Of a stretch of 55,628 nucleotides of DNA, positions 1 to 55,628 are shown piece by piece. Origin of the DNA: Verrucomicrobiota bacterium (GTDB lineage Bacteria; Verrucomicrobiota; Verrucomicrobiia; Opitutales; Opitutaceae); the NCBI GenBank assembly GCA_016235555.1, contig JACRKC010000119.1, positions 1-55,628 of the forward strand, in the 5' to 3' direction. A program made the translations under genes and the position numbers. The first letter of the stretch is position 1, and the number at the start of each line of letters is the position of its first letter. Below the pieces are notes generated by a model. It made no database searches, was not told the origin of the DNA, and saw only the letters and a list, made by a program, of their open reading frames with translations.

Positions 1-293
1 GTGAGCGGGTGGTGGCCGGTGCACTCGCGCACGCTCGCGGCGACTCCAATCAAGGCGAGGCAAGTTTTCCCGCCTCTGGCAGCGCCGCAGGCGACCGGGG
101 CTTCGCGGTAGCGGACCCACCGCGAGTGAAGATCCTCGGGACAGGCCCCGAGGCCTTAGACCAATCCCTCCATGCAACCTTCGACTACGCATCGTAGCGG
201 CGAGCGCCAGCGAGCCGACGCTCTTCGACTCGCTGGCGCTCGTCGCTACCCAACCAAGGCGAAGCAGGCTTCGCGGGATCGGACCCATGGCGG
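1..293. other. intergenic stretch with repeat debris, no gene seen
   Basis: I see no convincing gene here. Bases 23-45 resemble one arm of the palindrome that is intact at 51756-51812. The text caaggcgarGCarG followed by a cttcgcgg-type word occurs twice (about 51-125 and 254-293), the first time with extra sequence in between, so the stretch looks like overlapping remnants of intergenic repeats. A short open frame at 9-197 has no recognisable protein features. Confidence 0.5.
194..249. repeat. palindromic hairpin repeat
   Basis: Two 21-base arms (194-214 and 229-249) starting gtagcggcgagcgcc and ending ggcgctcgtcgctac are reverse complements with one mismatch, separated by a 14-base loop. 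The gtag...ctac ends and GC-rich arms match the style of the other intergenic palindromes in this window. Confidence 0.85.
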
Positions 294-808
294 ATGAACC
301 AGCCTGGGCGTGCTCTTTGTCGTCCGGAGGGGGCGCCGGCGCGCGCCGGTGCCCGGGGGTGGTCCGGCCGGCCGGACTGGCTGCCGCTCATGGTGCTGGC
401 GATGCTGTTGCCCGGGCGTTCGCCCGCAGCGGGGGCCGAGCCGGTGACCGTGGAAGAGCGCCTGCACCATCTCGAGGTGACCTTGCGGGAGCTGCGCGAG
501 GAAAACGCCGCGTTGCGCCGGGAATTGCGGGGCGAGAGCGCCGCGCGACCCGCTCCCGCCGCGGCCGCGGCCCCCGCCACCGCCGGGCCGTGCCGCCCGG
601 CTGGAACACCGACCCGGCCTCGACCGCGGGCGGCCACGGTGGCGGCACGAACCTCCGGGCGCATGCGCTGCGCCTGGGCTATTCGCTGCGCGACTATCTG
701 CTGTTCACGACGAACCTCTTCCTCGGCGACCTGCTCAGAAAATATCCCGCCGGCGCGACGGACACGGCGTCGACGCGCCTGCAGCTCGAGACAACGGTGA
801 GGTTTTAG
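294..808 (+). pseudogene. collapsed porin gene (N- and C-terminal remnants)
   Basis: One frame from 294 encodes a hydrophobic export segment (MVLAMLLPGRSPAAGAEP) and a short coiled coil (VEERLHHLEVTLRELREE), the usual start of the putative porins of Verrucomicrobia and Planctomycetes. After about 580 the similarity moves to another frame, which encodes a typical porin C-terminus: GWNTDPASTAGGHGGGTNLR, then two beta-strand-like stretches ending in a terminal phenylalanine (TVRF). The central barrel, normally several hundred residues, is missing and the two halves are out of frame. Inference: an internal deletion of roughly 1 kb removed the barrel and broke the frame. The next gene runs convergently. 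I am fairly confident of the porin origin from the GHGGGTNLR motif and terminal F, less so of the exact start. Confidence 0.7.
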
Positions 809-914
809 CCGGCAGCCCTCTCCCGTCCTCGAAAATCGGCGGCAGTCCGTCTCGGGGAGTGGGCTGCCCGGCCACCGGCCGGGCCTACAGTCTCAAAGCG
901 CACCGTAACTGGTA

Positions 915-2318
915 TTACAAACCGAGGCGGGTGCGCAGCCAGGCGGTGCCGCCGGCCTCGTCGCTGAAGGCCCCGTCGAGCTGGGCTTCGAACGCGGCGT
1001 CGAGCGTCGGCTTGAATTCCGGTCCCGGCGACAGGCCGAGAGCGACAAGGTGCCGGCCGAGCATGATCGGCTTCGGCGCGGCGTCGGCCAGGGCGAGCGC
1101 GTGGGCTTTCGCGATGAGTTCATCGATGCGCGCGTGCGTCTCCGGTGAGGCGAGGGGTGGGCGGCCGTTGCTGTCGGCGCGCATCACAAGCGCCAGGTCG
1201 TCGATGGTGGCGGGGGCGAGGCGGCGGGCGAGGCGGCGCACGGCGCTGTCGGAGAACTGCGCCTGGCCGTGATGATGGGCGAGGTGGTGCACCACGAGCG
1301 CGCGCACGGGCGCGTCGAGTTCGAGCGGTGCTCCGATGCGGCGCAGGAAGTTTTCGGCGAGGGGCCCGCCGGCCGATTCGTGCCCCGGGCTGGTCCAGCG
1401 GAGCGCGCCGCGTTTTTCGACCCGCTGTGTGGTGGCGGGTTTGCCAAAATCGTGGGCCAGCACGGCGAACATCAGCAGTCGCCGGCGGTGAGGCGGGCAG
1501 GCGGGCCAGTCGGCCAGCGCGACCAGGGCATCCAGGCAGTGCTGCGTATGCGCGAACACATCGCCTTCCGGGTGCCACTCCGGCTCCTGCGGCGTGCCGC
1601 GCAGGATGGCGACTTCCGGGAAATGCGTCAGCCAGCCGCTGGCCTCGAGGACTGCGAGGCCGCGGCCGGGCCGGATCGATTTTTCGGCCCATTTTTCCCA
1701 CTCATGCCACACGCGTTCCACCGGCAGTTCCCGGAAGGTGCCCGTGATGGTGGCGCACAACGCGACCGTCTCCGGGGCGAGCGTGAAATCGAAGCGGGCG
1801 GCGAGCTGCATCGCCCGCAAGACGCGCAACGGATCCTCGACGAACGCCGCACTGGTGTGCCGCAGCACCCGCGCCTGCAGATCCCGCTGTCCGCCGTGCG
1901 GATCGCGGATCTCGCCGGTGAACGGATCCACCGCGATGGCGTTGACGGTGAAGTCCCGGCGGGCGGCGGCCTCGGCCTCGCTCAACGCGGGATCGGGCGC
2001 GACGGCGAAGCCACGGTGGCCGGCGCCCGTCTTCGATTCGCGACGCGGGAGCGAGAAATCGTATTCCTCGCCGCTGGCCCGGCTGCGAACCTTGATGACG
2101 CCGAAACTGCGGCCGACCACGTCGGTGGCGCCGAAGGGGGCGAGCGAGCGGTGCAGGGCTTCGAAATCCACCCCCGCCACCTCCACATCGAAGTCTTTCG
2201 GCGCGATCCCGAGCAGCCAGTCGCGCACGCCGCCGCCCACCAGGCGCGGCCGGCCGATGCGCCGCACCGCATCCAGCATGGCGCGCAGATCGGCCGGCAG
2301 TGGCAGTTCCCCGGTCAT
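915..2318 (-). CDS. cca: CCA-adding tRNA nucleotidyltransferase with HD domain
   Basis: Adds or repairs the 3' CCA end of tRNAs. The 467-residue product opens with the nucleotidyltransferase core: GGGVRDWLLG (about 28-37), the metal-binding pair in DFDVEV (D42/D44), RRDFTVNAIA and EDPLRVLRAMQLAARF of the head and neck domains. A C-terminal HD phosphohydrolase-like domain follows (LAHDFGKP, later VHHLAHHHG). This architecture is found in bacterial CCA or poly(A)-type enzymes; the RRD motif is kept. The ATG at 2318 begins MTGELPLPADL and overlaps the stop of the upstream DUF423 gene in an ATGA, so the two are probably translationally coupled. A class II polymerase specialised for A or CC addition cannot be excluded. 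Confidence 0.93.
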   Translation of the reverse strand: MTGELPLPADLRAMLDAVRRIGRPRLVGGGVRDWLLGIAPKDFDVEVAGVDFEALHRSLAPFGATDVVGRSFGVIKVRSRASGEEYDFSLPRRESKTGAGHRGFAVAPDPALSEAEAAARRDFTVNAIAVDPFTGEIRDPHGGQRDLQARVLRHTSAAFVEDPLRVLRAMQLAARFDFTLAPETVALCATITGTFRELPVERVWHEWEKWAEKSIRPGRGLAVLEASGWLTHFPEVAILRGTPQEPEWHPEGDVFAHTQHCLDALVALADWPACPPHRRRLLMFAVLAHDFGKPATTQRVEKRGALRWTSPGHESAGGPLAENFLRRIGAPLELDAPVRALVVHHLAHHHGQAQFSDSAVRRLARRLAPATIDDLALVMRADSNGRPPLASPETHARIDELIAKAHALALADAAPKPIMLGRHLVALGLSPGPEFKPTLDAAFEAQLDGAFSDEAGGTAWLRTRLGL

Positions 2319-2710
2319 TCGTCCTTCGCCCAAGCCGCTCCGGCGACGAGCACCCAGCCGGCCATGAACGCCACGCCACCCAGCGGCGTGATCGGTCCGA
2401 GCCAGCGCGGGCCGCCGGTCGCGAGCCAGTAAAGTGAACCGGAAAACAACAGAATGCCTGCGCACCAAAGCCGGCCGGCCCAGACCACGCGGTTGACGGC
2501 GGCGCCCCGGGCGACGCGCACCCAGGCCGCTGCGGCCAGCAACGCGACGACGTGCAGCATCTGGTAGCGGGCGGCGCTTTCCCACGCGTGGGTCATCCCG
2601 CGCTCGGCGAGCGACGCTTGCAGGCCGTGCGCCCCGAACGCACCCAGCGCGATCCCGGTGGCGCCCAGCAGACCCGCGGCGATGAGCAGGAACCGATGTG
2701 GAGATGTCAT
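2315..2710 (-). CDS. DUF423 small membrane protein
   Basis: A 131-residue hydrophobic protein with about four membrane segments. The N-terminal GALGAFGAHGL-like stretch (here GIALGAFGAHGLQ) and the HVVALLAAA, LWCAGILLFSGSLYWL and ITPLGGVAFMAGWVLV segments match the DUF423/YgdD family of inner-membrane proteins of unknown function. The start at 2710 (MTSPHRFLLIAAG) was chosen because the family begins just before the first membrane helix; frames further upstream run into repeat sequence. Its TGA overlaps the ATG of cca by four bases, so it is the first gene of a two-gene unit. Confidence 0.88.
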   Translation of the reverse strand: MTSPHRFLLIAAGLLGATGIALGAFGAHGLQASLAERGMTHAWESAARYQMLHVVALLAAAAWVRVARGAAVNRVVWAGRLWCAGILLFSGSLYWLATGGPRWLGPITPLGGVAFMAGWVLVAGAAWAKDE

Positions 2711-2814
2711 CCGCGCACGGTTGCACATCGGTGGTGGGAAACAAGCGCGGGCTGCGGTCCGATGAGCGCTCCCCCGGGCGTAATGGACGCAACAGGAAGT
2801 GCGGTCAGCCGGCG

Positions 2815-2955
2815 GTAGCGGCGGTCTGTGACCGCCGTCGAACCTCCGGCATTCCTCCTTCGGCGGTCTATGACCGCCGGCGTTGCGCCAAGGGGATTCG
2901 TTCGGCGGTCGTAGACCGCCGCTACAAATCACTGACCTCAGTTTGAGTCACACCC
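2815..2955. repeat. triple-hairpin repeat, family 2
   Basis: Three short hairpins of the form ggcggtc-N-gaccgcc lie at about 2820-2836, 2861-2879 and 2903-2921. The outer arms gtagcggcggtc (2815) and gaccgccgctac (2914-2925) pair with each other. The right flank actgacctcagtttgagtcac (first 20 bases from 2931) recurs as its reverse complement at 20434-20453, so this is one end of a larger repeat that is also present, inverted, at 20.4 kb. Confidence 0.85.
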
Positions 2956-2982
2956 TGGCGCAATTTCCCGCCAAAACAGGCA

Positions 2983-3010
2983 TTGACAGCCTCCGCGCAA
3001 ACCCTAGCTG
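2983..3010 (+). promoter_or_regulatory. possible sigma-70 type promoter for rplM-rpsI
   Basis: A perfect TTGACA at 2983-2988 is followed after 16 bases by TAGCTG (3005-3010), a weak match to TATAAT, 15 bases before the rplM start. It sits in the only non-repetitive DNA between the repeat and the gene. The -10 match is poor, so this is tentative. Confidence 0.35.
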
Positions 3011-3025
3011 TTGACCCCTTTTCCC

Positions 3026-3454
3026 ATGAAAACGTTTCGCGCCAAGAAGGAGACAGTGCAGCCCAAGTGGCATCTGATCGATGCCGACGGTGTTGTCCTC
3101 GGTCGCCTCGCCGTCAAAGCCGCCAATATCATCCGCGGCCGCCACCGCCCCACTTACACCCCCAGCGTCGACACCGGTGATTTCGTCGTGGTCATCAATG
3201 CCGAGAAGGTCGTCCTCACCGGCAAGAAGGAAGACCAGAACGAGTATATGTTCTTCTCCGGCTTCGTCGGCGGCGAGAGCTACCGCAGCCTCAAGCTGAT
3301 GCGCGAGAAGAACCCCGAGTTCATCATCAAGCACGCGGTCAAAGGCATGCTGCCGAAGAACATCATCGCGGCCAAGATGCTGACCAAGCTCCGCGTGTTC
3401 AAAGGCCCGGCGCACAAGCACGAGGCCAACAATCCCGTCAAAATCGCCGTCTGA
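3026..3454 (+). CDS. rplM: 50S ribosomal protein L13
   Basis: A 142-residue protein with the full L13 pattern: [16 protein letters not shown] near the N-terminus, [18 protein letters not shown] in the middle, then MLPKN and the L13-type [15 protein letters not shown]-terminus. L13 binds 23S rRNA early in large-subunit assembly. The ATG at 3026 gives MKTFRAKKE, the normal L13 beginning; an earlier in-frame TTG at 3011 would add five residues without homology. It is followed 26 bases later by rpsI, the classic conserved bacterial gene pair. No Shine-Dalgarno sequence precedes the start (ccccttttcccATG). Confidence 0.98.
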
Positions 3455-3480
3455 TTTTCCCGTTTTTCCGCCTGATACAC

Positions 3481-3882
3481 ATGAGCACCGCTCCCGCCAA
3501 CGTCTTCCTCGGCACCGGCCGCCGCAAAACCTCCACCGCCCGCGTGCGTCTCACCGAAGGCAGCGGCAAACTGTCCGTCAACGGCCGCGACTTCGAGAGC
3601 TACTTCTCGCACGAAAACTTCGCCAAGCAGGCCTACGCGCCGCTCCTCACGGTCGACATGAAGGAAAAGATCGACGTGACGGCCAACGTCACCGGCGGCG
3701 GCATCGCCGGTCAGGCTGGCGCCGTGGCCCACGGCATCGCCCGCGCACTGCAGAAGATGAACGCCGAGTTGCGCCCCACGCTCAAGAAGGCCGGCCACAT
3801 CAAGCGCGACCCGCGCGCCAAAGAGCGCAAGAAGCCCGGCCAGCCCGGCGCCCGCAAGCGCTTCCAGTTCTCGAAGCGTTAA
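3481..3882 (+). CDS. rpsI: 30S ribosomal protein S9
   Basis: A 133-residue protein with the S9 hallmarks: [16 protein letters not shown] at the N-terminus, the central [19 protein letters not shown], and the basic tail ending in QFSKR, whose last arginine reaches the decoding centre near P-site tRNA. It lies 26 bases downstream of rplM in the same direction and is followed within 30 bases by a strong intrinsic terminator, so rplM-rpsI is a two-gene transcription unit. The length is normal for the family. Confidence 0.98.
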
Positions 3883-3908
3883 GCGCATCCCGGTTGGATT
3901 TTCTCTCC

Positions 3909-3942
3909 TGGCCGCCGGCACAAACGCTGGCGGCCTTTTTGT
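3909..3942 (+). terminator. intrinsic terminator after rpsI
   Basis: A seven-base GC stem, ggccgcc (3910-3916) pairing with ggcggcc (3929-3935), with a 12-base loop, is followed at once by ttttt (3936-3940). This is a textbook factor-independent terminator 27 bases after the rpsI stop. Confidence 0.9.
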
Positions 3943-4063
3943 GTCATAGCCCGGGCGTCGCAGAAGCTCCGGCGAGTTGGCAAGGGTCTTGCTGAGTCGA
4001 TCGGTGCCGGGCCTCCCGCCCGGTTTAACTGCTGCCCAAAAACACCACACCAAGCCCAGTATC

Positions 4064-4849
4064 ATGAATAAAACGACCCTGCTCGCTCTCGGTGCCCTGA
4101 CCATCGGCACTTGTTCGCTCAGCGCCCAGGCGCCGGCTCCGGCCGCGGCGCCGAGCGCCACCGTCACGATCACGCCCGCGTTCGTCTCGCAATACATGCT
4201 CCGCGGCGTGCGCCTCGGCGGCCCGTCTTTCCAGCCGACCATCGAGTATGCCTCCGGCCCGCTCACCCTTGGGCTTTGGAACAACTTTCCGCTGAAGGAC
4301 AAGGTCGCCGGCCAGTCAGATCCGGAGCTCGATCCTTACGGCTCCTACACGATCGAACTCGGCAAGGATCTCACGCTCGTCCCCGGCTTCATCCTCTACA
4401 CCTATCCGCGCGCGGAAAAGCCCAACGGCTTCTACCAGCTCACCTTCGAGCCCAGTCTCGCGCTCAACTACACGGTCGAGGGCGTGAAGCTCACGCCGAA
4501 GTTCTACTACGACATGGTGCTGAAGCAGTCGTTGCTCGAGTTGAGCATCGCCTACTCGATTCCGCTGAAGGACATCGGCAGCTCGCTCGATTTCCTCGGC
4601 CAGGTCGGCACGTTCAAGGCGCAGGATGCGCTCGAGAACAGCTCGCCGGGTTTCAAAAACTACGGCAACTACTGGCTCGCGGGTGTCACGCTGCCGTTTC
4701 AGGTCACGAAGGAGTCGAAGGTCTCCCTCGGCTGGGCCTACACGAAGGGCAGCGACAACTTCTTCAAACAAGGCTCGCTTGCGAAATTCGTGAACACCGG
4801 CGCGGTCGGCCGCGGCGTAGCGACCGTCGCTTACTCCTACACTTTCTGA
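4064..4849 (+). CDS. outer-membrane beta-barrel protein, TorF/Gcw_chp-like
   Basis: A 261-residue exported protein. A signal peptide (MNKTTLLALGALTIGTCSLSA) is followed by VTITPAFVSQYMLRGVRLGG, which resembles the opening strand of the TorF/Gcw_chp family of putative porins (pattern SxYxxRGxS), and then by many alternating beta-strand-like segments. It ends VAYSYTF, with the terminal aromatic residue expected for a BAM substrate. The ATG at 4064 is chosen because it begins the signal peptide; frames further upstream add no conserved sequence. Its own terminator follows, so it is probably transcribed alone. The substrate is unknown. Confidence 0.75.
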   Translation: MNKTTLLALGALTIGTCSLSAQAPAPAAAPSATVTITPAFVSQYMLRGVRLGGPSFQPTIEYASGPLTLGLWNNFPLKDKVAGQSDPELDPYGSYTIELGKDLTLVPGFILYTYPRAEKPNGFYQLTFEPSLALNYTVEGVKLTPKFYYDMVLKQSLLELSIAYSIPLKDIGSSLDFLGQVGTFKAQDALENSSPGFKNYGNYWLAGVTLPFQVTKESKVSLGWAYTKGSDNFFKQGSLAKFVNTGAVGRGVATVAYSYTF

Positions 4850-4888
4850 CCTTCATTCGCAGCCCCGGCGCTGCGATCACCTGCCCAC

Positions 4889-4921
4889 AGCAGCCCGCGC
4901 GGAAACGTGCGGGCTGTTTTG
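4889..4921 (+). terminator. intrinsic terminator after the TorF-like gene
   Basis: A perfect eight-base stem, cagcccgc (4891-4898) with gcgggctg (4909-4916), has a ten-base loop and is followed by tttt. It lies about 40 bases after the stop codon and 55 bases before argC. Confidence 0.85.
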
Positions 4922-4975
4922 CGTTTGGCGTTGCGGGAAGCGCGGCGACGAAACAATCCATCTGCTCCTTCCATC

Positions 4976-6001
4976 ATGAAAGTCGGCATCGTCGGTGCGT
5001 CCGGTTACTCGGGCGAAGTCCTCGTCAAACTCCTGCTCGCGCATCCGCGGGTCACGCTTTCCGCCGTGACCTCGCGCACCCACGCGGGCAAGCCCCTCGC
5101 GGCGGTCATCCCCGCCGTGCGCGGCGCCGACCGCGGCCTCAAGTTCACCGACTCCGATCCCGCCGCCCTGGCCGCGACGGACATCGATCTCTTTTTCCTC
5201 GCGCTCCCGCACGGTGCCGCGGCGACCTATGCGAAGGCCCTCGTGCCCGCCGGCAAGCGCGTGATCGACCTCAGCGCGGACTTCCGCATCGCGGACCTCG
5301 CCACCTACACGAAATACTACGGCGAGCACCACGCGCCCGAGCTGCTGCCGAGTGCGCGCTTCGTGCTCCCCGAACTCACCGCGCCCGCCTGGAAAACCGA
5401 GGCCAAACTCATCGCCGCGCCCGGCTGCTATCCGACCAGCCTGCTCGTGCCGCTCGTGCCGCTGTTGAAAGCCGGCGTGATCTCGCGCGAGCACATCGTG
5501 GCCAATTCTTATAGCGGCGTCAGCGGCGCCGGCAAAAAGGCCGAGGAAACCTACCTCTTCTGCGAACGCGCCGAGAGCATCAAAGCCTACGGCCTCGTGA
5601 AACACCGCCACCTCGCCGAAGTCGAGGAGCAGCTCGCGCTCCACACCGGCGCCAAGACCGTCATCCAGTTCAACCCGCACCTCGCGCCGATGCGCCGCGG
5701 CATCGCCACGACGATTACCGTGCCCGCCGCCGCCGGTGCGACGATCGATTCGCTCTACGCGGCGTGGCGCGCGGCCTACGCCGGCCGGCCGTTCGTGCAG
5801 ATCCTCAATTCGGGCGAAACGCCCGACACCGCGCACACCGTCGGCACCAACCGCGTCGACATGTCCGCCGTGCACGACCCGCGCACCAACAACTTCGTGA
5901 TCACCGTCGCCGAGGACAACCTCGTGAAAGGCGCCAGCGGCCAGGCCGTGCAGATCATGAACCTCTGGTGCGGCTTCGAGGAGACCGCGGGGTTGGTGTG
6001 A
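4976..6001 (+). CDS. argC: N-acetyl-gamma-glutamyl-phosphate reductase
   Basis: Catalyses the NADPH-dependent reduction of N-acetylglutamyl phosphate to the semialdehyde, the third step of arginine synthesis. The 341-residue protein has the N-terminal nucleotide-binding motif GIVGASGYSGEVLVKLL, the catalytic cysteine in APGCYPTS (C151) and the active-site segment HRHLAEVEEQ. Length and motifs are typical of the full-length type 1 enzyme. It stands alone, away from the argF-argD-argB/argJ group at 48.5-53 kb, and the following repeat begins on the last base of its stop codon. Confidence 0.97.
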   Translation: MKVGIVGASGYSGEVLVKLLLAHPRVTLSAVTSRTHAGKPLAAVIPAVRGADRGLKFTDSDPAALAATDIDLFFLALPHGAAATYAKALVPAGKRVIDLSADFRIADLATYTKYYGEHHAPELLPSARFVLPELTAPAWKTEAKLIAAPGCYPTSLLVPLVPLLKAGVISREHIVANSYSGVSGAGKKAEETYLFCERAESIKAYGLVKHRHLAEVEEQLALHTGAKTVIQFNPHLAPMRRGIATTITVPAAAGATIDSLYAAWRAAYAGRPFVQILNSGETPDTAHTVGTNRVDMSAVHDPRTNNFVITVAEDNLVKGASGQAVQIMNLWCGFEETAGLV

Positions 6002-6120
6002 GGTGGAGCGCGTTGCCCCCAACGCGCTTTTTTGTGGGAGGGGCTCTACGCCCCGACGAGTCGCGGGGTAAACCCGCTCCCACCTTCAAACCGACGCGTT
6101 GCGGTCAACGCACTCCACCT
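6001..6120. repeat. nested palindrome: family 5 core inside family 4 arms
   Basis: Outer arms aggtggagcgcgttg and caacgcactccacct (6001-6015 and 6106-6120) enclose an inner palindrome that starts gtgggaggggctctacgccc (6034) and ends gggtaaacccgctcccac (to 6083). Nearly the same composite recurs at 23977-24094. The outer arms occur without the inner element at 10851, 21569 and 53180, which shows that inner and outer parts are separate units. Confidence 0.9.
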
Positions 6121-6209
6121 CGGTTCCGCCGCGCTTTCCTCACGGAAAATTTCTTGTCACTGCGCGCGCGCGTCGCGCACAGTCACCGCTTCATTCAACG
6201 AAACCCATC

Positions 6210-7667
6210 ATGATCGAATTCAAAAACAAGATCCTCTTCGTCGGTTACGGCGCGGTCGCCGAGTGCACGCTCCCGATTCTTTTCAAGCACCTCAAGGTGC
6301 CGGCGAAGAACGTCACGGTCATGGATTTCGAGGACCGCTCGGGCAAACTCGCCAAGTGGACCGCGAAGGGCGTGAAGTTCGTGCGTGATCGCGTGACCGA
6401 GGAAAACATGGGCGCGCTGCTCGCGAAGCACGTCGGCGCGGGCGACATGCTCATCGACCTCGCGTGGAACATCGACGCGATCGAAATCCTCCAGTGGTGC
6501 CACGACCACGGCGTCCGCTACATCAACACGTCCACCGAGCTCTGGGATCCCTACGCCGGCGGCAAGAAACAGCACCCGACCGAGAAGACGCTTTACTGGC
6601 GCCACATGAACCTGCGGAAGCGCCTTGCGACTTGGAAGACGAAGGGTCCGACCGCGGTCATCGAGCACGGCGCGAACCCCGGCCTCATTTCGCATTTCGT
6701 GAAGCAGGGCCTCATCGACATCGGCAACAGCCTGATCGCCGACAAGAAACTCAAGGCCAAGGCCGCCGAGCAGGTCGCATCCTTCATCAAGGAGCAGAAG
6801 TTCAACTACCTCGCGCAGGCGGTCGGCGTGAAAGTCATTCACTGTTCCGAGCGCGACACGCAGATCACCGACCAGCCGAAGCAGGTCGACGAGTTCGTGA
6901 ACACGTGGTCGATCGAAGGCTTCCGCGAGGAAGGCACCACCACCGCCGAGATGGGCTGGGGCACGCACGAAAAGACGCTCCCGAAGAACGCGTTTCAGCA
7001 CAAGAACGGCCCGAAGAACCAAATCTGCCTCGCGCAGATGGGCATCAACACCTGGGTCCGTTCCTGGGTGCCCGACTACAACATCCTCGGCATGGTCGTG
7101 CGCCACGGCGAGGCGTTCACCATCTCCGACAAGCTCACCGTCTGGGACGGCAAGCAGGCCGTGTATCGCCCGACGATGCACTACGCCTACTGCTGCTGCG
7201 ACGAGGCCATCTCCTCGCTCAACGAAATGCGCGGCTACAACTACAAGTTGAACGAGAACCAGCGCATCATGAACGACGAGATCACCGCCGGCTCCGACAT
7301 CCTCGGCGCGTTGCTCATGGGCCACGCCTATAACTCGTGGTGGATCGGCTCCGACCTCTCGATCGAGGAGTCGCGCCGCCTCGTCCCGCACCAGAACGCG
7401 ACCACCATGCAGGTCGCCATCTCGGTCGTCGCGGCGCTCATGTGGATGGTGGAGAATCCCGAGAGCGGCGTCGTCGTCCCCGACGAGCTCCCGCACGACT
7501 ACATCCTAGGCATCTCGAAGCCGTATCTCGGCAAGTGGATTTCCAAGAAGTCCGACTGGACGCCGCTGAAGGATCGCGACACGACCTTCGCCGGCTACAA
7601 CAAGCCCGACCTCGACCCGAAGGATCCCTGGCAGTTCAAGAACTTCCTCGTGACCGACGCGGGATAA
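6210..7667 (+). CDS. hss: homospermidine synthase
   Basis: Expected to join two putrescine molecules (or putrescine and spermidine) in an NAD-dependent reaction giving homospermidine. The 485-residue protein belongs to the saccharopine-dehydrogenase-like homospermidine synthase family. It has an N-terminal Rossmann motif (ILFVGYGAVAECTLPILFKH), family segments such as NTSTELWDPY and IEHGANPGLISHFVKQGL, and the C-terminal WWIGSDLSIEESRRLVPHQN. The length is normal for bacterial enzymes. The ATG at 6210 starts MIEFKNKILFVGYG; no Shine-Dalgarno motif precedes it. The next gene is a basic amino-acid decarboxylase that would supply putrescine, which supports the assignment. A related role on another diamine is possible. 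Confidence 0.92.
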   Translation: MIEFKNKILFVGYGAVAECTLPILFKHLKVPAKNVTVMDFEDRSGKLAKWTAKGVKFVRDRVTEENMGALLAKHVGAGDMLIDLAWNIDAIEILQWCHDHGVRYINTSTELWDPYAGGKKQHPTEKTLYWRHMNLRKRLATWKTKGPTAVIEHGANPGLISHFVKQGLIDIGNSLIADKKLKAKAAEQVASFIKEQKFNYLAQAVGVKVIHCSERDTQITDQPKQVDEFVNTWSIEGFREEGTTTAEMGWGTHEKTLPKNAFQHKNGPKNQICLAQMGINTWVRSWVPDYNILGMVVRHGEAFTISDKLTVWDGKQAVYRPTMHYAYCCCDEAISSLNEMRGYNYKLNENQRIMNDEITAGSDILGALLMGHAYNSWWIGSDLSIEESRRLVPHQNATTMQVAISVVAALMWMVENPESGVVVPDELPHDYILGISKPYLGKWISKKSDWTPLKDRDTTFAGYNKPDLDPKDPWQFKNFLVTDAG

Positions 7668-7686
7668 CCGTCAGTCACGCGGCCCC

Positions 7687-7737
7687 GTAGCAGGTCGGGC
7701 TTTACGCCCGACACGTCGGGGATAAACCCCGACCTAC
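7687..7737. repeat. palindromic repeat, family 6
   Basis: A palindrome running gtagcaggtcgggctttac to gataaaccccgacctac lies between hss and the decarboxylase. The same element, with a further mini-hairpin inside it, occurs at 35093-35159. It would form a hairpin in the intercistronic RNA of the polyamine operon. Confidence 0.85.
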
Positions 7738-7752
7738 GTTTTCCGACCCACC

Positions 7753-8892
7753 ATGATCTCGCAGTCCCGGCTCAAGCAGCTCGCCAAGGAACACGGCACG
7801 CCGCTGTTCATCATCGATCACGACGCGTTGCGGAAAGCCTACCGCGAGTTCCGCAAGCACCTGCCGCGCATCCAGGTCTACTACGCCGTCAAGGCCAACC
7901 CGGATCCGATGATCGTGCGCACCCTCTTCGAGGAGGGTGCCAGCTTCGACGTCGCCTCGATGCCGGAGTTCATGATCGTCTACGAGAACATCAAGGACCT
8001 GCCGGCCAAGCAGCGGCAGGACTGGATCTGGGACAAGATCATCTACGCGAATCCCACGAAGCCCACCGACACGCTCGAGGAGCTCAACCAATACAAGCCC
8101 CTCGTCACGTTCGATAATCGCGAAGAGATCCACAAAATCAGAAAACACGCGCCGAACGCCGGCCTCGCGCTCCGCCTGAAGGTGCCGAACACCGGCGCGA
8201 TGGTGGAACTCTCGTCGAAGTTTGGCGCGTCGCCCGGCGAGGCGGTCGATTTCATCCTCGAGGCCGACCGCGTCGGGCTGACGGTCGAAGGCATCTCGTT
8301 TCATGTCGGCAGCCAGACGACAAATTTCGACAACTACGTCCAGGCGCTGAACCTCACCGCCAACATCTTCAAGGAAGCGCAGGACCGCGGCTACACGAAG
8401 ATGAACCTGCTCGACATCGGCGGCGGTTTTCCTGCGCCTTACGACTCGAGCGTCCGTCCGTTCCGCGAGCTCGCGAAGGTCATCAACACCGAGATCGAGC
8501 GCCTCTTCCCGAAGGACATCCAGGTGCTCGCCGAGCCCGGCCGCTTCCTCGCCGCCGTGTGCGGCACGAGCGTCGCGAGCGTGATCGGCAAGGCCGTGCG
8601 CGACGGCAAGACCTGCTACTACATCAACGACGGCGTCTATCACACGTATTCCGGCGTGATTTTCGATCACTGCAAATACCCGGTGAAGGCGTTCAAGAAG
8701 GGCCCGACGAGCATCTGTTCAGTGTTCGGCCCGACCTGCGACGCCCTCGACGTCGTCTCGATGGCGGAGAATCTCCCCGACCTCGAACGCGGCGATCTCG
8801 TCTACAGCGTCAACATCGGCGCCTACAGCCACGCGAGCGCGACCTACTTCAACGGCTTCCCGCCGGCGAAGGTCGTGCACGAGAATCGGTAG
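7753..8892 (+). CDS. PLP-dependent ornithine/lysine decarboxylase (fold III)
   Basis: A 379-residue group IV (alanine-racemase fold) decarboxylase, expected to turn ornithine into putrescine, possibly lysine into cadaverine as well. Visible residues are the PLP lysine in VYYAVKANPDP (K47), FHVGSQ (H184), the phosphate-binding loop DIGGGFP (221-227), AEPGRFLAAV (about 260-269) and the catalytic cysteine in FGPTCDALDV (C329). Length and motifs fit short ornithine decarboxylases better than the longer biosynthetic arginine decarboxylase. It follows homospermidine synthase by 85 bases on the same strand with only a palindrome between them, so the pair forms a putrescine-to-homospermidine unit. 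Ornithine versus lysine preference cannot be settled from sequence. Confidence 0.9.
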   Translation: MISQSRLKQLAKEHGTPLFIIDHDALRKAYREFRKHLPRIQVYYAVKANPDPMIVRTLFEEGASFDVASMPEFMIVYENIKDLPAKQRQDWIWDKIIYANPTKPTDTLEELNQYKPLVTFDNREEIHKIRKHAPNAGLALRLKVPNTGAMVELSSKFGASPGEAVDFILEADRVGLTVEGISFHVGSQTTNFDNYVQALNLTANIFKEAQDRGYTKMNLLDIGGGFPAPYDSSVRPFRELAKVINTEIERLFPKDIQVLAEPGRFLAAVCGTSVASVIGKAVRDGKTCYYINDGVYHTYSGVIFDHCKYPVKAFKKGPTSICSVFGPTCDALDVVSMAENLPDLERGDLVYSVNIGAYSHASATYFNGFPPAKVVHENR

Positions 8893-8973
8893 GCCACGCA
8901 GTATTTCTTAGCCTTTGAATTCGTCGGTAGTGAACGCGACCGTTTTGATTGGCGACCTGCACGCCCGTCGGGT

Positions 8974-9063
8974 TCAGCGCTGGTAATCCGCGTTCTCGCT
9001 GACGCATTCGTGCGTGAGGTCGCCGCCGAGCACGGTGGCCGAGGCGACGCCGACTTCGATATC
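8974..9063 (-). pseudogene. argJ 3'-end fragment, copy 1
   Basis: On the minus strand this reads [20 protein letters not shown] and continues VSENADYQR with a stop. It matches the last about 33 residues of the intact ArgJ encoded at 51859-53178 ([16 protein letters not shown] then [15 protein letters not shown]), except for a four-codon deletion (DVGN) and a few substitutions. No start codon or upstream argJ sequence is present. It lies 11 bases after the stop codon of the toxin gene on the same strand. The changes are mostly at third codon positions, as if it came from another functional argJ. Confidence 0.85.
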
Positions 9064-9074
9064 CGCAAAAGAAC

Positions 9075-9374
9075 TCAGTGCGCAATCCGATGCTTCCAGT
9101 AGTCCGGGTCGCGTTTCAGCGGCATGACGGCGACGATCCACACGCGATCCGGTTCGTCGAGGTAGAGCAGGGCAAACGGAAAATTGTCCGCCAAGTGCCG
9201 GCGCACGTCGCCATCGATGCGGCGGAAGCGGTGCGGTGCGGCGCATGCCTCGGCGATCAGGCATTCGATCTCGTCGTAAAAGCGTCCGCCTAATTCGAGG
9301 CTGATCCCGGCATAGTGGGTCGCGGCGACAGCGTATTCCTCGTCGGCTTCGGGGTGAAACGTGTGCGGCTTCAC
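9075..9374 (-). CDS. ParE/RelE-family toxin
   Basis: A 99-residue protein of the ParE/RelE toxin superfamily. It begins with FHPEADEEYAVAATHYAG, the usual helical opening of these toxins (pattern P-A-E-x-E), continues with a second helix (GGRFYDEIECLIAEACAAPHRF) and a beta-sheet core RRHLADNFPFALLYLDE then VWIVAVMPLKRDPDYWKHR, the common C-terminal strand and H-x-x-R-P/YW signature. RelE-like toxins cleave ribosome-bound mRNA and ParE-like toxins poison gyrase; this sequence does not decide between them. Its start overlaps the stop of the antitoxin gene in an ATGA, as in a typical co-translated toxin-antitoxin pair. Confidence 0.88.
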   Translation of the reverse strand: MKPHTFHPEADEEYAVAATHYAGISLELGGRFYDEIECLIAEACAAPHRFRRIDGDVRRHLADNFPFALLYLDEPDRVWIVAVMPLKRDPDYWKHRIAH

Positions 9375-9604
9375 CGGCCGACGATCTTGCGGATCCGAGC
9401 AGACACCACTTCACCCGGCACACCCTGCACTTCACCGCGGCGAATCTCTTCTACGCGGCGCGTCACCGTGGATCGCCACGCCGGGCTGAGTGCGGGGTCG
9501 CTGACCCCGTGTTTGGCGAGCATGAGCCGGTCCACCAACTCGGCCACCACATCATCGGGCCATTGCCGCGCTTCTTCCACGATCTGGTCGAGTGTGAGTG
9601 CCAT
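9371..9604 (-). CDS. addiction-module antitoxin component
   Basis: A 77-residue acidic-to-basic helical protein. The N-terminal MALTLDQIVEEARQWPDDVV, then AELVDRLML and a later W-containing stretch, resemble the short antitoxins of the TIGR02574 addiction-module family, which commonly precede ParE/RelE toxins. The C-terminus (RRVEEIRRGEVQGVPGEEV-like, here PGEVVSARIRKIVGR) would be the toxin-neutralising region; this is inference. It overlaps the toxin start by four bases and is upstream of it, so antitoxin is made first. Confidence 0.85.
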   Translation of the reverse strand: MALTLDQIVEEARQWPDDVVAELVDRLMLAKHGVSDPALSPAWRSTVTRRVEEIRRGEVQGVPGEVVSARIRKIVGR

Positions 9605-9654
9605 GCCGGCAGTGTGGCTGGCAGCGGCTGGTTTTCAACCCTCGCGTTCGCTCG

Positions 9655-9708
9655 GTAGGCCGCGAGCTTGCTCGCGCTCGAAGCAGCGCCCGCAAGCGGG
9701 CTGCCTAC
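9655..9708. repeat. double-hairpin repeat
   Basis: Outer ends gtaggc and gcctac (9655 and to 9708) enclose two hairpins, gcgagcttgctcgc and gcccgcaagcgggc. It lies between the antitoxin gene start and argJ fragment copy 2, touching the stop codon of the latter. Confidence 0.75.
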
Positions 9709-9834
9709 TTAGCTCCGGTAGTCGGCGTTCTCGCTCACGTATTCGTGCGTGAGGTCGCCGCCGAGGACGGTGGCGCAGGCGACGCCGTTGCCGACGTCGA
9801 CTTCGAGGTCCAGGCAACGTTCGTGTCGGGGAAG
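9709..9834 (-). pseudogene. argJ 3'-end fragment, copy 2
   Basis: On the minus strand this reads [20 protein letters not shown], then [20 protein letters not shown] and S-stop. It matches the last 42 residues of the intact ArgJ ([20 protein letters not shown] onward) without a gap. Several differences are synonymous third-position changes (for example ccg/ccc, cgc/cga, gag/gaa, cgc/cgt), so the copy diverged while it was part of a working gene. It begins six bases after the stop of the preceding minus-strand gene at 9841 and has no start codon of its own. Confidence 0.9.
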
Positions 9835-9840
9835 GCTGAT

Positions 9841-10245
9841 TCAGGCCCGATTCAAAGCGTCTTCGCTCGTAAACAGATTTCGTTCGCGGAAGGCTGCCGG
9901 CGAGTCGCGCAGGAGCCCGGCCTTGGCCCAATCGTCGTTCAGCGCAAACCACGGCCGGTCGAGTCGGCGGGATTTCTTTTCCGTCCGGCCCGGGGAGGGC
10001 AGCCGGTGCTTCCGCGCGAGATGGGCCGCCACGGCGGCGAGGTAAGCGTCTTGCACGGCATCGCGCGTGCGCGGCGGCTCGACGCGAATGCCAGCATGCA
10101 CCGCGCGCCGACCGGTCGGTTTCTTGGCGAGGAGATTCACGTGGTCGAGAAACTCCGCCAGCTTGAGGCCGATCTCCTCCTCGGTTCGGGCCAAGTCGAC
10201 CACTTCATACAGCGTGCGGGGCCGGCGCCAGCTAAGCTTTTTCAT
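9841..10245 (-). CDS. partner protein of a nucleotidyltransferase module
   Basis: A 134-residue soluble protein that I do not recognise as a named family. It starts MKKLSWRRPRTLYEVVDLAR, is rich in charged helices (TEEEIGLKLAEFLDHVNLL), and ends with repeated aromatic/arginine residues (RPWFALNDDW). The ATG at 10245 lies inside the end of the upstream nucleotidyltransferase frame, overlapping it by 14 bases, so the two were probably co-translated as a two-gene unit. Given the island context it may be the second half of a toxin-antitoxin or abortive-infection module; that is inference from position only. Copy 2 of the argJ 3' fragment follows its stop codon by six bases. Confidence 0.6.
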   Translation of the reverse strand: MKKLSWRRPRTLYEVVDLARTEEEIGLKLAEFLDHVNLLAKKPTGRRAVHAGIRVEPPRTRDAVQDAYLAAVAAHLARKHRLPSPGRTEKKSRRLDRPWFALNDDWAKAGLLRDSPAAFRERNLFTSEDALNRA

Positions 10246-10794
10246 GGAGGGTTTCGCGGAGCAGCTTTTCAACCAGCCAACGCTTGCCGCCCTCAAATTT
10301 TCGGGCGCCGTAGTAGTCGGCGATGATCGCATCGACCTCCTCGATGGTGCGCAGGCCGAGCCGCCGCAGGAGGAGCTTGATGTCCGCCACATCGCCTGCA
10401 CGAAACGGAGTCGGAAGGCGGCCAGCCAGGCATTCATCGCCAGTAAATATTTGGGCGACGGACGCGTGATGACGGGCCCGGGAATGGTGAGCTCCGTAAA
10501 CACGATTTTCTCCTCTCGCGTGGCGACGAAGTCGCGCACGCCGTCGTTCATCCAGTCTTCCGGCAAATCGAGTTCTCGGGCGACTTTCGCGAGGAGCGGT
10601 GCGACCACTTCCGGCGGATGAAAAATGGCATCGATGTCCTTGGTCGCCTCGCGGCAGTCGTAGGCGAGCATCATGACCGTGCCGCCGTAGATGGCGATTT
10701 CGATGCGGCTCTTCTGTGCCGCGCACAACTGGCCGAGGCGCGTGAGCGCGCGCACGAGGGCGGCCCGCGTGAGTCGGCGTCTCGGCCTTGGCAT
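10232..10794 (-). pseudogene. frameshifted nucleotidyltransferase (DUF6036/AbiEii-like)
   Basis: From the ATG at 10794 the frame encodes a nucleotidyltransferase core: helices, then IAIYGGTVMMLAYDCREATK followed by DIDAIF, the GG...D-x-D pattern of DUF6036/AbiEii-like enzymes. At about 10433, in the text that should read LLAMKCLA, one base seems to be missing; the homologous sequence continues in another frame as CLAGRL, then RAGDVADIKLLLRRLGLRTI and EEVDAIIADYYG, ending at 10232. Restoring one A would give a single protein of about 187 residues. Either the gene is newly inactivated or the base is a sequencing error; I see no slippery sequence that would suggest programmed shifting. Confidence 0.75.
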
Positions 10795-10850
10795 CGCGGC
10801 AATCTGCGGCGGACGCTGGCACCGCGCAAGCGAGAGAATAAACGCTGACG

Positions 10851-10909
10851 AGGTGGAGCGCGTTGACCTCAACGCGTTTTGAGCGGCTTGAGGGCAACGC
10901 GCTCCACCT
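10851..10909. repeat. palindromic repeat, family 4 (no inner element)
   Basis: The arms aggtggagcgcgttgacctc and gagggcaacgcgctccacct face each other around a short centre. These are the outer arms of the composite repeats at 6001 and 23977. Just downstream, 10923-10964 holds an imperfect tandem duplication of the word gag-cgttcactcccg-cag. Confidence 0.85.
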
Positions 10910-10999
10910 CGCGGCGGGCCGGGTGAGTCGTTCACTCCCGGCAGGAGCCGTTCACTCCCGCAGGCTCGCCGTTGGCTCCGCGGCGGCTTCGCTGCGTCC

Positions 11000-11569
11000 G
11001 TGCGCCCGAATCTTCGCCTGCTCTGCCGGCTCACCCTCACGTTGACCCTGGCGACCGGGATCGCCCGGGCCGAACTGCACCTCTCGGCGCCCGGCGGCCT
11101 GCCCCTCGGCCCGACCGTCACGGCCCGGAAACTCTGGGAGGAATTCGACCGCGCCCTCCCCGCCGGCGTGTGGGTCTCGCCGCTCGAAAACAAGGAATAC
11201 CTCGTCATCTCCGCGCAATGGATGCGCCGGTCTTTCCTGCCGGCGCTGAACCGCCAGATGGAGCTGTTCTCGCAACAAAACCTCGGCGCCGATCACTCCG
11301 CCGCCAACTGCAACGGCTTCGCCCTTGTGTGCCGTCTCATGCTCGGCCTTTCCGCGATGGCCGCCCGCGCTCCGGCACCGGCCACGGCGACGATGATCGT
11401 GCACCAGTCCGCGCCCTTCGGCGGACTCGAAGCCACGCGCGAAAACCACAGTGTCGCCTTCGTGCTCACCGACGAGGGACCGTGGGTGATCGAGGTGCAG
11501 AGCGGCGAATATGTGAAACTCGCCGATTACCCCAACCGTTCGACCATCAAACTGGTGAGCGTGCACTGA
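11000..11569 (+). CDS. secreted protein with Cys/His motifs, function unknown
   Basis: A 189-residue exported protein: signal peptide (LRLLCRLTLTLTLATGIARA) followed by a globular domain. A cysteine at the start of a predicted helix (AANCNGFALVCRLMLG) and a later histidine before a beta strand (NHSVAFVLTDEGPWVIEVQS) are arranged as in papain-like or transglutaminase-like folds. This is only a pattern match and I cannot name a family. The start is a GTG at 11000, chosen because it begins the signal peptide. A small secreted protein gene follows 28 bases later and a TonB receptor after that, all on the same strand. Confidence 0.6.
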   Translation: MRPNLRLLCRLTLTLTLATGIARAELHLSAPGGLPLGPTVTARKLWEEFDRALPAGVWVSPLENKEYLVISAQWMRRSFLPALNRQMELFSQQNLGADHSAANCNGFALVCRLMLGLSAMAARAPAPATATMIVHQSAPFGGLEATRENHSVAFVLTDEGPWVIEVQSGEYVKLADYPNRSTIKLVSVH

Positions 11570-11597
11570 CGCCTTTCCGCAGCGAAACAACCCAACC

Positions 11598-11843
11598 ATG
11601 AACAAACTACTCGCCACCCTCGCAGTGCTCGCCACCGCCGGCACCGCCCTCGCCCAGGTCGATCCCGCCCGCCCGATGGTAACCGGCCGCGGCAACGTCG
11701 ACGCCCGTCCCGGCAAAGTCATCGTCACCAACCAGACCAAGACCGAAGCCAAGGAGACGCTGAAGCTCGAGCGCTTCGAGGTCACCGGCTCGCTGATCAA
11801 GAAGCCGGCGCCCGCGCCAAAGAGCGCGGAGCCCAAGCGCTGA
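11598..11843 (+). CDS. small secreted protein with a TonB-receptor-like N-terminal motif
   Basis: An 81-residue protein with a clear signal peptide (MNKLLATLAVLATAGTALAQ), a short polar linker, and the segment LERFEVTGSLIKK, then a proline/lysine-rich tail. The motif closely resembles LDAYEVTGSRIKR, which starts the mature part of the TonB-dependent receptor encoded next. There is no plug or barrel, so it is either a deliberate mini-protein carrying the receptor's N-terminal segment or a truncated relic. The intact signal peptide, tidy end and conserved spacing favour a real gene. It lies 133 bases upstream of the receptor on the same strand. Confidence 0.7.
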   Translation: MNKLLATLAVLATAGTALAQVDPARPMVTGRGNVDARPGKVIVTNQTKTEAKETLKLERFEVTGSLIKKPAPAPKSAEPKR

Positions 11844-11976
11844 ACGTTCCTTCCTCCGCGTGCCGTCGCCCGCCCGTGAGTGACGGCCCGGGTTTTGCAG
11901 TTGGCAGCCGGCGTGCCCGACGGCATGCGTGGGGCCGCGCGCACGATGGCAGCTGCGCGCTGTCCCACTCCAGCCC

Positions 11977-14931
11977 ATGACCACAACACTCCGCCGCCTG
12001 GCCGCGGCCGTGCCCGCCTTCGGTGCGCTGGTCGCATTGTCCGTCACTCCGCGCGTCGCGGCTCAGACGAGCCCGCCCGCTGCACCCGCAAAACTCGACG
12101 CCTACGAGGTCACCGGCTCGCGCATCAAGCGCACCGACCTCGAAGGCCCGTCTCCCGTCTTCGTCATCACCCGCGAGGACCTCGACCTCGTCGCCGCCAC
12201 CGGTCTGGCGGATGTGCTGCGCGACCTGCCCGAGGCCGCCAACCTCGGCATCAACGAGGGCGTCGCCAACACCGGCACCCGCACCGCCAACGCGATCAAC
12301 CTCCGCAACCTCGGCCCCGGCAACACCCTCATCCTCGTCGACGGCCGCCGCCAGGCCCCCAACGGCATCGATGCCGGCGGCACCGTCTTCGTCGATCCCA
12401 ACCGCATCCCCGCGGCCATGATCGAGCGGGTCGAGTTTCTCAAAGACGGCGCTTCCGCCATCTACGGCTCCGATGCCACCGCCGGCGTCATCAATATCAT
12501 CACGCGCCGGCAGTTTTCCGGCGCCGAGCTCTCCGCTCGCTACGGCAACACGCTCAAACACGACGCCGCGGAGCAGGCCTATTCGTTTCTCGGCGGCGTC
12601 ACCCGCGGCCGCCTGCGCGCCAATGTCGCGCTCACCTATTCCTCGCGCCACGCCAATGCCGCGACCGACCAGCCGTTCTCCTCCGACGCCGATCTCACCG
12701 CCCGCTACCGCGCCCAGGACCCAGCAAAATACGCCTCACTGACCGCCCCCGTCTCCACGTTCGCGAGCAACGTCGACTTCCGCTCGACGTCCGGCCCCTA
12801 CGCCGTCGTGACCGTGCCGACCGCCGCGCAACTCGCCGCCGCCGGCCTCACCACCGCGGCGATCCGCAATCCCCTCACCGGTCAGACCTCGACCTTCCTG
12901 CCCGGCACCGGCGGCGTGCCTCAAGGCACCTTCGGCTCCACCGCGACCCCGGCCTCGGCGCCCCGCACCAACAATCCCGGGCGGCCCGCCGCGGCGCAGT
13001 TCGTGCCGGTGTCCTATGCGTCAGGAACCAACTCCAACAACTTCAACTTTCTGCCGTTCCAGTGGAACTCGCCCGAAATCCGCCGGCGCGGCCTTTCTCT
13101 CAACCTCGAATTCACCCTCACGCCCGACGTTGCGCTCTTCGCCAATCTGTTCGCCGGCCGCAATAACTCCGAGACGCGTCTGGCTCCTTCGCCGGTCTCG
13201 ACCGGCGTCGACTTCCTGCTCGTGCCCGCGACCAACTACTACAACCCGTTCGGCATTCCGCTCGCGTTCAACTTCCGTCCCGTCGACGCCGGGCCACGTC
13301 TCGGCCTCATCCGCACCACGTCGCTCGGCTACCTCGTCGGCGCGAAGGGCGCGTGGCGCAAACGCTTCGACTGGGACGTCGCCCTTTCGTCTTCGACTAA
13401 CGAGGTCCGCGACGTTTCGGCTAATATGATCAGCCGCTCCAAGCTCCGGGCGGCCCTGGCCCGGACCACGCCCGACGCGTTCAACATCTTCGGCGGGCCC
13501 AATTTCAAGAACGACCCCGCGACGCTCGCGAGCATCCGCATCGACCCGGTGATAGTCGGCGACACACGCACGACGCATCTGGATTCCCACGTCAGCACCG
13601 CCGACCTGTTCCAACTCCCTTGGGGTCGCGTCGGCGCATCCGCCGGACTTGAACACCGCAAAGAAATTTTCAATGCGACCAACGACCCGCTGTTCTCAAA
13701 CGCGTTCGACATCGTTTCCCTCTTTGCTCCTTCGGTGGAGGCCACCCGGTCCCACCGTGAGGTCGACTCCGTCGCCGCCGAACTCCGCCTGCCACTCGTC
13801 AGCGAAGGCCGGTTCCGGCTCGCCCACACGCTTGAGCTCTCCGGCGCCGCCCGGTTCGAGAAATTCAGCGACGGCTACGACAGCGGCGTGAAACCCTTCG
13901 TCGGCCTGCGCTATCGCCCGGCCCGCTCGCTGCTGATCCGCGCCTCCTACGGACATACTTTTCGCGCGCCGACCCTGCCCCAGCTCTACACCGCCCCGAT
14001 CGATGGTCCCGTCACCGGCCAGCCCGACCTTCGCCGCCCCGACGCGCTCACCGGCGATCCCGTCGACAGCACCACCTTCAACCGCATCGTCCGCAGCGGC
14101 GGCAATCCGCGGCTGCTCCCCGAGGATGCCCGCACCAAGCAGATCGGCGCCGTTTTCGATGTCCCGTGGTCGAAGCTCAAAGGCCTGTCGTTCGATTTCA
14201 CCCATGGCGTGATTCATCAGTTGCGGCTCATCACCGGCGGCCTCGGAGCGACCGCCATCCGGCAAAACGAACTCGGCGACACCGGCGACCTCGTGATCCG
14301 CGAGCCCGGCACGCAGACGTTCACCAACACCACCAACACCGCCATCAGCATCCTTTCCGGCCCGGCCAACCAACGCTCGCTGATCCAGCCCGGGCAGTCG
14401 GCCACGGTGCCCGGCCGCATCATCTACATCCTCGACGCCGCCACCAACCTCGCCGACCAGATCGTGCGCTACTACGATTACGGCCTGCGGTATGACTTCC
14501 GTTTCGAGCGGGCCGGACGTTTCACCCTGCGCAGCAACTGGACCTACTACGGCTACTATGCCTCGCGGCGGTTCACCAACGCCGCCTACGTGGATCGCAC
14601 TGGACGCACCCTGCCGCGCTATCGCGGACAATCGACCCTTACCTGGCAGCGCGGTTCTTGGGGCGGCAACCTCGGCATGAATTACACGCACCGCTATGCC
14701 GACATCACGCGGGAGCTCTACGAGGTGGAGCGCTATTACACGTTTTCGGTGGGCGCGAGCTACGCCTTCCGCCGGCACAAGCTCCTCGGCGACACCCAAC
14801 TGGCCGTCGGCGTGGAAAACCTCCTCGACCAGGATCCACCGCTCGCACAAACCACAACAGGCTACAATCCGGGCTGGGTCGGCCGGCCCGGTGGGCGGTT
14901 TGTTTTTGTGTCGCTGCGTCGCTCGTTGTGA
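11977..14931 (+). CDS. TonB-dependent outer-membrane receptor
   Basis: A 984-residue receptor for energised uptake across the outer membrane. A signal peptide (ending TPRVAAQ) is followed by LDAYEVTGSRIKR, the TonB-box-like start typical of this lineage. The plug domain is seen in PSPVFVITREDLDLVAATGL, NLRNLGPGNTLILVDGRR and ERVEFLKDGASAIYGSDATA followed by GVINIITRR. A long beta-barrel region with strands such as RPARSLLIRASYGHTFRAPT follows, with a C-terminal barrel strand (GRFVFVSLRRSL). The ATG at 11977 gives the signal peptide directly. The substrate is not evident; no sugar- or metal-specific gene is adjacent. The downstream genes are convergent. Confidence 0.95.
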   Translation: MTTTLRRLAAAVPAFGALVALSVTPRVAAQTSPPAAPAKLDAYEVTGSRIKRTDLEGPSPVFVITREDLDLVAATGLADVLRDLPEAANLGINEGVANTGTRTANAINLRNLGPGNTLILVDGRRQAPNGIDAGGTVFVDPNRIPAAMIERVEFLKDGASAIYGSDATAGVINIITRRQFSGAELSARYGNTLKHDAAEQAYSFLGGVTRGRLRANVALTYSSRHANAATDQPFSSDADLTARYRAQDPAKYASLTAPVSTFASNVDFRSTSGPYAVVTVPTAAQLAAAGLTTAAIRNPLTGQTSTFLPGTGGVPQGTFGSTATPASAPRTNNPGRPAAAQFVPVSYASGTNSNNFNFLPFQWNSPEIRRRGLSLNLEFTLTPDVALFANLFAGRNNSETRLAPSPVSTGVDFLLVPATNYYNPFGIPLAFNFRPVDAGPRLGLIRTTSLGYLVGAKGAWRKRFDWDVALSSSTNEVRDVSANMISRSKLRAALARTTPDAFNIFGGPNFKNDPATLASIRIDPVIVGDTRTTHLDSHVSTADLFQLPWGRVGASAGLEHRKEIFNATNDPLFSNAFDIVSLFAPSVEATRSHREVDSVAAELRLPLVSEGRFRLAHTLELSGAARFEKFSDGYDSGVKPFVGLRYRPARSLLIRASYGHTFRAPTLPQLYTAPIDGPVTGQPDLRRPDALTGDPVDSTTFNRIVRSGGNPRLLPEDARTKQIGAVFDVPWSKLKGLSFDFTHGVIHQLRLITGGLGATAIRQNELGDTGDLVIREPGTQTFTNTTNTAISILSGPANQRSLIQPGQSATVPGRIIYILDAATNLADQIVRYYDYGLRYDFRFERAGRFTLRSNWTYYGYYASRRFTNAAYVDRTGRTLPRYRGQSTLTWQRGSWGGNLGMNYTHRYADITRELYEVERYYTFSVGASYAFRRHKLLGDTQLAVGVENLLDQDPPLAQTTTGYNPGWVGRPGGRFVFVSLRRSL

Positions 14932-14944
14932 GCGCGTTTCACTC

Positions 14945-15877
14945 TCACTTCTTCTTTTTCTTCGCCGCAGCCGCGGCAGCTGCCTCGGACGGACGCTTGT
15001 CGTCGAGGTTGAGCTCGAGCGCCGCCGGATCGAGCGAGACCTGCACGCCGTCGGCCGGCACGGGCAGCCGCGCCGACCAGAGGATGCCGTTGAGCACCAG
15101 CGTGCGCTGGCTCGGGTAGGCCCAGCTCTTGTGCAGATCGGCGCCGGTGAAACTGAAGCCGCGGCCGCCGTCGGGTCGCGTGTAGGCCCACGCAATCACT
15201 TCCTCGCGGCCGGGATATTTTTTCGCATCAGCGGTGGAGCGGGACTTGTCGGGCACGGCGCCGACGAGCAACGGCACGACGCCTTGGTCGGCGAAGTGCA
15301 GGTTGTAGAGCCAGCCATCGGCGGGCGCGGCGAAGGGTTTGACGCCACGGGTGACCTCGTGCGTGGGGATGTTGGTGAACTCCATGTCCCAGTGGCCGCG
15401 ACTGCCGATATCGCTGTGAAACACGCCGCCAAGCCAGCCCTTGATCTTCGCGCCATCCGGACCAGCCGGGAAATCCATCGCCTGATGCAGCAGCACGAAT
15501 CCGGCGCCACCATCGAGCAACTGCGAGAGTTTCGCCCATCGCTCCGGCGAGGCAAAGGGCTGCTTGCCACCACCGTCGCCGTAATAGACCACGCATTTGG
15601 CGCCCTCGAGCACACGCTCGTTTTTCGGCCAGTCACGCACCAGCACCGGCCACACGCCCGGCTGTTGCTTCAGCCAATCCAGGAGCAACGCGGACCCAGC
15701 GAAATACTCGTGCGCCATCGCCTTGCTGCTCGGGCCGCCCGCGAGCAGGACGATCTTGGCGAGGCCGGGGCGCGGCGCGTCCACCTCCAGCGGCACGCGC
15801 GATTGATCGTAGGACGGCGCGGCGACCGCGCCCGAGGCAAGCGCAGTCAGCGCTAGGAGAAGTGGCAGGTGTTTCAT
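14945..15877 (-). CDS. ThuA-domain secreted protein
   Basis: A 310-residue exported protein with a signal peptide (MKHLPLLLALTALASGAVA) and a ThuA/type-1 glutamine-amidotransferase-like domain: KIVLLAGGPSSKAMAHEYFA, CVVYYGDGGGKQPF, FVLLHQAMDFPAG, GGVFHSDIGSRGHWDMEF and the closing GFSFTGADLHKSW. ThuA proteins of planctomycetes and Verrucomicrobia are often encoded with DUF1501 and PSCyt1/PSD1 genes, as here. The domain is thought to act on sugars but no reaction is established. The tail is an unusual run of alanines and lysines (AAAAAAAKKKKK). It is the last gene of the minus-strand group 14.9-20.4 kb. Confidence 0.88.
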   Translation of the reverse strand: MKHLPLLLALTALASGAVAAPSYDQSRVPLEVDAPRPGLAKIVLLAGGPSSKAMAHEYFAGSALLLDWLKQQPGVWPVLVRDWPKNERVLEGAKCVVYYGDGGGKQPFASPERWAKLSQLLDGGAGFVLLHQAMDFPAGPDGAKIKGWLGGVFHSDIGSRGHWDMEFTNIPTHEVTRGVKPFAAPADGWLYNLHFADQGVVPLLVGAVPDKSRSTADAKKYPGREEVIAWAYTRPDGGRGFSFTGADLHKSWAYPSQRTLVLNGILWSARLPVPADGVQVSLDPAALELNLDDKRPSEAAAAAAAKKKKK

Positions 15878-15906
15878 CAGGTGAAGGCGCAGCGCGGGCG
15901 GATGGT

Positions 15907-17328
15907 TCAGGCGAGAATGTCCCGCACGACATGTCCGTGCACGTCGGTCAGGCGGTAGTCGCGGCCGTCGTGGCGGAAGGTCAGGCGCTCATGGTCGAGG
16001 CCCAGTTGGTGCAGGATCGTCGCATGGAGGTCGTGCATGTGGACCTTGTTCCCGATCGCAAAATGGCCGAACTCGTCGGTTTCCCCGTAGGCGAAGCCCG
16101 GCTTGAAGCCGCCGCCGGCCAGCAGCACGGAGAAACCCGTCGGGTTGTGATCGCGGCCAGTGCCGTTTTTCTCCGCGTAGGGCGTGCGGCCGAATTCGCT
16201 GCCAAACCACACGATCGTGTCGTCGAGTAGACCGCGCGACTTCAGGTCGGTGAGCAGGCCGGCCACGGGCTTGTCGACCCGCACCGCGTGGTCAAGGTGC
16301 TTCGGCATGTTGGAATGCTGATCCCAGGCCGGGTTGTTGGTGTTGTCGGAATAGTTTACCTGGATGTAGCGCACTCCGGCCTCGGCGAGGCGGCGCGCCA
16401 TCAGGCATTGGCGCCCATAGTCGTCGGTCGGCTCTTCCCCGATGCCGTAGAGCGCCTTGGTGGCCGCCGATTCCTTCGAGAGATCGAGCGCATCCGGCGC
16501 GTGGTTCTGGAGGCGCCACGCCAGTTCGTAGGAACTCGCCACGGCCTCGAGCTCCGTGTCGCCGGGACGGGCGCGCAGCTGTTCGGCGTTCAGCGCGCGC
16601 ACGAGCTCGAAGTGCCGTTGCTGCGCGGCGGCGTCGCGCGCGGGGTTGCCGACGTTGCGCAGGCCGGCCTCCACCGCCTTCTGTCCGGCGCGACCGATCG
16701 CCGTGCCTTGAAACACCGAGGGCAGAAACGCGTTGCCGTAGTTGCGCGGACCGCCGTTCGCGAGCGTGGGGCTGAGGGTGACGAACGCGGGGAGGTTTTC
16801 GTTCTCCGTGCCGAGACCGTAGGTCACCCAGGAGCCCATCGATGGCCGGATCGTGTTGGTCGATCCGGTGTGGAGAAACAGCGTCGCGGGGCCGTGCGCT
16901 ACACCTTCCGTGTGCATGGAGCGCACGACACAGTAATCGTCCGCGTGCCGGGCGATGTGCGGGAATAACTCCGAGACCCAGCGCCCGCTCTGGCCGCGCT
17001 GTTTGAATTCCCACAACGGTTTCATCACGCGGCCCGTCGCGCCCATGCCGGTCTTGGCGATCGCTCGCTGGTCGAGGAACTCCATCATCTTGCCGTCGTG
17101 GGTGTAGAGCGCCGGCTTGTAATCGAAACTGTCGAGGTGGCTCACGCCGCCGCCCATGAAGAGAAAAATCACGCGCTTGGCGCGCGGCGTGTGATGGGGG
17201 GACGTCGGTCGTCCGGCCGAGCGCGCGGCCGCCTGCGCGGCCATGCCGGCAAACGCCAGGTAACCGAAACCACAGGCGAGCTGTTGCAGGGCTTCACGGC
17301 GGGAGAGGGCGTGCGGGATCATGGGCAT
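15907..17328 (-). CDS. DUF1501 family protein, Tat-exported
   Basis: A 473-residue protein of the DUF1501 family, a sulfatase-like fold common in planctomycetes and Verrucomicrobia. It begins with a twin-arginine signal (SRREALQQLACGFGYLAFAG) and contains the family landmarks RVIFLFMGGGVSHLDSFDYK, VVRSMHTEGVAHGPATLFLH, TIVWFGSEFGRTPYAEKNG, RDHNPTGFSVLLAGGGFK and DLHATILHQLGLDHERL. The exported protein is predicted to act with the DUF1549/DUF1553 protein encoded immediately upstream on the same strand; such pairs are nearly always adjacent, but their substrate is unknown. Starts at 17328 (MPMIPHALSRRE) or 17322 are equally likely; a longer extension would reach the flanking repeat. Confidence 0.93.
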   Translation of the reverse strand: MPMIPHALSRREALQQLACGFGYLAFAGMAAQAAARSAGRPTSPHHTPRAKRVIFLFMGGGVSHLDSFDYKPALYTHDGKMMEFLDQRAIAKTGMGATGRVMKPLWEFKQRGQSGRWVSELFPHIARHADDYCVVRSMHTEGVAHGPATLFLHTGSTNTIRPSMGSWVTYGLGTENENLPAFVTLSPTLANGGPRNYGNAFLPSVFQGTAIGRAGQKAVEAGLRNVGNPARDAAAQQRHFELVRALNAEQLRARPGDTELEAVASSYELAWRLQNHAPDALDLSKESAATKALYGIGEEPTDDYGRQCLMARRLAEAGVRYIQVNYSDNTNNPAWDQHSNMPKHLDHAVRVDKPVAGLLTDLKSRGLLDDTIVWFGSEFGRTPYAEKNGTGRDHNPTGFSVLLAGGGFKPGFAYGETDEFGHFAIGNKVHMHDLHATILHQLGLDHERLTFRHDGRDYRLTDVHGHVVRDILA

Positions 17329-17342
17329 TTCAGGAAGGACCA

Positions 17343-17423
17343 CCACGGATGAACACGGATGGACGCGGATTCAGAGGAGAGATTCGAACGCTGCATCCGT
17401 GTTTATCCGTGTTCATCCGTGGT
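17343..17423. repeat. palindromic repeat, accacggat family
   Basis: The sequence accacggatgaacacggat (17343) faces atccgtgttcatccgtggt (to 17423) across a 40-base centre. It lies between the DUF1501 and PSCyt1/PSD1 genes. The arms are lower in GC than the surrounding DNA, unlike most other repeats in the window; the repeat at 50716-50815 is built in the same style. Confidence 0.85.
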
Positions 17424-17431
17424 TCAAAAAC

Positions 17432-20359
17432 TCAATGGAGGTAACGGAAATCGACGCTCGCAAAAAGCGCTTGGTGCAACTCGGTCCATGCCTCGGCGGA
17501 ATCGGCGGCGACGTGACGCAGCGCGATTTCCTTTTCGTGCGCGGTCGGCACGCGGCCGAGGGTGCGCTGATAGGCGCGGTCGATGCGCGCGGCGACGTCC
17601 GCTGCGGGCTCGCGAAGCGTGCGCTCGGCGGCGTGCCGCGCCTGCTCGAGGGCAAAGGGATGGTTCATCAGGTAGAGCGCCTGCGGCGCGACGACGGATG
17701 CATGGCGCTGCGCCACGGGGGCGTTGATGTCGGCGAAATCGAACACCTCGAAGAGTTCGAGCCGGGCGTTGCGAAAGGCCGGCGTATAGAGGCTGCGGCG
17801 GGTGTCGTTGAAAACGTAGCCGTATTCGCTCGTGGCCGGCGCGCCGCCGGGCGAGCCCTTGCCCGGGCCGATGTTCGGTCCGCCCATGCGGAGATCGAGG
17901 CGCCCGGCGACGGCGAGCATCGCGTCCCGGATCTCCTCGGCTTCGAGGCGGCGGCGATTCGCGTGCGAACACAGGCGGTTTTCCGGGTCGAGACGCACGG
18001 CTTCGGGTGCCGGTGCACTGGACAACTGATACCTCCGGGAGAGCACGATCGTGCGCACGAGCTTCTTCATCGACCAGCCGTCGGCCACGAATCGACGCGC
18101 CAGATGGTCGAGCAGCTCCGGATGGGACGGACGGTCACCCGTCGTGCCGAAATTATCCACCGAACGGACCAGCCCGTGGCCCATGAGCCAGGCCCAGGCG
18201 CGGTTCACGGTGACGCGGGCGGTCAACGGATTGTCCGCCGTCGCGATCCAATCAGCGAGTTCGCGGCGGCCGCTTTCGCTGGGAGTAAAGGCTGCCGGTG
18301 CGACTCCGGCGGCCACTTGGAGGAAACCACGGGGGACTTTCGGCCCCAGGCTACGCGCCACGCCGCGCACGCGGATTTCGGTGTCGCCGATTTCCCCCGC
18401 GGCTTCACGCACACTCATGGCCAGGTGTCGCTTGGGGCCGGCCGCCGTCAGTTTTTTCAACTCTGCCTCGAGCCGGCGAAGCTCGGCGGTGGCCTTCTTC
18501 GCCGCGGGATCCGCACCCGCCGGCGCCATCGCGGCCACGGCGCCATCCGGCCGACCATCAGCCGCGAGCAATTGGAGCGCATCGACGATGACGTAGCCAT
18601 CGGTGCCCTCCGTCGAGACGAGGATGTAGCCCGCCCCGTCTTTCTCGAATCGAAACTGCCCGAGGCTCACGAAGTGCCCGTCGAGCGGCGCCGCCTCGCG
18701 CTCGTTCACCACCACCGTGCGTTCACCGTCGGCGTGCAAGATCGTGATCGGCACATTGGTGGCGCGGTTGGGCTGCGCCGTGTAGGCGAAACGCACGTCG
18801 TAGAGTCCCGTCTGGGGGATCGCCGGCGTAAACGTGACGGTGCGCTGCCCCTTCTGCTCGTTGTTGTCGGTCAGGTAACCGGCCCCCAGAAAGGGCTTCA
18901 CCGTGGTCGAGACACTCCAGCCGCCGACGATTTTCGCCTGCTGGTCGTCGAGCACGACGCCGGGCAGCGCCGCCAGTGCGACGGTCTTGCCGGCGCCGGC
19001 CGGGCCCGCGGCTTTTCGCAGCGTGGCGATTTTCTTCTCCAACCCCGCGACCTCCCGTCGGTGGGCGGTGATCGCGGCCTCGGCGTCGGGCTCCATCGGC
19101 AGCTCGGCGTCGACCCATTTGGCCACGTTGTCGGTGTAGTTCTCGAGCGTGTGCGTGCCACGCAGGATGCCGGCCAGCGCGTAGTAATCACGCGTCGGCA
19201 CCGGGTCGAACTTGTGGTCGTGGCAGCGGGCGCAGCCGAGCGTGAGGCCAAGGAAGGCCTTGCCGATGGTGTCGATCTGCTCGTCGACGATATCCATCCG
19301 CAGCTGGTCCTTGTTCTGTTCTTCGTAGTTCGTCGGGCCGAGCGCGAGGAACGCCGTCGCGGTGAGCTGCCGCCGGCGTGCCTCGGCATCGGCCGCCGGC
19401 AGCAAATCGCCCGCGATTTGTTCGCGGATGAAGCGATCGAAGGGCATGTCGCGATTCACCGCATCGACCACATAGTCCCGGTAGCGCCACGCGTCCTTGA
19501 ACAGCAGCGTGCGGCCGCCGCCACTCGACTCGGCGAAGCGTGCCACATCCAACCAATGCCGCCCCCACCTTTCGCCGAACTGCGGGGACGCCAGCAGCTC
19601 GTCCACGACCGCGGTGAACGCTGCGGAAGTCGGGCGCGGGTCGCGTGCAAACGCCTCCAGCGCTTCCGTCGACGGCGGCAGACCCGTGAGATCAAACGTC
19701 ACCCGCCGCAGCAACGCCGTCCGCGAGGCATCGGGCGCGGGGCGGAGACCCTTGCTCCGCCAACCCGCCGCCACAAACCGATCGACGGCGGTGCGCGGCC
19801 AGTCGCCCGCGTCCGGCGGAATCGGCGGATCGGCGAGCGGGAGGAACGACCAGAATCTGCGGCCCTCCGCGATCGAGAGGCCGGATTTTTTCTCGCGGTC
19901 CGCCGTGGTCGCAGCCGCGCCACCCGTGTCCGGCGCGGGCGCGCCCCGCTTCACCCACTCTTCCAGCAGCGCGACCTCTTCCCGGGACAACTGCGTCTTT
20001 GGCGGCATCGCCTCGAACTCGAGGCCGGTATAGCGCACCGCCTTGATCAGCGGGCTGTCGTCCACCTTGCCGGGCACCACCGCCGGGCCGGAATCGCCCC
20101 CGTGCAGCCAGCCCGCCGCCTGATCCAGCCGGAGCCCGGCTTTGATCTTTTTTCCTTCCGAGTGACATTCGTAGCAGCGCTCGGCCAGGAGTGGTCGGAT
20201 TCTTTTCTCAAAGAATTCATGGTCGGCCGCGCCCGCCGCCCGCAGCCCCGAGCCGACTGCCGTGAACGCACCAACGGCGAGGACGCGTCCAATCAAGGAC
20301 GCGGCGGACGCGAGTCTCCGGGGTGAGAACGCCAGCTGCACTGCGACAAAACAGGCCAA
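17432..20359 (-). CDS. PSCyt1-DUF1549-DUF1553 (PSD1) secreted cytochrome-like protein
   Basis: A 975-residue exported protein of planctomycete type. After a signal region come a PSCyt1 cytochrome-like domain with a haem-binding CYECH (C62, C65, H66) and MPPKTQLSREEVALLEEWV, then DUF1549 (PRTAVDRFVAAGWRSKGL, FDLTGLPP, GERWGRHWLDVARFAESS, and a second CARCHDHKFDP). A carbohydrate-binding or golvesin-like beta domain is inserted at about 455-590 (GGWSVSTTVKPF to GYVIVDALQLL). The C-terminal DUF1553 carries NPLTARVTVNRAWAWLMGHG and ANRRRLEAEEIRDAMLAVAG. The partner DUF1501 gene follows on the same strand. The proteins are proposed to act on polysaccharides outside the cytoplasm, but no activity is proven. 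Confidence 0.93.
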   Translation of the reverse strand: MACFVAVQLAFSPRRLASAASLIGRVLAVGAFTAVGSGLRAAGAADHEFFEKRIRPLLAERCYECHSEGKKIKAGLRLDQAAGWLHGGDSGPAVVPGKVDDSPLIKAVRYTGLEFEAMPPKTQLSREEVALLEEWVKRGAPAPDTGGAAATTADREKKSGLSIAEGRRFWSFLPLADPPIPPDAGDWPRTAVDRFVAAGWRSKGLRPAPDASRTALLRRVTFDLTGLPPSTEALEAFARDPRPTSAAFTAVVDELLASPQFGERWGRHWLDVARFAESSGGGRTLLFKDAWRYRDYVVDAVNRDMPFDRFIREQIAGDLLPAADAEARRRQLTATAFLALGPTNYEEQNKDQLRMDIVDEQIDTIGKAFLGLTLGCARCHDHKFDPVPTRDYYALAGILRGTHTLENYTDNVAKWVDAELPMEPDAEAAITAHRREVAGLEKKIATLRKAAGPAGAGKTVALAALPGVVLDDQQAKIVGGWSVSTTVKPFLGAGYLTDNNEQKGQRTVTFTPAIPQTGLYDVRFAYTAQPNRATNVPITILHADGERTVVVNEREAAPLDGHFVSLGQFRFEKDGAGYILVSTEGTDGYVIVDALQLLAADGRPDGAVAAMAPAGADPAAKKATAELRRLEAELKKLTAAGPKRHLAMSVREAAGEIGDTEIRVRGVARSLGPKVPRGFLQVAAGVAPAAFTPSESGRRELADWIATADNPLTARVTVNRAWAWLMGHGLVRSVDNFGTTGDRPSHPELLDHLARRFVADGWSMKKLVRTIVLSRRYQLSSAPAPEAVRLDPENRLCSHANRRRLEAEEIRDAMLAVAGRLDLRMGGPNIGPGKGSPGGAPATSEYGYVFNDTRRSLYTPAFRNARLELFEVFDFADINAPVAQRHASVVAPQALYLMNHPFALEQARHAAERTLREPAADVAARIDRAYQRTLGRVPTAHEKEIALRHVAADSAEAWTELHQALFASVDFRYLH

Positions 20360-20433
20360 GGGGGAACCCGAGCAGCGAAGCGGAGCGTCCCGTCGAAATC
20401 AAGTGCGGCGCCAGCCAGCCGTCCGCCGTGGAT

Positions 20434-20570
20434 GTGACTCAAACTGAGGTCAGCGATTTGTAGCGGCGGTCTATGACCGCGAGCGAATGCCCTTGGCGCA
20501 ACGTCGGCGGTCATAGACCGCCGCTACAGCCGAGACATTCGAAAACTGACCTCACTTTGAGTTGCACCCG
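20434..20570. repeat. nested palindrome, family 2 (inverted copy)
   Basis: Outer arms gtgactcaaactgaggtcag (20434-20453) and ctgacctcactttgagttgc (20545 onward) enclose an inner palindrome from gtagcggcggtctatgaccg (20460) to cggtcatagaccgccgctac (to 20526). The left half is the reverse complement of the right flank of the repeat at 2815-2955. With the neighbouring family 3 element it fills the whole 348-base gap 20360-20707, where I see no gene. Confidence 0.85.
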
Positions 20571-20579
20571 CCCGCCGTT

Positions 20580-20690
20580 GGGCGCATCTCAGTTGCTTGC
20601 AGTCCGGAGAGAGCGAAGGAGCGGCGGTTTTCAACCGCCGGGCTTGGGCGCTTGGAAAAGCGCCCCTCCGCAGTGCAAAAAAGTGAGCAG
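20580..20690. repeat. palindromic repeat, family 3
   Basis: Outer arms gggcgcatctcagttgcttg (20580) and gcaaaaaagtgagcagcccc (around 20674) enclose the hairpins gcggcggttttcaaccgccg and gggcgcttggaaaagcgccc. The same arrangement recurs at 23852-23963 and, with a different centre, at 32465-32558. Confidence 0.8.
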
Positions 20691-20707
20691 CCCCCCCGCC
20701 GTTCGCT

Positions 20708-21568
20708 TCAATCAAACACCACCGTCTTGTTACCGTAGACGAGCACGCGGCCTTCGAGGTGCCAGCGCACCGCCTGCGCGAGCACGGTCTTCTCGAGATC
20801 GCGGCCCTTGCGGATGAGGTCGTCGACCCCGTGGCGGTGCGTCACGCGCGCCACATCCTGATGGATGATCGGCCCCTCATCGAGATCGCGCGTCGCATAG
20901 TGCGCCGTCGCCCCGATCAGCTTCACGCCGCGCGTGTGCGCCTGATGGTAGGGCTTGCCGCCCGCAAACGCCGGGAGGAACGAGTGGTGAATGTTGATCA
21001 CCGGCCGGCCGATCTTTTCCAGCAGATCAGCCGACAACACCTGCATGTAGCGCGCGAGCACGACGAGGTCGGCTTTGAGTTCGTCGAGCAGCGCCAGCTG
21101 GCGGGCTTCCGCCTGCGGCTTCGTGTCGGGTGTGACCGGGATGTGGTAAAACGGCAACCCGTAGCCACGCGCCGCCTCGGCGAGGTCCGCGTGGTTGCCC
21201 GCGATCGCCACGATGTCGCCGGAGAAATCCCCCGCTTTCCACCGCAGGATCAAGTCGTGAAAACAGTGATCCGCCTTCGAGACGAGCACCGCGATGCGCG
21301 CGCGGCGGTTCGACTGGATGACCTTGGCCTGCATCCCCAGCGACGCCGCGAACGCCAGAAAATCCGCCGACTCCCGCTCCGCCACGCCCGCCGCACCGGT
21401 CGGCACCCACTCCACGCGCTGAAAGAAAATCCCCGCCTCCATGTCGCGATGCTGGTCGGCGTGCAGGATGTTGCCGCCGCGTGCGAAGATCCAGCCGGAC
21501 ACCCGCGCGACGAGGCCGGGCTGGTCGGGACCATGCAGGAGGGCGATGAGGGTGGCGGGAGAGTCCAT
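20708..21568 (-). CDS. purU: formyltetrahydrofolate deformylase
   Basis: Hydrolyses 10-formyltetrahydrofolate to formate and tetrahydrofolate, balancing one-carbon pools. The 286-residue protein has the N-terminal ACT regulatory domain (LHGPDQPGLVARVSGWIFAR, NILHADQHRD) and a formyltransferase domain with AIAGNHADLAE, the catalytic-site text INIHHSFLPAFAGGKPYHQA, IGATAHYATRDLDEGPIIHQ and the C-terminal GRVLVYGNKTVVF. The ACT domain separates it from PurN. Length is typical. A family 4 palindrome touches its start codon. It could supply formate to PurT if that enzyme is present elsewhere. Confidence 0.96.
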   Translation of the reverse strand: MDSPATLIALLHGPDQPGLVARVSGWIFARGGNILHADQHRDMEAGIFFQRVEWVPTGAAGVAERESADFLAFAASLGMQAKVIQSNRRARIAVLVSKADHCFHDLILRWKAGDFSGDIVAIAGNHADLAEAARGYGLPFYHIPVTPDTKPQAEARQLALLDELKADLVVLARYMQVLSADLLEKIGRPVINIHHSFLPAFAGGKPYHQAHTRGVKLIGATAHYATRDLDEGPIIHQDVARVTHRHGVDDLIRKGRDLEKTVLAQAVRWHLEGRVLVYGNKTVVFD

Positions 21569-21645
21569 AGGTGGAGCGCGTTGACCTCAACGCGCTGGCT
21601 GCCACACGCAGTCAACAAAGCGCGTTGAGGTCAACGCGCTCCACC
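21569..21645. repeat. palindromic repeat, family 4
   Basis: The arms aggtggagcgcgttgacctc (21569) and gaggtcaacgcgctccaccc (to 21645) form a long hairpin immediately upstream of the purU start, in the purU to quinone-oxidoreductase gap. It has a second internal copy of the word gcgcgttgaggtcaacgcgc. Confidence 0.85.
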
Positions 21646-21684
21646 CGCGCCCTTCGGGCGCACACCACGCTCTCGCCGGAAGCA

Positions 21685-22653
21685 TCACGGCAGCAGCAAA
21701 ACTTTTCCGGTGGTCGCGCGCCCTTCGAGCGCGCGGTGGGCTTCGGCCGCGGCGCCCAGCGGGAAGGTCGCGACGATGCGCACTTTCAGCGCCCCGCCGG
21801 CGATCGCCGCAAACAGATCGCCACTCCGGGTCCGCAACTCCGCCGGCGTCAGCGTGTAGTGGGCGAGGGTCGGACGCGTGAAGAAGAGCGATCCCTTCTG
21901 CGACAGGACCAGCGGCGAAAACGGCGGCACCGCCCCGCTCGCGTTGCCGAACGACGCCAGCATCCCGCGCGGCCGCAGGCTGTTGAGCGAGCCCTCGAAG
22001 GTCTCCTTGCCCACGCCGTCGTAAACCACATCCACGCCGCGACCGCCGGTGAAGGCGCGCGCGGCCTCCGAAAAATTCTCGCGCGTGTAAACGCAGACCG
22101 CATCCGCGCCCGCTTCGCGCGCGAGCTTCGCCTTGTCGTCGGTGCCCACGGTCGCGACGACGCGCGCACCGCGCAATTTCGCCAGTTGCACCAACAGCAA
22201 GCCGACGCCGCCCGCCGCCGCGTGGACGAGCGCCGTGTCGCCGGGCTTGAGCGGCCAGGTGTCGAACACGAGGTAGTGCGCGGTCATGCCTTGCAGCAGG
22301 ACCGCGGCCGCGAGCGATGCACTCACTCCCTCGGGCACGCGCACGAGCTGCGCCGCCGGGGCGGTGGCCTCGGCCGCGTAGGCGCCGTTGACGGCTACGC
22401 TCGCCACGCGATCACCCACTCTGAAATCCGTCACATCCTCGCCCACCGCCGTGATGGCACCAGCGGCCTCCTGCCCGAGCGTGTGCGGGAGCGGCACCTT
22501 GTAGAGACCGCTGCGCTTGTAGGTGTCGATGTAGTTGACGCCCGCGGCCTCGACGCGAAACCGCACTTCGCCCGCACCCGGCGCGGGCAGATCGATCTGT
22601 TCGGCCCGGAGTTGGTCCGGGCCGCCGGTTTCATGGATGCGGATGGCGAGCAT
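21685..22653 (-). CDS. NADPH:quinone oxidoreductase (zinc-free MDR family)
   Basis: A 322-residue medium-chain reductase of the QOR1 type, expected to reduce quinones or other electrophilic carbonyls with NADPH. It carries the family text GVNYIDTYKRSGLYKVPLPH, TLGQEAAGAITAVGEDV, VAVNGAYAAEATAPAAQLVR and a Rossmann motif HAAAGGVGLLLVQLAKLRGA. It has no structural-zinc cysteine cluster, as expected for quinone reductases. Length is normal. It is followed by purU on the same strand but the palindrome in between makes co-regulation uncertain. Confidence 0.9.
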   Translation of the reverse strand: MLAIRIHETGGPDQLRAEQIDLPAPGAGEVRFRVEAAGVNYIDTYKRSGLYKVPLPHTLGQEAAGAITAVGEDVTDFRVGDRVASVAVNGAYAAEATAPAAQLVRVPEGVSASLAAAVLLQGMTAHYLVFDTWPLKPGDTALVHAAAGGVGLLLVQLAKLRGARVVATVGTDDKAKLAREAGADAVCVYTRENFSEAARAFTGGRGVDVVYDGVGKETFEGSLNSLRPRGMLASFGNASGAVPPFSPLVLSQKGSLFFTRPTLAHYTLTPAELRTRSGDLFAAIAGGALKVRIVATFPLGAAAEAHRALEGRATTGKVLLLP

Positions 22654-22725
22654 GAGGAGGCGATGAAACGCGACGGTGCGACGGTGTCAAAGCCCCACGT
22701 CTCAGCGAGCGGGGGTTGGCACTCG

Positions 22726-22789
22726 GGTTCGTGGCCCCGCCTTCAGGCGGAATTCGAAAACCTTCCGGCTGAAGCCGGGGCTACGAACA
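22726..22789. repeat. palindromic repeat (ggttcgtggcccc family)
   Basis: Ends ggttcgtggccccgcc (22726) and ggggctacgaac (to 22788) face each other, with two inner hairpins ccgccttcaggcgg and ccggctgaagccgg. It lies between the LysM lipoprotein stop and the quinone oxidoreductase start. Confidence 0.7.
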
Positions 22790-22818
22790 AATCCCAACCG
22801 CCCGTCTGGTCCCACCCC

Positions 22819-23787
22819 TTACTTCGCCGGAATCTCCAGCTCCAACCCCGGCGGCAGCGCGCCATCGAGCGGCAGCCGGCCGCGGTTGGCTTCAAAGATC
22901 GTCCGCCATTTCGAAGCATCACCATAGTAGCGGTCGGCGAGTTTCTCGAGCGTTTCGCCATCCTTGAGCAAATGGCGGCGAGTCGCGGTGCTGGCGCTCC
23001 GCGTGCGCGGCTCCGGGGCGGTTGTCGTATCGACGCCCGACACCGCCGAAGCCACCGCACGCAGTTGCTCGCGCAGCTTCGTCGCGGCTTGCTCGGCCTG
23101 CACGCGCGCCGCCTTTTCGGTCTTCAACTCCATCTCCAGTTTCACGGCGGCTGATTTCTCCGCCCTCAACTCGCTTTCGAGCCTGGTGATCGTGGCTTTC
23201 ACCTCCTTGGAGCCCGAGGAGGATTCCTTCAACTGTGCCGCCAGCGCGGCGTGGTCCGCACGGAGCTTCTCATTCTCGGCAAACACCCCGGCCAGTTCCT
23301 GCTTAAACGATGCATACGACTTCACCTTGCCCGCCAGCTTGTCATCGAGCGGATCCACCTCGCGCGCCGCGGGCGCCGGGGCCGGGCTGGTCGACGGCAG
23401 ACCGGCCTTCAATTTCGCATTGGCCGCCCTGAGCGTGGCAATCTCCCTGGTCGCATCATTGAGCTGGGCGACCAGCCGCGCGGGCGAGTTGGCGCCGTCG
23501 TCGCGCGATTCGCTGCGGGAGGCGGCGGACGACGACGCGGGGACGCGCTCCGGTTCGCGAAGGGCTTCGCGGGACGACTCGCGGCTCGACTCGCGCGAGG
23601 TGGAGGTGGCCGGCTTATCCGCGACCCTCTCGGTGCGCACCGATTCGGATCTGGGCTCCGCTTCGCTGGCGGCCGGTTTGGATTCGGCCACGGGCTCGCT
23701 GTTGCTCTCCGACGGCGCGGAGGCGCAGCCGGCCAGCGTGAGGCCGGCGACGATGGGCAAGAAGGCGGAAAGGCGAAGATCGCGCAT
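22819..23787 (-). CDS. LysM-domain lipoprotein with coiled coil
   Basis: A 322-residue envelope protein. The signal peptide ends in a lipobox (LTLAGCAS), so it should be lipid-anchored. A low-complexity Ser/Glu/Ala/Arg region follows, then a long coiled coil (about 110-245; for example ITRLESELRAEKSAAVKLEM), and a C-terminal LysM motif (HLLKDGETLEKLADRYYGDA, SKWRTIFEANRGRL) for binding peptidoglycan. The ATG at 23787 gives MRDLRLSAFLPIVAGL directly before the lipobox; upstream in-frame codons lie in repeat sequence. The architecture resembles envelope spacer or division-associated proteins, but no precise role can be assigned. Confidence 0.82.
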   Translation of the reverse strand: MRDLRLSAFLPIVAGLTLAGCASAPSESNSEPVAESKPAASEAEPRSESVRTERVADKPATSTSRESSRESSREALREPERVPASSSAASRSESRDDGANSPARLVAQLNDATREIATLRAANAKLKAGLPSTSPAPAPAAREVDPLDDKLAGKVKSYASFKQELAGVFAENEKLRADHAALAAQLKESSSGSKEVKATITRLESELRAEKSAAVKLEMELKTEKAARVQAEQAATKLREQLRAVASAVSGVDTTTAPEPRTRSASTATRRHLLKDGETLEKLADRYYGDASKWRTIFEANRGRLPLDGALPPGLELEIPAK

Positions 23788-23851
23788 GTCCGCTGATAGG
23801 CCAGCCCGGCCGGGCTTGGCAATCTCCGGCTCAGGCGGGGCGGGCGGCGGA

Positions 23852-23963
23852 CGCATCTCAGTTTCTTGTGGTCCGATGAGCGCGACGGAGCGGCGGTGTT
23901 CAACCGCCGAGCTTGGGCGCTTGGAAAAGCACCCTTCCGCAGCGCAAGAAGGCGAGATGCGCC
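23852..23963. repeat. palindromic repeat, family 3
   Basis: Outer arms gcatctcagtttcttg (from 23853) and caagaaggcgagatgc (to 23960) enclose cggcggtgttcaaccgccg and an imperfect hairpin ggcgcttggaaaagcaccc. It is the second copy of the element at 20580 in the same orientation. Confidence 0.85.
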
Positions 23964-23976
23964 CGCCTGCGGTTCG

Positions 23977-24094
23977 AGGTGGAGCGCGTTGACCTCAACG
24001 CGCTTTTGGTGGGAGGGGCTTTACGCCCCGACGAGTCGCGGGGTAAACCCGCTCCCACCTTCAAACCAGCGCGCTGGGTTCAACGCGCTCACCT
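23977..24094. repeat. nested palindrome: family 5 core inside family 4 arms
   Basis: This is nearly the same composite as 6001-6120: outer aggtggagcgcgttgacctc and caacgcgctcacct around an inner element from gtgggaggggctttacgccc to gggtaaacccgctcccacct. With the family 3 repeat it fills the 325-base gap between the LysM gene and carB; I see no gene there. Confidence 0.9.
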
Positions 24095-24112
24095 CGACTG
24101 CCACGCTCCGCC

Positions 24113-27441
<3,329 letters not shown>

Positions 27442-27588
27442 GGGCGTAGATTTTGCCGAGGGTTGAGAGCACCCAAACCGGCGGCAAGCGGGAAGTCGCC
27501 GTCGCGCCGTCATAGCGGGGAAAATTCCCTGCGGTTAGCGCTCGCGCCGCAACAGCCCGGGTCTTTTCCTCACCCTTCCCCGGTCAAA

Positions 27589-28812
27589 ATGTCCCTCCTC
27601 ATCCGCCACGCCCGCATCCTGACCCTCGCCACCGGTGACCGCCCGCGGCGCGGCCCGACGCTCCGCGAGCTCGGCCTCATCGAGAAGGGCGACGTGCTCG
27701 TGCGCGACGGCGTGGTCGCCGAAGTGGCACCGGCCATCGAGGCACCGCCGGACACCCAGATCATCGAGGCGGGCGGGCGGGTGCTCATGCCGGGCTTCGT
27801 CGATTGCCACACTCATGCCTGCTTCGCCGGCGACCGGCTCGCCGAGTGGGAGATGAAGGAGAGCGGCATGTCGCACACGAAGATCATCCAGAACGGCGGC
27901 GGCATCCAGGCCACCGTGCGCGCCGTGCGCGACACCACGCGCAAACAACTCGCCGCCCAGCTCCGCACCCGCCTCGACGCGATGCTGCGCGAGGGCACGA
28001 CCACCGTCGAGGTGAAGAGCGGCTACGGCCTGCGCGTCGACGACGAGCTCAATCTCCTCCACGCCATCCAGCGCGCCGCGACCGACTGGCCCGGCACGGT
28101 GAAACCCACCGCGCTGCTCGGCCACGCCGCCGAAGGCGACCCCGAGGAGTTTGCGCGCACGGTCGTGCGCGACGTGCTGCCGGCGGTCGCGAAGGATTTC
28201 CCCGGCATCACCGTCGACGCCTACTGCGAAAAGATGGGCTGGTCCGTCGAGGCCTGCGTCAAGCTCTTCGAAAAAGCCCGCAAGCATCACCCGATCCGGG
28301 TGCACGCGGACCAGTTCAGCTCGCTCGGCATGGTGACCGAGGCGCTCCGCCTCGGCGCGCGCAGCATCGACCACCTCGAGGCATCAACCGACGACGATCT
28401 CAAGGCCATCGCCGACTCGCACACCTACGGCGTCATCCTGCCGTGCGCCGGTTTCCAGATCAACGGCCGCTACGCGCGTGCCCGGAAACTCATCGACGCC
28501 GGCGGTCTGCTCGCGCTCGCGACCGACTTCAATCCCGGCACGGCGCCGTGCTCGTCGATGCCCTTCGCGATCGCGCTCGCCGTGCGCGCGTGCCGGCTTA
28601 CGCCCGCCGAGGCGATCGCCGCGGCCACCGTCAACGCCGCCTCGCTCCTCGGCCTCAACGACCGCGGCACCATCGCGCCCGGTCAGCGCGCCGACCTGCT
28701 TCTGCTGCGCCACAAGGACGAACGCTCCCTCGCCTACGAGTTCGGCGGCAACCCGGTCGACCTGGTGGTGTGCGGCGGCAAAGTGGTGACCCACATCGAA
28801 GCGGCACGGTAG
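27589..28812 (+). CDS. hutI: imidazolonepropionase
   Basis: Hydrolyses imidazolone-5-propionate to formiminoglutamate in histidine degradation. The 407-residue amidohydrolase has the metal-binding GFVDCHTHACFAGDR, the HutI-specific GGGIQATVRAVRDTTRKQL and EVKSGYGLRVDDELNLL, then IRVHADQFSSLG, SIDHLEASTDDDL and LATDFNPGTAPCSSMPFAIA. The ATG at 27589 starts MSLLIRHARILTLA. It is divergent from carB across a 147-base gap. No other hut gene is in the window, so it either works with distant hut genes or has been kept for another purpose. Confidence 0.95.
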   Translation: MSLLIRHARILTLATGDRPRRGPTLRELGLIEKGDVLVRDGVVAEVAPAIEAPPDTQIIEAGGRVLMPGFVDCHTHACFAGDRLAEWEMKESGMSHTKIIQNGGGIQATVRAVRDTTRKQLAAQLRTRLDAMLREGTTTVEVKSGYGLRVDDELNLLHAIQRAATDWPGTVKPTALLGHAAEGDPEEFARTVVRDVLPAVAKDFPGITVDAYCEKMGWSVEACVKLFEKARKHHPIRVHADQFSSLGMVTEALRLGARSIDHLEASTDDDLKAIADSHTYGVILPCAGFQINGRYARARKLIDAGGLLALATDFNPGTAPCSSMPFAIALAVRACRLTPAEAIAAATVNAASLLGLNDRGTIAPGQRADLLLLRHKDERSLAYEFGGNPVDLVVCGGKVVTHIEAAR

Positions 28813-28858
28813 CCGTCAAGCCGCACTGGCGCGCGGCCCGGGACGCCGTGGCCGGCCG

Positions 28859-30115
28859 CTATCCGAGCTTGCTCACTTCCACGCCCAGCACTTTTGCGGC
28901 GGCGGCCTTGTCACCTTTGCAGGCGTGCAGGACGTGCTCGATGTATTGCTTTTCCTGGCCCAGCAGAAATTCGGCGAGCGTCGGCCAGCTCTTCACTTCG
29001 CGCAGGCGCAGGGGCAGTTGCTGGAGCGTGACGATGCGCGTCTCGGTCGTCGCCGCGATCTTGGTGACCACCTGGAGCAGTTCCGTCAGGTTGCCCGGCC
29101 AGCCGTAGGACTGCATCACGCTGAGCGCATCCTCGGTGAACTCGACCAGCTTCGCATCGAAGTGCGGGTTCGTCGCCTGCGCACAGTAGTGTTTGACGAG
29201 CAGCGGGACGTCCTCGAGCCGGTCGCGCAGCGGCGCCGTCTGCACGGGTAGCGACGCCACGCGGTAGAACAGTTCCTCATGGAACTTGCCCTCGTCCGTC
29301 ATCGCCTCGAGATCGACGGTCGTCGTGCAAACGAGGCGGAAGCCATGCGCGGTGTTCTTCAGCACGCTCACCAGTTCCTTCTGCACCGGCACGGTGAGGC
29401 ATTGCAGGTGCTGGAGGAAAAGCGTGCCACCCTTGGCCTGCTTGACCCAGGCGCCGCCCTCGCCGTTCTGGCCGATCAGGCCTTCCCGAAAATTGGCGTC
29501 CGAACTCAACGAGCAGTCGATGCGCACGAACTGCGCCTCCGCGGCGCCGCTCGCGGCGTGGAGGATCTCCGCGACCGCCGTCTTGCCGGTGCCGTTCTCG
29601 CCGATGAGCAGCACGGGGGTGCGCACGGTGGCGAGTTTCCGGACCTGGGTGATGAGCTTCTTGAGCGCCGTGCTTTTGCCGATGAGCCGGCCCTCGATAT
29701 CCCCGGGCTTCGCTCCCGCGGGCAGACCCGTCGCCGCCCGCTCCGCCTGGAACTGCCGGAACTCGATGCCGCGACGGAGCGTTGCGATGAGTTCATCGAC
29801 ACGGAACGGTTTTTGCAGGTAGTCGAACGCCCCGAATTTCAGCGCCTGAATCGCACTCTCGGTCGACGCGTAGGCGGTCATGATGATCACCACACAGTTC
29901 GGATCGTAGAGCTTGAGCTGCTTGAGCAGGGTGATGCCGTCCATCGGCTTCATGTCGATGTCGGCCAGCACGAGATCGAACTTGTCGACCTTGTAGCGGG
30001 CGAGGCCCTTTTCCCCGTCCGTGGCAAAGGCCGTGGTGAATCCCGTCGGCTGGATCACAGCGTCGAGCATCTCGTGGATGGAGACGAGGTCGTCGACGAT
30101 GAGGACGGATGGCAT
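28859..30115 (-). CDS. NtrC-like response regulator with degenerate AAA+ domain
   Basis: A 418-residue protein with a complete receiver domain (D8/D9, phospho-acceptor D52 in LADIDMKPMDG, T80, K102 in LQKPF) and a sigma-54-activator-type AAA+ domain. Walker A is intact (GENGTGKT, 172-179). The GAFTGA loop that contacts sigma-54 is absent: the segment reads GLIGQNGEGGAWVKQAKGG. Walker B is TLFLQH (231-236) where active proteins have TLFLDE, so the Mg and water-activating acids are lost. The C-terminal Fis-like helix-turn-helix (GDKAAAAKVLGVEVSKLG) ends inside the recognition helix. I infer a regulator that no longer drives sigma-54 and acts by binding or phosphorylation-dependent interaction. 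It lies 72 bases downstream of a PilC-type gene on the same strand. Confidence 0.85.
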   Translation of the reverse strand: MPSVLIVDDLVSIHEMLDAVIQPTGFTTAFATDGEKGLARYKVDKFDLVLADIDMKPMDGITLLKQLKLYDPNCVVIIMTAYASTESAIQALKFGAFDYLQKPFRVDELIATLRRGIEFRQFQAERAATGLPAGAKPGDIEGRLIGKSTALKKLITQVRKLATVRTPVLLIGENGTGKTAVAEILHAASGAAEAQFVRIDCSLSSDANFREGLIGQNGEGGAWVKQAKGGTLFLQHLQCLTVPVQKELVSVLKNTAHGFRLVCTTTVDLEAMTDEGKFHEELFYRVASLPVQTAPLRDRLEDVPLLVKHYCAQATNPHFDAKLVEFTEDALSVMQSYGWPGNLTELLQVVTKIAATTETRIVTLQQLPLRLREVKSWPTLAEFLLGQEKQYIEHVLHACKGDKAAAAKVLGVEVSKLG

Positions 30116-30187
30116 GGTGCGATGAGTCGGGGCCGACGACGCTCCGGGGAACGCCGGGCGATGTCAAACCTCACGCTGCGCGCGCCG

Positions 30188-31363
30188 TCAGTTCAGCCCG
30201 CCGGCGACCGCACCGAGCTGGAAGATCGGCAGGAACATCGCCATGACGATGCCGCCGACGACCACGCCGAGGAACACGATGAGCATCGGCTCGATCAGGG
30301 AGGTGAGGGCCGCGATCGTGGCCTCGCACTCCGTGTCATAGAAATCCGCGATCTTGTTCATCATGCCGTCGACGTTGCCGGTCGATTCACCGGCCTTCAC
30401 CATGTGCTTCATCATCGGCGGAAAAAACGGATTGGCCGCCAGGATTTCGGACACCTGGCCGCCCTGGCTCACGTGCTTGGCGATCTCCTCGCAGGCTTCC
30501 TCGATCTGCACCGTGTTGGAGGCCGACGACACGATCTCGAGGGTGCGCAGGATGGGCACGCCCGAGCGGATCAGCGTGGCATAGGTGCGGCAGAAGCGGG
30601 ACAGACAGATCTTGTGAATGAGATTCCCGAAGATCGGCGCCTTGACGAGAAACTGGTCCTTCACCTTGCGGCCCTTGGGCGTCTTCACAAAACGGCTGCC
30701 GAAGAAAAACACCCCGTAGCAACCACCACCGACGGCCCACCACCACGCCTTCATGAAATTGGACAAATCGATCAGGAACTGCGTCGGCGCGGGGAGCTTG
30801 GCGCCGAAGTCCGCGAACATCGACGCGAACACCGGGATGACGAAGATCAGCAGCACGTTGACCAGCGCGACGGCGAGACCGATGACCGCGACCGGGTAGG
30901 TCATGGCCGATTTCACCTTCTTGGTCAGCTTGACAGTCGACTCGAAGTAGCCGGCCACCTTTTGCAGAATTTCGGCGAGGCCACCGGACGCTTCGCCGGC
31001 CTCCACCATCGAAATGAACAGGTTGTTGAACGAGTTCGGAAACTTCTTCACCGCAGCCGAGAACGAGTTGCCTTGCGAGATGTCCAGACGCACATCGCGG
31101 ATGACGACGCGGAAATAAGGGTCTTCCGTCTGATCCTGGAGGGCCTCCAGGCACTGCACCAGCGGGAGGCCGGCGGAGAGCAACGACGCGATTTGCTGGG
31201 TGAAAATGGCGAGTTCGCCGAGCGGCAGCTTGTAACTCTTGGACTTCTTCTCGATGGCCTTTTGTTTGGCGAGCGCTTGGGCGGCCTGCACGCCGCCCTT
31301 TTTCGGCGCAGCACCCTTGCCTGCACCGGCGGAAGCGGGGGACGCGGAGGAAATCAGTGCCAT
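30188..31363 (-). CDS. type IV pilus / type II secretion inner-membrane protein PilC/GspF
   Basis: A 391-residue platform protein of type IV pilus or type II secretion systems, which couples the assembly ATPase to pilin polymerisation. It shows the duplicated GspF/PilC domain: FTQQIASLLSAGLPLVQCLE with MVEAGEASGGLAEILQKVAG in the first half and FCRTYATLIRSGVPILRTLE with MVKAGESTGNVDGMMNKIAD in the second. Three membrane segments are visible (AVIGLAVALVNVLLIFVIPV, a central one, and MLIVFLGVVVGGIVMAMFLP). The ATG at 31363 gives MALISSASPASAG and a basic N-terminal linker. The ATPase and major pilin genes are not in the window. Confidence 0.92.
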   Translation of the reverse strand: MALISSASPASAGAGKGAAPKKGGVQAAQALAKQKAIEKKSKSYKLPLGELAIFTQQIASLLSAGLPLVQCLEALQDQTEDPYFRVVIRDVRLDISQGNSFSAAVKKFPNSFNNLFISMVEAGEASGGLAEILQKVAGYFESTVKLTKKVKSAMTYPVAVIGLAVALVNVLLIFVIPVFASMFADFGAKLPAPTQFLIDLSNFMKAWWWAVGGGCYGVFFFGSRFVKTPKGRKVKDQFLVKAPIFGNLIHKICLSRFCRTYATLIRSGVPILRTLEIVSSASNTVQIEEACEEIAKHVSQGGQVSEILAANPFFPPMMKHMVKAGESTGNVDGMMNKIADFYDTECEATIAALTSLIEPMLIVFLGVVVGGIVMAMFLPIFQLGAVAGGLN

Positions 31364-31556
31364 GTCCGCAGCCAAACGGCACGCCCAGCGGCTCGCAACC
31401 CCCTTTTCGGCCTGCGCCGCGAAAATCTGCCGTGGGAAAATACGTAGGCGGGCCGGACTGAATGTCATCCGCCGGCCCCGCGCACCGCCCGCCGGGGGCC
31501 GCGCTTCCGCAAACTTTCGCCGGTCTGCCTTCGCACCATGCGCTTCCCGCGAAGGC

Positions 31557-31630
31557 TGGTGCGGGCGGACGGAATCGAACCGACGACACCGCTTTGGAAG
31601 AGCGGGGTTTTACCACTAAACTACGCCCGC
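31557..31630 (-). tRNA. tRNA-Gly (anticodon TCC)
   Basis: On the minus strand this folds as a complete cloverleaf: acceptor GCGGGCG/CGCCCGC, D stem GTTT/AAAC, anticodon stem CCGCT/AGCGG with loop CTTCCAA (anticodon TCC), and T loop TTCGATT with one T-T mismatch in its stem. The 3' ACCA is encoded, so the discriminator is A73 and the CCA need not be added. The end of the region overlaps nothing else; rsmE begins about 110 bases away on the other strand. Confidence 0.96.
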
Positions 31631-31741
31631 AGGGCGCGCCGAGAGCTTCACGCGTGCGGTCGGCCGGTCAAGCCCGCAGCGCACCCGGCCCCGGCACGGC
31701 ATTGCCTCCGTCGGACAACCTGCCCCAATCGACCGACTCGC

Positions 31742-32464
31742 GTGAATCTGATCCTCTTCGAACCAGCCGAAACCGCCGCGCCACTTCCGCGTCGAGATCC
31801 GCGCGCCACGCACATCATCGAGGTGTTGCGCCGGGGCACCAGCGATTCATTCGACTGCGGGCTCGTCAACGGGCCGCGCGGCAAAGCCACGGTGGAAGCC
31901 ATCGGCCCGGAGGCGATCGCATTGTCATTCTCATGGGGAGCCGCGCCACCACCGCCCGAACCCATCACGCTCATCGTTGGCCTCCCCCGCCCGCAGACCG
32001 CCCGCGACATCCTGCGCGACGCGACCGCACTGGGAGTCGGCACGATGCATTTCGTCCGCACGGAGAAAACCGAGCCCTCCTATGCGCAGAGCACCTTGTG
32101 GTCCTCCAGCGAATGGCGGCGGCACCTGCTCGACGGCGCCCAGCAGGCCTTCGATACCCGCCTCCCGGCCGTCACGCACGGCCGCGCGCTCAACGAAACG
32201 CTTGCCGCGCTCGACCCCGGAGTCACCCGCGTCGCCCTCGATCACTACGAAGCCACTGTCCCGCTCCACGTGTGTCATTGCCCAAATGACACCAGCGTCG
32301 CGCTCGCGATCGGTCCGGAACGCGGCTGGTCGGCCCGCGATCGCGAGGTGCTGCGCGCACATGGCTTCACGCTCGCGCATCTCGGTCCGCGCGTGTTGCG
32401 CGTCGAGACGGCGGTGATCGCCGCACTCACGCTGGTCCGCAGCCAGCTGGGCCTCCTCGGCTGA
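31742..32464 (+). CDS. rsmE: 16S rRNA (uracil-1498-N3)-methyltransferase
   Basis: Methylates U1498 of 16S rRNA in the assembled small subunit. The 240-residue protein has the PUA-like N-terminus (ATHIIEVLRRGTSDSFDCGL, then VNG) and the SPOUT knot C-terminus with LPRPQTARDILRDATALGVG, YAQSTLWSSSEWRRHLLDGA, LAIGPERGWSARDREVLRAH and LGPRVLRVETAVIAAL. The GTG at 31742 begins VNLILFEPAE, the usual RsmE opening; earlier in-frame ATGs would run through the tRNA gene. It is slightly shorter than many RsmE proteins at the N-terminus. Its stop codon directly abuts a family 3 palindrome. Confidence 0.92.
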   Translation: MNLILFEPAETAAPLPRRDPRATHIIEVLRRGTSDSFDCGLVNGPRGKATVEAIGPEAIALSFSWGAAPPPPEPITLIVGLPRPQTARDILRDATALGVGTMHFVRTEKTEPSYAQSTLWSSSEWRRHLLDGAQQAFDTRLPAVTHGRALNETLAALDPGVTRVALDHYEATVPLHVCHCPNDTSVALAIGPERGWSARDREVLRAHGFTLAHLGPRVLRVETAVIAALTLVRSQLGLLG

Positions 32465-32558
32465 GGGCGCAGCTCACTTTTCTGCAATCGACGAGGCGGG
32501 ACGCCTCGTCCACGTGGCTGAGGCGTCCCGCCTCAGTCAGAAAAGTGAGATGCGCCCC
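32465..32558. repeat. palindromic repeat, family 3 arms with a different core
   Basis: Outer arms gggcgcagctcacttttctg (32465) and cagaaaagtgagatgcgccc (to 32557) are near-perfect reverse complements. The centre contains gaggcgggacgcctc and gaggcgtcccgcctc, which differ entirely from the core of the other family 3 copies at 20580 and 23852. The element starts on the base after the rsmE stop. Confidence 0.9.
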
Positions 32559-32653
32559 GGCTGAAATTTCGCCCGACTTCGCCCTTGGCGAACGGCGCGG
32601 CGGCGCTACGCTCGCGTCAGTTTCTGCGCTCCCGCCCCGGCCCAGCACCGCGC

Positions 32654-33775
32654 ATGAAAACCACCCTCGTCCTCCTCCCGCTGGCCGCGTTGGCCGGCGC
32701 GCTCCAGGCCCAGACGCCCCCGCCCGTCTCCGCCGTCGCCGGCGATCTCCGCTCGCTGCCCGTGCTGCGCGAAGGCGTCAAACGCCAGCGCATCTCCAGC
32801 TACGACCGCACCGGCGGCAACCGCGACTTCCTCTCCGACCTCAAGCCCGGCGCCACCGCCACGCTCGCCCGGATCGACGGCGCCGGCACGATCACGCACC
32901 TCTGGGTCACCATCGCCTCGGCCGAGCGCTATCATCTCCGTCGCATCGTGCTGCGCGCGTGGTGGGACGGCGAAACCGAGCCGAGCATCGAGGCGCCGAT
33001 CGGCGACTTTTTCGGACTCGGTTTCGGCGAACCCAACTACTGGGCCAGCGCGCCACTCGCGGTGTCGGATCGCGCGCTCAACTGCTTTTTCCCGATGCCG
33101 TTCTCGCGCGGCGCGCGCCTCGAGATCGAGAATCAGGGCCAGCAGCCGATCCGTTCGTTCTACTACTACGTCGACTACGAATCCGCCACGCCCGACTCCA
33201 CCGCCGCGCGCGCCCTCGCCACGCAGGGCCGCTTCCACGCGTGGTGGAATCGCGAGCTCACCAAGGCCTCCGACGGTGCGCCGAACCAAGACGGCAGGAA
33301 AAACTACCTCATCATGGAGACCACCGGCCGCGGCCACTACGTCGGCACCGTGATGCACATCCAGGGCCTCGCCACCGGCTGGTGGGGCGAGGGCGACGAC
33401 ATGATCACGATCGACGGCGACCCGAAGCCCACACTCATCGGCACCGGCCTCGAGGACTACTTCGCCGGCGCGTGGAACTTCAACCAGCTCCAGCGCGAAT
33501 ACTGTTTCCCCTACTTCGGTTACTCGCGCAAAGGCAACGCCCACCCCGACTACACCGGCCGCCACTCGATGTATCGGTTCCACCTGCCCGACCCGGTGAT
33601 GTTCGAACAATCGATCCGCGTGACCATCGAGCACGGCGCGATGAACGACCGCGGCGACGACTACTCGTCCACCGCCTACTGGTATCAAACCGAGCCCCAT
33701 CAGAAATTCCCCGCGCTCGCGCCCGCCGCCGATCGGCTGCCCATCGATCGTTGGAAAGCCGAGCCGACCAAGTAA
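32654..33775 (+). CDS. DUF2961 / GH172 family secreted glycoside hydrolase
   Basis: A 373-residue exported protein (signal peptide MKTTLVLLPLAALAGALQAQ) of the DUF2961 family, now GH172, whose members act on fructose anhydrides or arabinofuranosyl linkages. Family text includes RISSYDRTGGNRDFLSDLKP, IDGAGTITHLWVTI, YYVDYE, HVQGLATGWWGEGDDMITID-like (here MHIQGLATGWWGEGDDMI), GTGLEDYFAGAWNFNQ and MYRFHLPDPVMFEQSIRVTI. The acidic residues of GEGDD and GLEDYF are probably catalytic or metal-binding; this is inferred from conservation in the family. It is 18 bases upstream of a second secreted carbohydrate-related gene. The exact sugar cannot be told. Confidence 0.88.
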   Translation: MKTTLVLLPLAALAGALQAQTPPPVSAVAGDLRSLPVLREGVKRQRISSYDRTGGNRDFLSDLKPGATATLARIDGAGTITHLWVTIASAERYHLRRIVLRAWWDGETEPSIEAPIGDFFGLGFGEPNYWASAPLAVSDRALNCFFPMPFSRGARLEIENQGQQPIRSFYYYVDYESATPDSTAARALATQGRFHAWWNRELTKASDGAPNQDGRKNYLIMETTGRGHYVGTVMHIQGLATGWWGEGDDMITIDGDPKPTLIGTGLEDYFAGAWNFNQLQREYCFPYFGYSRKGNAHPDYTGRHSMYRFHLPDPVMFEQSIRVTIEHGAMNDRGDDYSSTAYWYQTEPHQKFPALAPAADRLPIDRWKAEPTK

Positions 33776-33793
33776 CGTCGCTCCGCCACCCCG

Positions 33794-35008
33794 ATGAAAA
33801 CCTCGCTCCGCCGCTTCCTTCCACTCGCGACTTGCTCACTCCTCGCCCCCGCCGCCAGCGCCGCCACGTTCGGCGACGACCTCGTGTTTCTGCGCAAGCA
33901 CACCACGGTGATCGTGCTCAGCGATGCCGGCGGCCAGGCGCAGGTCGCCGTCGTGCCCGCGTGGCAGGGGCGCATCATGACGAGCACGGCCGGCGGCGCT
34001 GGCGGCACGAGCTACGGCTGGGTGAACCGCGAGTTGATCGCCGCCGGAAAATTCGTGCCACACATCAACGTGTTCGGCGGCGAGGATCGTTTCTGGCTCG
34101 GGCCCGAGGGCGGCCAGTTCTCGATCTTTTTCGCCCAGGGCGCGAAGTTCGATCTCGAGCACTGGTTCACGCCTGCCGCGATCGACACGGAATCGTTCGA
34201 GATCGTGAGTCAGACCACGGAAAGCGCCGCCTTCCGCCGCGCCATCACCCTCGTCAACTACTCGGGCCACCAGCTGAAGCTCGACGTGCAGCGCGAAGTC
34301 CAACTGCTCCGCGCCGCCGACGCTCTCGCCGCCCGCAAGCTCAACGCGCCCGCCGGCGTGTCGGCCGTGGCGTTTCAGTCGGTCAACCAGATCAAAAACA
34401 CCGGCACACTCCCGTGGCGCCGGGACACCGGCCTGCTTTCGATCTGGATCCTCGGCATGTTCAACGCGTCGCCGACCGCGACCGTCGTCATCCCGTTCGC
34501 CGCCGGCCCCGCGTCGTCGCTCGGTCCCGTCGTCAACGACACCTACTTTGGCAAGGTCCCCGCCGATCGCCTCGTCGTGAAGGACGGCGTGATCTATTTC
34601 CGCGCCGACGCCGCTCACCGCAGCAAGATCGGCCTCTCGCCACGCCGCGCCCGGCCGCTGCTCGGCAGCTACGACGCGAATTCGCGCACGCTCACGCTCG
34701 TGTCGTTCACGCTGCCCTCCGGCGTGACCGACTACGTCAACTCGATGTGGGAAATCCAAAAGCAGCCGTTCGCCGGCGACGCCATCAACAGCTACAACGA
34801 CGGCTCGCCCGCGCCCGGCGCGAAGCAGCTCGGCCAGTTCTTCGAACTCGAAAGCTCCTCACCCGCCCTCGCGCTCGCGCCCGGCGAATCCGCCACGCAC
34901 ACGCACCAGACCATCCACCTGCAGGGCGACGAAGCGAAACTCGACCCCATCGCCCGCGCCGCGCTCGGCGTGAGCCTCGCGCAGATCAAGACGGCCTTCG
35001 CGCGGTAG
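33794..35008 (+). CDS. secreted DUF6786-like protein
   Basis: A 404-residue exported protein (signal MKTSLRRFLPLATCSLLAPA) rich in beta strands. The early text TTVIVLSDAGGQAQVAVVPA with WQGRIMTSTAGGAGGTSYGW, then GGEDRFWLGPEGGQFSIFF, resembles the DUF6786 family, which looks like an aldose-1-epimerase or galactose-mutarotase-type beta-sandwich that binds sugars. No catalytic assignment can be made. It lies 18 bases after the GH172 gene on the same strand, so the two are probably co-transcribed for use of the same carbohydrate. Confidence 0.78.
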   Translation: MKTSLRRFLPLATCSLLAPAASAATFGDDLVFLRKHTTVIVLSDAGGQAQVAVVPAWQGRIMTSTAGGAGGTSYGWVNRELIAAGKFVPHINVFGGEDRFWLGPEGGQFSIFFAQGAKFDLEHWFTPAAIDTESFEIVSQTTESAAFRRAITLVNYSGHQLKLDVQREVQLLRAADALAARKLNAPAGVSAVAFQSVNQIKNTGTLPWRRDTGLLSIWILGMFNASPTATVVIPFAAGPASSLGPVVNDTYFGKVPADRLVVKDGVIYFRADAAHRSKIGLSPRRARPLLGSYDANSRTLTLVSFTLPSGVTDYVNSMWEIQKQPFAGDAINSYNDGSPAPGAKQLGQFFELESSSPALALAPGESATHTHQTIHLQGDEAKLDPIARAALGVSLAQIKTAFAR

Positions 35009-35060
35009 GGTCTGTCTTCAGACTCATGAAACCGTGCTCCGGAAAATTGTGAGCGGGGCT

Positions 35061-35202
35061 TTATACCAACGGCTGTTGAAATCTGTATGGTCGTAGGTCG
35101 GGCTTTACGCCCGACACGTGTCCGCCTCCGGCGGATGTCGGGGATAAACCCCGACCTACCCACGGAACCCCATAGTCCATTCTTCAGCAGCCGTCGGTAT
35201 TA
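35061..35202. repeat. three-level nested palindrome
   Basis: Outer arms ttataccaacggctgttgaa (35061) and ttcagcagccgtcggtatta (to 35202) enclose the family 6 palindrome gtaggtcgggctttacgccc to aaaccccgacctac (35093-35159). That in turn holds an extra mini-hairpin tccgcctccggcgga (about 35120-35134), which is absent from the family 6 copy at 7687-7737. Three independent palindromes are therefore stacked inside one another. Confidence 0.85.
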
Positions 35203-35231
35203 TGCCCTGACCGAGGACGTGTGCCGTAACC

Positions 35232-35257
35232 CGTCGGGGCGTAACGCCCCTCCCACA
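35232..35257. repeat. half of a family 5 palindrome
   Basis: The text cgtcggggcgtaacgcccct then cccac is the reverse complement of the left part of the inner element at 6034 and 24010. Only this half is present, ending just before the symporter stop codon at 35274. Confidence 0.75.
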
Positions 35258-35273
35258 CGGTTTGAAGCAGCCC

Positions 35274-36797
35274 CTACGCCCGATCCCACATCGTGAGTCC
35301 GCGCAGATCTTTTTTCTCGTCGCGCCCGCCCAGCAGCAGACTCGCGAGGTAACCGATCGCGATGCACGAGCCGACCGCCACCGCCGCATGCAGGAACGGA
35401 CTCGTCGTCGTGCAGGTCTGCACCGTCCACGTGACTGCGATGCTCGCCAGCGCACCGAGGAAGACGCCCCGCGCATTCGCCCGCCGCGTGAGCAGACCGA
35501 GCGCAAACACCCCCGGAAATCCGCCGCCGATCAGCGCCGTGAGTTTGAGAAACTCGTCCCACAGCGACGCCGAGCCGCGCCACGCAAGCCACGCCGCCAT
35601 GCCGATCGCGATCACGCCGCACAACAGCGTCGCACCGCGCGCGAGCCGCACCTGCTGCTCGGGTGGCGTGTCCGGCCGCAGCAGCATCTGAAAATCGCTC
35701 ACGAGGATCGCCGCCGTGGAGTTGAGCGCGCTGCTGAGCGCTCCCATCGCCGCGGCAAACAACCCCGCCACGATCAAGCCGACCACGCCACGCGGCAGCT
35801 CGTTGGCGATGAAGTAGGGAAAGATCGCGTCGTTGGGCAGCCCCTCCGCCAGTCGCTCCGGATGCGCGCGATAAAACGCCCACAGCGACGTGCCCACGAA
35901 GAAAAACACCACCGTGCTCGTCAGTCCGATCAGGTTGCCGGTGACGACCGTGCGACGCGCCGCCGCGGCATCCGTGGTCGCGAGCATGCGCTGCATCAGC
36001 GGCTGGTCGCCGAGTTGCGTGAAAATGTGCGCGAGGAACATCCCCAGAAAAACCCACATCGTCGGCTCGGCCACGGTGAGTTTCCACGAAACGGTGTTGA
36101 ACTTGCTGGCCGCCTCGGCCGCGGTCGCCACGCCCATCAGCCCACCGTCGACGCCGCGCGAAAGGAAAAACAGCGCCACGGCCACACCGCCATACGTCAC
36201 GATCACCTGCATCACATCGGTCCAGACCACCGCCTCGAAGCCGCCCTCCATCGCGTAGAACGTCGTCACCACGCCCATGAGCAAAATGCTCACGTAGACG
36301 TTGAGACCCGTCACCGTGGAGAGCGCGAGCGACGGAAGCAGCATCACCACGCTCATGCGCCCGCCGACCTTGAGCAGCACGCCGAGCGCCGCGCCGAGCA
36401 ACCGCACACGCCGATCGAATCGCTGGTCGAGGTAGCCGAAGATCGTGGTGAGCTTGAGCCGCCGCAGCACCTCGATGAAGAAGAGGCCCACCAGCACGCC
36501 CGCGAACGCCTGCGCCGGACCCGAGCCGAACGATTTCCAGTCCGTGGTGTAGGTGCGCGCGGGCAGCGCCATGAAACTGATGCTGCTCGTCGCGGTCGCA
36601 AAGAAACTCAGTGCCGCCGCCCACCACGCCACGCGCCCGCCACCGAGGAAGAAATCGCCGCTCGACGCCTGCTTGCGCCGCGCGCACCACCAGCCGATGC
36701 CGAGGTTCAGCGCGAAATACAGCACCAGCATCGCATAGTCCTCCCAAGCCAGCGTGCGCGGCGCGAAGGCGGCGAAAAATGGAGTAAGGAATGGCAT
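35274..36797 (-). CDS. sodium:solute symporter (SSS family)
   Basis: A 507-residue membrane protein of the SSS family with about 13 helices. It begins with WEDYAMLVLYFALNLGIGWW, the usual first helix, followed by the conserved SSGDFFLGGGRVAWWAAALS and FFATATSSISFMALPARTY. Other landmarks are TDVMQVIVTYGGVAVALFF, GLIVAGLFAAAMGALSSALN and STAAILVSDF, the helix containing the sodium-site serines. The ATG at 36797 gives MPFLTPFFAAFAP. In Verrucomicrobia such carriers often import sugars or sialic-acid-like compounds; the neighbouring secreted carbohydrate genes suggest a sugar, but the substrate is not decided by the sequence. Confidence 0.92.
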   Translation of the reverse strand: MPFLTPFFAAFAPRTLAWEDYAMLVLYFALNLGIGWWCARRKQASSGDFFLGGGRVAWWAAALSFFATATSSISFMALPARTYTTDWKSFGSGPAQAFAGVLVGLFFIEVLRRLKLTTIFGYLDQRFDRRVRLLGAALGVLLKVGGRMSVVMLLPSLALSTVTGLNVYVSILLMGVVTTFYAMEGGFEAVVWTDVMQVIVTYGGVAVALFFLSRGVDGGLMGVATAAEAASKFNTVSWKLTVAEPTMWVFLGMFLAHIFTQLGDQPLMQRMLATTDAAAARRTVVTGNLIGLTSTVVFFFVGTSLWAFYRAHPERLAEGLPNDAIFPYFIANELPRGVVGLIVAGLFAAAMGALSSALNSTAAILVSDFQMLLRPDTPPEQQVRLARGATLLCGVIAIGMAAWLAWRGSASLWDEFLKLTALIGGGFPGVFALGLLTRRANARGVFLGALASIAVTWTVQTCTTTSPFLHAAVAVGSCIAIGYLASLLLGGRDEKKDLRGLTMWDRA

Positions 36798-36823
36798 GGC
36801 GAAAAGCAGGCGATGACTCCGAC

Positions 36824-36881
36824 GTGGCACGGGTCTCCCGACCCGTGACAAACGGGACACGGGTCAGGAGACCGGTGCCAC
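36824..36881. repeat. palindromic repeat, gtggcacggg family
   Basis: The text gtggcacgggtctcccgacc (36824) faces gggtcaggagaccggtgccac (to 36881), with cccgtgacaaacgggac in the middle. It lies between the start of the symporter gene and the stop of the next minus-strand gene. A second copy is at 48411-48476. Confidence 0.85.
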
Positions 36882-36890
36882 CACCACTCG

Positions 36891-38759
36891 CTACCTGCCA
36901 CCAAACTCAGCCAGCAACTCGCGGCCGATGTCACGCCCGTTTACGCCCAACAGCCCCTCCGGCTCCCCGCCCGCGAGCACACGGCGCTCGCGCGTCGCAA
37001 AATCGGCCTCGATCCGCAACGGCCCGGCTTCGCCCGCGACCTCAAGCGACACCATCGCCCCGGCCCGGCGGGTCTGCGCGCCGTCCGCGGCAAACGCCCG
37101 GCGCCACGCCGCGAAGCCCGCTTCGTCGAGCCCCTCCGCCGCCCGCAGCCAGACCGCCACGCTCCCGCGATCCCCCGGCTTTGGCTCCGCGGTCGCATGC
37201 ACCACCGTCAGCCGGCGCGCGGGGCCATCCGGCGCATCTTCGATCCAGTGAATCGCGGCCGGCGGGCCGGCGACCGAGGTCGCGACGAGAAACCGCACCG
37301 CGATCGCCGCGTCGCCCATCCGCAGGAAAACCGACGCACCCGGCGGCAGCACCGCGGGCGCCGCTTCGCGGCCCGGCGCCAGCACGCGCTCACCCGTCCA
37401 GAGCTGCGCCCCGCGCGGCACGGTGAGATGCGTGAGGAAGCAGGCGAGTTCGCCGGCCTTGTAACGAGAGCCCGGACCACGCGGCTCGTCTGCGAGCCAT
37501 TGCAACACCTCTCCTCCGCGCTGCACGGTGGCAACGAACGGCGTGAGATGCAGGGATTTCGCCTGACCGGCAGCATTGGCCGTCTTCTTCGTGCCAAACG
37601 GATCGCCGCGACCGTCCATGAAGAGCGTGAGCTGCGGCACCGCGGGCGAGTCGCCGAGATTGGCCACCAGCGTGCGCTCGTCCGTGCCGCGTGAGGCACC
37701 CGACGACGCCAGGCTCACGTGCTGCCCGACCCAGTGCACGGCACGTTGCTCGGGCTTGTCGCCCCAGCGCTGCACTACGGTCCGCGGGACCTGCGTGCGA
37801 ATTGGTTCGGTCCATTCGCCCGGCGGCCGCAGCATCACGGCTTCGCGCAACACGACTTGGTTGGGTTGCACGCCGCCGATCCAGCCGGCCCCCTCCAGGC
37901 CCGGTCGCTCACGCAGCCAACCCGCCGTCCACGTGTGCGCCTCGAGGTAGCCGCGGCCGAACAGGTAGTCGTAGCTCCGCGCGTTGGCGCCGCCGAGCCG
38001 GTCGCCCGGCGCCCACCAGTTCGCCGCGATGTCGGCCCACAGGTAGCGAATGGCGGTCCCGGCCTTGGCGCGCGCATCGGCGCGGGCCGCAAATTTCGCG
38101 ATCAGCCCGAGCGAATCCAGATCGACCCCGTAGTAGGTCACCGCACCGTATTCGCCGATGCCATGGCGCGCCGTGTGGCGCAGCCAGTCGTCGAACCGCC
38201 GGTAGCCATCGTCCGCGATGTCGGCGCGGCCCAACGCCTCGCCCGCCGCGATGAGCCCCCAGCATTTCATCACGAAGATGTTGGTGTATTCGATGCGCAC
38301 CGAATGGCCGCTCAGCCCGGCCACGCCGTCGAGCATCATCGCGTCGAGCAATGCGCGCGCCTCGGGTGCGAGCGCCGTCGCGTGTTGTGACCGCAGCAGC
38401 CCGAGCAGTTGCATGGCAAATTCCACGCCGTTCTGGTCGAGCACGCGCGGATGGTCGCTCCGCCACTTGAAGTTGCCAAACATCGCGCTCTTCGCGTCCA
38501 AATCCTGCATCGCCCGCGCCCGCCCGAGCGCCGCCGCCACGCGCTCCGAGTGCCAGCCGATCCCCGCCGCTTCGAGCGCAAACCGCAGCGTGCCGCGGAT
38601 CGGCAGCGTCCGTTGCGCGTCGGCGATCTGCGGCCATTGGCGTTCGAGTTCCTGCGCCGACAGTTCCTTGTCGCCGTGCCACGTCGGAGCCGCGGCTGCG
38701 ACGGCCGCGAGGCAACCCACTGCGAGGAGCACCTTGAGCCAACACGAACGATTCGTCAC
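36891..38759 (-). CDS. secreted protein with helical-toroid-like domain, function unknown
   Basis: A 622-residue exported protein. From the GTG at 38759 it has a signal peptide (TNRSCWLKVLLAVGCLAAVA), a long helical N-terminal half with repeated helix pairs (for example SVRIEYTNIFVMKCWGLIAA, GVDLDSLGLIAKFAARADAR, YDYLFGRGYLEAHTWTAGWL) and a beta-rich C-terminal half. This resembles polysaccharide lyases and heparinase-like proteins (alpha/alpha toroid plus beta-sandwich), but I do not recognise a defined family and no lyase motif is certain. The GTG was preferred to an ATG at 38801 because it starts the signal peptide and avoids overlap with the next gene. The symporter follows downstream on the same strand. 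Confidence 0.65.
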   Translation of the reverse strand: MTNRSCWLKVLLAVGCLAAVAAAAPTWHGDKELSAQELERQWPQIADAQRTLPIRGTLRFALEAAGIGWHSERVAAALGRARAMQDLDAKSAMFGNFKWRSDHPRVLDQNGVEFAMQLLGLLRSQHATALAPEARALLDAMMLDGVAGLSGHSVRIEYTNIFVMKCWGLIAAGEALGRADIADDGYRRFDDWLRHTARHGIGEYGAVTYYGVDLDSLGLIAKFAARADARAKAGTAIRYLWADIAANWWAPGDRLGGANARSYDYLFGRGYLEAHTWTAGWLRERPGLEGAGWIGGVQPNQVVLREAVMLRPPGEWTEPIRTQVPRTVVQRWGDKPEQRAVHWVGQHVSLASSGASRGTDERTLVANLGDSPAVPQLTLFMDGRGDPFGTKKTANAAGQAKSLHLTPFVATVQRGGEVLQWLADEPRGPGSRYKAGELACFLTHLTVPRGAQLWTGERVLAPGREAAPAVLPPGASVFLRMGDAAIAVRFLVATSVAGPPAAIHWIEDAPDGPARRLTVVHATAEPKPGDRGSVAVWLRAAEGLDEAGFAAWRRAFAADGAQTRRAGAMVSLEVAGEAGPLRIEADFATRERRVLAGGEPEGLLGVNGRDIGRELLAEFGGR

Positions 38760-38779
38760 GGTCGTATGCCTTCGTTCCC

Positions 38780-39187
38780 TCAACCCGCCTGCCATGGCCA
38801 CTCGGCGCAGCCCTTGCTGTCGCGAAAGAGCGCGAAGTCCACGTCACCCACCAGCACGAACGGCAGCACCTCGATATGCTTCGGCAACACGGCCCGCGCC
38901 GCCTGCCAGCTCTTTCCGGTCATGTAAAAATCGTCGACCAGCAGCACCCGCTTCCAGCCGCCGAGTCCGGGCACATCCGAGACGAGCTGCGGCGAACCGA
39001 ATTGCGGCTCGTTGGCCGCGTTGCGGTAGCTGAGGGCAATCACCCGCAGGCCCACGCCCAGCCGTTGCGCCACGAGTGCCGCCGGCACCACGCCGCCCGA
39101 GGCGATGCCCACCACGCCATCGACTCCGGGGGGAAATCTCCACTGCGCCAACCGCGTGGTGATTTCCTCGAAGGTCGGTGGTTTCAT
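38780..39187 (-). CDS. phosphoribosyltransferase-family protein
   Basis: A 135-residue protein of the type I phosphoribosyltransferase fold. It has the PRPP-binding signature VLLVDDFYMTGKS (hydrophobic strand, two acids, then the T-G loop) preceded by GVVGIASGGVVPAALVAQRL. The hood region that would fix the base is short, so specificity cannot be read. It could be an orphan purine or pyrimidine transferase or a regulatory relative. The ATG at 39187 starts MKPPTFEEITTRLAQW. It is convergent with nothing and follows rsmD on the same strand by 63 bases. Confidence 0.85.
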   Translation of the reverse strand: MKPPTFEEITTRLAQWRFPPGVDGVVGIASGGVVPAALVAQRLGVGLRVIALSYRNAANEPQFGSPQLVSDVPGLGGWKRVLLVDDFYMTGKSWQAARAVLPKHIEVLPFVLVGDVDFALFRDSKGCAEWPWQAG

Positions 39188-39250
39188 ACGGCGGAAACCT
39201 ACCGGCCACCTCTCCCCGCGCAACCCACAATCCGGCTCGTCATCCGATCG

Positions 39251-39826
39251 TCACGCGGGCGCCGCACGCCGGAAAAAAGCCACCGTCGGCTGGCGCGCGC
39301 CCTTGCCGAGGCGCTTCAACAGCGTCCACCCGGCTGGCGCGAGTTCGAGTTCGCCAGGCAGCTCGAAGACGACCAGCGCCTCGGGTTTCGCTGCGAGCGC
39401 CTCCGCCAGCCGCGCGAACAAGCCCGGTGCGATCTCCGCGATGAGCTCGTAAGGCGGATCGATGAAGACGAGGTCGGGCACGTCGCTGCCGCCGCCCAGC
39501 GGCACGGCACGGGCATCAGCCTGCACCACGGTGAGATCACGCGCGTCGCGACCGAGGCTCTTGCAGACCGCGGCGATGTTTTGCTTCACGCACGCGGCGG
39601 CCTTCGCGTTCTGTTCGACGAAGACTCCGCCCGCCGCGCCGCGACTGAGCGCCTCCAGGCCATACGCTCCGCTCCCCGCGAACAGATCGAGGAAACGGGC
39701 GCCCACAACACACGCGCCAAGACTCGAAAACACCGCCTGCCGCGCCCCATCAGTCGCGGGTCGCACCGCGTCCCCCTTCGGCACCGCCAGCGGAATGCCG
39801 CGCGCCGCGCCACCGCTTATGCGCAT
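39251..39826 (-). CDS. rsmD: 16S rRNA (guanine-966-N2)-methyltransferase
   Basis: Methylates G966 of 16S rRNA. The 191-residue Rossmann methyltransferase begins MRISGGAARGIPLAVPKGDA then VRPATDGARQAVFSSLGA, the RsmD-type N-terminus, followed by the SAM-binding FLDLFAGSGAYGLEALSRGA and the catalytic DPPY in LVFIDPPYELI. The ATG at 39826 is the family start. Frames further upstream run into a short palindromic word (tccgcgccatccgcg around 39851) shared with the promoter region of the divergent hydrolase gene, 83 bases away. Confidence 0.93.
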   Translation of the reverse strand: MRISGGAARGIPLAVPKGDAVRPATDGARQAVFSSLGACVVGARFLDLFAGSGAYGLEALSRGAAGGVFVEQNAKAAACVKQNIAAVCKSLGRDARDLTVVQADARAVPLGGGSDVPDLVFIDPPYELIAEIAPGLFARLAEALAAKPEALVVFELPGELELAPAGWTLLKRLGKGARQPTVAFFRRAAPA

Positions 39827-39908
39827 GCGGCGATCCTCCGGCGCGAAAAAAATCCGCGCCATCCGCGTAATCCGCGGCCAGAAACTCGTGTTCTCCGATC
39901 CACGCCGC

Positions 39909-40865
39909 ATGACACCGCCGCCTTCCGACCACTTCAACGGGAAAACCTTCTTCTACCCGGGCGCCAGGATCGCCGGGCGCTTCCAGGATTTCCTCCGCTG
40001 GCGCTTGTCGCACCGTCCCACGCCGTGGCCCCGCCGGATCGAGCTCACACCGCAACCGCCGCCACCTGCGCCGCGCGGCGACGAGATCGTGGCGACGTGG
40101 ATCGGTCACGCCACGTGGCTGCTCCAGACGGCGCAGGGCAATTTCCTCACCGATCCGCAGTTCTCGCCTTGCGCCGGTCCGCTCGGCCGGCTCGGTCCGC
40201 CGCGCGTGCATGCCCCGGGCGTCGCCTTCGCGGCGCTCCCGCGCATCGACGTCGTGCTCCTCAGCCACGATCACTACGACCATTGCGATCTGCCCTCGCT
40301 GCGCCGGCTCGCCCGGACGCACGACCCTGTGTTTGTCGCGCCGTTGCGGCACGGCGACCTGCTCTTGCGCGCGGGCGCGCGGCGCATCGTCGAGCTCGAC
40401 TGGTGGCAGGCCCACGCGCGCGAGCGCGGCGCCGGGATCGCATTCGTGCCATCCAAGCACTGGGCCAACCGGCTGACCACGCCGCGCAACCACCGGCTGT
40501 GGGGCGGCTTCGTGCTCACGCTCGGCCAGCGACGCATCTGGTTCGCCGGCGACAGCGGCTACGATGGCGATTTGTTTCGCGAGATCGGCCGGCGCCACGG
40601 TCCCGTCGATCTCGCGCTCATCCCCATCGGGGCCTACGAGCCGCGGTGGTTCATGGCGCCGATGCACCTGAATCCCGCCGAAGCCGTGGCCGCGCATCGC
40701 GACACCCGGGCGCGGCGCAGCCTGGCGATGCATTGGGGCACGTTTCAGCTCACCGACGAGGGACGCGAGGAGCCGGTGCAGGCGCTGGCCACGGCCCGCG
40801 CGGCGGCGGGTCTGGCGGCGGACGAGTTCGCCGCCATCGAACCTGGAGCCAGCGTCGTGGTATAA
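39909..40865 (+). CDS. metallo-beta-lactamase-fold hydrolase, NAPE-PLD-like
   Basis: A 318-residue metallo-hydrolase. It has an N-terminal extension (GKTFFYPGARIAGRFQDFLR) as in NAPE-PLD and the related RomA/UlaG-like enzymes, the opening strand VATWIGHATWLLQTAQGNFL then TDPQFSP, the zinc motif LSHDHYDHCD (H120, H122, D124, H125), VPSKHWANR, FAGDSGYDG with the bridging aspartate, and a C-terminal MHWGTFQLTDE histidine. Members cleave phosphodiester or lactone bonds; the substrate is not evident. It is divergent from rsmD. Confidence 0.85.
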   Translation: MTPPPSDHFNGKTFFYPGARIAGRFQDFLRWRLSHRPTPWPRRIELTPQPPPPAPRGDEIVATWIGHATWLLQTAQGNFLTDPQFSPCAGPLGRLGPPRVHAPGVAFAALPRIDVVLLSHDHYDHCDLPSLRRLARTHDPVFVAPLRHGDLLLRAGARRIVELDWWQAHARERGAGIAFVPSKHWANRLTTPRNHRLWGGFVLTLGQRRIWFAGDSGYDGDLFREIGRRHGPVDLALIPIGAYEPRWFMAPMHLNPAEAVAAHRDTRARRSLAMHWGTFQLTDEGREEPVQALATARAAAGLAADEFAAIEPGASVVV

Positions 40866-41064
40866 ATCGGCATCTCAAGTCCAAGGTGTGACGTAGCTTC
40901 TGGCGGGAACCTGCACGCCCCGCGCGGTCCAACAGGAGACACATAAAATTTGCGCCTGACCGCCAACCTGACAGCGTTCGAGCCTGACTTTCTGCATCTC
41001 CGGGGCTGCCGACTCATCCCGGAGTAGCAGGGCGCCTCGGCGCGCGGGTCAACCACACTGCACC

Positions 41065-42567
41065 ATGAACTCCCTCCGAACCACTGCGCTGCTCGGCCTT
41101 CTGGCCGTCGCCTCCGCCGTGCGCGCCGAGGAGCGGGAGCGAAACTGGTGGCCGTTCTACGTCGAGCGGACGGATGCCGCGGGGAACATCGTGGCCCTGG
41201 GCGGCGCCGGGCCGCTGTGGTTTGCCCGGCCCGCCGCTGAAGGAGCAACGACCGCGGGTTTCCGGCCATTCTGGGTGCAAACGGCCGATGCGCGCGGCGA
41301 CTTCCGCTCCGCCACGTTTCTCTACCCGCTTTTCAGCTATAAGGCCGACGACGAGATCGCGTCGTGGAGCGTCTTCAAGCTAATCAACCGCACCGCCCGC
41401 CGTCCGGGCGCAGCGGAGCCGGGAAGCCTGCTCGGCACGCAGGAGACGTTCGACGTGTGGCCGTTCTGGTTTTCGCGCACCACCGGCGAACCCGAGCAGC
41501 AATACCGCGCGCTCTTCCCGATCGCGGGCACGGTGCGCGGGCGGCTCGGCTTCGAGCGCCTGTCGTGGACGCTCTTTCCGCTCTACGTCGAAAACGAAAA
41601 GAAAGGCGCCGTCACCACCTCGACGCCGTGGCCGTTCGTCCGCGTGACGCGCGGCGCCGCAACCGGCTTTGCGCTCTGGCCGCTCTACGGCTCGGTCGAA
41701 CGTCCCGGCGTGTCGCGCGACCGCTACTGGCTCTGGCCCTTCGCCTACGAGAGCATCCGCTACCCGGGCCCCGACGATCCGCCGGGCACACGGCCGACGC
41801 GCCGCGCGGGCGTGTTGCCGTTTTTCGCGCGCGCCGAGGGGCCGGGCTACGTCGGCGAAGATTTCGGCTGGCCGTTTTTCGGCCACACCGAGCGCAACCG
41901 CCCGGTCAACTACTCCGAAATCCGCTGGTTCTGGCCGTTGCTCGTGCAAGGCCGCGGCGAGGGCCACTACGTCAACCGCTGGGCGCCGTTCTACACGCAC
42001 TCGGTCATCAAGGGCTACGACAAGACCTGGCTCGCCTGGCCGCTCGTGCGCCACGCGCACTGGCAGGACGAGGCCATCGCGCACTCCCGCACGCAGCTCC
42101 TGTGGTTTCTCTACTGGACGCACGAGCAGCGCAGCCTCACCCACCCTCGCACGGCTCCCGCCGCGCTCACGCATTACTGGCCGCTGCTCAGCACGTGGGA
42201 CAACGGCGCGGGCCGCCGGCAACTCCAGTTTCTCAGCCCGCTGGCCGTTTTCTTCCCGCAACTCGATCACGTGCACGACACCTGGTCGCCACTCTTCGCC
42301 CTCGGTCGCTACGAGCAACGCGCGCCCGGCGACGCCCGCCTCTCCCTGCTCTGGGACGGCATCACGTGGGAAAAACAGGAGGCCGCGGCCCGCCGCGAGT
42401 TCCACTTCGGTCCGCTGTTCAGCGTGAGCGCGCAGGGCGAGGAGCGGCGCGTCGCGCTCGGCAACGGCCTGCTCGGCCTCCGCCGCGGGGCGGGCGGCGC
42501 CGGCTGGAAGTTCTTCTGGTTAGATTTTCCCGCAAAACCGACTACTGGTTCGACCGACCGCCGCTGA
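41065..42567 (+). CDS. secreted WP-repeat protein of the Mla operon
   Basis: A 500-residue exported protein (signal MNSSLRTTALLG-type, cleaved near AVRAEE) whose whole length is built of a degenerate repeat: about 18 copies of a short strand of the form aromatic-W-P-F/L-aromatic, spaced roughly 20-35 residues apart (NWWPFYVE, DVWPFWFS, TLFPLYVE, TPWPFVRV, ALWPLYGS, WLWPFAYE, FGWPFFGH, WFWPLLVQ, LAWPLVRH, HYWPLLST, TWSPLFAL). This suggests a multi-bladed or solenoid beta structure. I cannot name a family. One base separates its stop from the mlaE start, so it is the first gene of a tightly packed operon with mlaE, mlaF and mlaD, and it probably works at the cell surface in lipid transport. Confidence 0.75.
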   Translation: MNSLRTTALLGLLAVASAVRAEERERNWWPFYVERTDAAGNIVALGGAGPLWFARPAAEGATTAGFRPFWVQTADARGDFRSATFLYPLFSYKADDEIASWSVFKLINRTARRPGAAEPGSLLGTQETFDVWPFWFSRTTGEPEQQYRALFPIAGTVRGRLGFERLSWTLFPLYVENEKKGAVTTSTPWPFVRVTRGAATGFALWPLYGSVERPGVSRDRYWLWPFAYESIRYPGPDDPPGTRPTRRAGVLPFFARAEGPGYVGEDFGWPFFGHTERNRPVNYSEIRWFWPLLVQGRGEGHYVNRWAPFYTHSVIKGYDKTWLAWPLVRHAHWQDEAIAHSRTQLLWFLYWTHEQRSLTHPRTAPAALTHYWPLLSTWDNGAGRRQLQFLSPLAVFFPQLDHVHDTWSPLFALGRYEQRAPGDARLSLLWDGITWEKQEAAARREFHFGPLFSVSAQGEERRVALGNGLLGLRRGAGGAGWKFFWLDFPAKPTTGSTDRR

Positions 42568-42568
42568 C

Positions 42569-43321
42569 ATGAAACTCCTCACCGATGCACTCGAAGGCCT
42601 GGGCAGCACCCTGCTGCTGCTGGCGCGCGCGTTGTCCTATACCAGGACGCTGCCGCGGCAGTTCGGACGCTTCATCGAGCAGTGCTACCTGATCGGCTAC
42701 ACGACGCTGCCCATCGTCGCGATCCTGAGTTTCTTCATCGGCAGCGTGCTCGCGCTACAGTCGGGTTTTGCCGGCAAGGACTTCGGGGCGAAGCAGTTCA
42801 TCGGACTGCTCGTCGGCGTCTCCATGTCCCGCGAACTCGCGCCGGTGATGGCGGCCATTCTGCTCGCCGGCCGCGTGGGCTCCGCCATCGCCGCCGAACT
42901 CGCGTCGATGAAGGTCTATCAGGAGATCGACGCGCTCGTGACCATGAACATCCCGCCGGCGCGCATTTTGGTCCTCCCGCGCCTCGCCGCCGTCGCCGTG
43001 ATGATGCCGGTGCTCACCATCGTCGCCGACCTCGTGGGCTGGTTCGGCGGCGCGATCATCTCCAAATACACCCACTTCATCGCGATCGAGCCGGAGTCCT
43101 ATTTCGCGACCATGCGCCAATACATGCACTTCGACTCCGTGCTCAATGGCCTCATCAAGGCCGAGATCTTCGGCTTCGTCGTGGTGCTCGTCTGCTGCAA
43201 CGTCGGTCTCAACACCCGCGGCGGCCCCCGCGAGATCGGCGCCGCCGTCACCCGCGCGGTCGTCGTCTCGCTCATCCTCATCCTCGTGCTCGACTTCTTC
43301 GTCACGCGCGTCCTCGCCTAG
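42569..43321 (+). CDS. mlaE: Mla/Mce-type lipid ABC transporter permease
   Basis: A 250-residue MlaE/YrbE permease of a phospholipid-trafficking ABC transporter. Family motifs are SFFIGSVLALQSGFAGKDFG, VSMSRELAPVMAAILLAGRV then GSAIAAELASMKVYQEIDAL (the EA/E-loop that contacts the ATPase), and VCCNVGLNTRGGPREIGAAV. About five to six membrane helices are expected. It starts one base after the WP-repeat gene and three bases before mlaF, so all are co-translated. Confidence 0.95.
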   Translation: MKLLTDALEGLGSTLLLLARALSYTRTLPRQFGRFIEQCYLIGYTTLPIVAILSFFIGSVLALQSGFAGKDFGAKQFIGLLVGVSMSRELAPVMAAILLAGRVGSAIAAELASMKVYQEIDALVTMNIPPARILVLPRLAAVAVMMPVLTIVADLVGWFGGAIISKYTHFIAIEPESYFATMRQYMHFDSVLNGLIKAEIFGFVVVLVCCNVGLNTRGGPREIGAAVTRAVVVSLILILVLDFFVTRVLA

Positions 43322-43324
43322 CCG

Positions 43325-44140
43325 ATGCCTGCGTCCGTCTCCTCCACCCGCAACCCGTTCAGCGACGCCGCGACGCCCGCCGTCGGCGTCACGATCGACG
43401 ACTTGTGCAAGAGCTTCGGGACGTTCGAAGTGCTCAAACACGTCTCGTTCCACGTCCCGCCCGGCGAGATCTTTGTGCTCATGGGCCCCAGCGGCTCGGG
43501 CAAGAGCGTCCTGCTGAAACACATTGTCGGCCTCGAGCTGCCGACCTCGGGCAAGGTGACCGTCGACGGCCTCGATGCCGCCGACGAAACCACGCGCGAG
43601 AAAGTCCGCATGGCCCTCGTGTTCCAGGCCGGCGCGCTCTTCAACTCGCTCTCCGTCTACGACAATCTCGCGCTCTACCCGCGCGAGCACCAGCTCGCCG
43701 ACGAAGCCGGCATCCGCGAGAAGGTCATGCGCGCGCTGCAAATCCTCTCGCTCGAAAACGCGGCGAACAAATTCCCGTCCGAGCTCTCCGGCGGCATGAA
43801 GAAGCGCGTCGCCATCGCCCGCGCCCTCGTGATGGAGCCACAGCTCATGCTCTACGACGAGCCCACCAGCGAACTCGATCCCGTGATGTCCGCCACCATC
43901 GCCGAGATCATCGCCACCCTGAAGGAGCAGTATCATGTCACCAGTATCGTCGTCTCGCACGACCGCGACCTCGCCCTAGGCATCGCCGACCGGGTCGGCA
44001 TCCTCATGGGCGGCCAGCTCCGTTTCCTCGGGAAACCGGCCGAGCTGCGCACCCCGCAGGACTCGCGCGTCGCCGACTTCCTCAATCCGCAGATCGACCT
44101 GCAGAATCCCCGCTTTAAGCAACTGGAGACCCAAGCATGA
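43325..44140 (+). CDS. mlaF: Mla/Mce-type ABC transporter ATP-binding protein
   Basis: A 271-residue ATPase that powers the MlaE permease. Walker A is GPSGSGKS (54-61), the signature is LSGGMKKRVAIARAL, and Walker B is LMLYDEPTSELDP followed by an H-loop VVSHDRDLAL. An N-terminal extension of about 20 residues precedes the usual start (VTIDDLCKSFGTFEVLKHVS). The ATG at 43325 follows the mlaE stop by three bases, and its own stop overlaps the mlaD start in ATGA. Confidence 0.95.
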   Translation: MPASVSSTRNPFSDAATPAVGVTIDDLCKSFGTFEVLKHVSFHVPPGEIFVLMGPSGSGKSVLLKHIVGLELPTSGKVTVDGLDAADETTREKVRMALVFQAGALFNSLSVYDNLALYPREHQLADEAGIREKVMRALQILSLENAANKFPSELSGGMKKRVAIARALVMEPQLMLYDEPTSELDPVMSATIAEIIATLKEQYHVTSIVVSHDRDLALGIADRVGILMGGQLRFLGKPAELRTPQDSRVADFLNPQIDLQNPRFKQLETQA

Positions 44141-45135
44141 ACAACTCGCAACAAACCGCCCGCGTCGGGCTCTTCTTTCTCCTCGGCGTCGCGCTGATCT
44201 GGGTGACCTTCGAGACCCTCAGCGGCGGCAAGGTTTTCAAAGACAAAGGCTATGAGCTCATCGCCGGTTTCGAGAGCCTCCAGTCGCTCAAGGAGGGCGA
44301 CGAGATCCGCATGGCCGGCGTGCGCATCGGCGAGGTCAAGGGCACGCGCCTCGCGCCCAGCGGCCGCCGCGCCGAGGCGATCCTCCGCATCGACACCGGG
44401 GTCAAGATCAGGGCCGACGCCACCGCCACCATCGTCATGTCCGGCCTCATCGGCACCAACTTCATCTCCGTCGACCTCGGCACCGCCACGGCCGGTGAAC
44501 TCCGCCCCGGCGCCGAAATCCGCACCAAAGCCACCCCGGACCTCGGCGCCGTCATGGAGAAACTCAGCTCCCTCGGCACCAAACTTGAGGATGCGCTCGG
44601 CAGCCTCAGTGGCGCGCTCAGCGGCGACGCCAACAACCCCGGCCTCATCAAGAAGGTCGACACCCTCGTGACCGAAAACCGCGAGAAGATCGGTGCCACC
44701 ATGACCAACCTCCAGCAGGTCACCGACCGCATCAACAAGGGCGAAGGCACCCTCGGCCGGCTCGTCAACGATCCCAAACTCCACGACGAGCTTCTAGCCA
44801 GCGTCGACCAGATCAAGGCCGCCGCCGGCGACGCCAAGAACTTCGTCGCCAACGCCCAGACCATCATCGATCAGGTCAAGTCCGGCAAAGGCCCGCTCGG
44901 CACGCTCGTGTTTGACGAGAAGGTCAGCGCCGACCTCCGCGCTACGACGCAGAACCTCCGCGCCCTCTCCGACAAGATCGCCCGCGGCGAAGGTGCCATC
45001 GGCAAACTGCTGACCGATGACAGCCTCGTGAAGGACGCCAAGGCCGTGCTCAAGAAAGCCGACCGCGCGCTCGACGGCTTCGACGACGCCGGCCCGATCA
45101 CCGCCGTCGGCGTGGTGGCGCGCGGGTTGTTCTGA
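44137..45135 (+). CDS. mlaD: MlaD/Mce-domain substrate-binding protein
   Basis: A 332-residue protein anchored by one N-terminal helix (ARVGLFFLLGVALIWVTFET), followed by the MCE/MlaD domain (YELIAGFESLQSLKEGDEIR, MAGVRIGEVKG, TIVMSGLIGTNFISVDLG), which forms a ring that shuttles lipids, and a long helical tail. The tail has three repeats of the form GEGTLGRLVNDP, GKGPLGTLVFDE, GEGAIGKLLTDD, common in MlaD-like proteins with an extended needle. It would receive lipid from or hand lipid to the outer membrane; the WP-repeat protein is a candidate partner there. It is the last gene of the operon. Confidence 0.94.
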   Translation: MNNSQQTARVGLFFLLGVALIWVTFETLSGGKVFKDKGYELIAGFESLQSLKEGDEIRMAGVRIGEVKGTRLAPSGRRAEAILRIDTGVKIRADATATIVMSGLIGTNFISVDLGTATAGELRPGAEIRTKATPDLGAVMEKLSSLGTKLEDALGSLSGALSGDANNPGLIKKVDTLVTENREKIGATMTNLQQVTDRINKGEGTLGRLVNDPKLHDELLASVDQIKAAAGDAKNFVANAQTIIDQVKSGKGPLGTLVFDEKVSADLRATTQNLRALSDKIARGEGAIGKLLTDDSLVKDAKAVLKKADRALDGFDDAGPITAVGVVARGLF

Positions 45136-45137
45136 AA

Positions 45138-45220
45138 AGGTGGGCCGGCACGTCCCCGTGCCGGCATTCGCAAATCGCAAGGGAATCGAAATGCAGGCGC
45201 AGGGACGCGCCTGCCCACCT
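45138..45220. repeat. palindromic repeat between mlaD and the oxidoreductase
   Basis: The arms aggtgggccggcacgtcccc (45138) and ggcgcgcctgcccacct-type text (to 45220) face each other, with inner hairpins gccggcacgtccccgtgccggc (first 20 bases from 45144) and aggcgcagggacgcgcct. It starts three bases after the mlaD stop and ends on the first base of the stop codon of the convergent gene, so it can serve both as a bidirectional end. Confidence 0.85.
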
Positions 45221-46401
45221 CACGCCAGCGGATGCTGCCGGTTTTTCAGCGGCAGCTCCACCCGCCCGCGCGAGATGCCCGCCGCGAACACCGCATGGAT
45301 CATCTCCAGCGATTTCATCGCCGCCAGGCCGCTGCACAGCGGCTCGCGGTTCTCGCGGATCGCCGCCAGCCAGTCGTCGACCACGCGCCGGTTGCACGCC
45401 GGAAACACCCGGTCCGCCGCGGTGGCCGTCGCTGATGGTTCCCCGGCTCTCGGCCGCCACGTGCGCGCCTCTCCGTCCATCGTGACACCACTCGACGTCG
45501 GCCACAACACCTGCGGATAAACCTCGCTCAGGATGCGCACGCTGCCCTTCGCGCCGATGAGTTCCATCCCCCACGGCCCCAACATCGCCGCGCTCTTCGC
45601 CCGGCTCGTGTAGCGCACGTTCACACCCTTCGTCATCGCAAACATCGCCTCGACCTCGTCGCCCACGATCGGGCCGATGTCCTCGGTCGCAGCACGTGCA
45701 TCCGTTCGCGTGACTTCACGCCCGCCCTGCAAAATGCGTGCACTGCACCAGAGCGCGTCGCCGGCAAACAGCCGCACCTGGTCGAACTGGTGCGTGCCGA
45801 GCACGAGCAGATCTTCGCCTCCGGCGCGTTTGTCCTGTTTGCCGTGCACGCGAATCTCCAGGAGTTCGCCGATCGCACCTTCGTCCAGCTGTCGCTTTAG
45901 AAGCAAAATACTCGGCGCGACCCGTCCCTGATGAGCGACAGCGATCTTCAGCCCACGCTTCGCCGCAAACGCGAGCAGCTCGTCCGCCTCGGCCAGCGTG
46001 CGCGTGAACGGCTTCTCGCAGTAAACGTGCGCGCCCGCCTCCAGCGCGGCCTTCACCATCGCGAAGTGCTGGTCGGTCCAGCGCGGCGCCACCGACACGA
46101 GTTGCGGTCGCTCCTTTTCCAGCATCTCGCGGTAGTCGGCGTAAGCCCGCGGCACCTTCGTGCGTTGCTGTGCCTTCGCTCGCCCCGCGGCATCCGCATC
46201 GGCCAACGCGGCGAGTTCCACCCCCGGCACGCCGTCGAAGATCGCGTCGAGATTGTGGCCGAAGTTGCCGCGCCCGGTGTGCCCGATCACGACGGCTTTC
46301 ATCGGCGACGGGGACGCGGACGGCGCCGTCGCTGCGCGCGCCAGCAAAGCCGACGCCGCGAACCCCGCGGAGCATTGCAGGAATTCGCGGCGTTTCAGCA
46401 C
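45220..46401 (-). CDS. Gfo/Idh/MocA family oxidoreductase, Tat-exported
   Basis: A 393-residue NAD(P)-dependent oxidoreductase with a twin-arginine signal (LKRREFLQCSAGFAASALLA) and a Rossmann-fold core: MKAVVIGHTGRGNFGHNLDA, VAPRWTDQHFAMVKAALEAG, AHVYCEKPFTRTLAEADELL (the catalytic EKP of the family), VAHQGRVAPSILLLK, and a beta-sheet C-terminal domain (LELIGAKGSVRIL-like, here MELIGAKGSVRILSE). Such exported members are frequent in Verrucomicrobia and act on sugars or cyclitols. The GTG at 46401 is preferred because the 16 residues further upstream are encoded by a palindromic repeat. Confidence 0.88.
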   Translation of the reverse strand: MLKRREFLQCSAGFAASALLARAATAPSASPSPMKAVVIGHTGRGNFGHNLDAIFDGVPGVELAALADADAAGRAKAQQRTKVPRAYADYREMLEKERPQLVSVAPRWTDQHFAMVKAALEAGAHVYCEKPFTRTLAEADELLAFAAKRGLKIAVAHQGRVAPSILLLKRQLDEGAIGELLEIRVHGKQDKRAGGEDLLVLGTHQFDQVRLFAGDALWCSARILQGGREVTRTDARAATEDIGPIVGDEVEAMFAMTKGVNVRYTSRAKSAAMLGPWGMELIGAKGSVRILSEVYPQVLWPTSSGVTMDGEARTWRPRAGEPSATATAADRVFPACNRRVVDDWLAAIRENREPLCSGLAAMKSLEMIHAVFAAGISRGRVELPLKNRQHPLA

Positions 46402-46414
46402 GACGCCTGAGCCG

Positions 46415-46487
46415 GTAGCAGCCGAGGTGACGAGGCTGGTGCGTGCCATGTTTCCTTTGCGGCCAGCCTCCTCACGTCGGCGGCTAC
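46415..46487. repeat. palindromic repeat, family 9, intergenic copy
   Basis: The arms gtagcagccgaggtgacgag (46415) and cctcctcacgtcggcggctac (to 46487, last 20 from 46468) match those of the copy inside carB. Read on the minus strand its last part encodes TSLVTSAAT, almost the same residues as the SSLLTSAAT inserted into CarB. It lies just upstream of the oxidoreductase start. Confidence 0.9.
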
Positions 46488-46509
46488 GATTTCGATTCGC
46501 TCTGCCGCC

Positions 46510-47736
46510 TCAGACCTTCGGCCCGCCTTGCGCGAGGTTGCGCGCGCGGAGGCGCAGGCCGTTCAGGCGGATGAAGCCGGTCGCATCGGTCTGGTTATAC
46601 CAGCTCTTCACGCCCTCCATCGACGCGATATTCATGTCGTAGAGCGAATACTTCGACTTCCGGCCGCATGTGATGATGTTGCCCTTGTAGAGCTTGAGGC
46701 GGACGGTGCCGGTCACGTAGCGCTGGCTCTCGTCCACGAGCGCCTGCAGCGCTTCGCGCTCCGGGGCGAACCAGAAGCCGTAGTAGACCAGCTCGGCATA
46801 TTTCGGGATCAGCGCATCGCGGATGTGCATCACCTCGCGATCCATCGTGAGCGACTCCACCTGCCGGTGGCCGTGCATGAGGATCGTGCCGCCGGGCGTC
46901 TCATAGACCCCGCGCGACTTCATGCCGACGAAACGATTCTCGACGAGGTCGACGCGGCCGATGCCATGCTTGCCGCCGAGTTTGTTGAGTGCCTTCAGCA
47001 CGCCCGCGGGCGAGAGCTTCTTGCCGTTCACGGCGACGCAGTTGCCCTTCACGAAGTCGAGTTCGACGTATTCCGCCTTGTTCGGCGCGTCCTCGGGCGA
47101 GACGGAGAGCTTGAACATCCCCTTGTTCTCCTTGGTCGTCGGGTCGAACCACGGATCCTCGAGGATGCCCGCCTCGTAGGAGATGTGAAGGAGGTTGCGA
47201 TCCATCGAATAGGGCTTCTTGAGCGAGGCCTCGACCGGGATCTTGTTCGCCACGCAATACTCGATCATCTCGGCGCGACCGGGGAACTTCTCGCGGAAAT
47301 TCTCCAGCTTCCACGGCGCGATGATCGCGAGCCGCGGATTCAACGCCATGTAGGTGAGCTCGAAGCGGCACTGGTCGTTGCCCTTGCCCGTGGCGCCGTG
47401 CGCGACGGTGTCGGCTTTTTCCTTCTTCGCGATGTCGACCTGCGCCTTGGCGATGAGCGGGCGCGCGATCGAGGTGCCGAGGTAATACTGGCACTCGTAA
47501 ATCGCGTTGGCCCGGATCATCGGGTAAATGAAGTCGCGGGCGAACTCCTCCGTGAGATCGAGCGTGTAGTGCTTCGACGCACCGGTCGCGCGCGCCTTCT
47601 GCGGCAGGCCGCGCAGCTCCTCCTCCTGGCCGATATCAGCCGCGAAGGTGACGATTTCGGCGTCGTAGGTTTCGCGGAGCCATTTGACGATGACGGACGT
47701 GTCGAGGCCGCCCGAGTAAGCGAGGACGATTTTCAT
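46510..47736 (-). CDS. argG: argininosuccinate synthase
   Basis: Condenses citrulline and aspartate with ATP to argininosuccinate. The 408-residue protein begins [20 protein letters not shown], the ATP-pyrophosphatase (SGGLDTS) motif, followed by [36 protein letters not shown] and [20 protein letters not shown]. The C-terminal region carries [18 protein letters not shown]. The ATG at 47736 is the standard start. It stands alone between an oxidoreductase gene and a pseudopilin gene and is separate from the argF-argD-argB group by about 1.5 kb. Confidence 0.97.
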
Positions 47737-47924
47737 AGCGAGCAATGAGTGTGGGGACTCCGCCCGGCGCGGGGCAAAGGGAAAAACGCCGTCAGGGCGG
47801 CACAGCCTGCCCCGGTTTTTCATGGGGCGTTTACCTTGGCGAAATTGCGAGATCGGCCCGCCGTCCGCAGCATCGGCCGGTCAGTCGCATATCATCCATC
47901 ATCCCCGTATGTCCGCCCTCCACC

Positions 47925-48407
47925 ATGAACTCTTCCCCACCCCGGCCGGCACCGCGCCTCCACGCGGCTTTCACGCTGGTTGAAATCATGATCGTCGTCG
48001 TGATCATCGGCGTCCTCGCGGCGCTGGCGATCCCGGCCTTCCAACGCGTGCAACAGGCCGCGCAATCCAGCCGCACGATCAGCGATTTTCGTGTGTTTAC
48101 CCAAGCCTTCGAGACCTTCGCCGCCCAAAACGGCACTTGGCCGCCCAACGTCTCCGCCGGCGTGGTCCCGACTGGCATGAGCGGCGATTTCAAGGCCGGC
48201 ACGTGGTCCGCCACGACCAGCATCGGCGGCCGGTGGAACTGGGACCGCAACCTCGGTTCCGTCCTGGCCGGGGTTTCGATTCAGAACTTCACCGCCAGCG
48301 ACGCCCAACTCGCCGCCATCGACGCCAAGCTCGACGACGGCGATCTCTCGACCGGGCACTTTCAAAAAGTGTCCTCGAACCGCGTGACCTACATTCTCGA
48401 ACAGTAG
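47925..48407 (+). CDS. type II secretion/type IV pseudopilin-like protein
   Basis: A 160-residue protein with a prepilin N-terminus, HAAFTLVEIMIVVVIIGVLA, then ALAIPAF. The processing site precedes FTLVE, with alanine rather than the usual glycine at -1, and the +5 glutamate is present. The remainder is a small globular domain with WPP and N-rich text and no cysteines. It would be a minor or major pseudopilin of the secretion/pilus system whose PilC-type gene lies at 30.2 kb. The ATG at 47925 gives MNSSPPRPAPRLHAAF. No other secretion gene is adjacent. Confidence 0.85.
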   Translation: MNSSPPRPAPRLHAAFTLVEIMIVVVIIGVLAALAIPAFQRVQQAAQSSRTISDFRVFTQAFETFAAQNGTWPPNVSAGVVPTGMSGDFKAGTWSATTSIGGRWNWDRNLGSVLAGVSIQNFTASDAQLAAIDAKLDDGDLSTGHFQKVSSNRVTYILEQ

Positions 48408-48410
48408 TGG

Positions 48411-48476
48411 GTGGCACGGGCCTCCTGACCCGTGGCTCGACTGATCGTGCCTCACGGGTCGGGAGCCCCGTGCCAC
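48411..48476. repeat. palindromic repeat, gtggcacggg family
   Basis: The text gtggcacgggcctcctgacc (48411) faces ggtcgggagccccgtgccac (to 48476). It starts three bases after the pseudopilin stop and ends ten bases before the convergent argF stop. A second copy is at 36824-36881. Confidence 0.85.
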
Positions 48477-48485
48477 TTCATCGCC

Positions 48486-49427
48486 TCACCGCTTCGCCGC
48501 CGCCAGCGTCGCGAGGATCGCTTTCTGCATGTGCAGCCGGTTCTCCGCCTGGTCGAAAATGATCGAGCGCGGATCGTCGAGGACTTCCTGCGCCACCTCC
48601 TGCCCCGCATGCGCCGGCAGGCAGTGCATGAAATAGGCGTCCGGTTTCGCGGCGCGGAACAGTTCCGGCGTGACCGCAAACGGCGTCATCACGCGGATGC
48701 GCTCCGCCGTCTCCTCCTCCTTGCCCATGCTCACCCATACGTCGGTGTAGACGACATCCGCGTCCGTCACCGCCTGGTAGGCATCGGTGGTGAACTCGTA
48801 GCCCTTCGCGTAGCCCTCCCGCGCGAGCAATTGATCGAACTCCGGCGCCGCGTCGAAGCCCGGCGGACCGGCCAGCGCGATCTTCATGCCGAGGAGATTC
48901 GCGCCCATGATCCACGAGTTGGCGACGTTGCAGCCGCGATCGCCCACGAACGCGATTTTCCGGCCGCGCAGCGCACCGACGAGATCGCCGCCGGGACCAG
49001 CCCAGCGCTCGGCCAGCGTCAGCATGTCCGCAAAAATCTGGCACGGGTGCAGGAGGTCGGTGAGCGCGTTGATCACCGGCACGCTGCCCAGCGCGGCGAG
49101 TTGCTCGACCTCGGCGTGGTCGAACGTGCGCACCACCAAGCCATGCACGAAGCGCGACAACACCCGGGCCGTATCGGCGATGGTCTCGCCGCGGCCCATC
49201 TGGATGTCGTTTTTGTTCAGGAACAGCGGATTGCCGCCGAGTTCATGGATGCCGACCTCGAACGACACGCGCGTGCGGGTCGACGATTTGGAGAAAATCA
49301 TCGCCCACGTCTGGCCGGCCAGCGGCCGCGCATGGCGCCCGCGGTTCGCCTTGAACTCGCGCGCCAGCGCAAACAGCGCCGGCAATTCGGACGCCGTGAA
49401 GTCGGTTTCCTTGAGGAAGTGCTTCAT
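48486..49427 (-). CDS. argF: ornithine carbamoyltransferase
   Basis: Makes citrulline from ornithine and carbamoyl phosphate. The 313-residue protein starts MKHFLKETDFTASELPALFA and has the carbamoyl-phosphate site FSKSSTRTRVSFE, GRGETIADTARVLSRFV, the HPCQ loop (LLHPCQIFADMLTL) and the ornithine-site cysteine in HCLPAHAG; DVWVSMGKEEE lies between. Length and motifs are those of anabolic OTCases. It is the third gene of the minus-strand argB-argD-argF run, 61 bases after argD. Confidence 0.96.
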   Translation of the reverse strand: MKHFLKETDFTASELPALFALAREFKANRGRHARPLAGQTWAMIFSKSSTRTRVSFEVGIHELGGNPLFLNKNDIQMGRGETIADTARVLSRFVHGLVVRTFDHAEVEQLAALGSVPVINALTDLLHPCQIFADMLTLAERWAGPGGDLVGALRGRKIAFVGDRGCNVANSWIMGANLLGMKIALAGPPGFDAAPEFDQLLAREGYAKGYEFTTDAYQAVTDADVVYTDVWVSMGKEEETAERIRVMTPFAVTPELFRAAKPDAYFMHCLPAHAGQEVAQEVLDDPRSIIFDQAENRLHMQKAILATLAAAKR

Positions 49428-49488
49428 GGGAAACGTGCAGGTATGGGCAACGAATGCCCCCGCCACGAGTGAAAAATCGCCCGTCTGG

Positions 49489-50709
49489 CTAGCCTTTGGC
49501 CGTCAGCGCGCTACGGAAGATTTCCACCGATTTTGCCAGCTCGCCCGCGGTCGCGTTCAGCGGCGGCAGGAGGCGGATCACGTTGTTGCCCGAACTCACC
49601 GCGAGGAGTCCGCGGTCACGCAGGGCCACGATCCACGGCCCCGGATCGGCGGCCATCTGCATGCCGACGAGGAAGCCCTTGCCGCGCACCGCCACGATGT
49701 GCTGCGGGAAATCCTTCGCCAGCGCGTGCAACGCTTCGTGCCACGCCGCGCTCGTGCGCGTCACGTGCGCCAGCAGTTGTTCCTGCTCGATCACATCGAG
49801 CGTCGCGAGCGCCGCCGCGCAGGCCAGCGGCGTGCCGCCGAAGGTCGTGCCGTGATTGCCCGGCTGGAACAGCTCCGCCGCGCGCTCGCCCGCCCAGATC
49901 GCACCGATCGGGAAGCCGCCGCCGAGGCCCTTGGCCATCGCGATCACGTCCGGCCGCACGCCGGCGTGCTCGATCGCGTAGAATTTTCCCGTCCGCCCCG
50001 CTCCGCACTGCACCTCGTCGGCGAGCAGCAGCAGATTGTGCTGATCGCATAGCCGGCGGATGCCCTGCAAAAACTCCGGTGTGCACGGATTGATGCCGCT
50101 CTCGCCTTGGATGGTTTCGAGCAGGATCGCCGCGGTCGAATCGTCGATCAGCGCCTTGAACGACTCGACGTTGTTGAGTTCACCCACCGCAAAGCCCGAC
50201 ACCAGTGGACGGAAGCCTTTCTGGATCTTCTCCTGCGGCGTCGCGCTCATGCCGCCGAACATGCGGCCGTGAAACGCGTTCTTCGCGACGAGCACCTTGA
50301 AGCACCTGCCCTCCTCGCCACCGGCCTTCTTCACGCCGTGCAAGCGCGCGAGCTTGAGCATGCCCTCATCGGCCTCGGCGCCGCTGTTGCAGAAAAACAC
50401 CCGGCCCGGCCCCGCGTAGCCGACGATGCGCCGGGCGAGTTCGCCCTGGTTCGGATTGCGAAAAAGATTGCTGACGTGGATGAGCTCGCCCGCCTGCCGT
50501 TGCACGGCGGCGACCCAGTGGGGGTGACAGTGACCGAGCGCGCTCACGGCGATGCCCGACGTGAAATCGAGATAGCTGTTGCCCGCGTCGTCCCACACCT
50601 GCGTGCCGCGGCCGCGCACGAGCGTCAGGGGGGCGCGCGCATAGTTTTTCATCACATGCGCGTCGTAGAGCTCGGCGGTGGAAGTGCGGACGATCGAAGG
50701 GGAAGTCAT
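49489..50709 (-). CDS. argD: acetylornithine aminotransferase
   Basis: PLP-dependent transfer of the amino group to N-acetylglutamate semialdehyde. The 406-residue class III aminotransferase has NYARAPLTLVRGRGTQVWDD, GNSYLDFTSGIAVSALGHCH, FCNSGAEADEGMLKLAR, the cofactor-aspartate stretch LLLLADEVQCGAGRTGKFYA, the PLP lysine in IAMAKGLGGGFPIGA and HGTTFGGTPLACAAALATL. The ATG at 50709 gives MTSPSIVRTSTAELYDAHVM; no Shine-Dalgarno is present. It lies between argB and argF on the same strand, with a palindromic repeat between it and argB. It may also serve lysine synthesis as in other bacteria. Confidence 0.95.
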   Translation of the reverse strand: MTSPSIVRTSTAELYDAHVMKNYARAPLTLVRGRGTQVWDDAGNSYLDFTSGIAVSALGHCHPHWVAAVQRQAGELIHVSNLFRNPNQGELARRIVGYAGPGRVFFCNSGAEADEGMLKLARLHGVKKAGGEEGRCFKVLVAKNAFHGRMFGGMSATPQEKIQKGFRPLVSGFAVGELNNVESFKALIDDSTAAILLETIQGESGINPCTPEFLQGIRRLCDQHNLLLLADEVQCGAGRTGKFYAIEHAGVRPDVIAMAKGLGGGFPIGAIWAGERAAELFQPGNHGTTFGGTPLACAAALATLDVIEQEQLLAHVTRTSAAWHEALHALAKDFPQHIVAVRGKGFLVGMQMAADPGPWIVALRDRGLLAVSSGNNVIRLLPPLNATAGELAKSVEIFRSALTAKG

Positions 50710-50715
50710 TTTTGA

Positions 50716-50815
50716 AACCACGAATTGACACGAATGAACACGAATTCAACCGAAGTTCATCCGGCCAACGTCACAGTCGGCCTGGATTCGTGTCGATTGG
50801 TGTCCATTCGTGGTT
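50716..50815. repeat. palindromic repeat, aaccacgaat family, between argB and argD
   Basis: The text aaccacgaattgacacgaat (50716) faces attggtgtccattcgtggtt (to 50815). A central region of about 40 bases contains catccggccaacgtcacag. It occupies the entire gap between the argB stop and the argD start, inside a single transcription unit. It is built like the accacggat repeat at 17343-17423, and both differ from the GC-rich families. Confidence 0.85.
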
Positions 50816-50816
50816 A

Positions 50817-51698
50817 CTAACCCTGCACAATTTCCGTCCCGATGCCCTGGTCGGTGAAAATCTCCAATAACAAGGAATGCGGCAGGCGGCCGTCGATGAA
50901 GTGCACGCGCTGCACGCCTTCCTCGAGCGCGCGCACGGCGCTGGCAACTTTCGGGCGCATGCCTTTGTCGACCACGCCTTTCTTTTTGAGGTCGTCCACC
51001 TGCGAAGTCTTGAGCGTCGAGATCAGCGAATCGGGATTCTTCGGATCGGACAACAGGCCGGGCACATCGCTCATGTAGACCAGCCGGCGGGCGCGCAGCG
51101 CGCTGGCCACGCGGCCGGCGGCGACATCGGCATTGATGTTGTAGGGCTTGTTATCGAGGCCCTCGGCCACTGGTGAGATGATCGGCACGAAACCGTCGGC
51201 GATCTCCTTCTTGATCAGTTTCACCTTCACCTCGGTCACGTCCCCCACGAAGCCGAGATCGACCGGGTTGCCATCGTCGTCGACATTCAACTTCTGGCAG
51301 ACGAGCACGCTGTCGCCGGGCATGCCGCGCGGCTTGCCGCCGGCCTTGGCGAAAGCCTCGCACACATCCTTGTTCACGATCTCGTCGAGCGTCTTCTTCA
51401 CAATCGCGATCGTCGCCTCGTCGGTCACGCGCAGGCCGTTGATGAAATTCGCCTTCAAGCCCGACTCCGCCATCGCCTTGGTGATCGCCTTGCCGCCGCC
51501 ATGCACGACGACGACGTTGATGCCGACCGCCGCGAGAAACGCGATGTCGCGCGCCACGCGGCCCCGCGACACCGGATCGGGATCGTCCATGAAGCTGCCG
51601 CCATATTTGATCACGAAGGTGGAGCCGCGGAAATCCTGGATGTAGGGCAAGGCCTCGAGCAGGACTTTGGCTTTGGCGGTGACTTCAGCGACGTTCAT
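50817..51698 (-). CDS. argB: acetylglutamate kinase
   Basis: Phosphorylates N-acetylglutamate, the committed step of the cyclic arginine pathway. The 293-residue protein has the amino-acid-kinase text [83 protein letters not shown] and [13 protein letters not shown]. The KYGGS and GGGKAI glycine loops are complete. The ATG at 51698 begins [15 protein letters not shown]; upstream in-frame codons would cover the promoter region and a palindrome. It is the first gene of argB-argD-argF and divergent from argJ. Confidence 0.95.
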
Positions 51699-51755
51699 CG
51701 TTGCGTGGAATAAGGCACACGCGTCGCGCATTTCCATAAAAATTTTTTTGGGTTG

Positions 51756-51812
51756 GTAGCCGCGAGCGTGAGCGAGTGGATGCGCTGACCACTCGCTCAC
51801 GCTCGCGGCTAC
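51756..51812. repeat. perfect 24-base palindrome between argB and argJ
   Basis: The arms gtagccgcgagcgtgagcga (51756, 24 bases in all) and their exact reverse complement (51789-51812) are separated by nine bases. It sits in the divergent argB/argJ control region, close to an a/t tract (aaatttttttggg at 51740). A copy of one arm remains at the left edge of the window. Confidence 0.9.
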
Positions 51813-51858
51813 GGAAATTTCTTCTTCACTCCACGCCGCAGCCTGCCACTTCTCTCGC

Positions 51859-53178
51859 GTGCCCAGCACCAGCCTCTCGTTCCAGCATCGCGACGAACAT
51901 CGCGCGTGGCTCGCTTCGCAAGCCGCGCTTCCCGCCGGCTTCCGCGTCGGCACGACCCGCTTCGACTTCGTGCCGATCGAGACGCCCAAGCCGGCGAAGA
52001 TGACGCTGACGATCATCGCGCTCGATCAGGCGACGCCGGACTTCGCCGCGGTCTTCACCAAGAACGCGTTTCCCGGTGCGCCGATCATCGTCGGCCGCCA
52101 ACGCCTGAAGGAGCCGGCGCTCGGCGCGATCGTGGTGAACAACAAGATTTCCAACGTGTGCGCGCCGGGCGGCGTCGAGACGGCCGAACGGGTCTGCGCC
52201 GAGGCCGCGCGATTGCTCAAGCTTTCCCCCAGGCAGATTCTGCCCAGCTCGACCGGCGTGATCGGCTGGACGCTGCCCGCCGACGCCATGATCGGCGCGT
52301 TGCCGCAGGCGGTCGCCGCGCTCGCTCCGGGTTCGATCCTGCCCGCCGCCGAGGGCATCGTCACCACGGACCTTTATCCGAAGATCCGCCGCGCCGACCT
52401 GCCGGGCGGCGGCAGCATCGTCGGCATCGCCAAGGGCGCCGGCATGATCGAGCCCAACCTCGCGACCATGCTCGTCTATCTGCTCACCGATGTCGCCGTG
52501 CCGCGCGCCGATCTCCGGGCGATGCTCGCGCGCGTGATCGATGCGAGCTTCAACGCCATCAGCATCGACAGCGACACGAGCACCTCCGACACCGTCGCCC
52601 TCGTTTCCTCTTCGCGCGTGCCGTGCCACGACCTCGGGGCCTTCGAGCGCGGCCTGCACACCGTTTGCCGCGATCTCGCAGAGGATGTCGTGCGCAACGG
52701 CGAGGGCGTGCGCCACGTGATTCGTGTGGCCGTGACCAACGCCGCGAGCCTCGCCTTCGCCCGCGCGCTCGGCAAAGCGATCGTCAACGCCCCGCTCTTC
52801 AAGTGCGCCGTCGCCGGCAACGACCCGAACGTCGGCCGCCTCGTCCAGGCGATCGGCAAATACGTCGGCGCCTCGGGCGTGAAAGCCGACCTCTCCAAGC
52901 TGCGCGCAAAGATGGGCGGCGTGGAGATTTTCGCGAACGGCGCGTTCCAGCTGAATCCCGAGAAGGAAAACGCCCTCGTCGCGCACCTGAAGGGCGCCGA
53001 GCTCTACGCGAGTGCGCCCAGCAAGGACGGCGTGTTCTCCGCGCCGATCGATTTCCCGCGCCACGAGCGCTGCGTGGAACTCGAAGTCGACGTCGGCAAC
53101 GGCGTCGCCTCCGCCACCGTCCTCGGCGGCGATCTCACGCACGAATACGTGAGCGAGAACGCGGACTATCGGAGCTGA
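51859..53178 (+). CDS. argJ: ornithine acetyltransferase / N-acetylglutamate synthase
   Basis: Moves the acetyl group from N-acetylornithine to glutamate (and may also make N-acetylglutamate from acetyl-CoA). The 439-residue precursor is expected to cut itself before T203 in [20 protein letters not shown], giving alpha and beta chains; the nucleophile and the flanking GMIxPN are intact. Other family text includes [26 protein letters not shown] and the C-terminal [17 protein letters not shown]. The start is a GTG at 51859. Its 3' end is duplicated twice near 9-10 kb. It is divergent from argB. Confidence 0.95.
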
Positions 53179-53179
53179 G

Positions 53180-53216
53180 GGTGGAGCGGCTTGACAGGGG
53201 TCAACGCGCTCCACCT
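53180..53216. repeat. short family 4 palindrome after argJ
   Basis: The text ggtggagcggcttgacag faces gtcaacgcgctccacct in a 37-base element beginning right after the argJ stop and ending two bases before the LytTR gene stop. It is the smallest member of the aggtggagcgcg family. Confidence 0.8.
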
Positions 53217-53217
53217 T

Positions 53218-53601
53218 TCAGAGCAAACGCGATTTCACCCGGGCGTAACGCGAGCGTCCGATGGGGAGACGCAATCCGGTTGTCAGTTCGGCGTAGTAGC
53301 GGCTGCCGCGCTGCACGATGAGGCGGGAGACGGCATTGAAGCGGACGAGGTAGGATTTGTGGATGCGCACGAACGAAGGGGGCAGCACGGCCTCCACGCG
53401 CGAGAGGCAGCGGTCGTAGAATTTGCGCTGGCCGTTCGCGAGCACGAGTTCGGCGTATTTGTCGGAGCCTTCCACGTAGAGGAGGTCGTCGAGCGCCACG
53501 AGGTCGATGCGGCCGGGGGCGCGGACGGCGAGGAACTGTTCGGACGTCCGGATCGGCGGAGCGGGAGCGGCCGGAGTTTGGTCGAGGGTGAGCGTTTTCA
53601 T
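53218..53601 (-). CDS. LytTR-type DNA-binding protein
   Basis: A 127-residue protein made almost entirely of a LytTR DNA-binding domain: RIDLVALDDLLYVEGSDKYA, ELVLANGQRKFYDRCLSRVE, FVRIHKSYLVRFNAVSRLIV and LTTGLRLPIGRSRYARVKSR. LytTR regulators usually have an N-terminal receiver domain; this one has only a short proline-rich leader and so works without its own phosphorylation domain. It lies 24 bases downstream of a secreted-protein gene on the same strand and may regulate it or the divergent sigma factor; this is inferred from position. Confidence 0.88.
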   Translation of the reverse strand: MKTLTLDQTPAAPAPPIRTSEQFLAVRAPGRIDLVALDDLLYVEGSDKYAELVLANGQRKFYDRCLSRVEAVLPPSFVRIHKSYLVRFNAVSRLIVQRGSRYYAELTTGLRLPIGRSRYARVKSRLL

Positions 53602-53625
53602 GTGAAGGTCTGCGGGGGGCCGGGC

Positions 53626-54420
53626 TCAACGAGCGAGTTCGCGACGGGCGGCGCCGGCCGAGGCGACGAGGGCGCCGGCGGGGGCGGTGAAGTCGGCGCG
53701 CACGGCGTCGACGCGGTAACCGAGGCGCTCGGCGATCAAGCGGACGATGCCGGCGTGGTCGGAGCTTTTGCATTCGGCGCGGCTGGTGCCGGTGATGGGT
53801 TCATAGACCGCGACCTGGTCCGGGGCCGGGCGGAAGAACAGCACCGGGAACTCGTCCCGCCCGCCCGCCACCCAGAACACTTCGCTGGCGAAAGGCAGCG
53901 CGGCGGCGGCCGTGGAGATCATCTGCGCCCGCTCGGCGACCGGCAGGGTGCGCGGCGGGGCGGGCGCGCGCACGGCGCGGCCGGCGCGAACTTCGTTCCG
54001 CGCGTGGCGGCCGAGGGCGTCCTCGGCGCGGCGGCGGAGGGCGGCGGGTTCGGGGTTGGCCGCCACGTCGCGCGACAACGGGAAGACGCCGCAATACTCG
54101 TCGCGGCCCCACCAGTCGCCGCGCCAACTGAGCAGCGCGATGGTGTGCAGGCCGTGGAAGCCGGGCACGTCGACCGTCAGCGGGCAGGCGCGCTCCGCAG
54201 GGTGGTCCGCCAGGAAGCGGGTGATGAACGCGCCGGTGGAGATGTAACAACCGTTGAGGACGTGGTGCTCGTCGGGGAAGGCGGGTGGCTTGCCGCCGTC
54301 GAAGGTCGGCCGGGCGGCGGAAGCGGAGAGCGCGGTGGTGACCCAGAGGGCGAGGACCGGCGCGGTGCGGAAGAGACCGGCGCGGACGGCCGGGTGGGGG
54401 AGCGGGGCAGCGGAAGACAT
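53626..54420 (-). CDS. secreted protein with Cys/His motifs, function unknown
   Basis: A 264-residue exported protein (hydrophobic stretch RTAPVLALWVTTALSASA). The mature part has LNGCYISTGAFITRFLADHP with a cysteine at a helix start, and a later FHGLHTIALLSWRGDWWGRD with a histidine before a strand and an aspartate after it. This Cys...His...Asp order resembles papain-like folds and the protein at 11000-11569, but no family can be named. It is the first gene of a two-gene unit with the LytTR protein and divergent from the sigma factor, with which it shares a 105-base control region. Confidence 0.65.
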   Translation of the reverse strand: MSSAAPLPHPAVRAGLFRTAPVLALWVTTALSASAARPTFDGGKPPAFPDEHHVLNGCYISTGAFITRFLADHPAERACPLTVDVPGFHGLHTIALLSWRGDWWGRDEYCGVFPLSRDVAANPEPAALRRRAEDALGRHARNEVRAGRAVRAPAPPRTLPVAERAQMISTAAAALPFASEVFWVAGGRDEFPVLFFRPAPDQVAVYEPITGTSRAECKSSDHAGIVRLIAERLGYRVDAVRADFTAPAGALVASAGAARRELAR

Positions 54421-54447
54421 GGGGCGCCTTACGCCCGGCCCGGTGAC

Positions 54448-54496
54448 GTTCTTTCAAAAATTTCAGATTTTCTGCGGAGGGTATTTTCTGAAAGAA
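54448..54496. promoter_or_regulatory. candidate operator/promoter region of the sigma-factor locus
   Basis: The 13-mer gttctttcaaaaa (54448-54460) lies in the divergent gap 78 bases before the sigma-factor start and is repeated exactly at 55352-55364 before the TIR gene. An imperfect inverted copy, tgaaagaa (54489-54496), pairs with ttctttca (54449-54456). This is a plausible binding site for the encoded sigma factor or a regulator. No other copy was noticed in the window by eye. Confidence 0.4.
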
Positions 54497-54525
54497 ACCT
54501 GTCTCACCGTTCCCACCACCGCTCC

Positions 54526-55158
54526 GTGAAAGACCATCCCGGCACCTCGCTTGTCACGCGCCCCACGCTCCTGTTTCGCGTGCGCAACACCGCGGACAGC
54601 GCGAGTTGGGAGGAATTTCACCGGCTCTACCGCCGGCTCATCCATGGCCGCGCCCGCCGCTCGGGCCTGTCGCACGCCGATGCGGAGGAGGTGGCGCAGG
54701 ACGTGTTCAAGCGGGTGGCGGAGACGATCCAGGAGTTCGAACACGACCGGAACCGCGGGTCGTTTCGCGGCTGGTTGATGCAACTGACGCACTGGCGGAT
54801 CACGGACAAGTTTCAGAGCCTGCAAAAACTCTCGATCCAAGGGCACGGCGTGAAGCCCATGGACGCGACGGGCACCGGCACGGCAACGATCGAGCGGGTT
54901 CCGGCGCCCCAGTCCGAGGAGGACGAATGGGATCGCGAGTGGCAGCAGCACGTGCTGGCGGCCGCGCTCGACCGGCTGGCGCGGCAGGTGAAGCCGCGGC
55001 ATTTCCAGGTGTTCGAGCTCTATGTGCGCCAGCAATGGCCGGTGCTGAGAGTGTCCAAGGAACTCGGGATCAACCCGGCGTCGGTCTACGTCATCGGCCA
55101 CCGCCTCACGAAGCAGCTCAAGGACGAGGTCGCAAAGCTGCGCGAGCAGCTCGGCTGA
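54526..55158 (+). CDS. ECF-type sigma-70 family sigma factor
   Basis: A 210-residue sigma factor of the extracytoplasmic-function type. Region 2 is seen in WEEFHRLYRRLIHGRARRSG, DAEEVAQDVFKRVAETIQEF and GSFRGWLMQLTHWRITD. After a linker, region 4 is RHFQVFELYVRQQWPVLRVS then KELGINPASVYVIGHRLTKQ, the promoter -35 recognition helix-turn-helix. No anti-sigma gene is adjacent; the next gene is a TIR-domain protein on the same strand, an arrangement in which the sigma factor may control it. The start is a GTG at 54526 after a pyrimidine-rich leader. Confidence 0.9.
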   Translation: MKDHPGTSLVTRPTLLFRVRNTADSASWEEFHRLYRRLIHGRARRSGLSHADAEEVAQDVFKRVAETIQEFEHDRNRGSFRGWLMQLTHWRITDKFQSLQKLSIQGHGVKPMDATGTGTATIERVPAPQSEEDEWDREWQQHVLAAALDRLARQVKPRHFQVFELYVRQQWPVLRVSKELGINPASVYVIGHRLTKQLKDEVAKLREQLG

Positions 55159-55190
55159 CGGAGGCGCGGGCGCCACGCGGAAAAGATTTT

Positions 55191-55229
55191 GCCCTGCCGG
55201 CGGCGGATCTATGAACCCACCGGCAGGGC
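55191..55229. terminator. hairpin after the sigma-factor gene
   Basis: A perfect ten-base stem, gccctgccgg (55191-55200) with ccggcagggc (55220-55229), has a 19-base loop. No T-run follows on the plus strand, so it may slow transcription or act as an RNA-processing signal rather than as a standard terminator. It lies 33 bases after the stop. Confidence 0.55.
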
Positions 55230-55351
55230 ACCGAGGCACTCGAAGAACTTTCGAAGCTGGACCTTCAGGAACCTCGGAAACTCCAGTTGAAGCGGGACAG
55301 GGTGGAGAAAGTGGCGTGCTTCACTACTGACAATACGCGGGCTGGACGGGT

Positions 55352-55364
55352 GTTCTTTCAAAAA
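55352..55364 (+). promoter_or_regulatory. repeat of the 13-mer before the TIR gene
   Basis: The sequence gttctttcaaaaa is identical to 54448-54460. It sits 116 bases before the TIR start, in an unusually A/T-rich stretch for this genome (aaaaaaaacgattttttcg around 55370-55387). Together with the upstream copy it may mark promoters used by the encoded sigma factor. Confidence 0.4.
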
Positions 55365-55467
55365 GCTGCAAAAAAAACGATTTTTTCGAAAACAGGGCGG
55401 TCGGCCCGTGCGCAAAAAATGCTTCCGTCGCGGGCCGGGCTGGGGCGTTATGGGCCGCGCCCACACC

Positions 55468-55628
55468 ATGACCGATCGCCCGCCAGCCGCGGTCTTCCTC
55501 AGCTATGCCTCGCAGGACGGGGAGGCGGTGCGGCGCATTGCGGAGGCGTTGCGGGGCGCGGGGGTGGAAGTGTGGTTTGACCTCGACGAGCTGCGCGGGG
55601 GTGACGAGTGGGATCGGAAGATCAAAAA
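55468..55628 (+). CDS. TIR-domain protein, truncated by the window end
   Basis: The first 53 residues of a gene that continues past the window. They read MTDRPPAAVFLSYASQDGEA and go on through VRRIAEALRGAGVEVWFDLD then ELRGGDEWDRKIK, the N-terminal half of a TIR domain (strand A with FLSYAS, helix A, strand B VEVWFD, and the BB loop with a conserved acidic residue). An ATG at 55450 in the same frame would add six residues. Bacterial TIR proteins of this group often carry TPR or WD40 tails and act in signalling or anti-phage defence by using NAD; which applies cannot be seen here. It follows the ECF-type sigma factor on the same strand. Confidence 0.85.
   Translation, partial: MTDRPPAAVFLSYASQDGEAVRRIAEALRGAGVEVWFDLDELRGGDEWDRKIK

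Follow-up and report, generated by a model that had tools for sequence, protein, structure and literature searches.

Four levels of nested palindromic repeats, with a REPIN at the core of a MITE, in a Verrucomicrobiota genome

Layout of the nest at 35049-35256

The window, the whole 55,628-nucleotide stretch of DNA that was analysed, carries a nest of palindromic repeats at 35049-35256. An initial annotation had described three palindromes stacked inside one another at 35061-35202; all three were found where it had placed them, and its span begins and ends exactly with the two copies of a TTA duplication. The nest was confirmed but proved to comprise four levels rather than three, the fourth being a host REP pair at 35049-35256 that had gone unnoticed. 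From the outside in, the segment 35061-35202 consists of a TTA duplication, an TACCAACGGCTGTTGA end, a REPIN, the reverse end and the second TTA duplication. The left (35061..35063) and right (35200..35202) copies of the duplication were recognized by comparing 3-bp flanks across 44 copies of the element. Between them lies a 136-bp MITE of the type referred to here as frame A (35064..35199, + strand), in which inverted ends of sequence TACCAACGGCTGYTGA surround the REPIN. Its left terminal inverted repeat (35064..35081, +) has no mismatches and its right one (35182..35199, -) has one, the outer arms thus being imperfect inverted ends.

The REPIN itself, which is the inner palindrome and the annotation's family 6, occupies 35093..35159 (+) and is built of two REPs in inverted orientation with hairpin stems and a GTAG-type tag, in the order GTAG-REP hairpin, spacer and REP hairpin-CTAC. 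The first hairpin, GTCGGGCTTTACGCCCGAC, lies at 35097..35115 (+) and the second, GTCGGGGATAAACCCCGAC, at 35137..35155 (-), with a mini-hairpin, TCCGCCTCCGGCGGA, in the spacer between them (35121..35135, +). The inner arms, 35093-35116 and 35136-35159, are 88% complementary. A solo REPIN of the same family is present at 7690..7737 (+), where it has neither an outer frame nor the mini-hairpin; its flanks contain no inverted repeat (score 11, versus 30 for the copy at 35093).

At the outermost level stands a REP of the family GTGGGAGGGGCTTTACGCCCCGAC whose loop is interrupted by the MITE. The left part of this host REP (GTGAGCGGGGCTTTA) was read from the sequence at 35049..35063 (+), and the right part (TGCCCTGAC; 35203..35211, +) was delimited from the reconstructed empty site. 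Joining the MITE flanks without the duplication yields GTGAGCGGGGCTTTATGCCCTGAC, a decayed copy of the host REP, and the partner REP of the host pair, with one mismatch to GTGGGAGGGGCTTTACGCCCCGAC, follows at 35233..35256 (-). The MITE can be placed in the loop of another repeat because its joined flanks form a decayed REP that has this inverted partner. An unsplit member of the host family occurs in the window at 24009..24032 (+), and the family has 164 sites in the genome at three or fewer mismatches, as against none in the reversed control. REP loops in the window were observed to begin with TTTA, one of them being the loop that the MITE insertion splits.

As a single strand, the element has a predicted folding energy of -38.1 kcal/mol, compared with -20.04 ± 2.73 kcal/mol in 200 shuffles, none of which was as stable. 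The outer inverted repeat taken alone is unremarkable, an equal score being reached at 2 of 2000 random positions in the window. That the nest has an outer palindrome is nevertheless certain, because the element has copies across the genome and these have TNA duplications.

The outer element and its target sites

The 136-bp outer element is a DNA transposon of the non-autonomous kind: it has inverted ends of the TACCAACGGCTG type, dispersed copies and a 3-bp target duplication (TTA in the window copy). A copy search of the genome, an 8.03-Mb draft in 140 contigs, returned 192 candidates, the best 40 of which were scored; the 39 scored places besides the window copy were 82-94% identical. When the 40 copies were aligned, the ends were constant and the flanks mostly unrelated. 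A set of 44 distinct two-ended copies was then used, comprising the better-preserved ones topped up from the list of end motifs, with copies found in both orientations merged (74 rows to 44). These copies are 117-138 bp long, have inverted ends and are too short for a transposase gene. Their 3-bp flanks are identical in 29 of 44 cases, every one of them TNA (TGA, TAA, TCA or TTA), and TNA stands on both sides in 37 of 44; identity of 4-bp flanks was seen in none of the 44. The 15 copies without an exact 3-bp duplication may have decayed. Two subfamilies were distinguished, A (TACCAACGG) and B (TACCAATGG), together with hybrids of the two such as L102.

The reconstructed empty sites have a weak palindromic preference, with G at positions -5 and -4 and C at +4 and +5 around TNA. 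Another MITE family's end directly abuts 16 of the 44 copies, compared with 142 of 12226 control TNA sites, the motif list for this count having been picked after the flanks had been viewed. The initial annotation had suggested a mechanism that targets hairpin loops. For the outer element this was not borne out: the empty sites reconstructed for 29 copies resemble hairpins no more than control TNA sites do, with a mean stem of 3.10 as against 2.89 at 3150 control TNA sites and 3.19 at 396 local TNA sites, and a stem of at least 6 occurs at 1 of the 29, compared with 5.9% of control and 11.4% of local TNA sites. The target of the outer element is TNA, with no general rule of hairpin loops.

Three readings of the outer element compete with a MITE that inserts at TNA, and each has some evidence in its favor. 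Loop targeting draws on the fact that the window copy and two others (L049 and L053) have inserted at one and the same TTA, in the loop (CTTTACG) of REPs of the GTGGGAG family. By our estimate roughly 0.03 such insertions would be expected with all TNA sites equal, or about 0.3 under the assumption that just a tenth of the genome tolerates insertion. The REP loop, however, happens to satisfy the GG..TNA..CC preference of the MITE sites, the copies that abut another MITE end do so rather than lying in a loop, and the empty sites have no excess of hairpins, which makes loop targeting very unlikely. The whole 136 bp could also be one extended REPIN moved by a RAYT, with the TNA flanks belonging to its ends, and in the copies read from the source genome the ends and core do travel jointly. 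Against this, the left and right TNA agree within each of the 29 matched copies, in four versions, which indicates target duplication, and we know of no target duplication in REPIN/RAYT movement as described. The inner unit alone, moreover, flanks RAYT genes and occurs in relatives. We regard the extended REPIN as highly improbable, and slightly more so than loop targeting. Hardly credible, and the least probable of the three, is an immobile structured RNA or terminator that is merely repeated. The predicted fold is strong, and an RNA-hairpin role has been proposed for many REPs (PMC3733652), but the matched target duplications, the unrelated flanks and the insertion into or against other repeats all speak for mobility. 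A secondary role of the element as RNA is possible.

The search for an autonomous partner covered two DDE-related families in the element's own genome, with ends sought within about 1.5 kb. Four matches to DDE_Tnp_1 (PF01609) and one to DUF4096 (PF13340) were obtained, none with TACCAA ends plus TNA. By eye, 100 listed of 104 end matches, about half of which are expected by chance (control 52), contained no pairs at IS length beyond the ends of complete MITEs. The autonomous parent may be lost or may lie in an assembly gap. MITEs that lack a surviving parent are common, an autonomous parent being usual and not required.

Several individual copies have unusual structures. The REPIN of L092 is reversed and lacks the mini-hairpin. 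At L068/L104, two left-end-like stretches about 190 bp apart enclose inverted-repeat sequence, as a nested insertion or a partial duplication would leave. Unusual right flanks (AAGGTAAGGCTTTCACTCCCGCCAG) are common to L069, L071 and L060, and the first two, in addition, lack the left end and have a second flank, on the left, in common; these three copies may be part of a larger repeat. A repeated stretch like TCACTCAAT.ATGCGAGCCTCAGT adjoins several MITE copies and the second frame described below, frame F (L067, L093, L038, L044 and L126).

The inner REPIN, its RAYT genes and its outer frames

The inner unit is a REPIN, that is, a GTAG-tagged REP pair that has solo copies and whose REPs also accompany RAYT genes. 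The inner REP was found at 196 genome sites at two or fewer mismatches, with 1 in the control. A transposase of the RAYT type had been proposed as something to look for, and the genome was found to have ten Y1_Tnp matches. Two of the genes (L013 and L018) have exactly the inner REP on both sides, and the host REP family (GTGGGAGGGGCTTTACGCCCCGAC) flanks the RAYT gene of L014. These three REP-flanked Y1 proteins were scanned with the NCBIfam model REP_Tyr_transpos (cut-off 80), which L013 and L014 pass with scores of 81.2 and 96.5 and which L018 approaches to within 0.9 bits (79.1). The nearest relatives of the L013 RAYT in the species collection come from an Opitutus MAG (L211; 72% identity) and a Verrucomicrobia MAG (L212; 65%), and they too have inner-type REPs on both sides. 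The window therefore probably comes from an Opitutus-like verrucomicrobium. We infer from these associations that the REPIN is moved by a RAYT. The involvement of mobile elements, as the initial annotation had it, is upheld by the TNA duplications, the dozens of copies and the RAYT genes.

Matches to the nest were also obtained in 7 of 56 other genomes, with at most 15 candidates scored per genome; among the matches listed, essentially the REPIN was covered and never both outer arms. The mini-hairpin had been read as an extra palindrome inserted into this copy. Its absence from the copy at 7690-7737 was confirmed, but it proved to belong to the REPIN spacer and occurs in 25 of the 44 MITE copies (16 have another spacer and 3 neither). 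It is regarded as a spacer variant and not as a copy-specific insertion because it also occurs in the REPIN of L135 in G031, a genome of another genus than the window's, where neither known frame lies within 60 bases on each side.

The frequency of nesting was estimated in a sample of 455,628 bases, made up of the window and twenty 20-kb pieces picked blind to repeats. REPINs of all families numbered 33 in this sample and 1 in the reversed sequence. Of the 33, 11 are enclosed by a larger inverted repeat that scores beyond the 99th percentile for shuffled flanks, compared with 5.2% of swapped flank pairs, a control that includes same-frame pairs and therefore overstates the background. Roughly one REPIN in three among those detected in the genome sample thus lies at the heart of a larger palindrome.

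The initial annotation had taken the nest as a sign that palindromic units insert at the centre of other palindromes. The combining of units holds, with multiple frames and multiple cores; a rule of loop insertion by the outer element does not, as judged from the 29 empty sites. Nor are the units tied to one fixed combination, since the inner unit occurs solo and in three outer frames, and one frame holds two inner units. Two of these frames are in the source genome, namely A/B and frame F (AAGTTGAAGTGTAGCCGCGACCG...), the latter with the REPIN in both orientations. Frame F was found at 15 sites (control 0): nine numbered L192-L200, and a further six, L029, L031, L033, L038, L039 and L045. A window-type REPIN is present at all 15, ten times one way and five times the other with differing junctions, and the core is decayed or interrupted at some sites (L039, L192 and L194). 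Additional copies of frame F, which have diverged more, occur at L044 and L126.

The third frame, GGTAGTGG.CAGTTTG, surrounds the window's type of REPIN in three genomes of sister genera (G024, G023 and G001). An 8-bp duplication is perfect in 7 of 30 script-paired loci of this frame, and 7 of 8 positions match in 5 more. The 30 loci include frames with other cores, and at least 6 mispaired ones (L157, L160, L161, L166, L180 and L191; lengths 66 or 146-177) were kept in the denominator. By their target duplications, at least two outer frames, A/B and this 8-bp frame, are transposons. In G001 the frame encloses the window-type REPIN at L171 and an unrelated REPIN (GTAGGTGGCGTG.../GTTGCGCG...CTAC) at six loci (L181, L183, L184, L186, L187 and L188). 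In G023, L169 is a REPIN without this frame, and L170 shows none. An 80-bp copy of the frame in G024 (L172) has a core collapsed to a single REP.

Exchange of cores was also seen by eye in other frames of the source genome, where a CGCATCTCACTTTC-ended frame has at least three different cores and a CTCAAACTGAGG-ended frame at least two. Window copies of the CGCATCTCACTTTC-ended frame with differing cores lie at about 32465-32555 (-), 20582-20700 and 23851-23962. At 2793-2947 of the window, several GTAGCGGCGGTC hairpins are enclosed by a frame with unlike ends, CAGGAAGTG and CTCAAACTGAGG, which seems to have arisen by recombination between two copies.

No REPIN-free frame was found among the frame-A ends and frame F sites examined. 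With a loose motif and loci that were read, 82 of 83 distinct frame-A ends at two or fewer mismatches lead within 75 bases into REP-like sequence, although these include at least one chance match, L101, which lies in coding-like sequence. The sole exception is the interrupted copy L068/L104. Ten extra hits at three mismatches (L201-L210) showed no frame.

Assembly of the nest and relation to known systems

The feature is very probably a two-transposase nest, a MITE with a REPIN core that is copied as one unit. Cutting and joining of its outer inverted ends would be the work of a transposase whose insertions duplicate TNA targets of 3 bp, probably an IS5-type (IS1031-like) DDE enzyme acting in trans. 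The central cargo is a REPIN, a hairpin type thought to be spread by RAYT Y1 transposases via single-stranded DNA. REPIN and frame were probably united before the copies spread, and the composite has since multiplied as a whole, in the window by entering the loop of a different REP; with other frames and REPINs of this bacterial family, such unions have probably occurred repeatedly. Short palindromic mobile elements seem to be assembled from exchangeable outer and inner modules. For the joining step, rare RAYT insertions between transposon ends may have been carried along afterwards, or RAYTs may have a preference for palindromes.

Taken further, such a preference would make the nesting the RAYT's own choice of target, with REPINs dropped preferentially into the hairpin tips of MITEs and other palindromes. 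Several REPIN families lie near the centre of unrelated frames, the two orientations and differing junctions in frame F are what separate insertions would yield, and binding of RAYTs to single-stranded REP hairpins has been described (PMC8266576). A central position of the REPIN would be expected anyway, however, if just those insertions that fall between the ends are carried along. Moreover, when the window's REPIN family was sampled with a solo query, 21 of the 30 copies retrieved were in no recognised frame, so that most chose none, and a larger inverted repeat surrounds 3 of the 30, compared with 6.6% of swapped pairs. The latter score is weakened by the 9 of 30 that do sit in frames (F 7, A/B 2), the outer-repeat test missing frames with short arms. 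A candidate REPIN-free target was also lacking among the 15 frame F sites, and all but one of the frame-A ends led to REP-like sequence by the loose motif. We consider preferential targeting by the RAYT improbable, yet a more serious contender than any of the three alternatives for the outer element. Somewhat less probable again is that REPINs are obligate cores of several unrelated frames, the core being needed in cis and RAYTs swapping cores. The core hairpin might then, for instance, bring the ends together or protect them, in frames with TNA, 8-bp and perhaps other duplications across Opitutus-like Verrucomicrobia. If this were true, two unrelated transposases would be tied together in a common cycle of propagation.

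As a rule, REPs and MITEs are treated as distinct kinds of repeat in bacteria. The REPIN-cored MITE is one of several pairings of frame and core in this bacterial family, and counts of REPs in genomes of this kind partly reflect how far another transposon, and not the RAYT, has spread. Whether hairpin cores aid MITE movement and whether RAYTs choose palindromes as targets can now be tested. Among the titles and abstract openings listed from the mainly open-access literature on REPINs, RAYTs and MITEs, none describes MITEs that have target duplications and a REPIN core.

The inner unit resembles the REPIN/RAYT system of Bertels and Rainey (2011, PMC3116915) in its inverted REP doublet, its folding spacer, its high copy number and the RAYT gene beside matching REPs, and its GTAG tag is as described in PMC3733652. 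Unlike in the account of that system, the REPIN is here also carried in MITEs with other ends and a target duplication (PMC3116915). REP dimers within long palindromes were reported from A. variabilis (GTAG-15) and H. neapolitanus (CGTC-1) by Di Nocera et al. (2013, PMC3733652), where, as here, palindromes without a REP were not found either. The passages of that paper on these cases call the palindromes targets and give no target duplication or frame exchange, whereas here the TNA and 8-bp duplications mark the outer palindromes as transposon ends, and there are several combinations of frame and core. The same source describes O. terrae as highly enriched in GTAG repeats.

The 3-bp TNA duplication of the outer element is like that of the IS1031 group of the IS5 family and its MITEs, a group for which a TNA preference is stated (PMC12016507). 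The likeness is one of duplication only, the ends here beginning with TACC and no matching transposase occurring among the DDE_Tnp_1 and DUF4096 matches. The element works like an IS5/IS1031 member and is not filed as one, because those matches include no transposase of the group that has such ends. IS elements, including IS5-family members, are known to insert into REPs (Tobes and Pareja 2006, PMC1525189); compared with the REP-targeting IS described there, 3 of 44 copies lie in a REP loop and the element is not REP-specific. Assignment of the outer element to IS200/IS605, which uses a Y1 transposase and inserts without target duplication, is ruled out by the duplications. TIRYTs, described as Y1 transposase genes in long inverted repeats (PMC3733652), are similar in that repeated inverted-repeat families occur by Y1 genes; unlike them, the A/B and 8-bp frames have target duplications, and the frames enclose a REPIN and not a Y1 gene. 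For a Marinomonas RAYT, dependence on certain positions of the TTTA loop in its REP has been described (PMC8266576).

The ten Y1_Tnp loci of the source genome (L009-L018) differ in their surroundings. L009 encodes an IS200 transposase and is flanked by other hairpins, and no flanking hairpin type was seen at L010 and L012. Several of the loci have a distinct hairpin type on both sides, as if each had kept its own REP, for example GGACGCC in L016, GGCGGGGTT in L015, GGGTCGGGAG in L017 and GTCGGGC in both L013 and L018.
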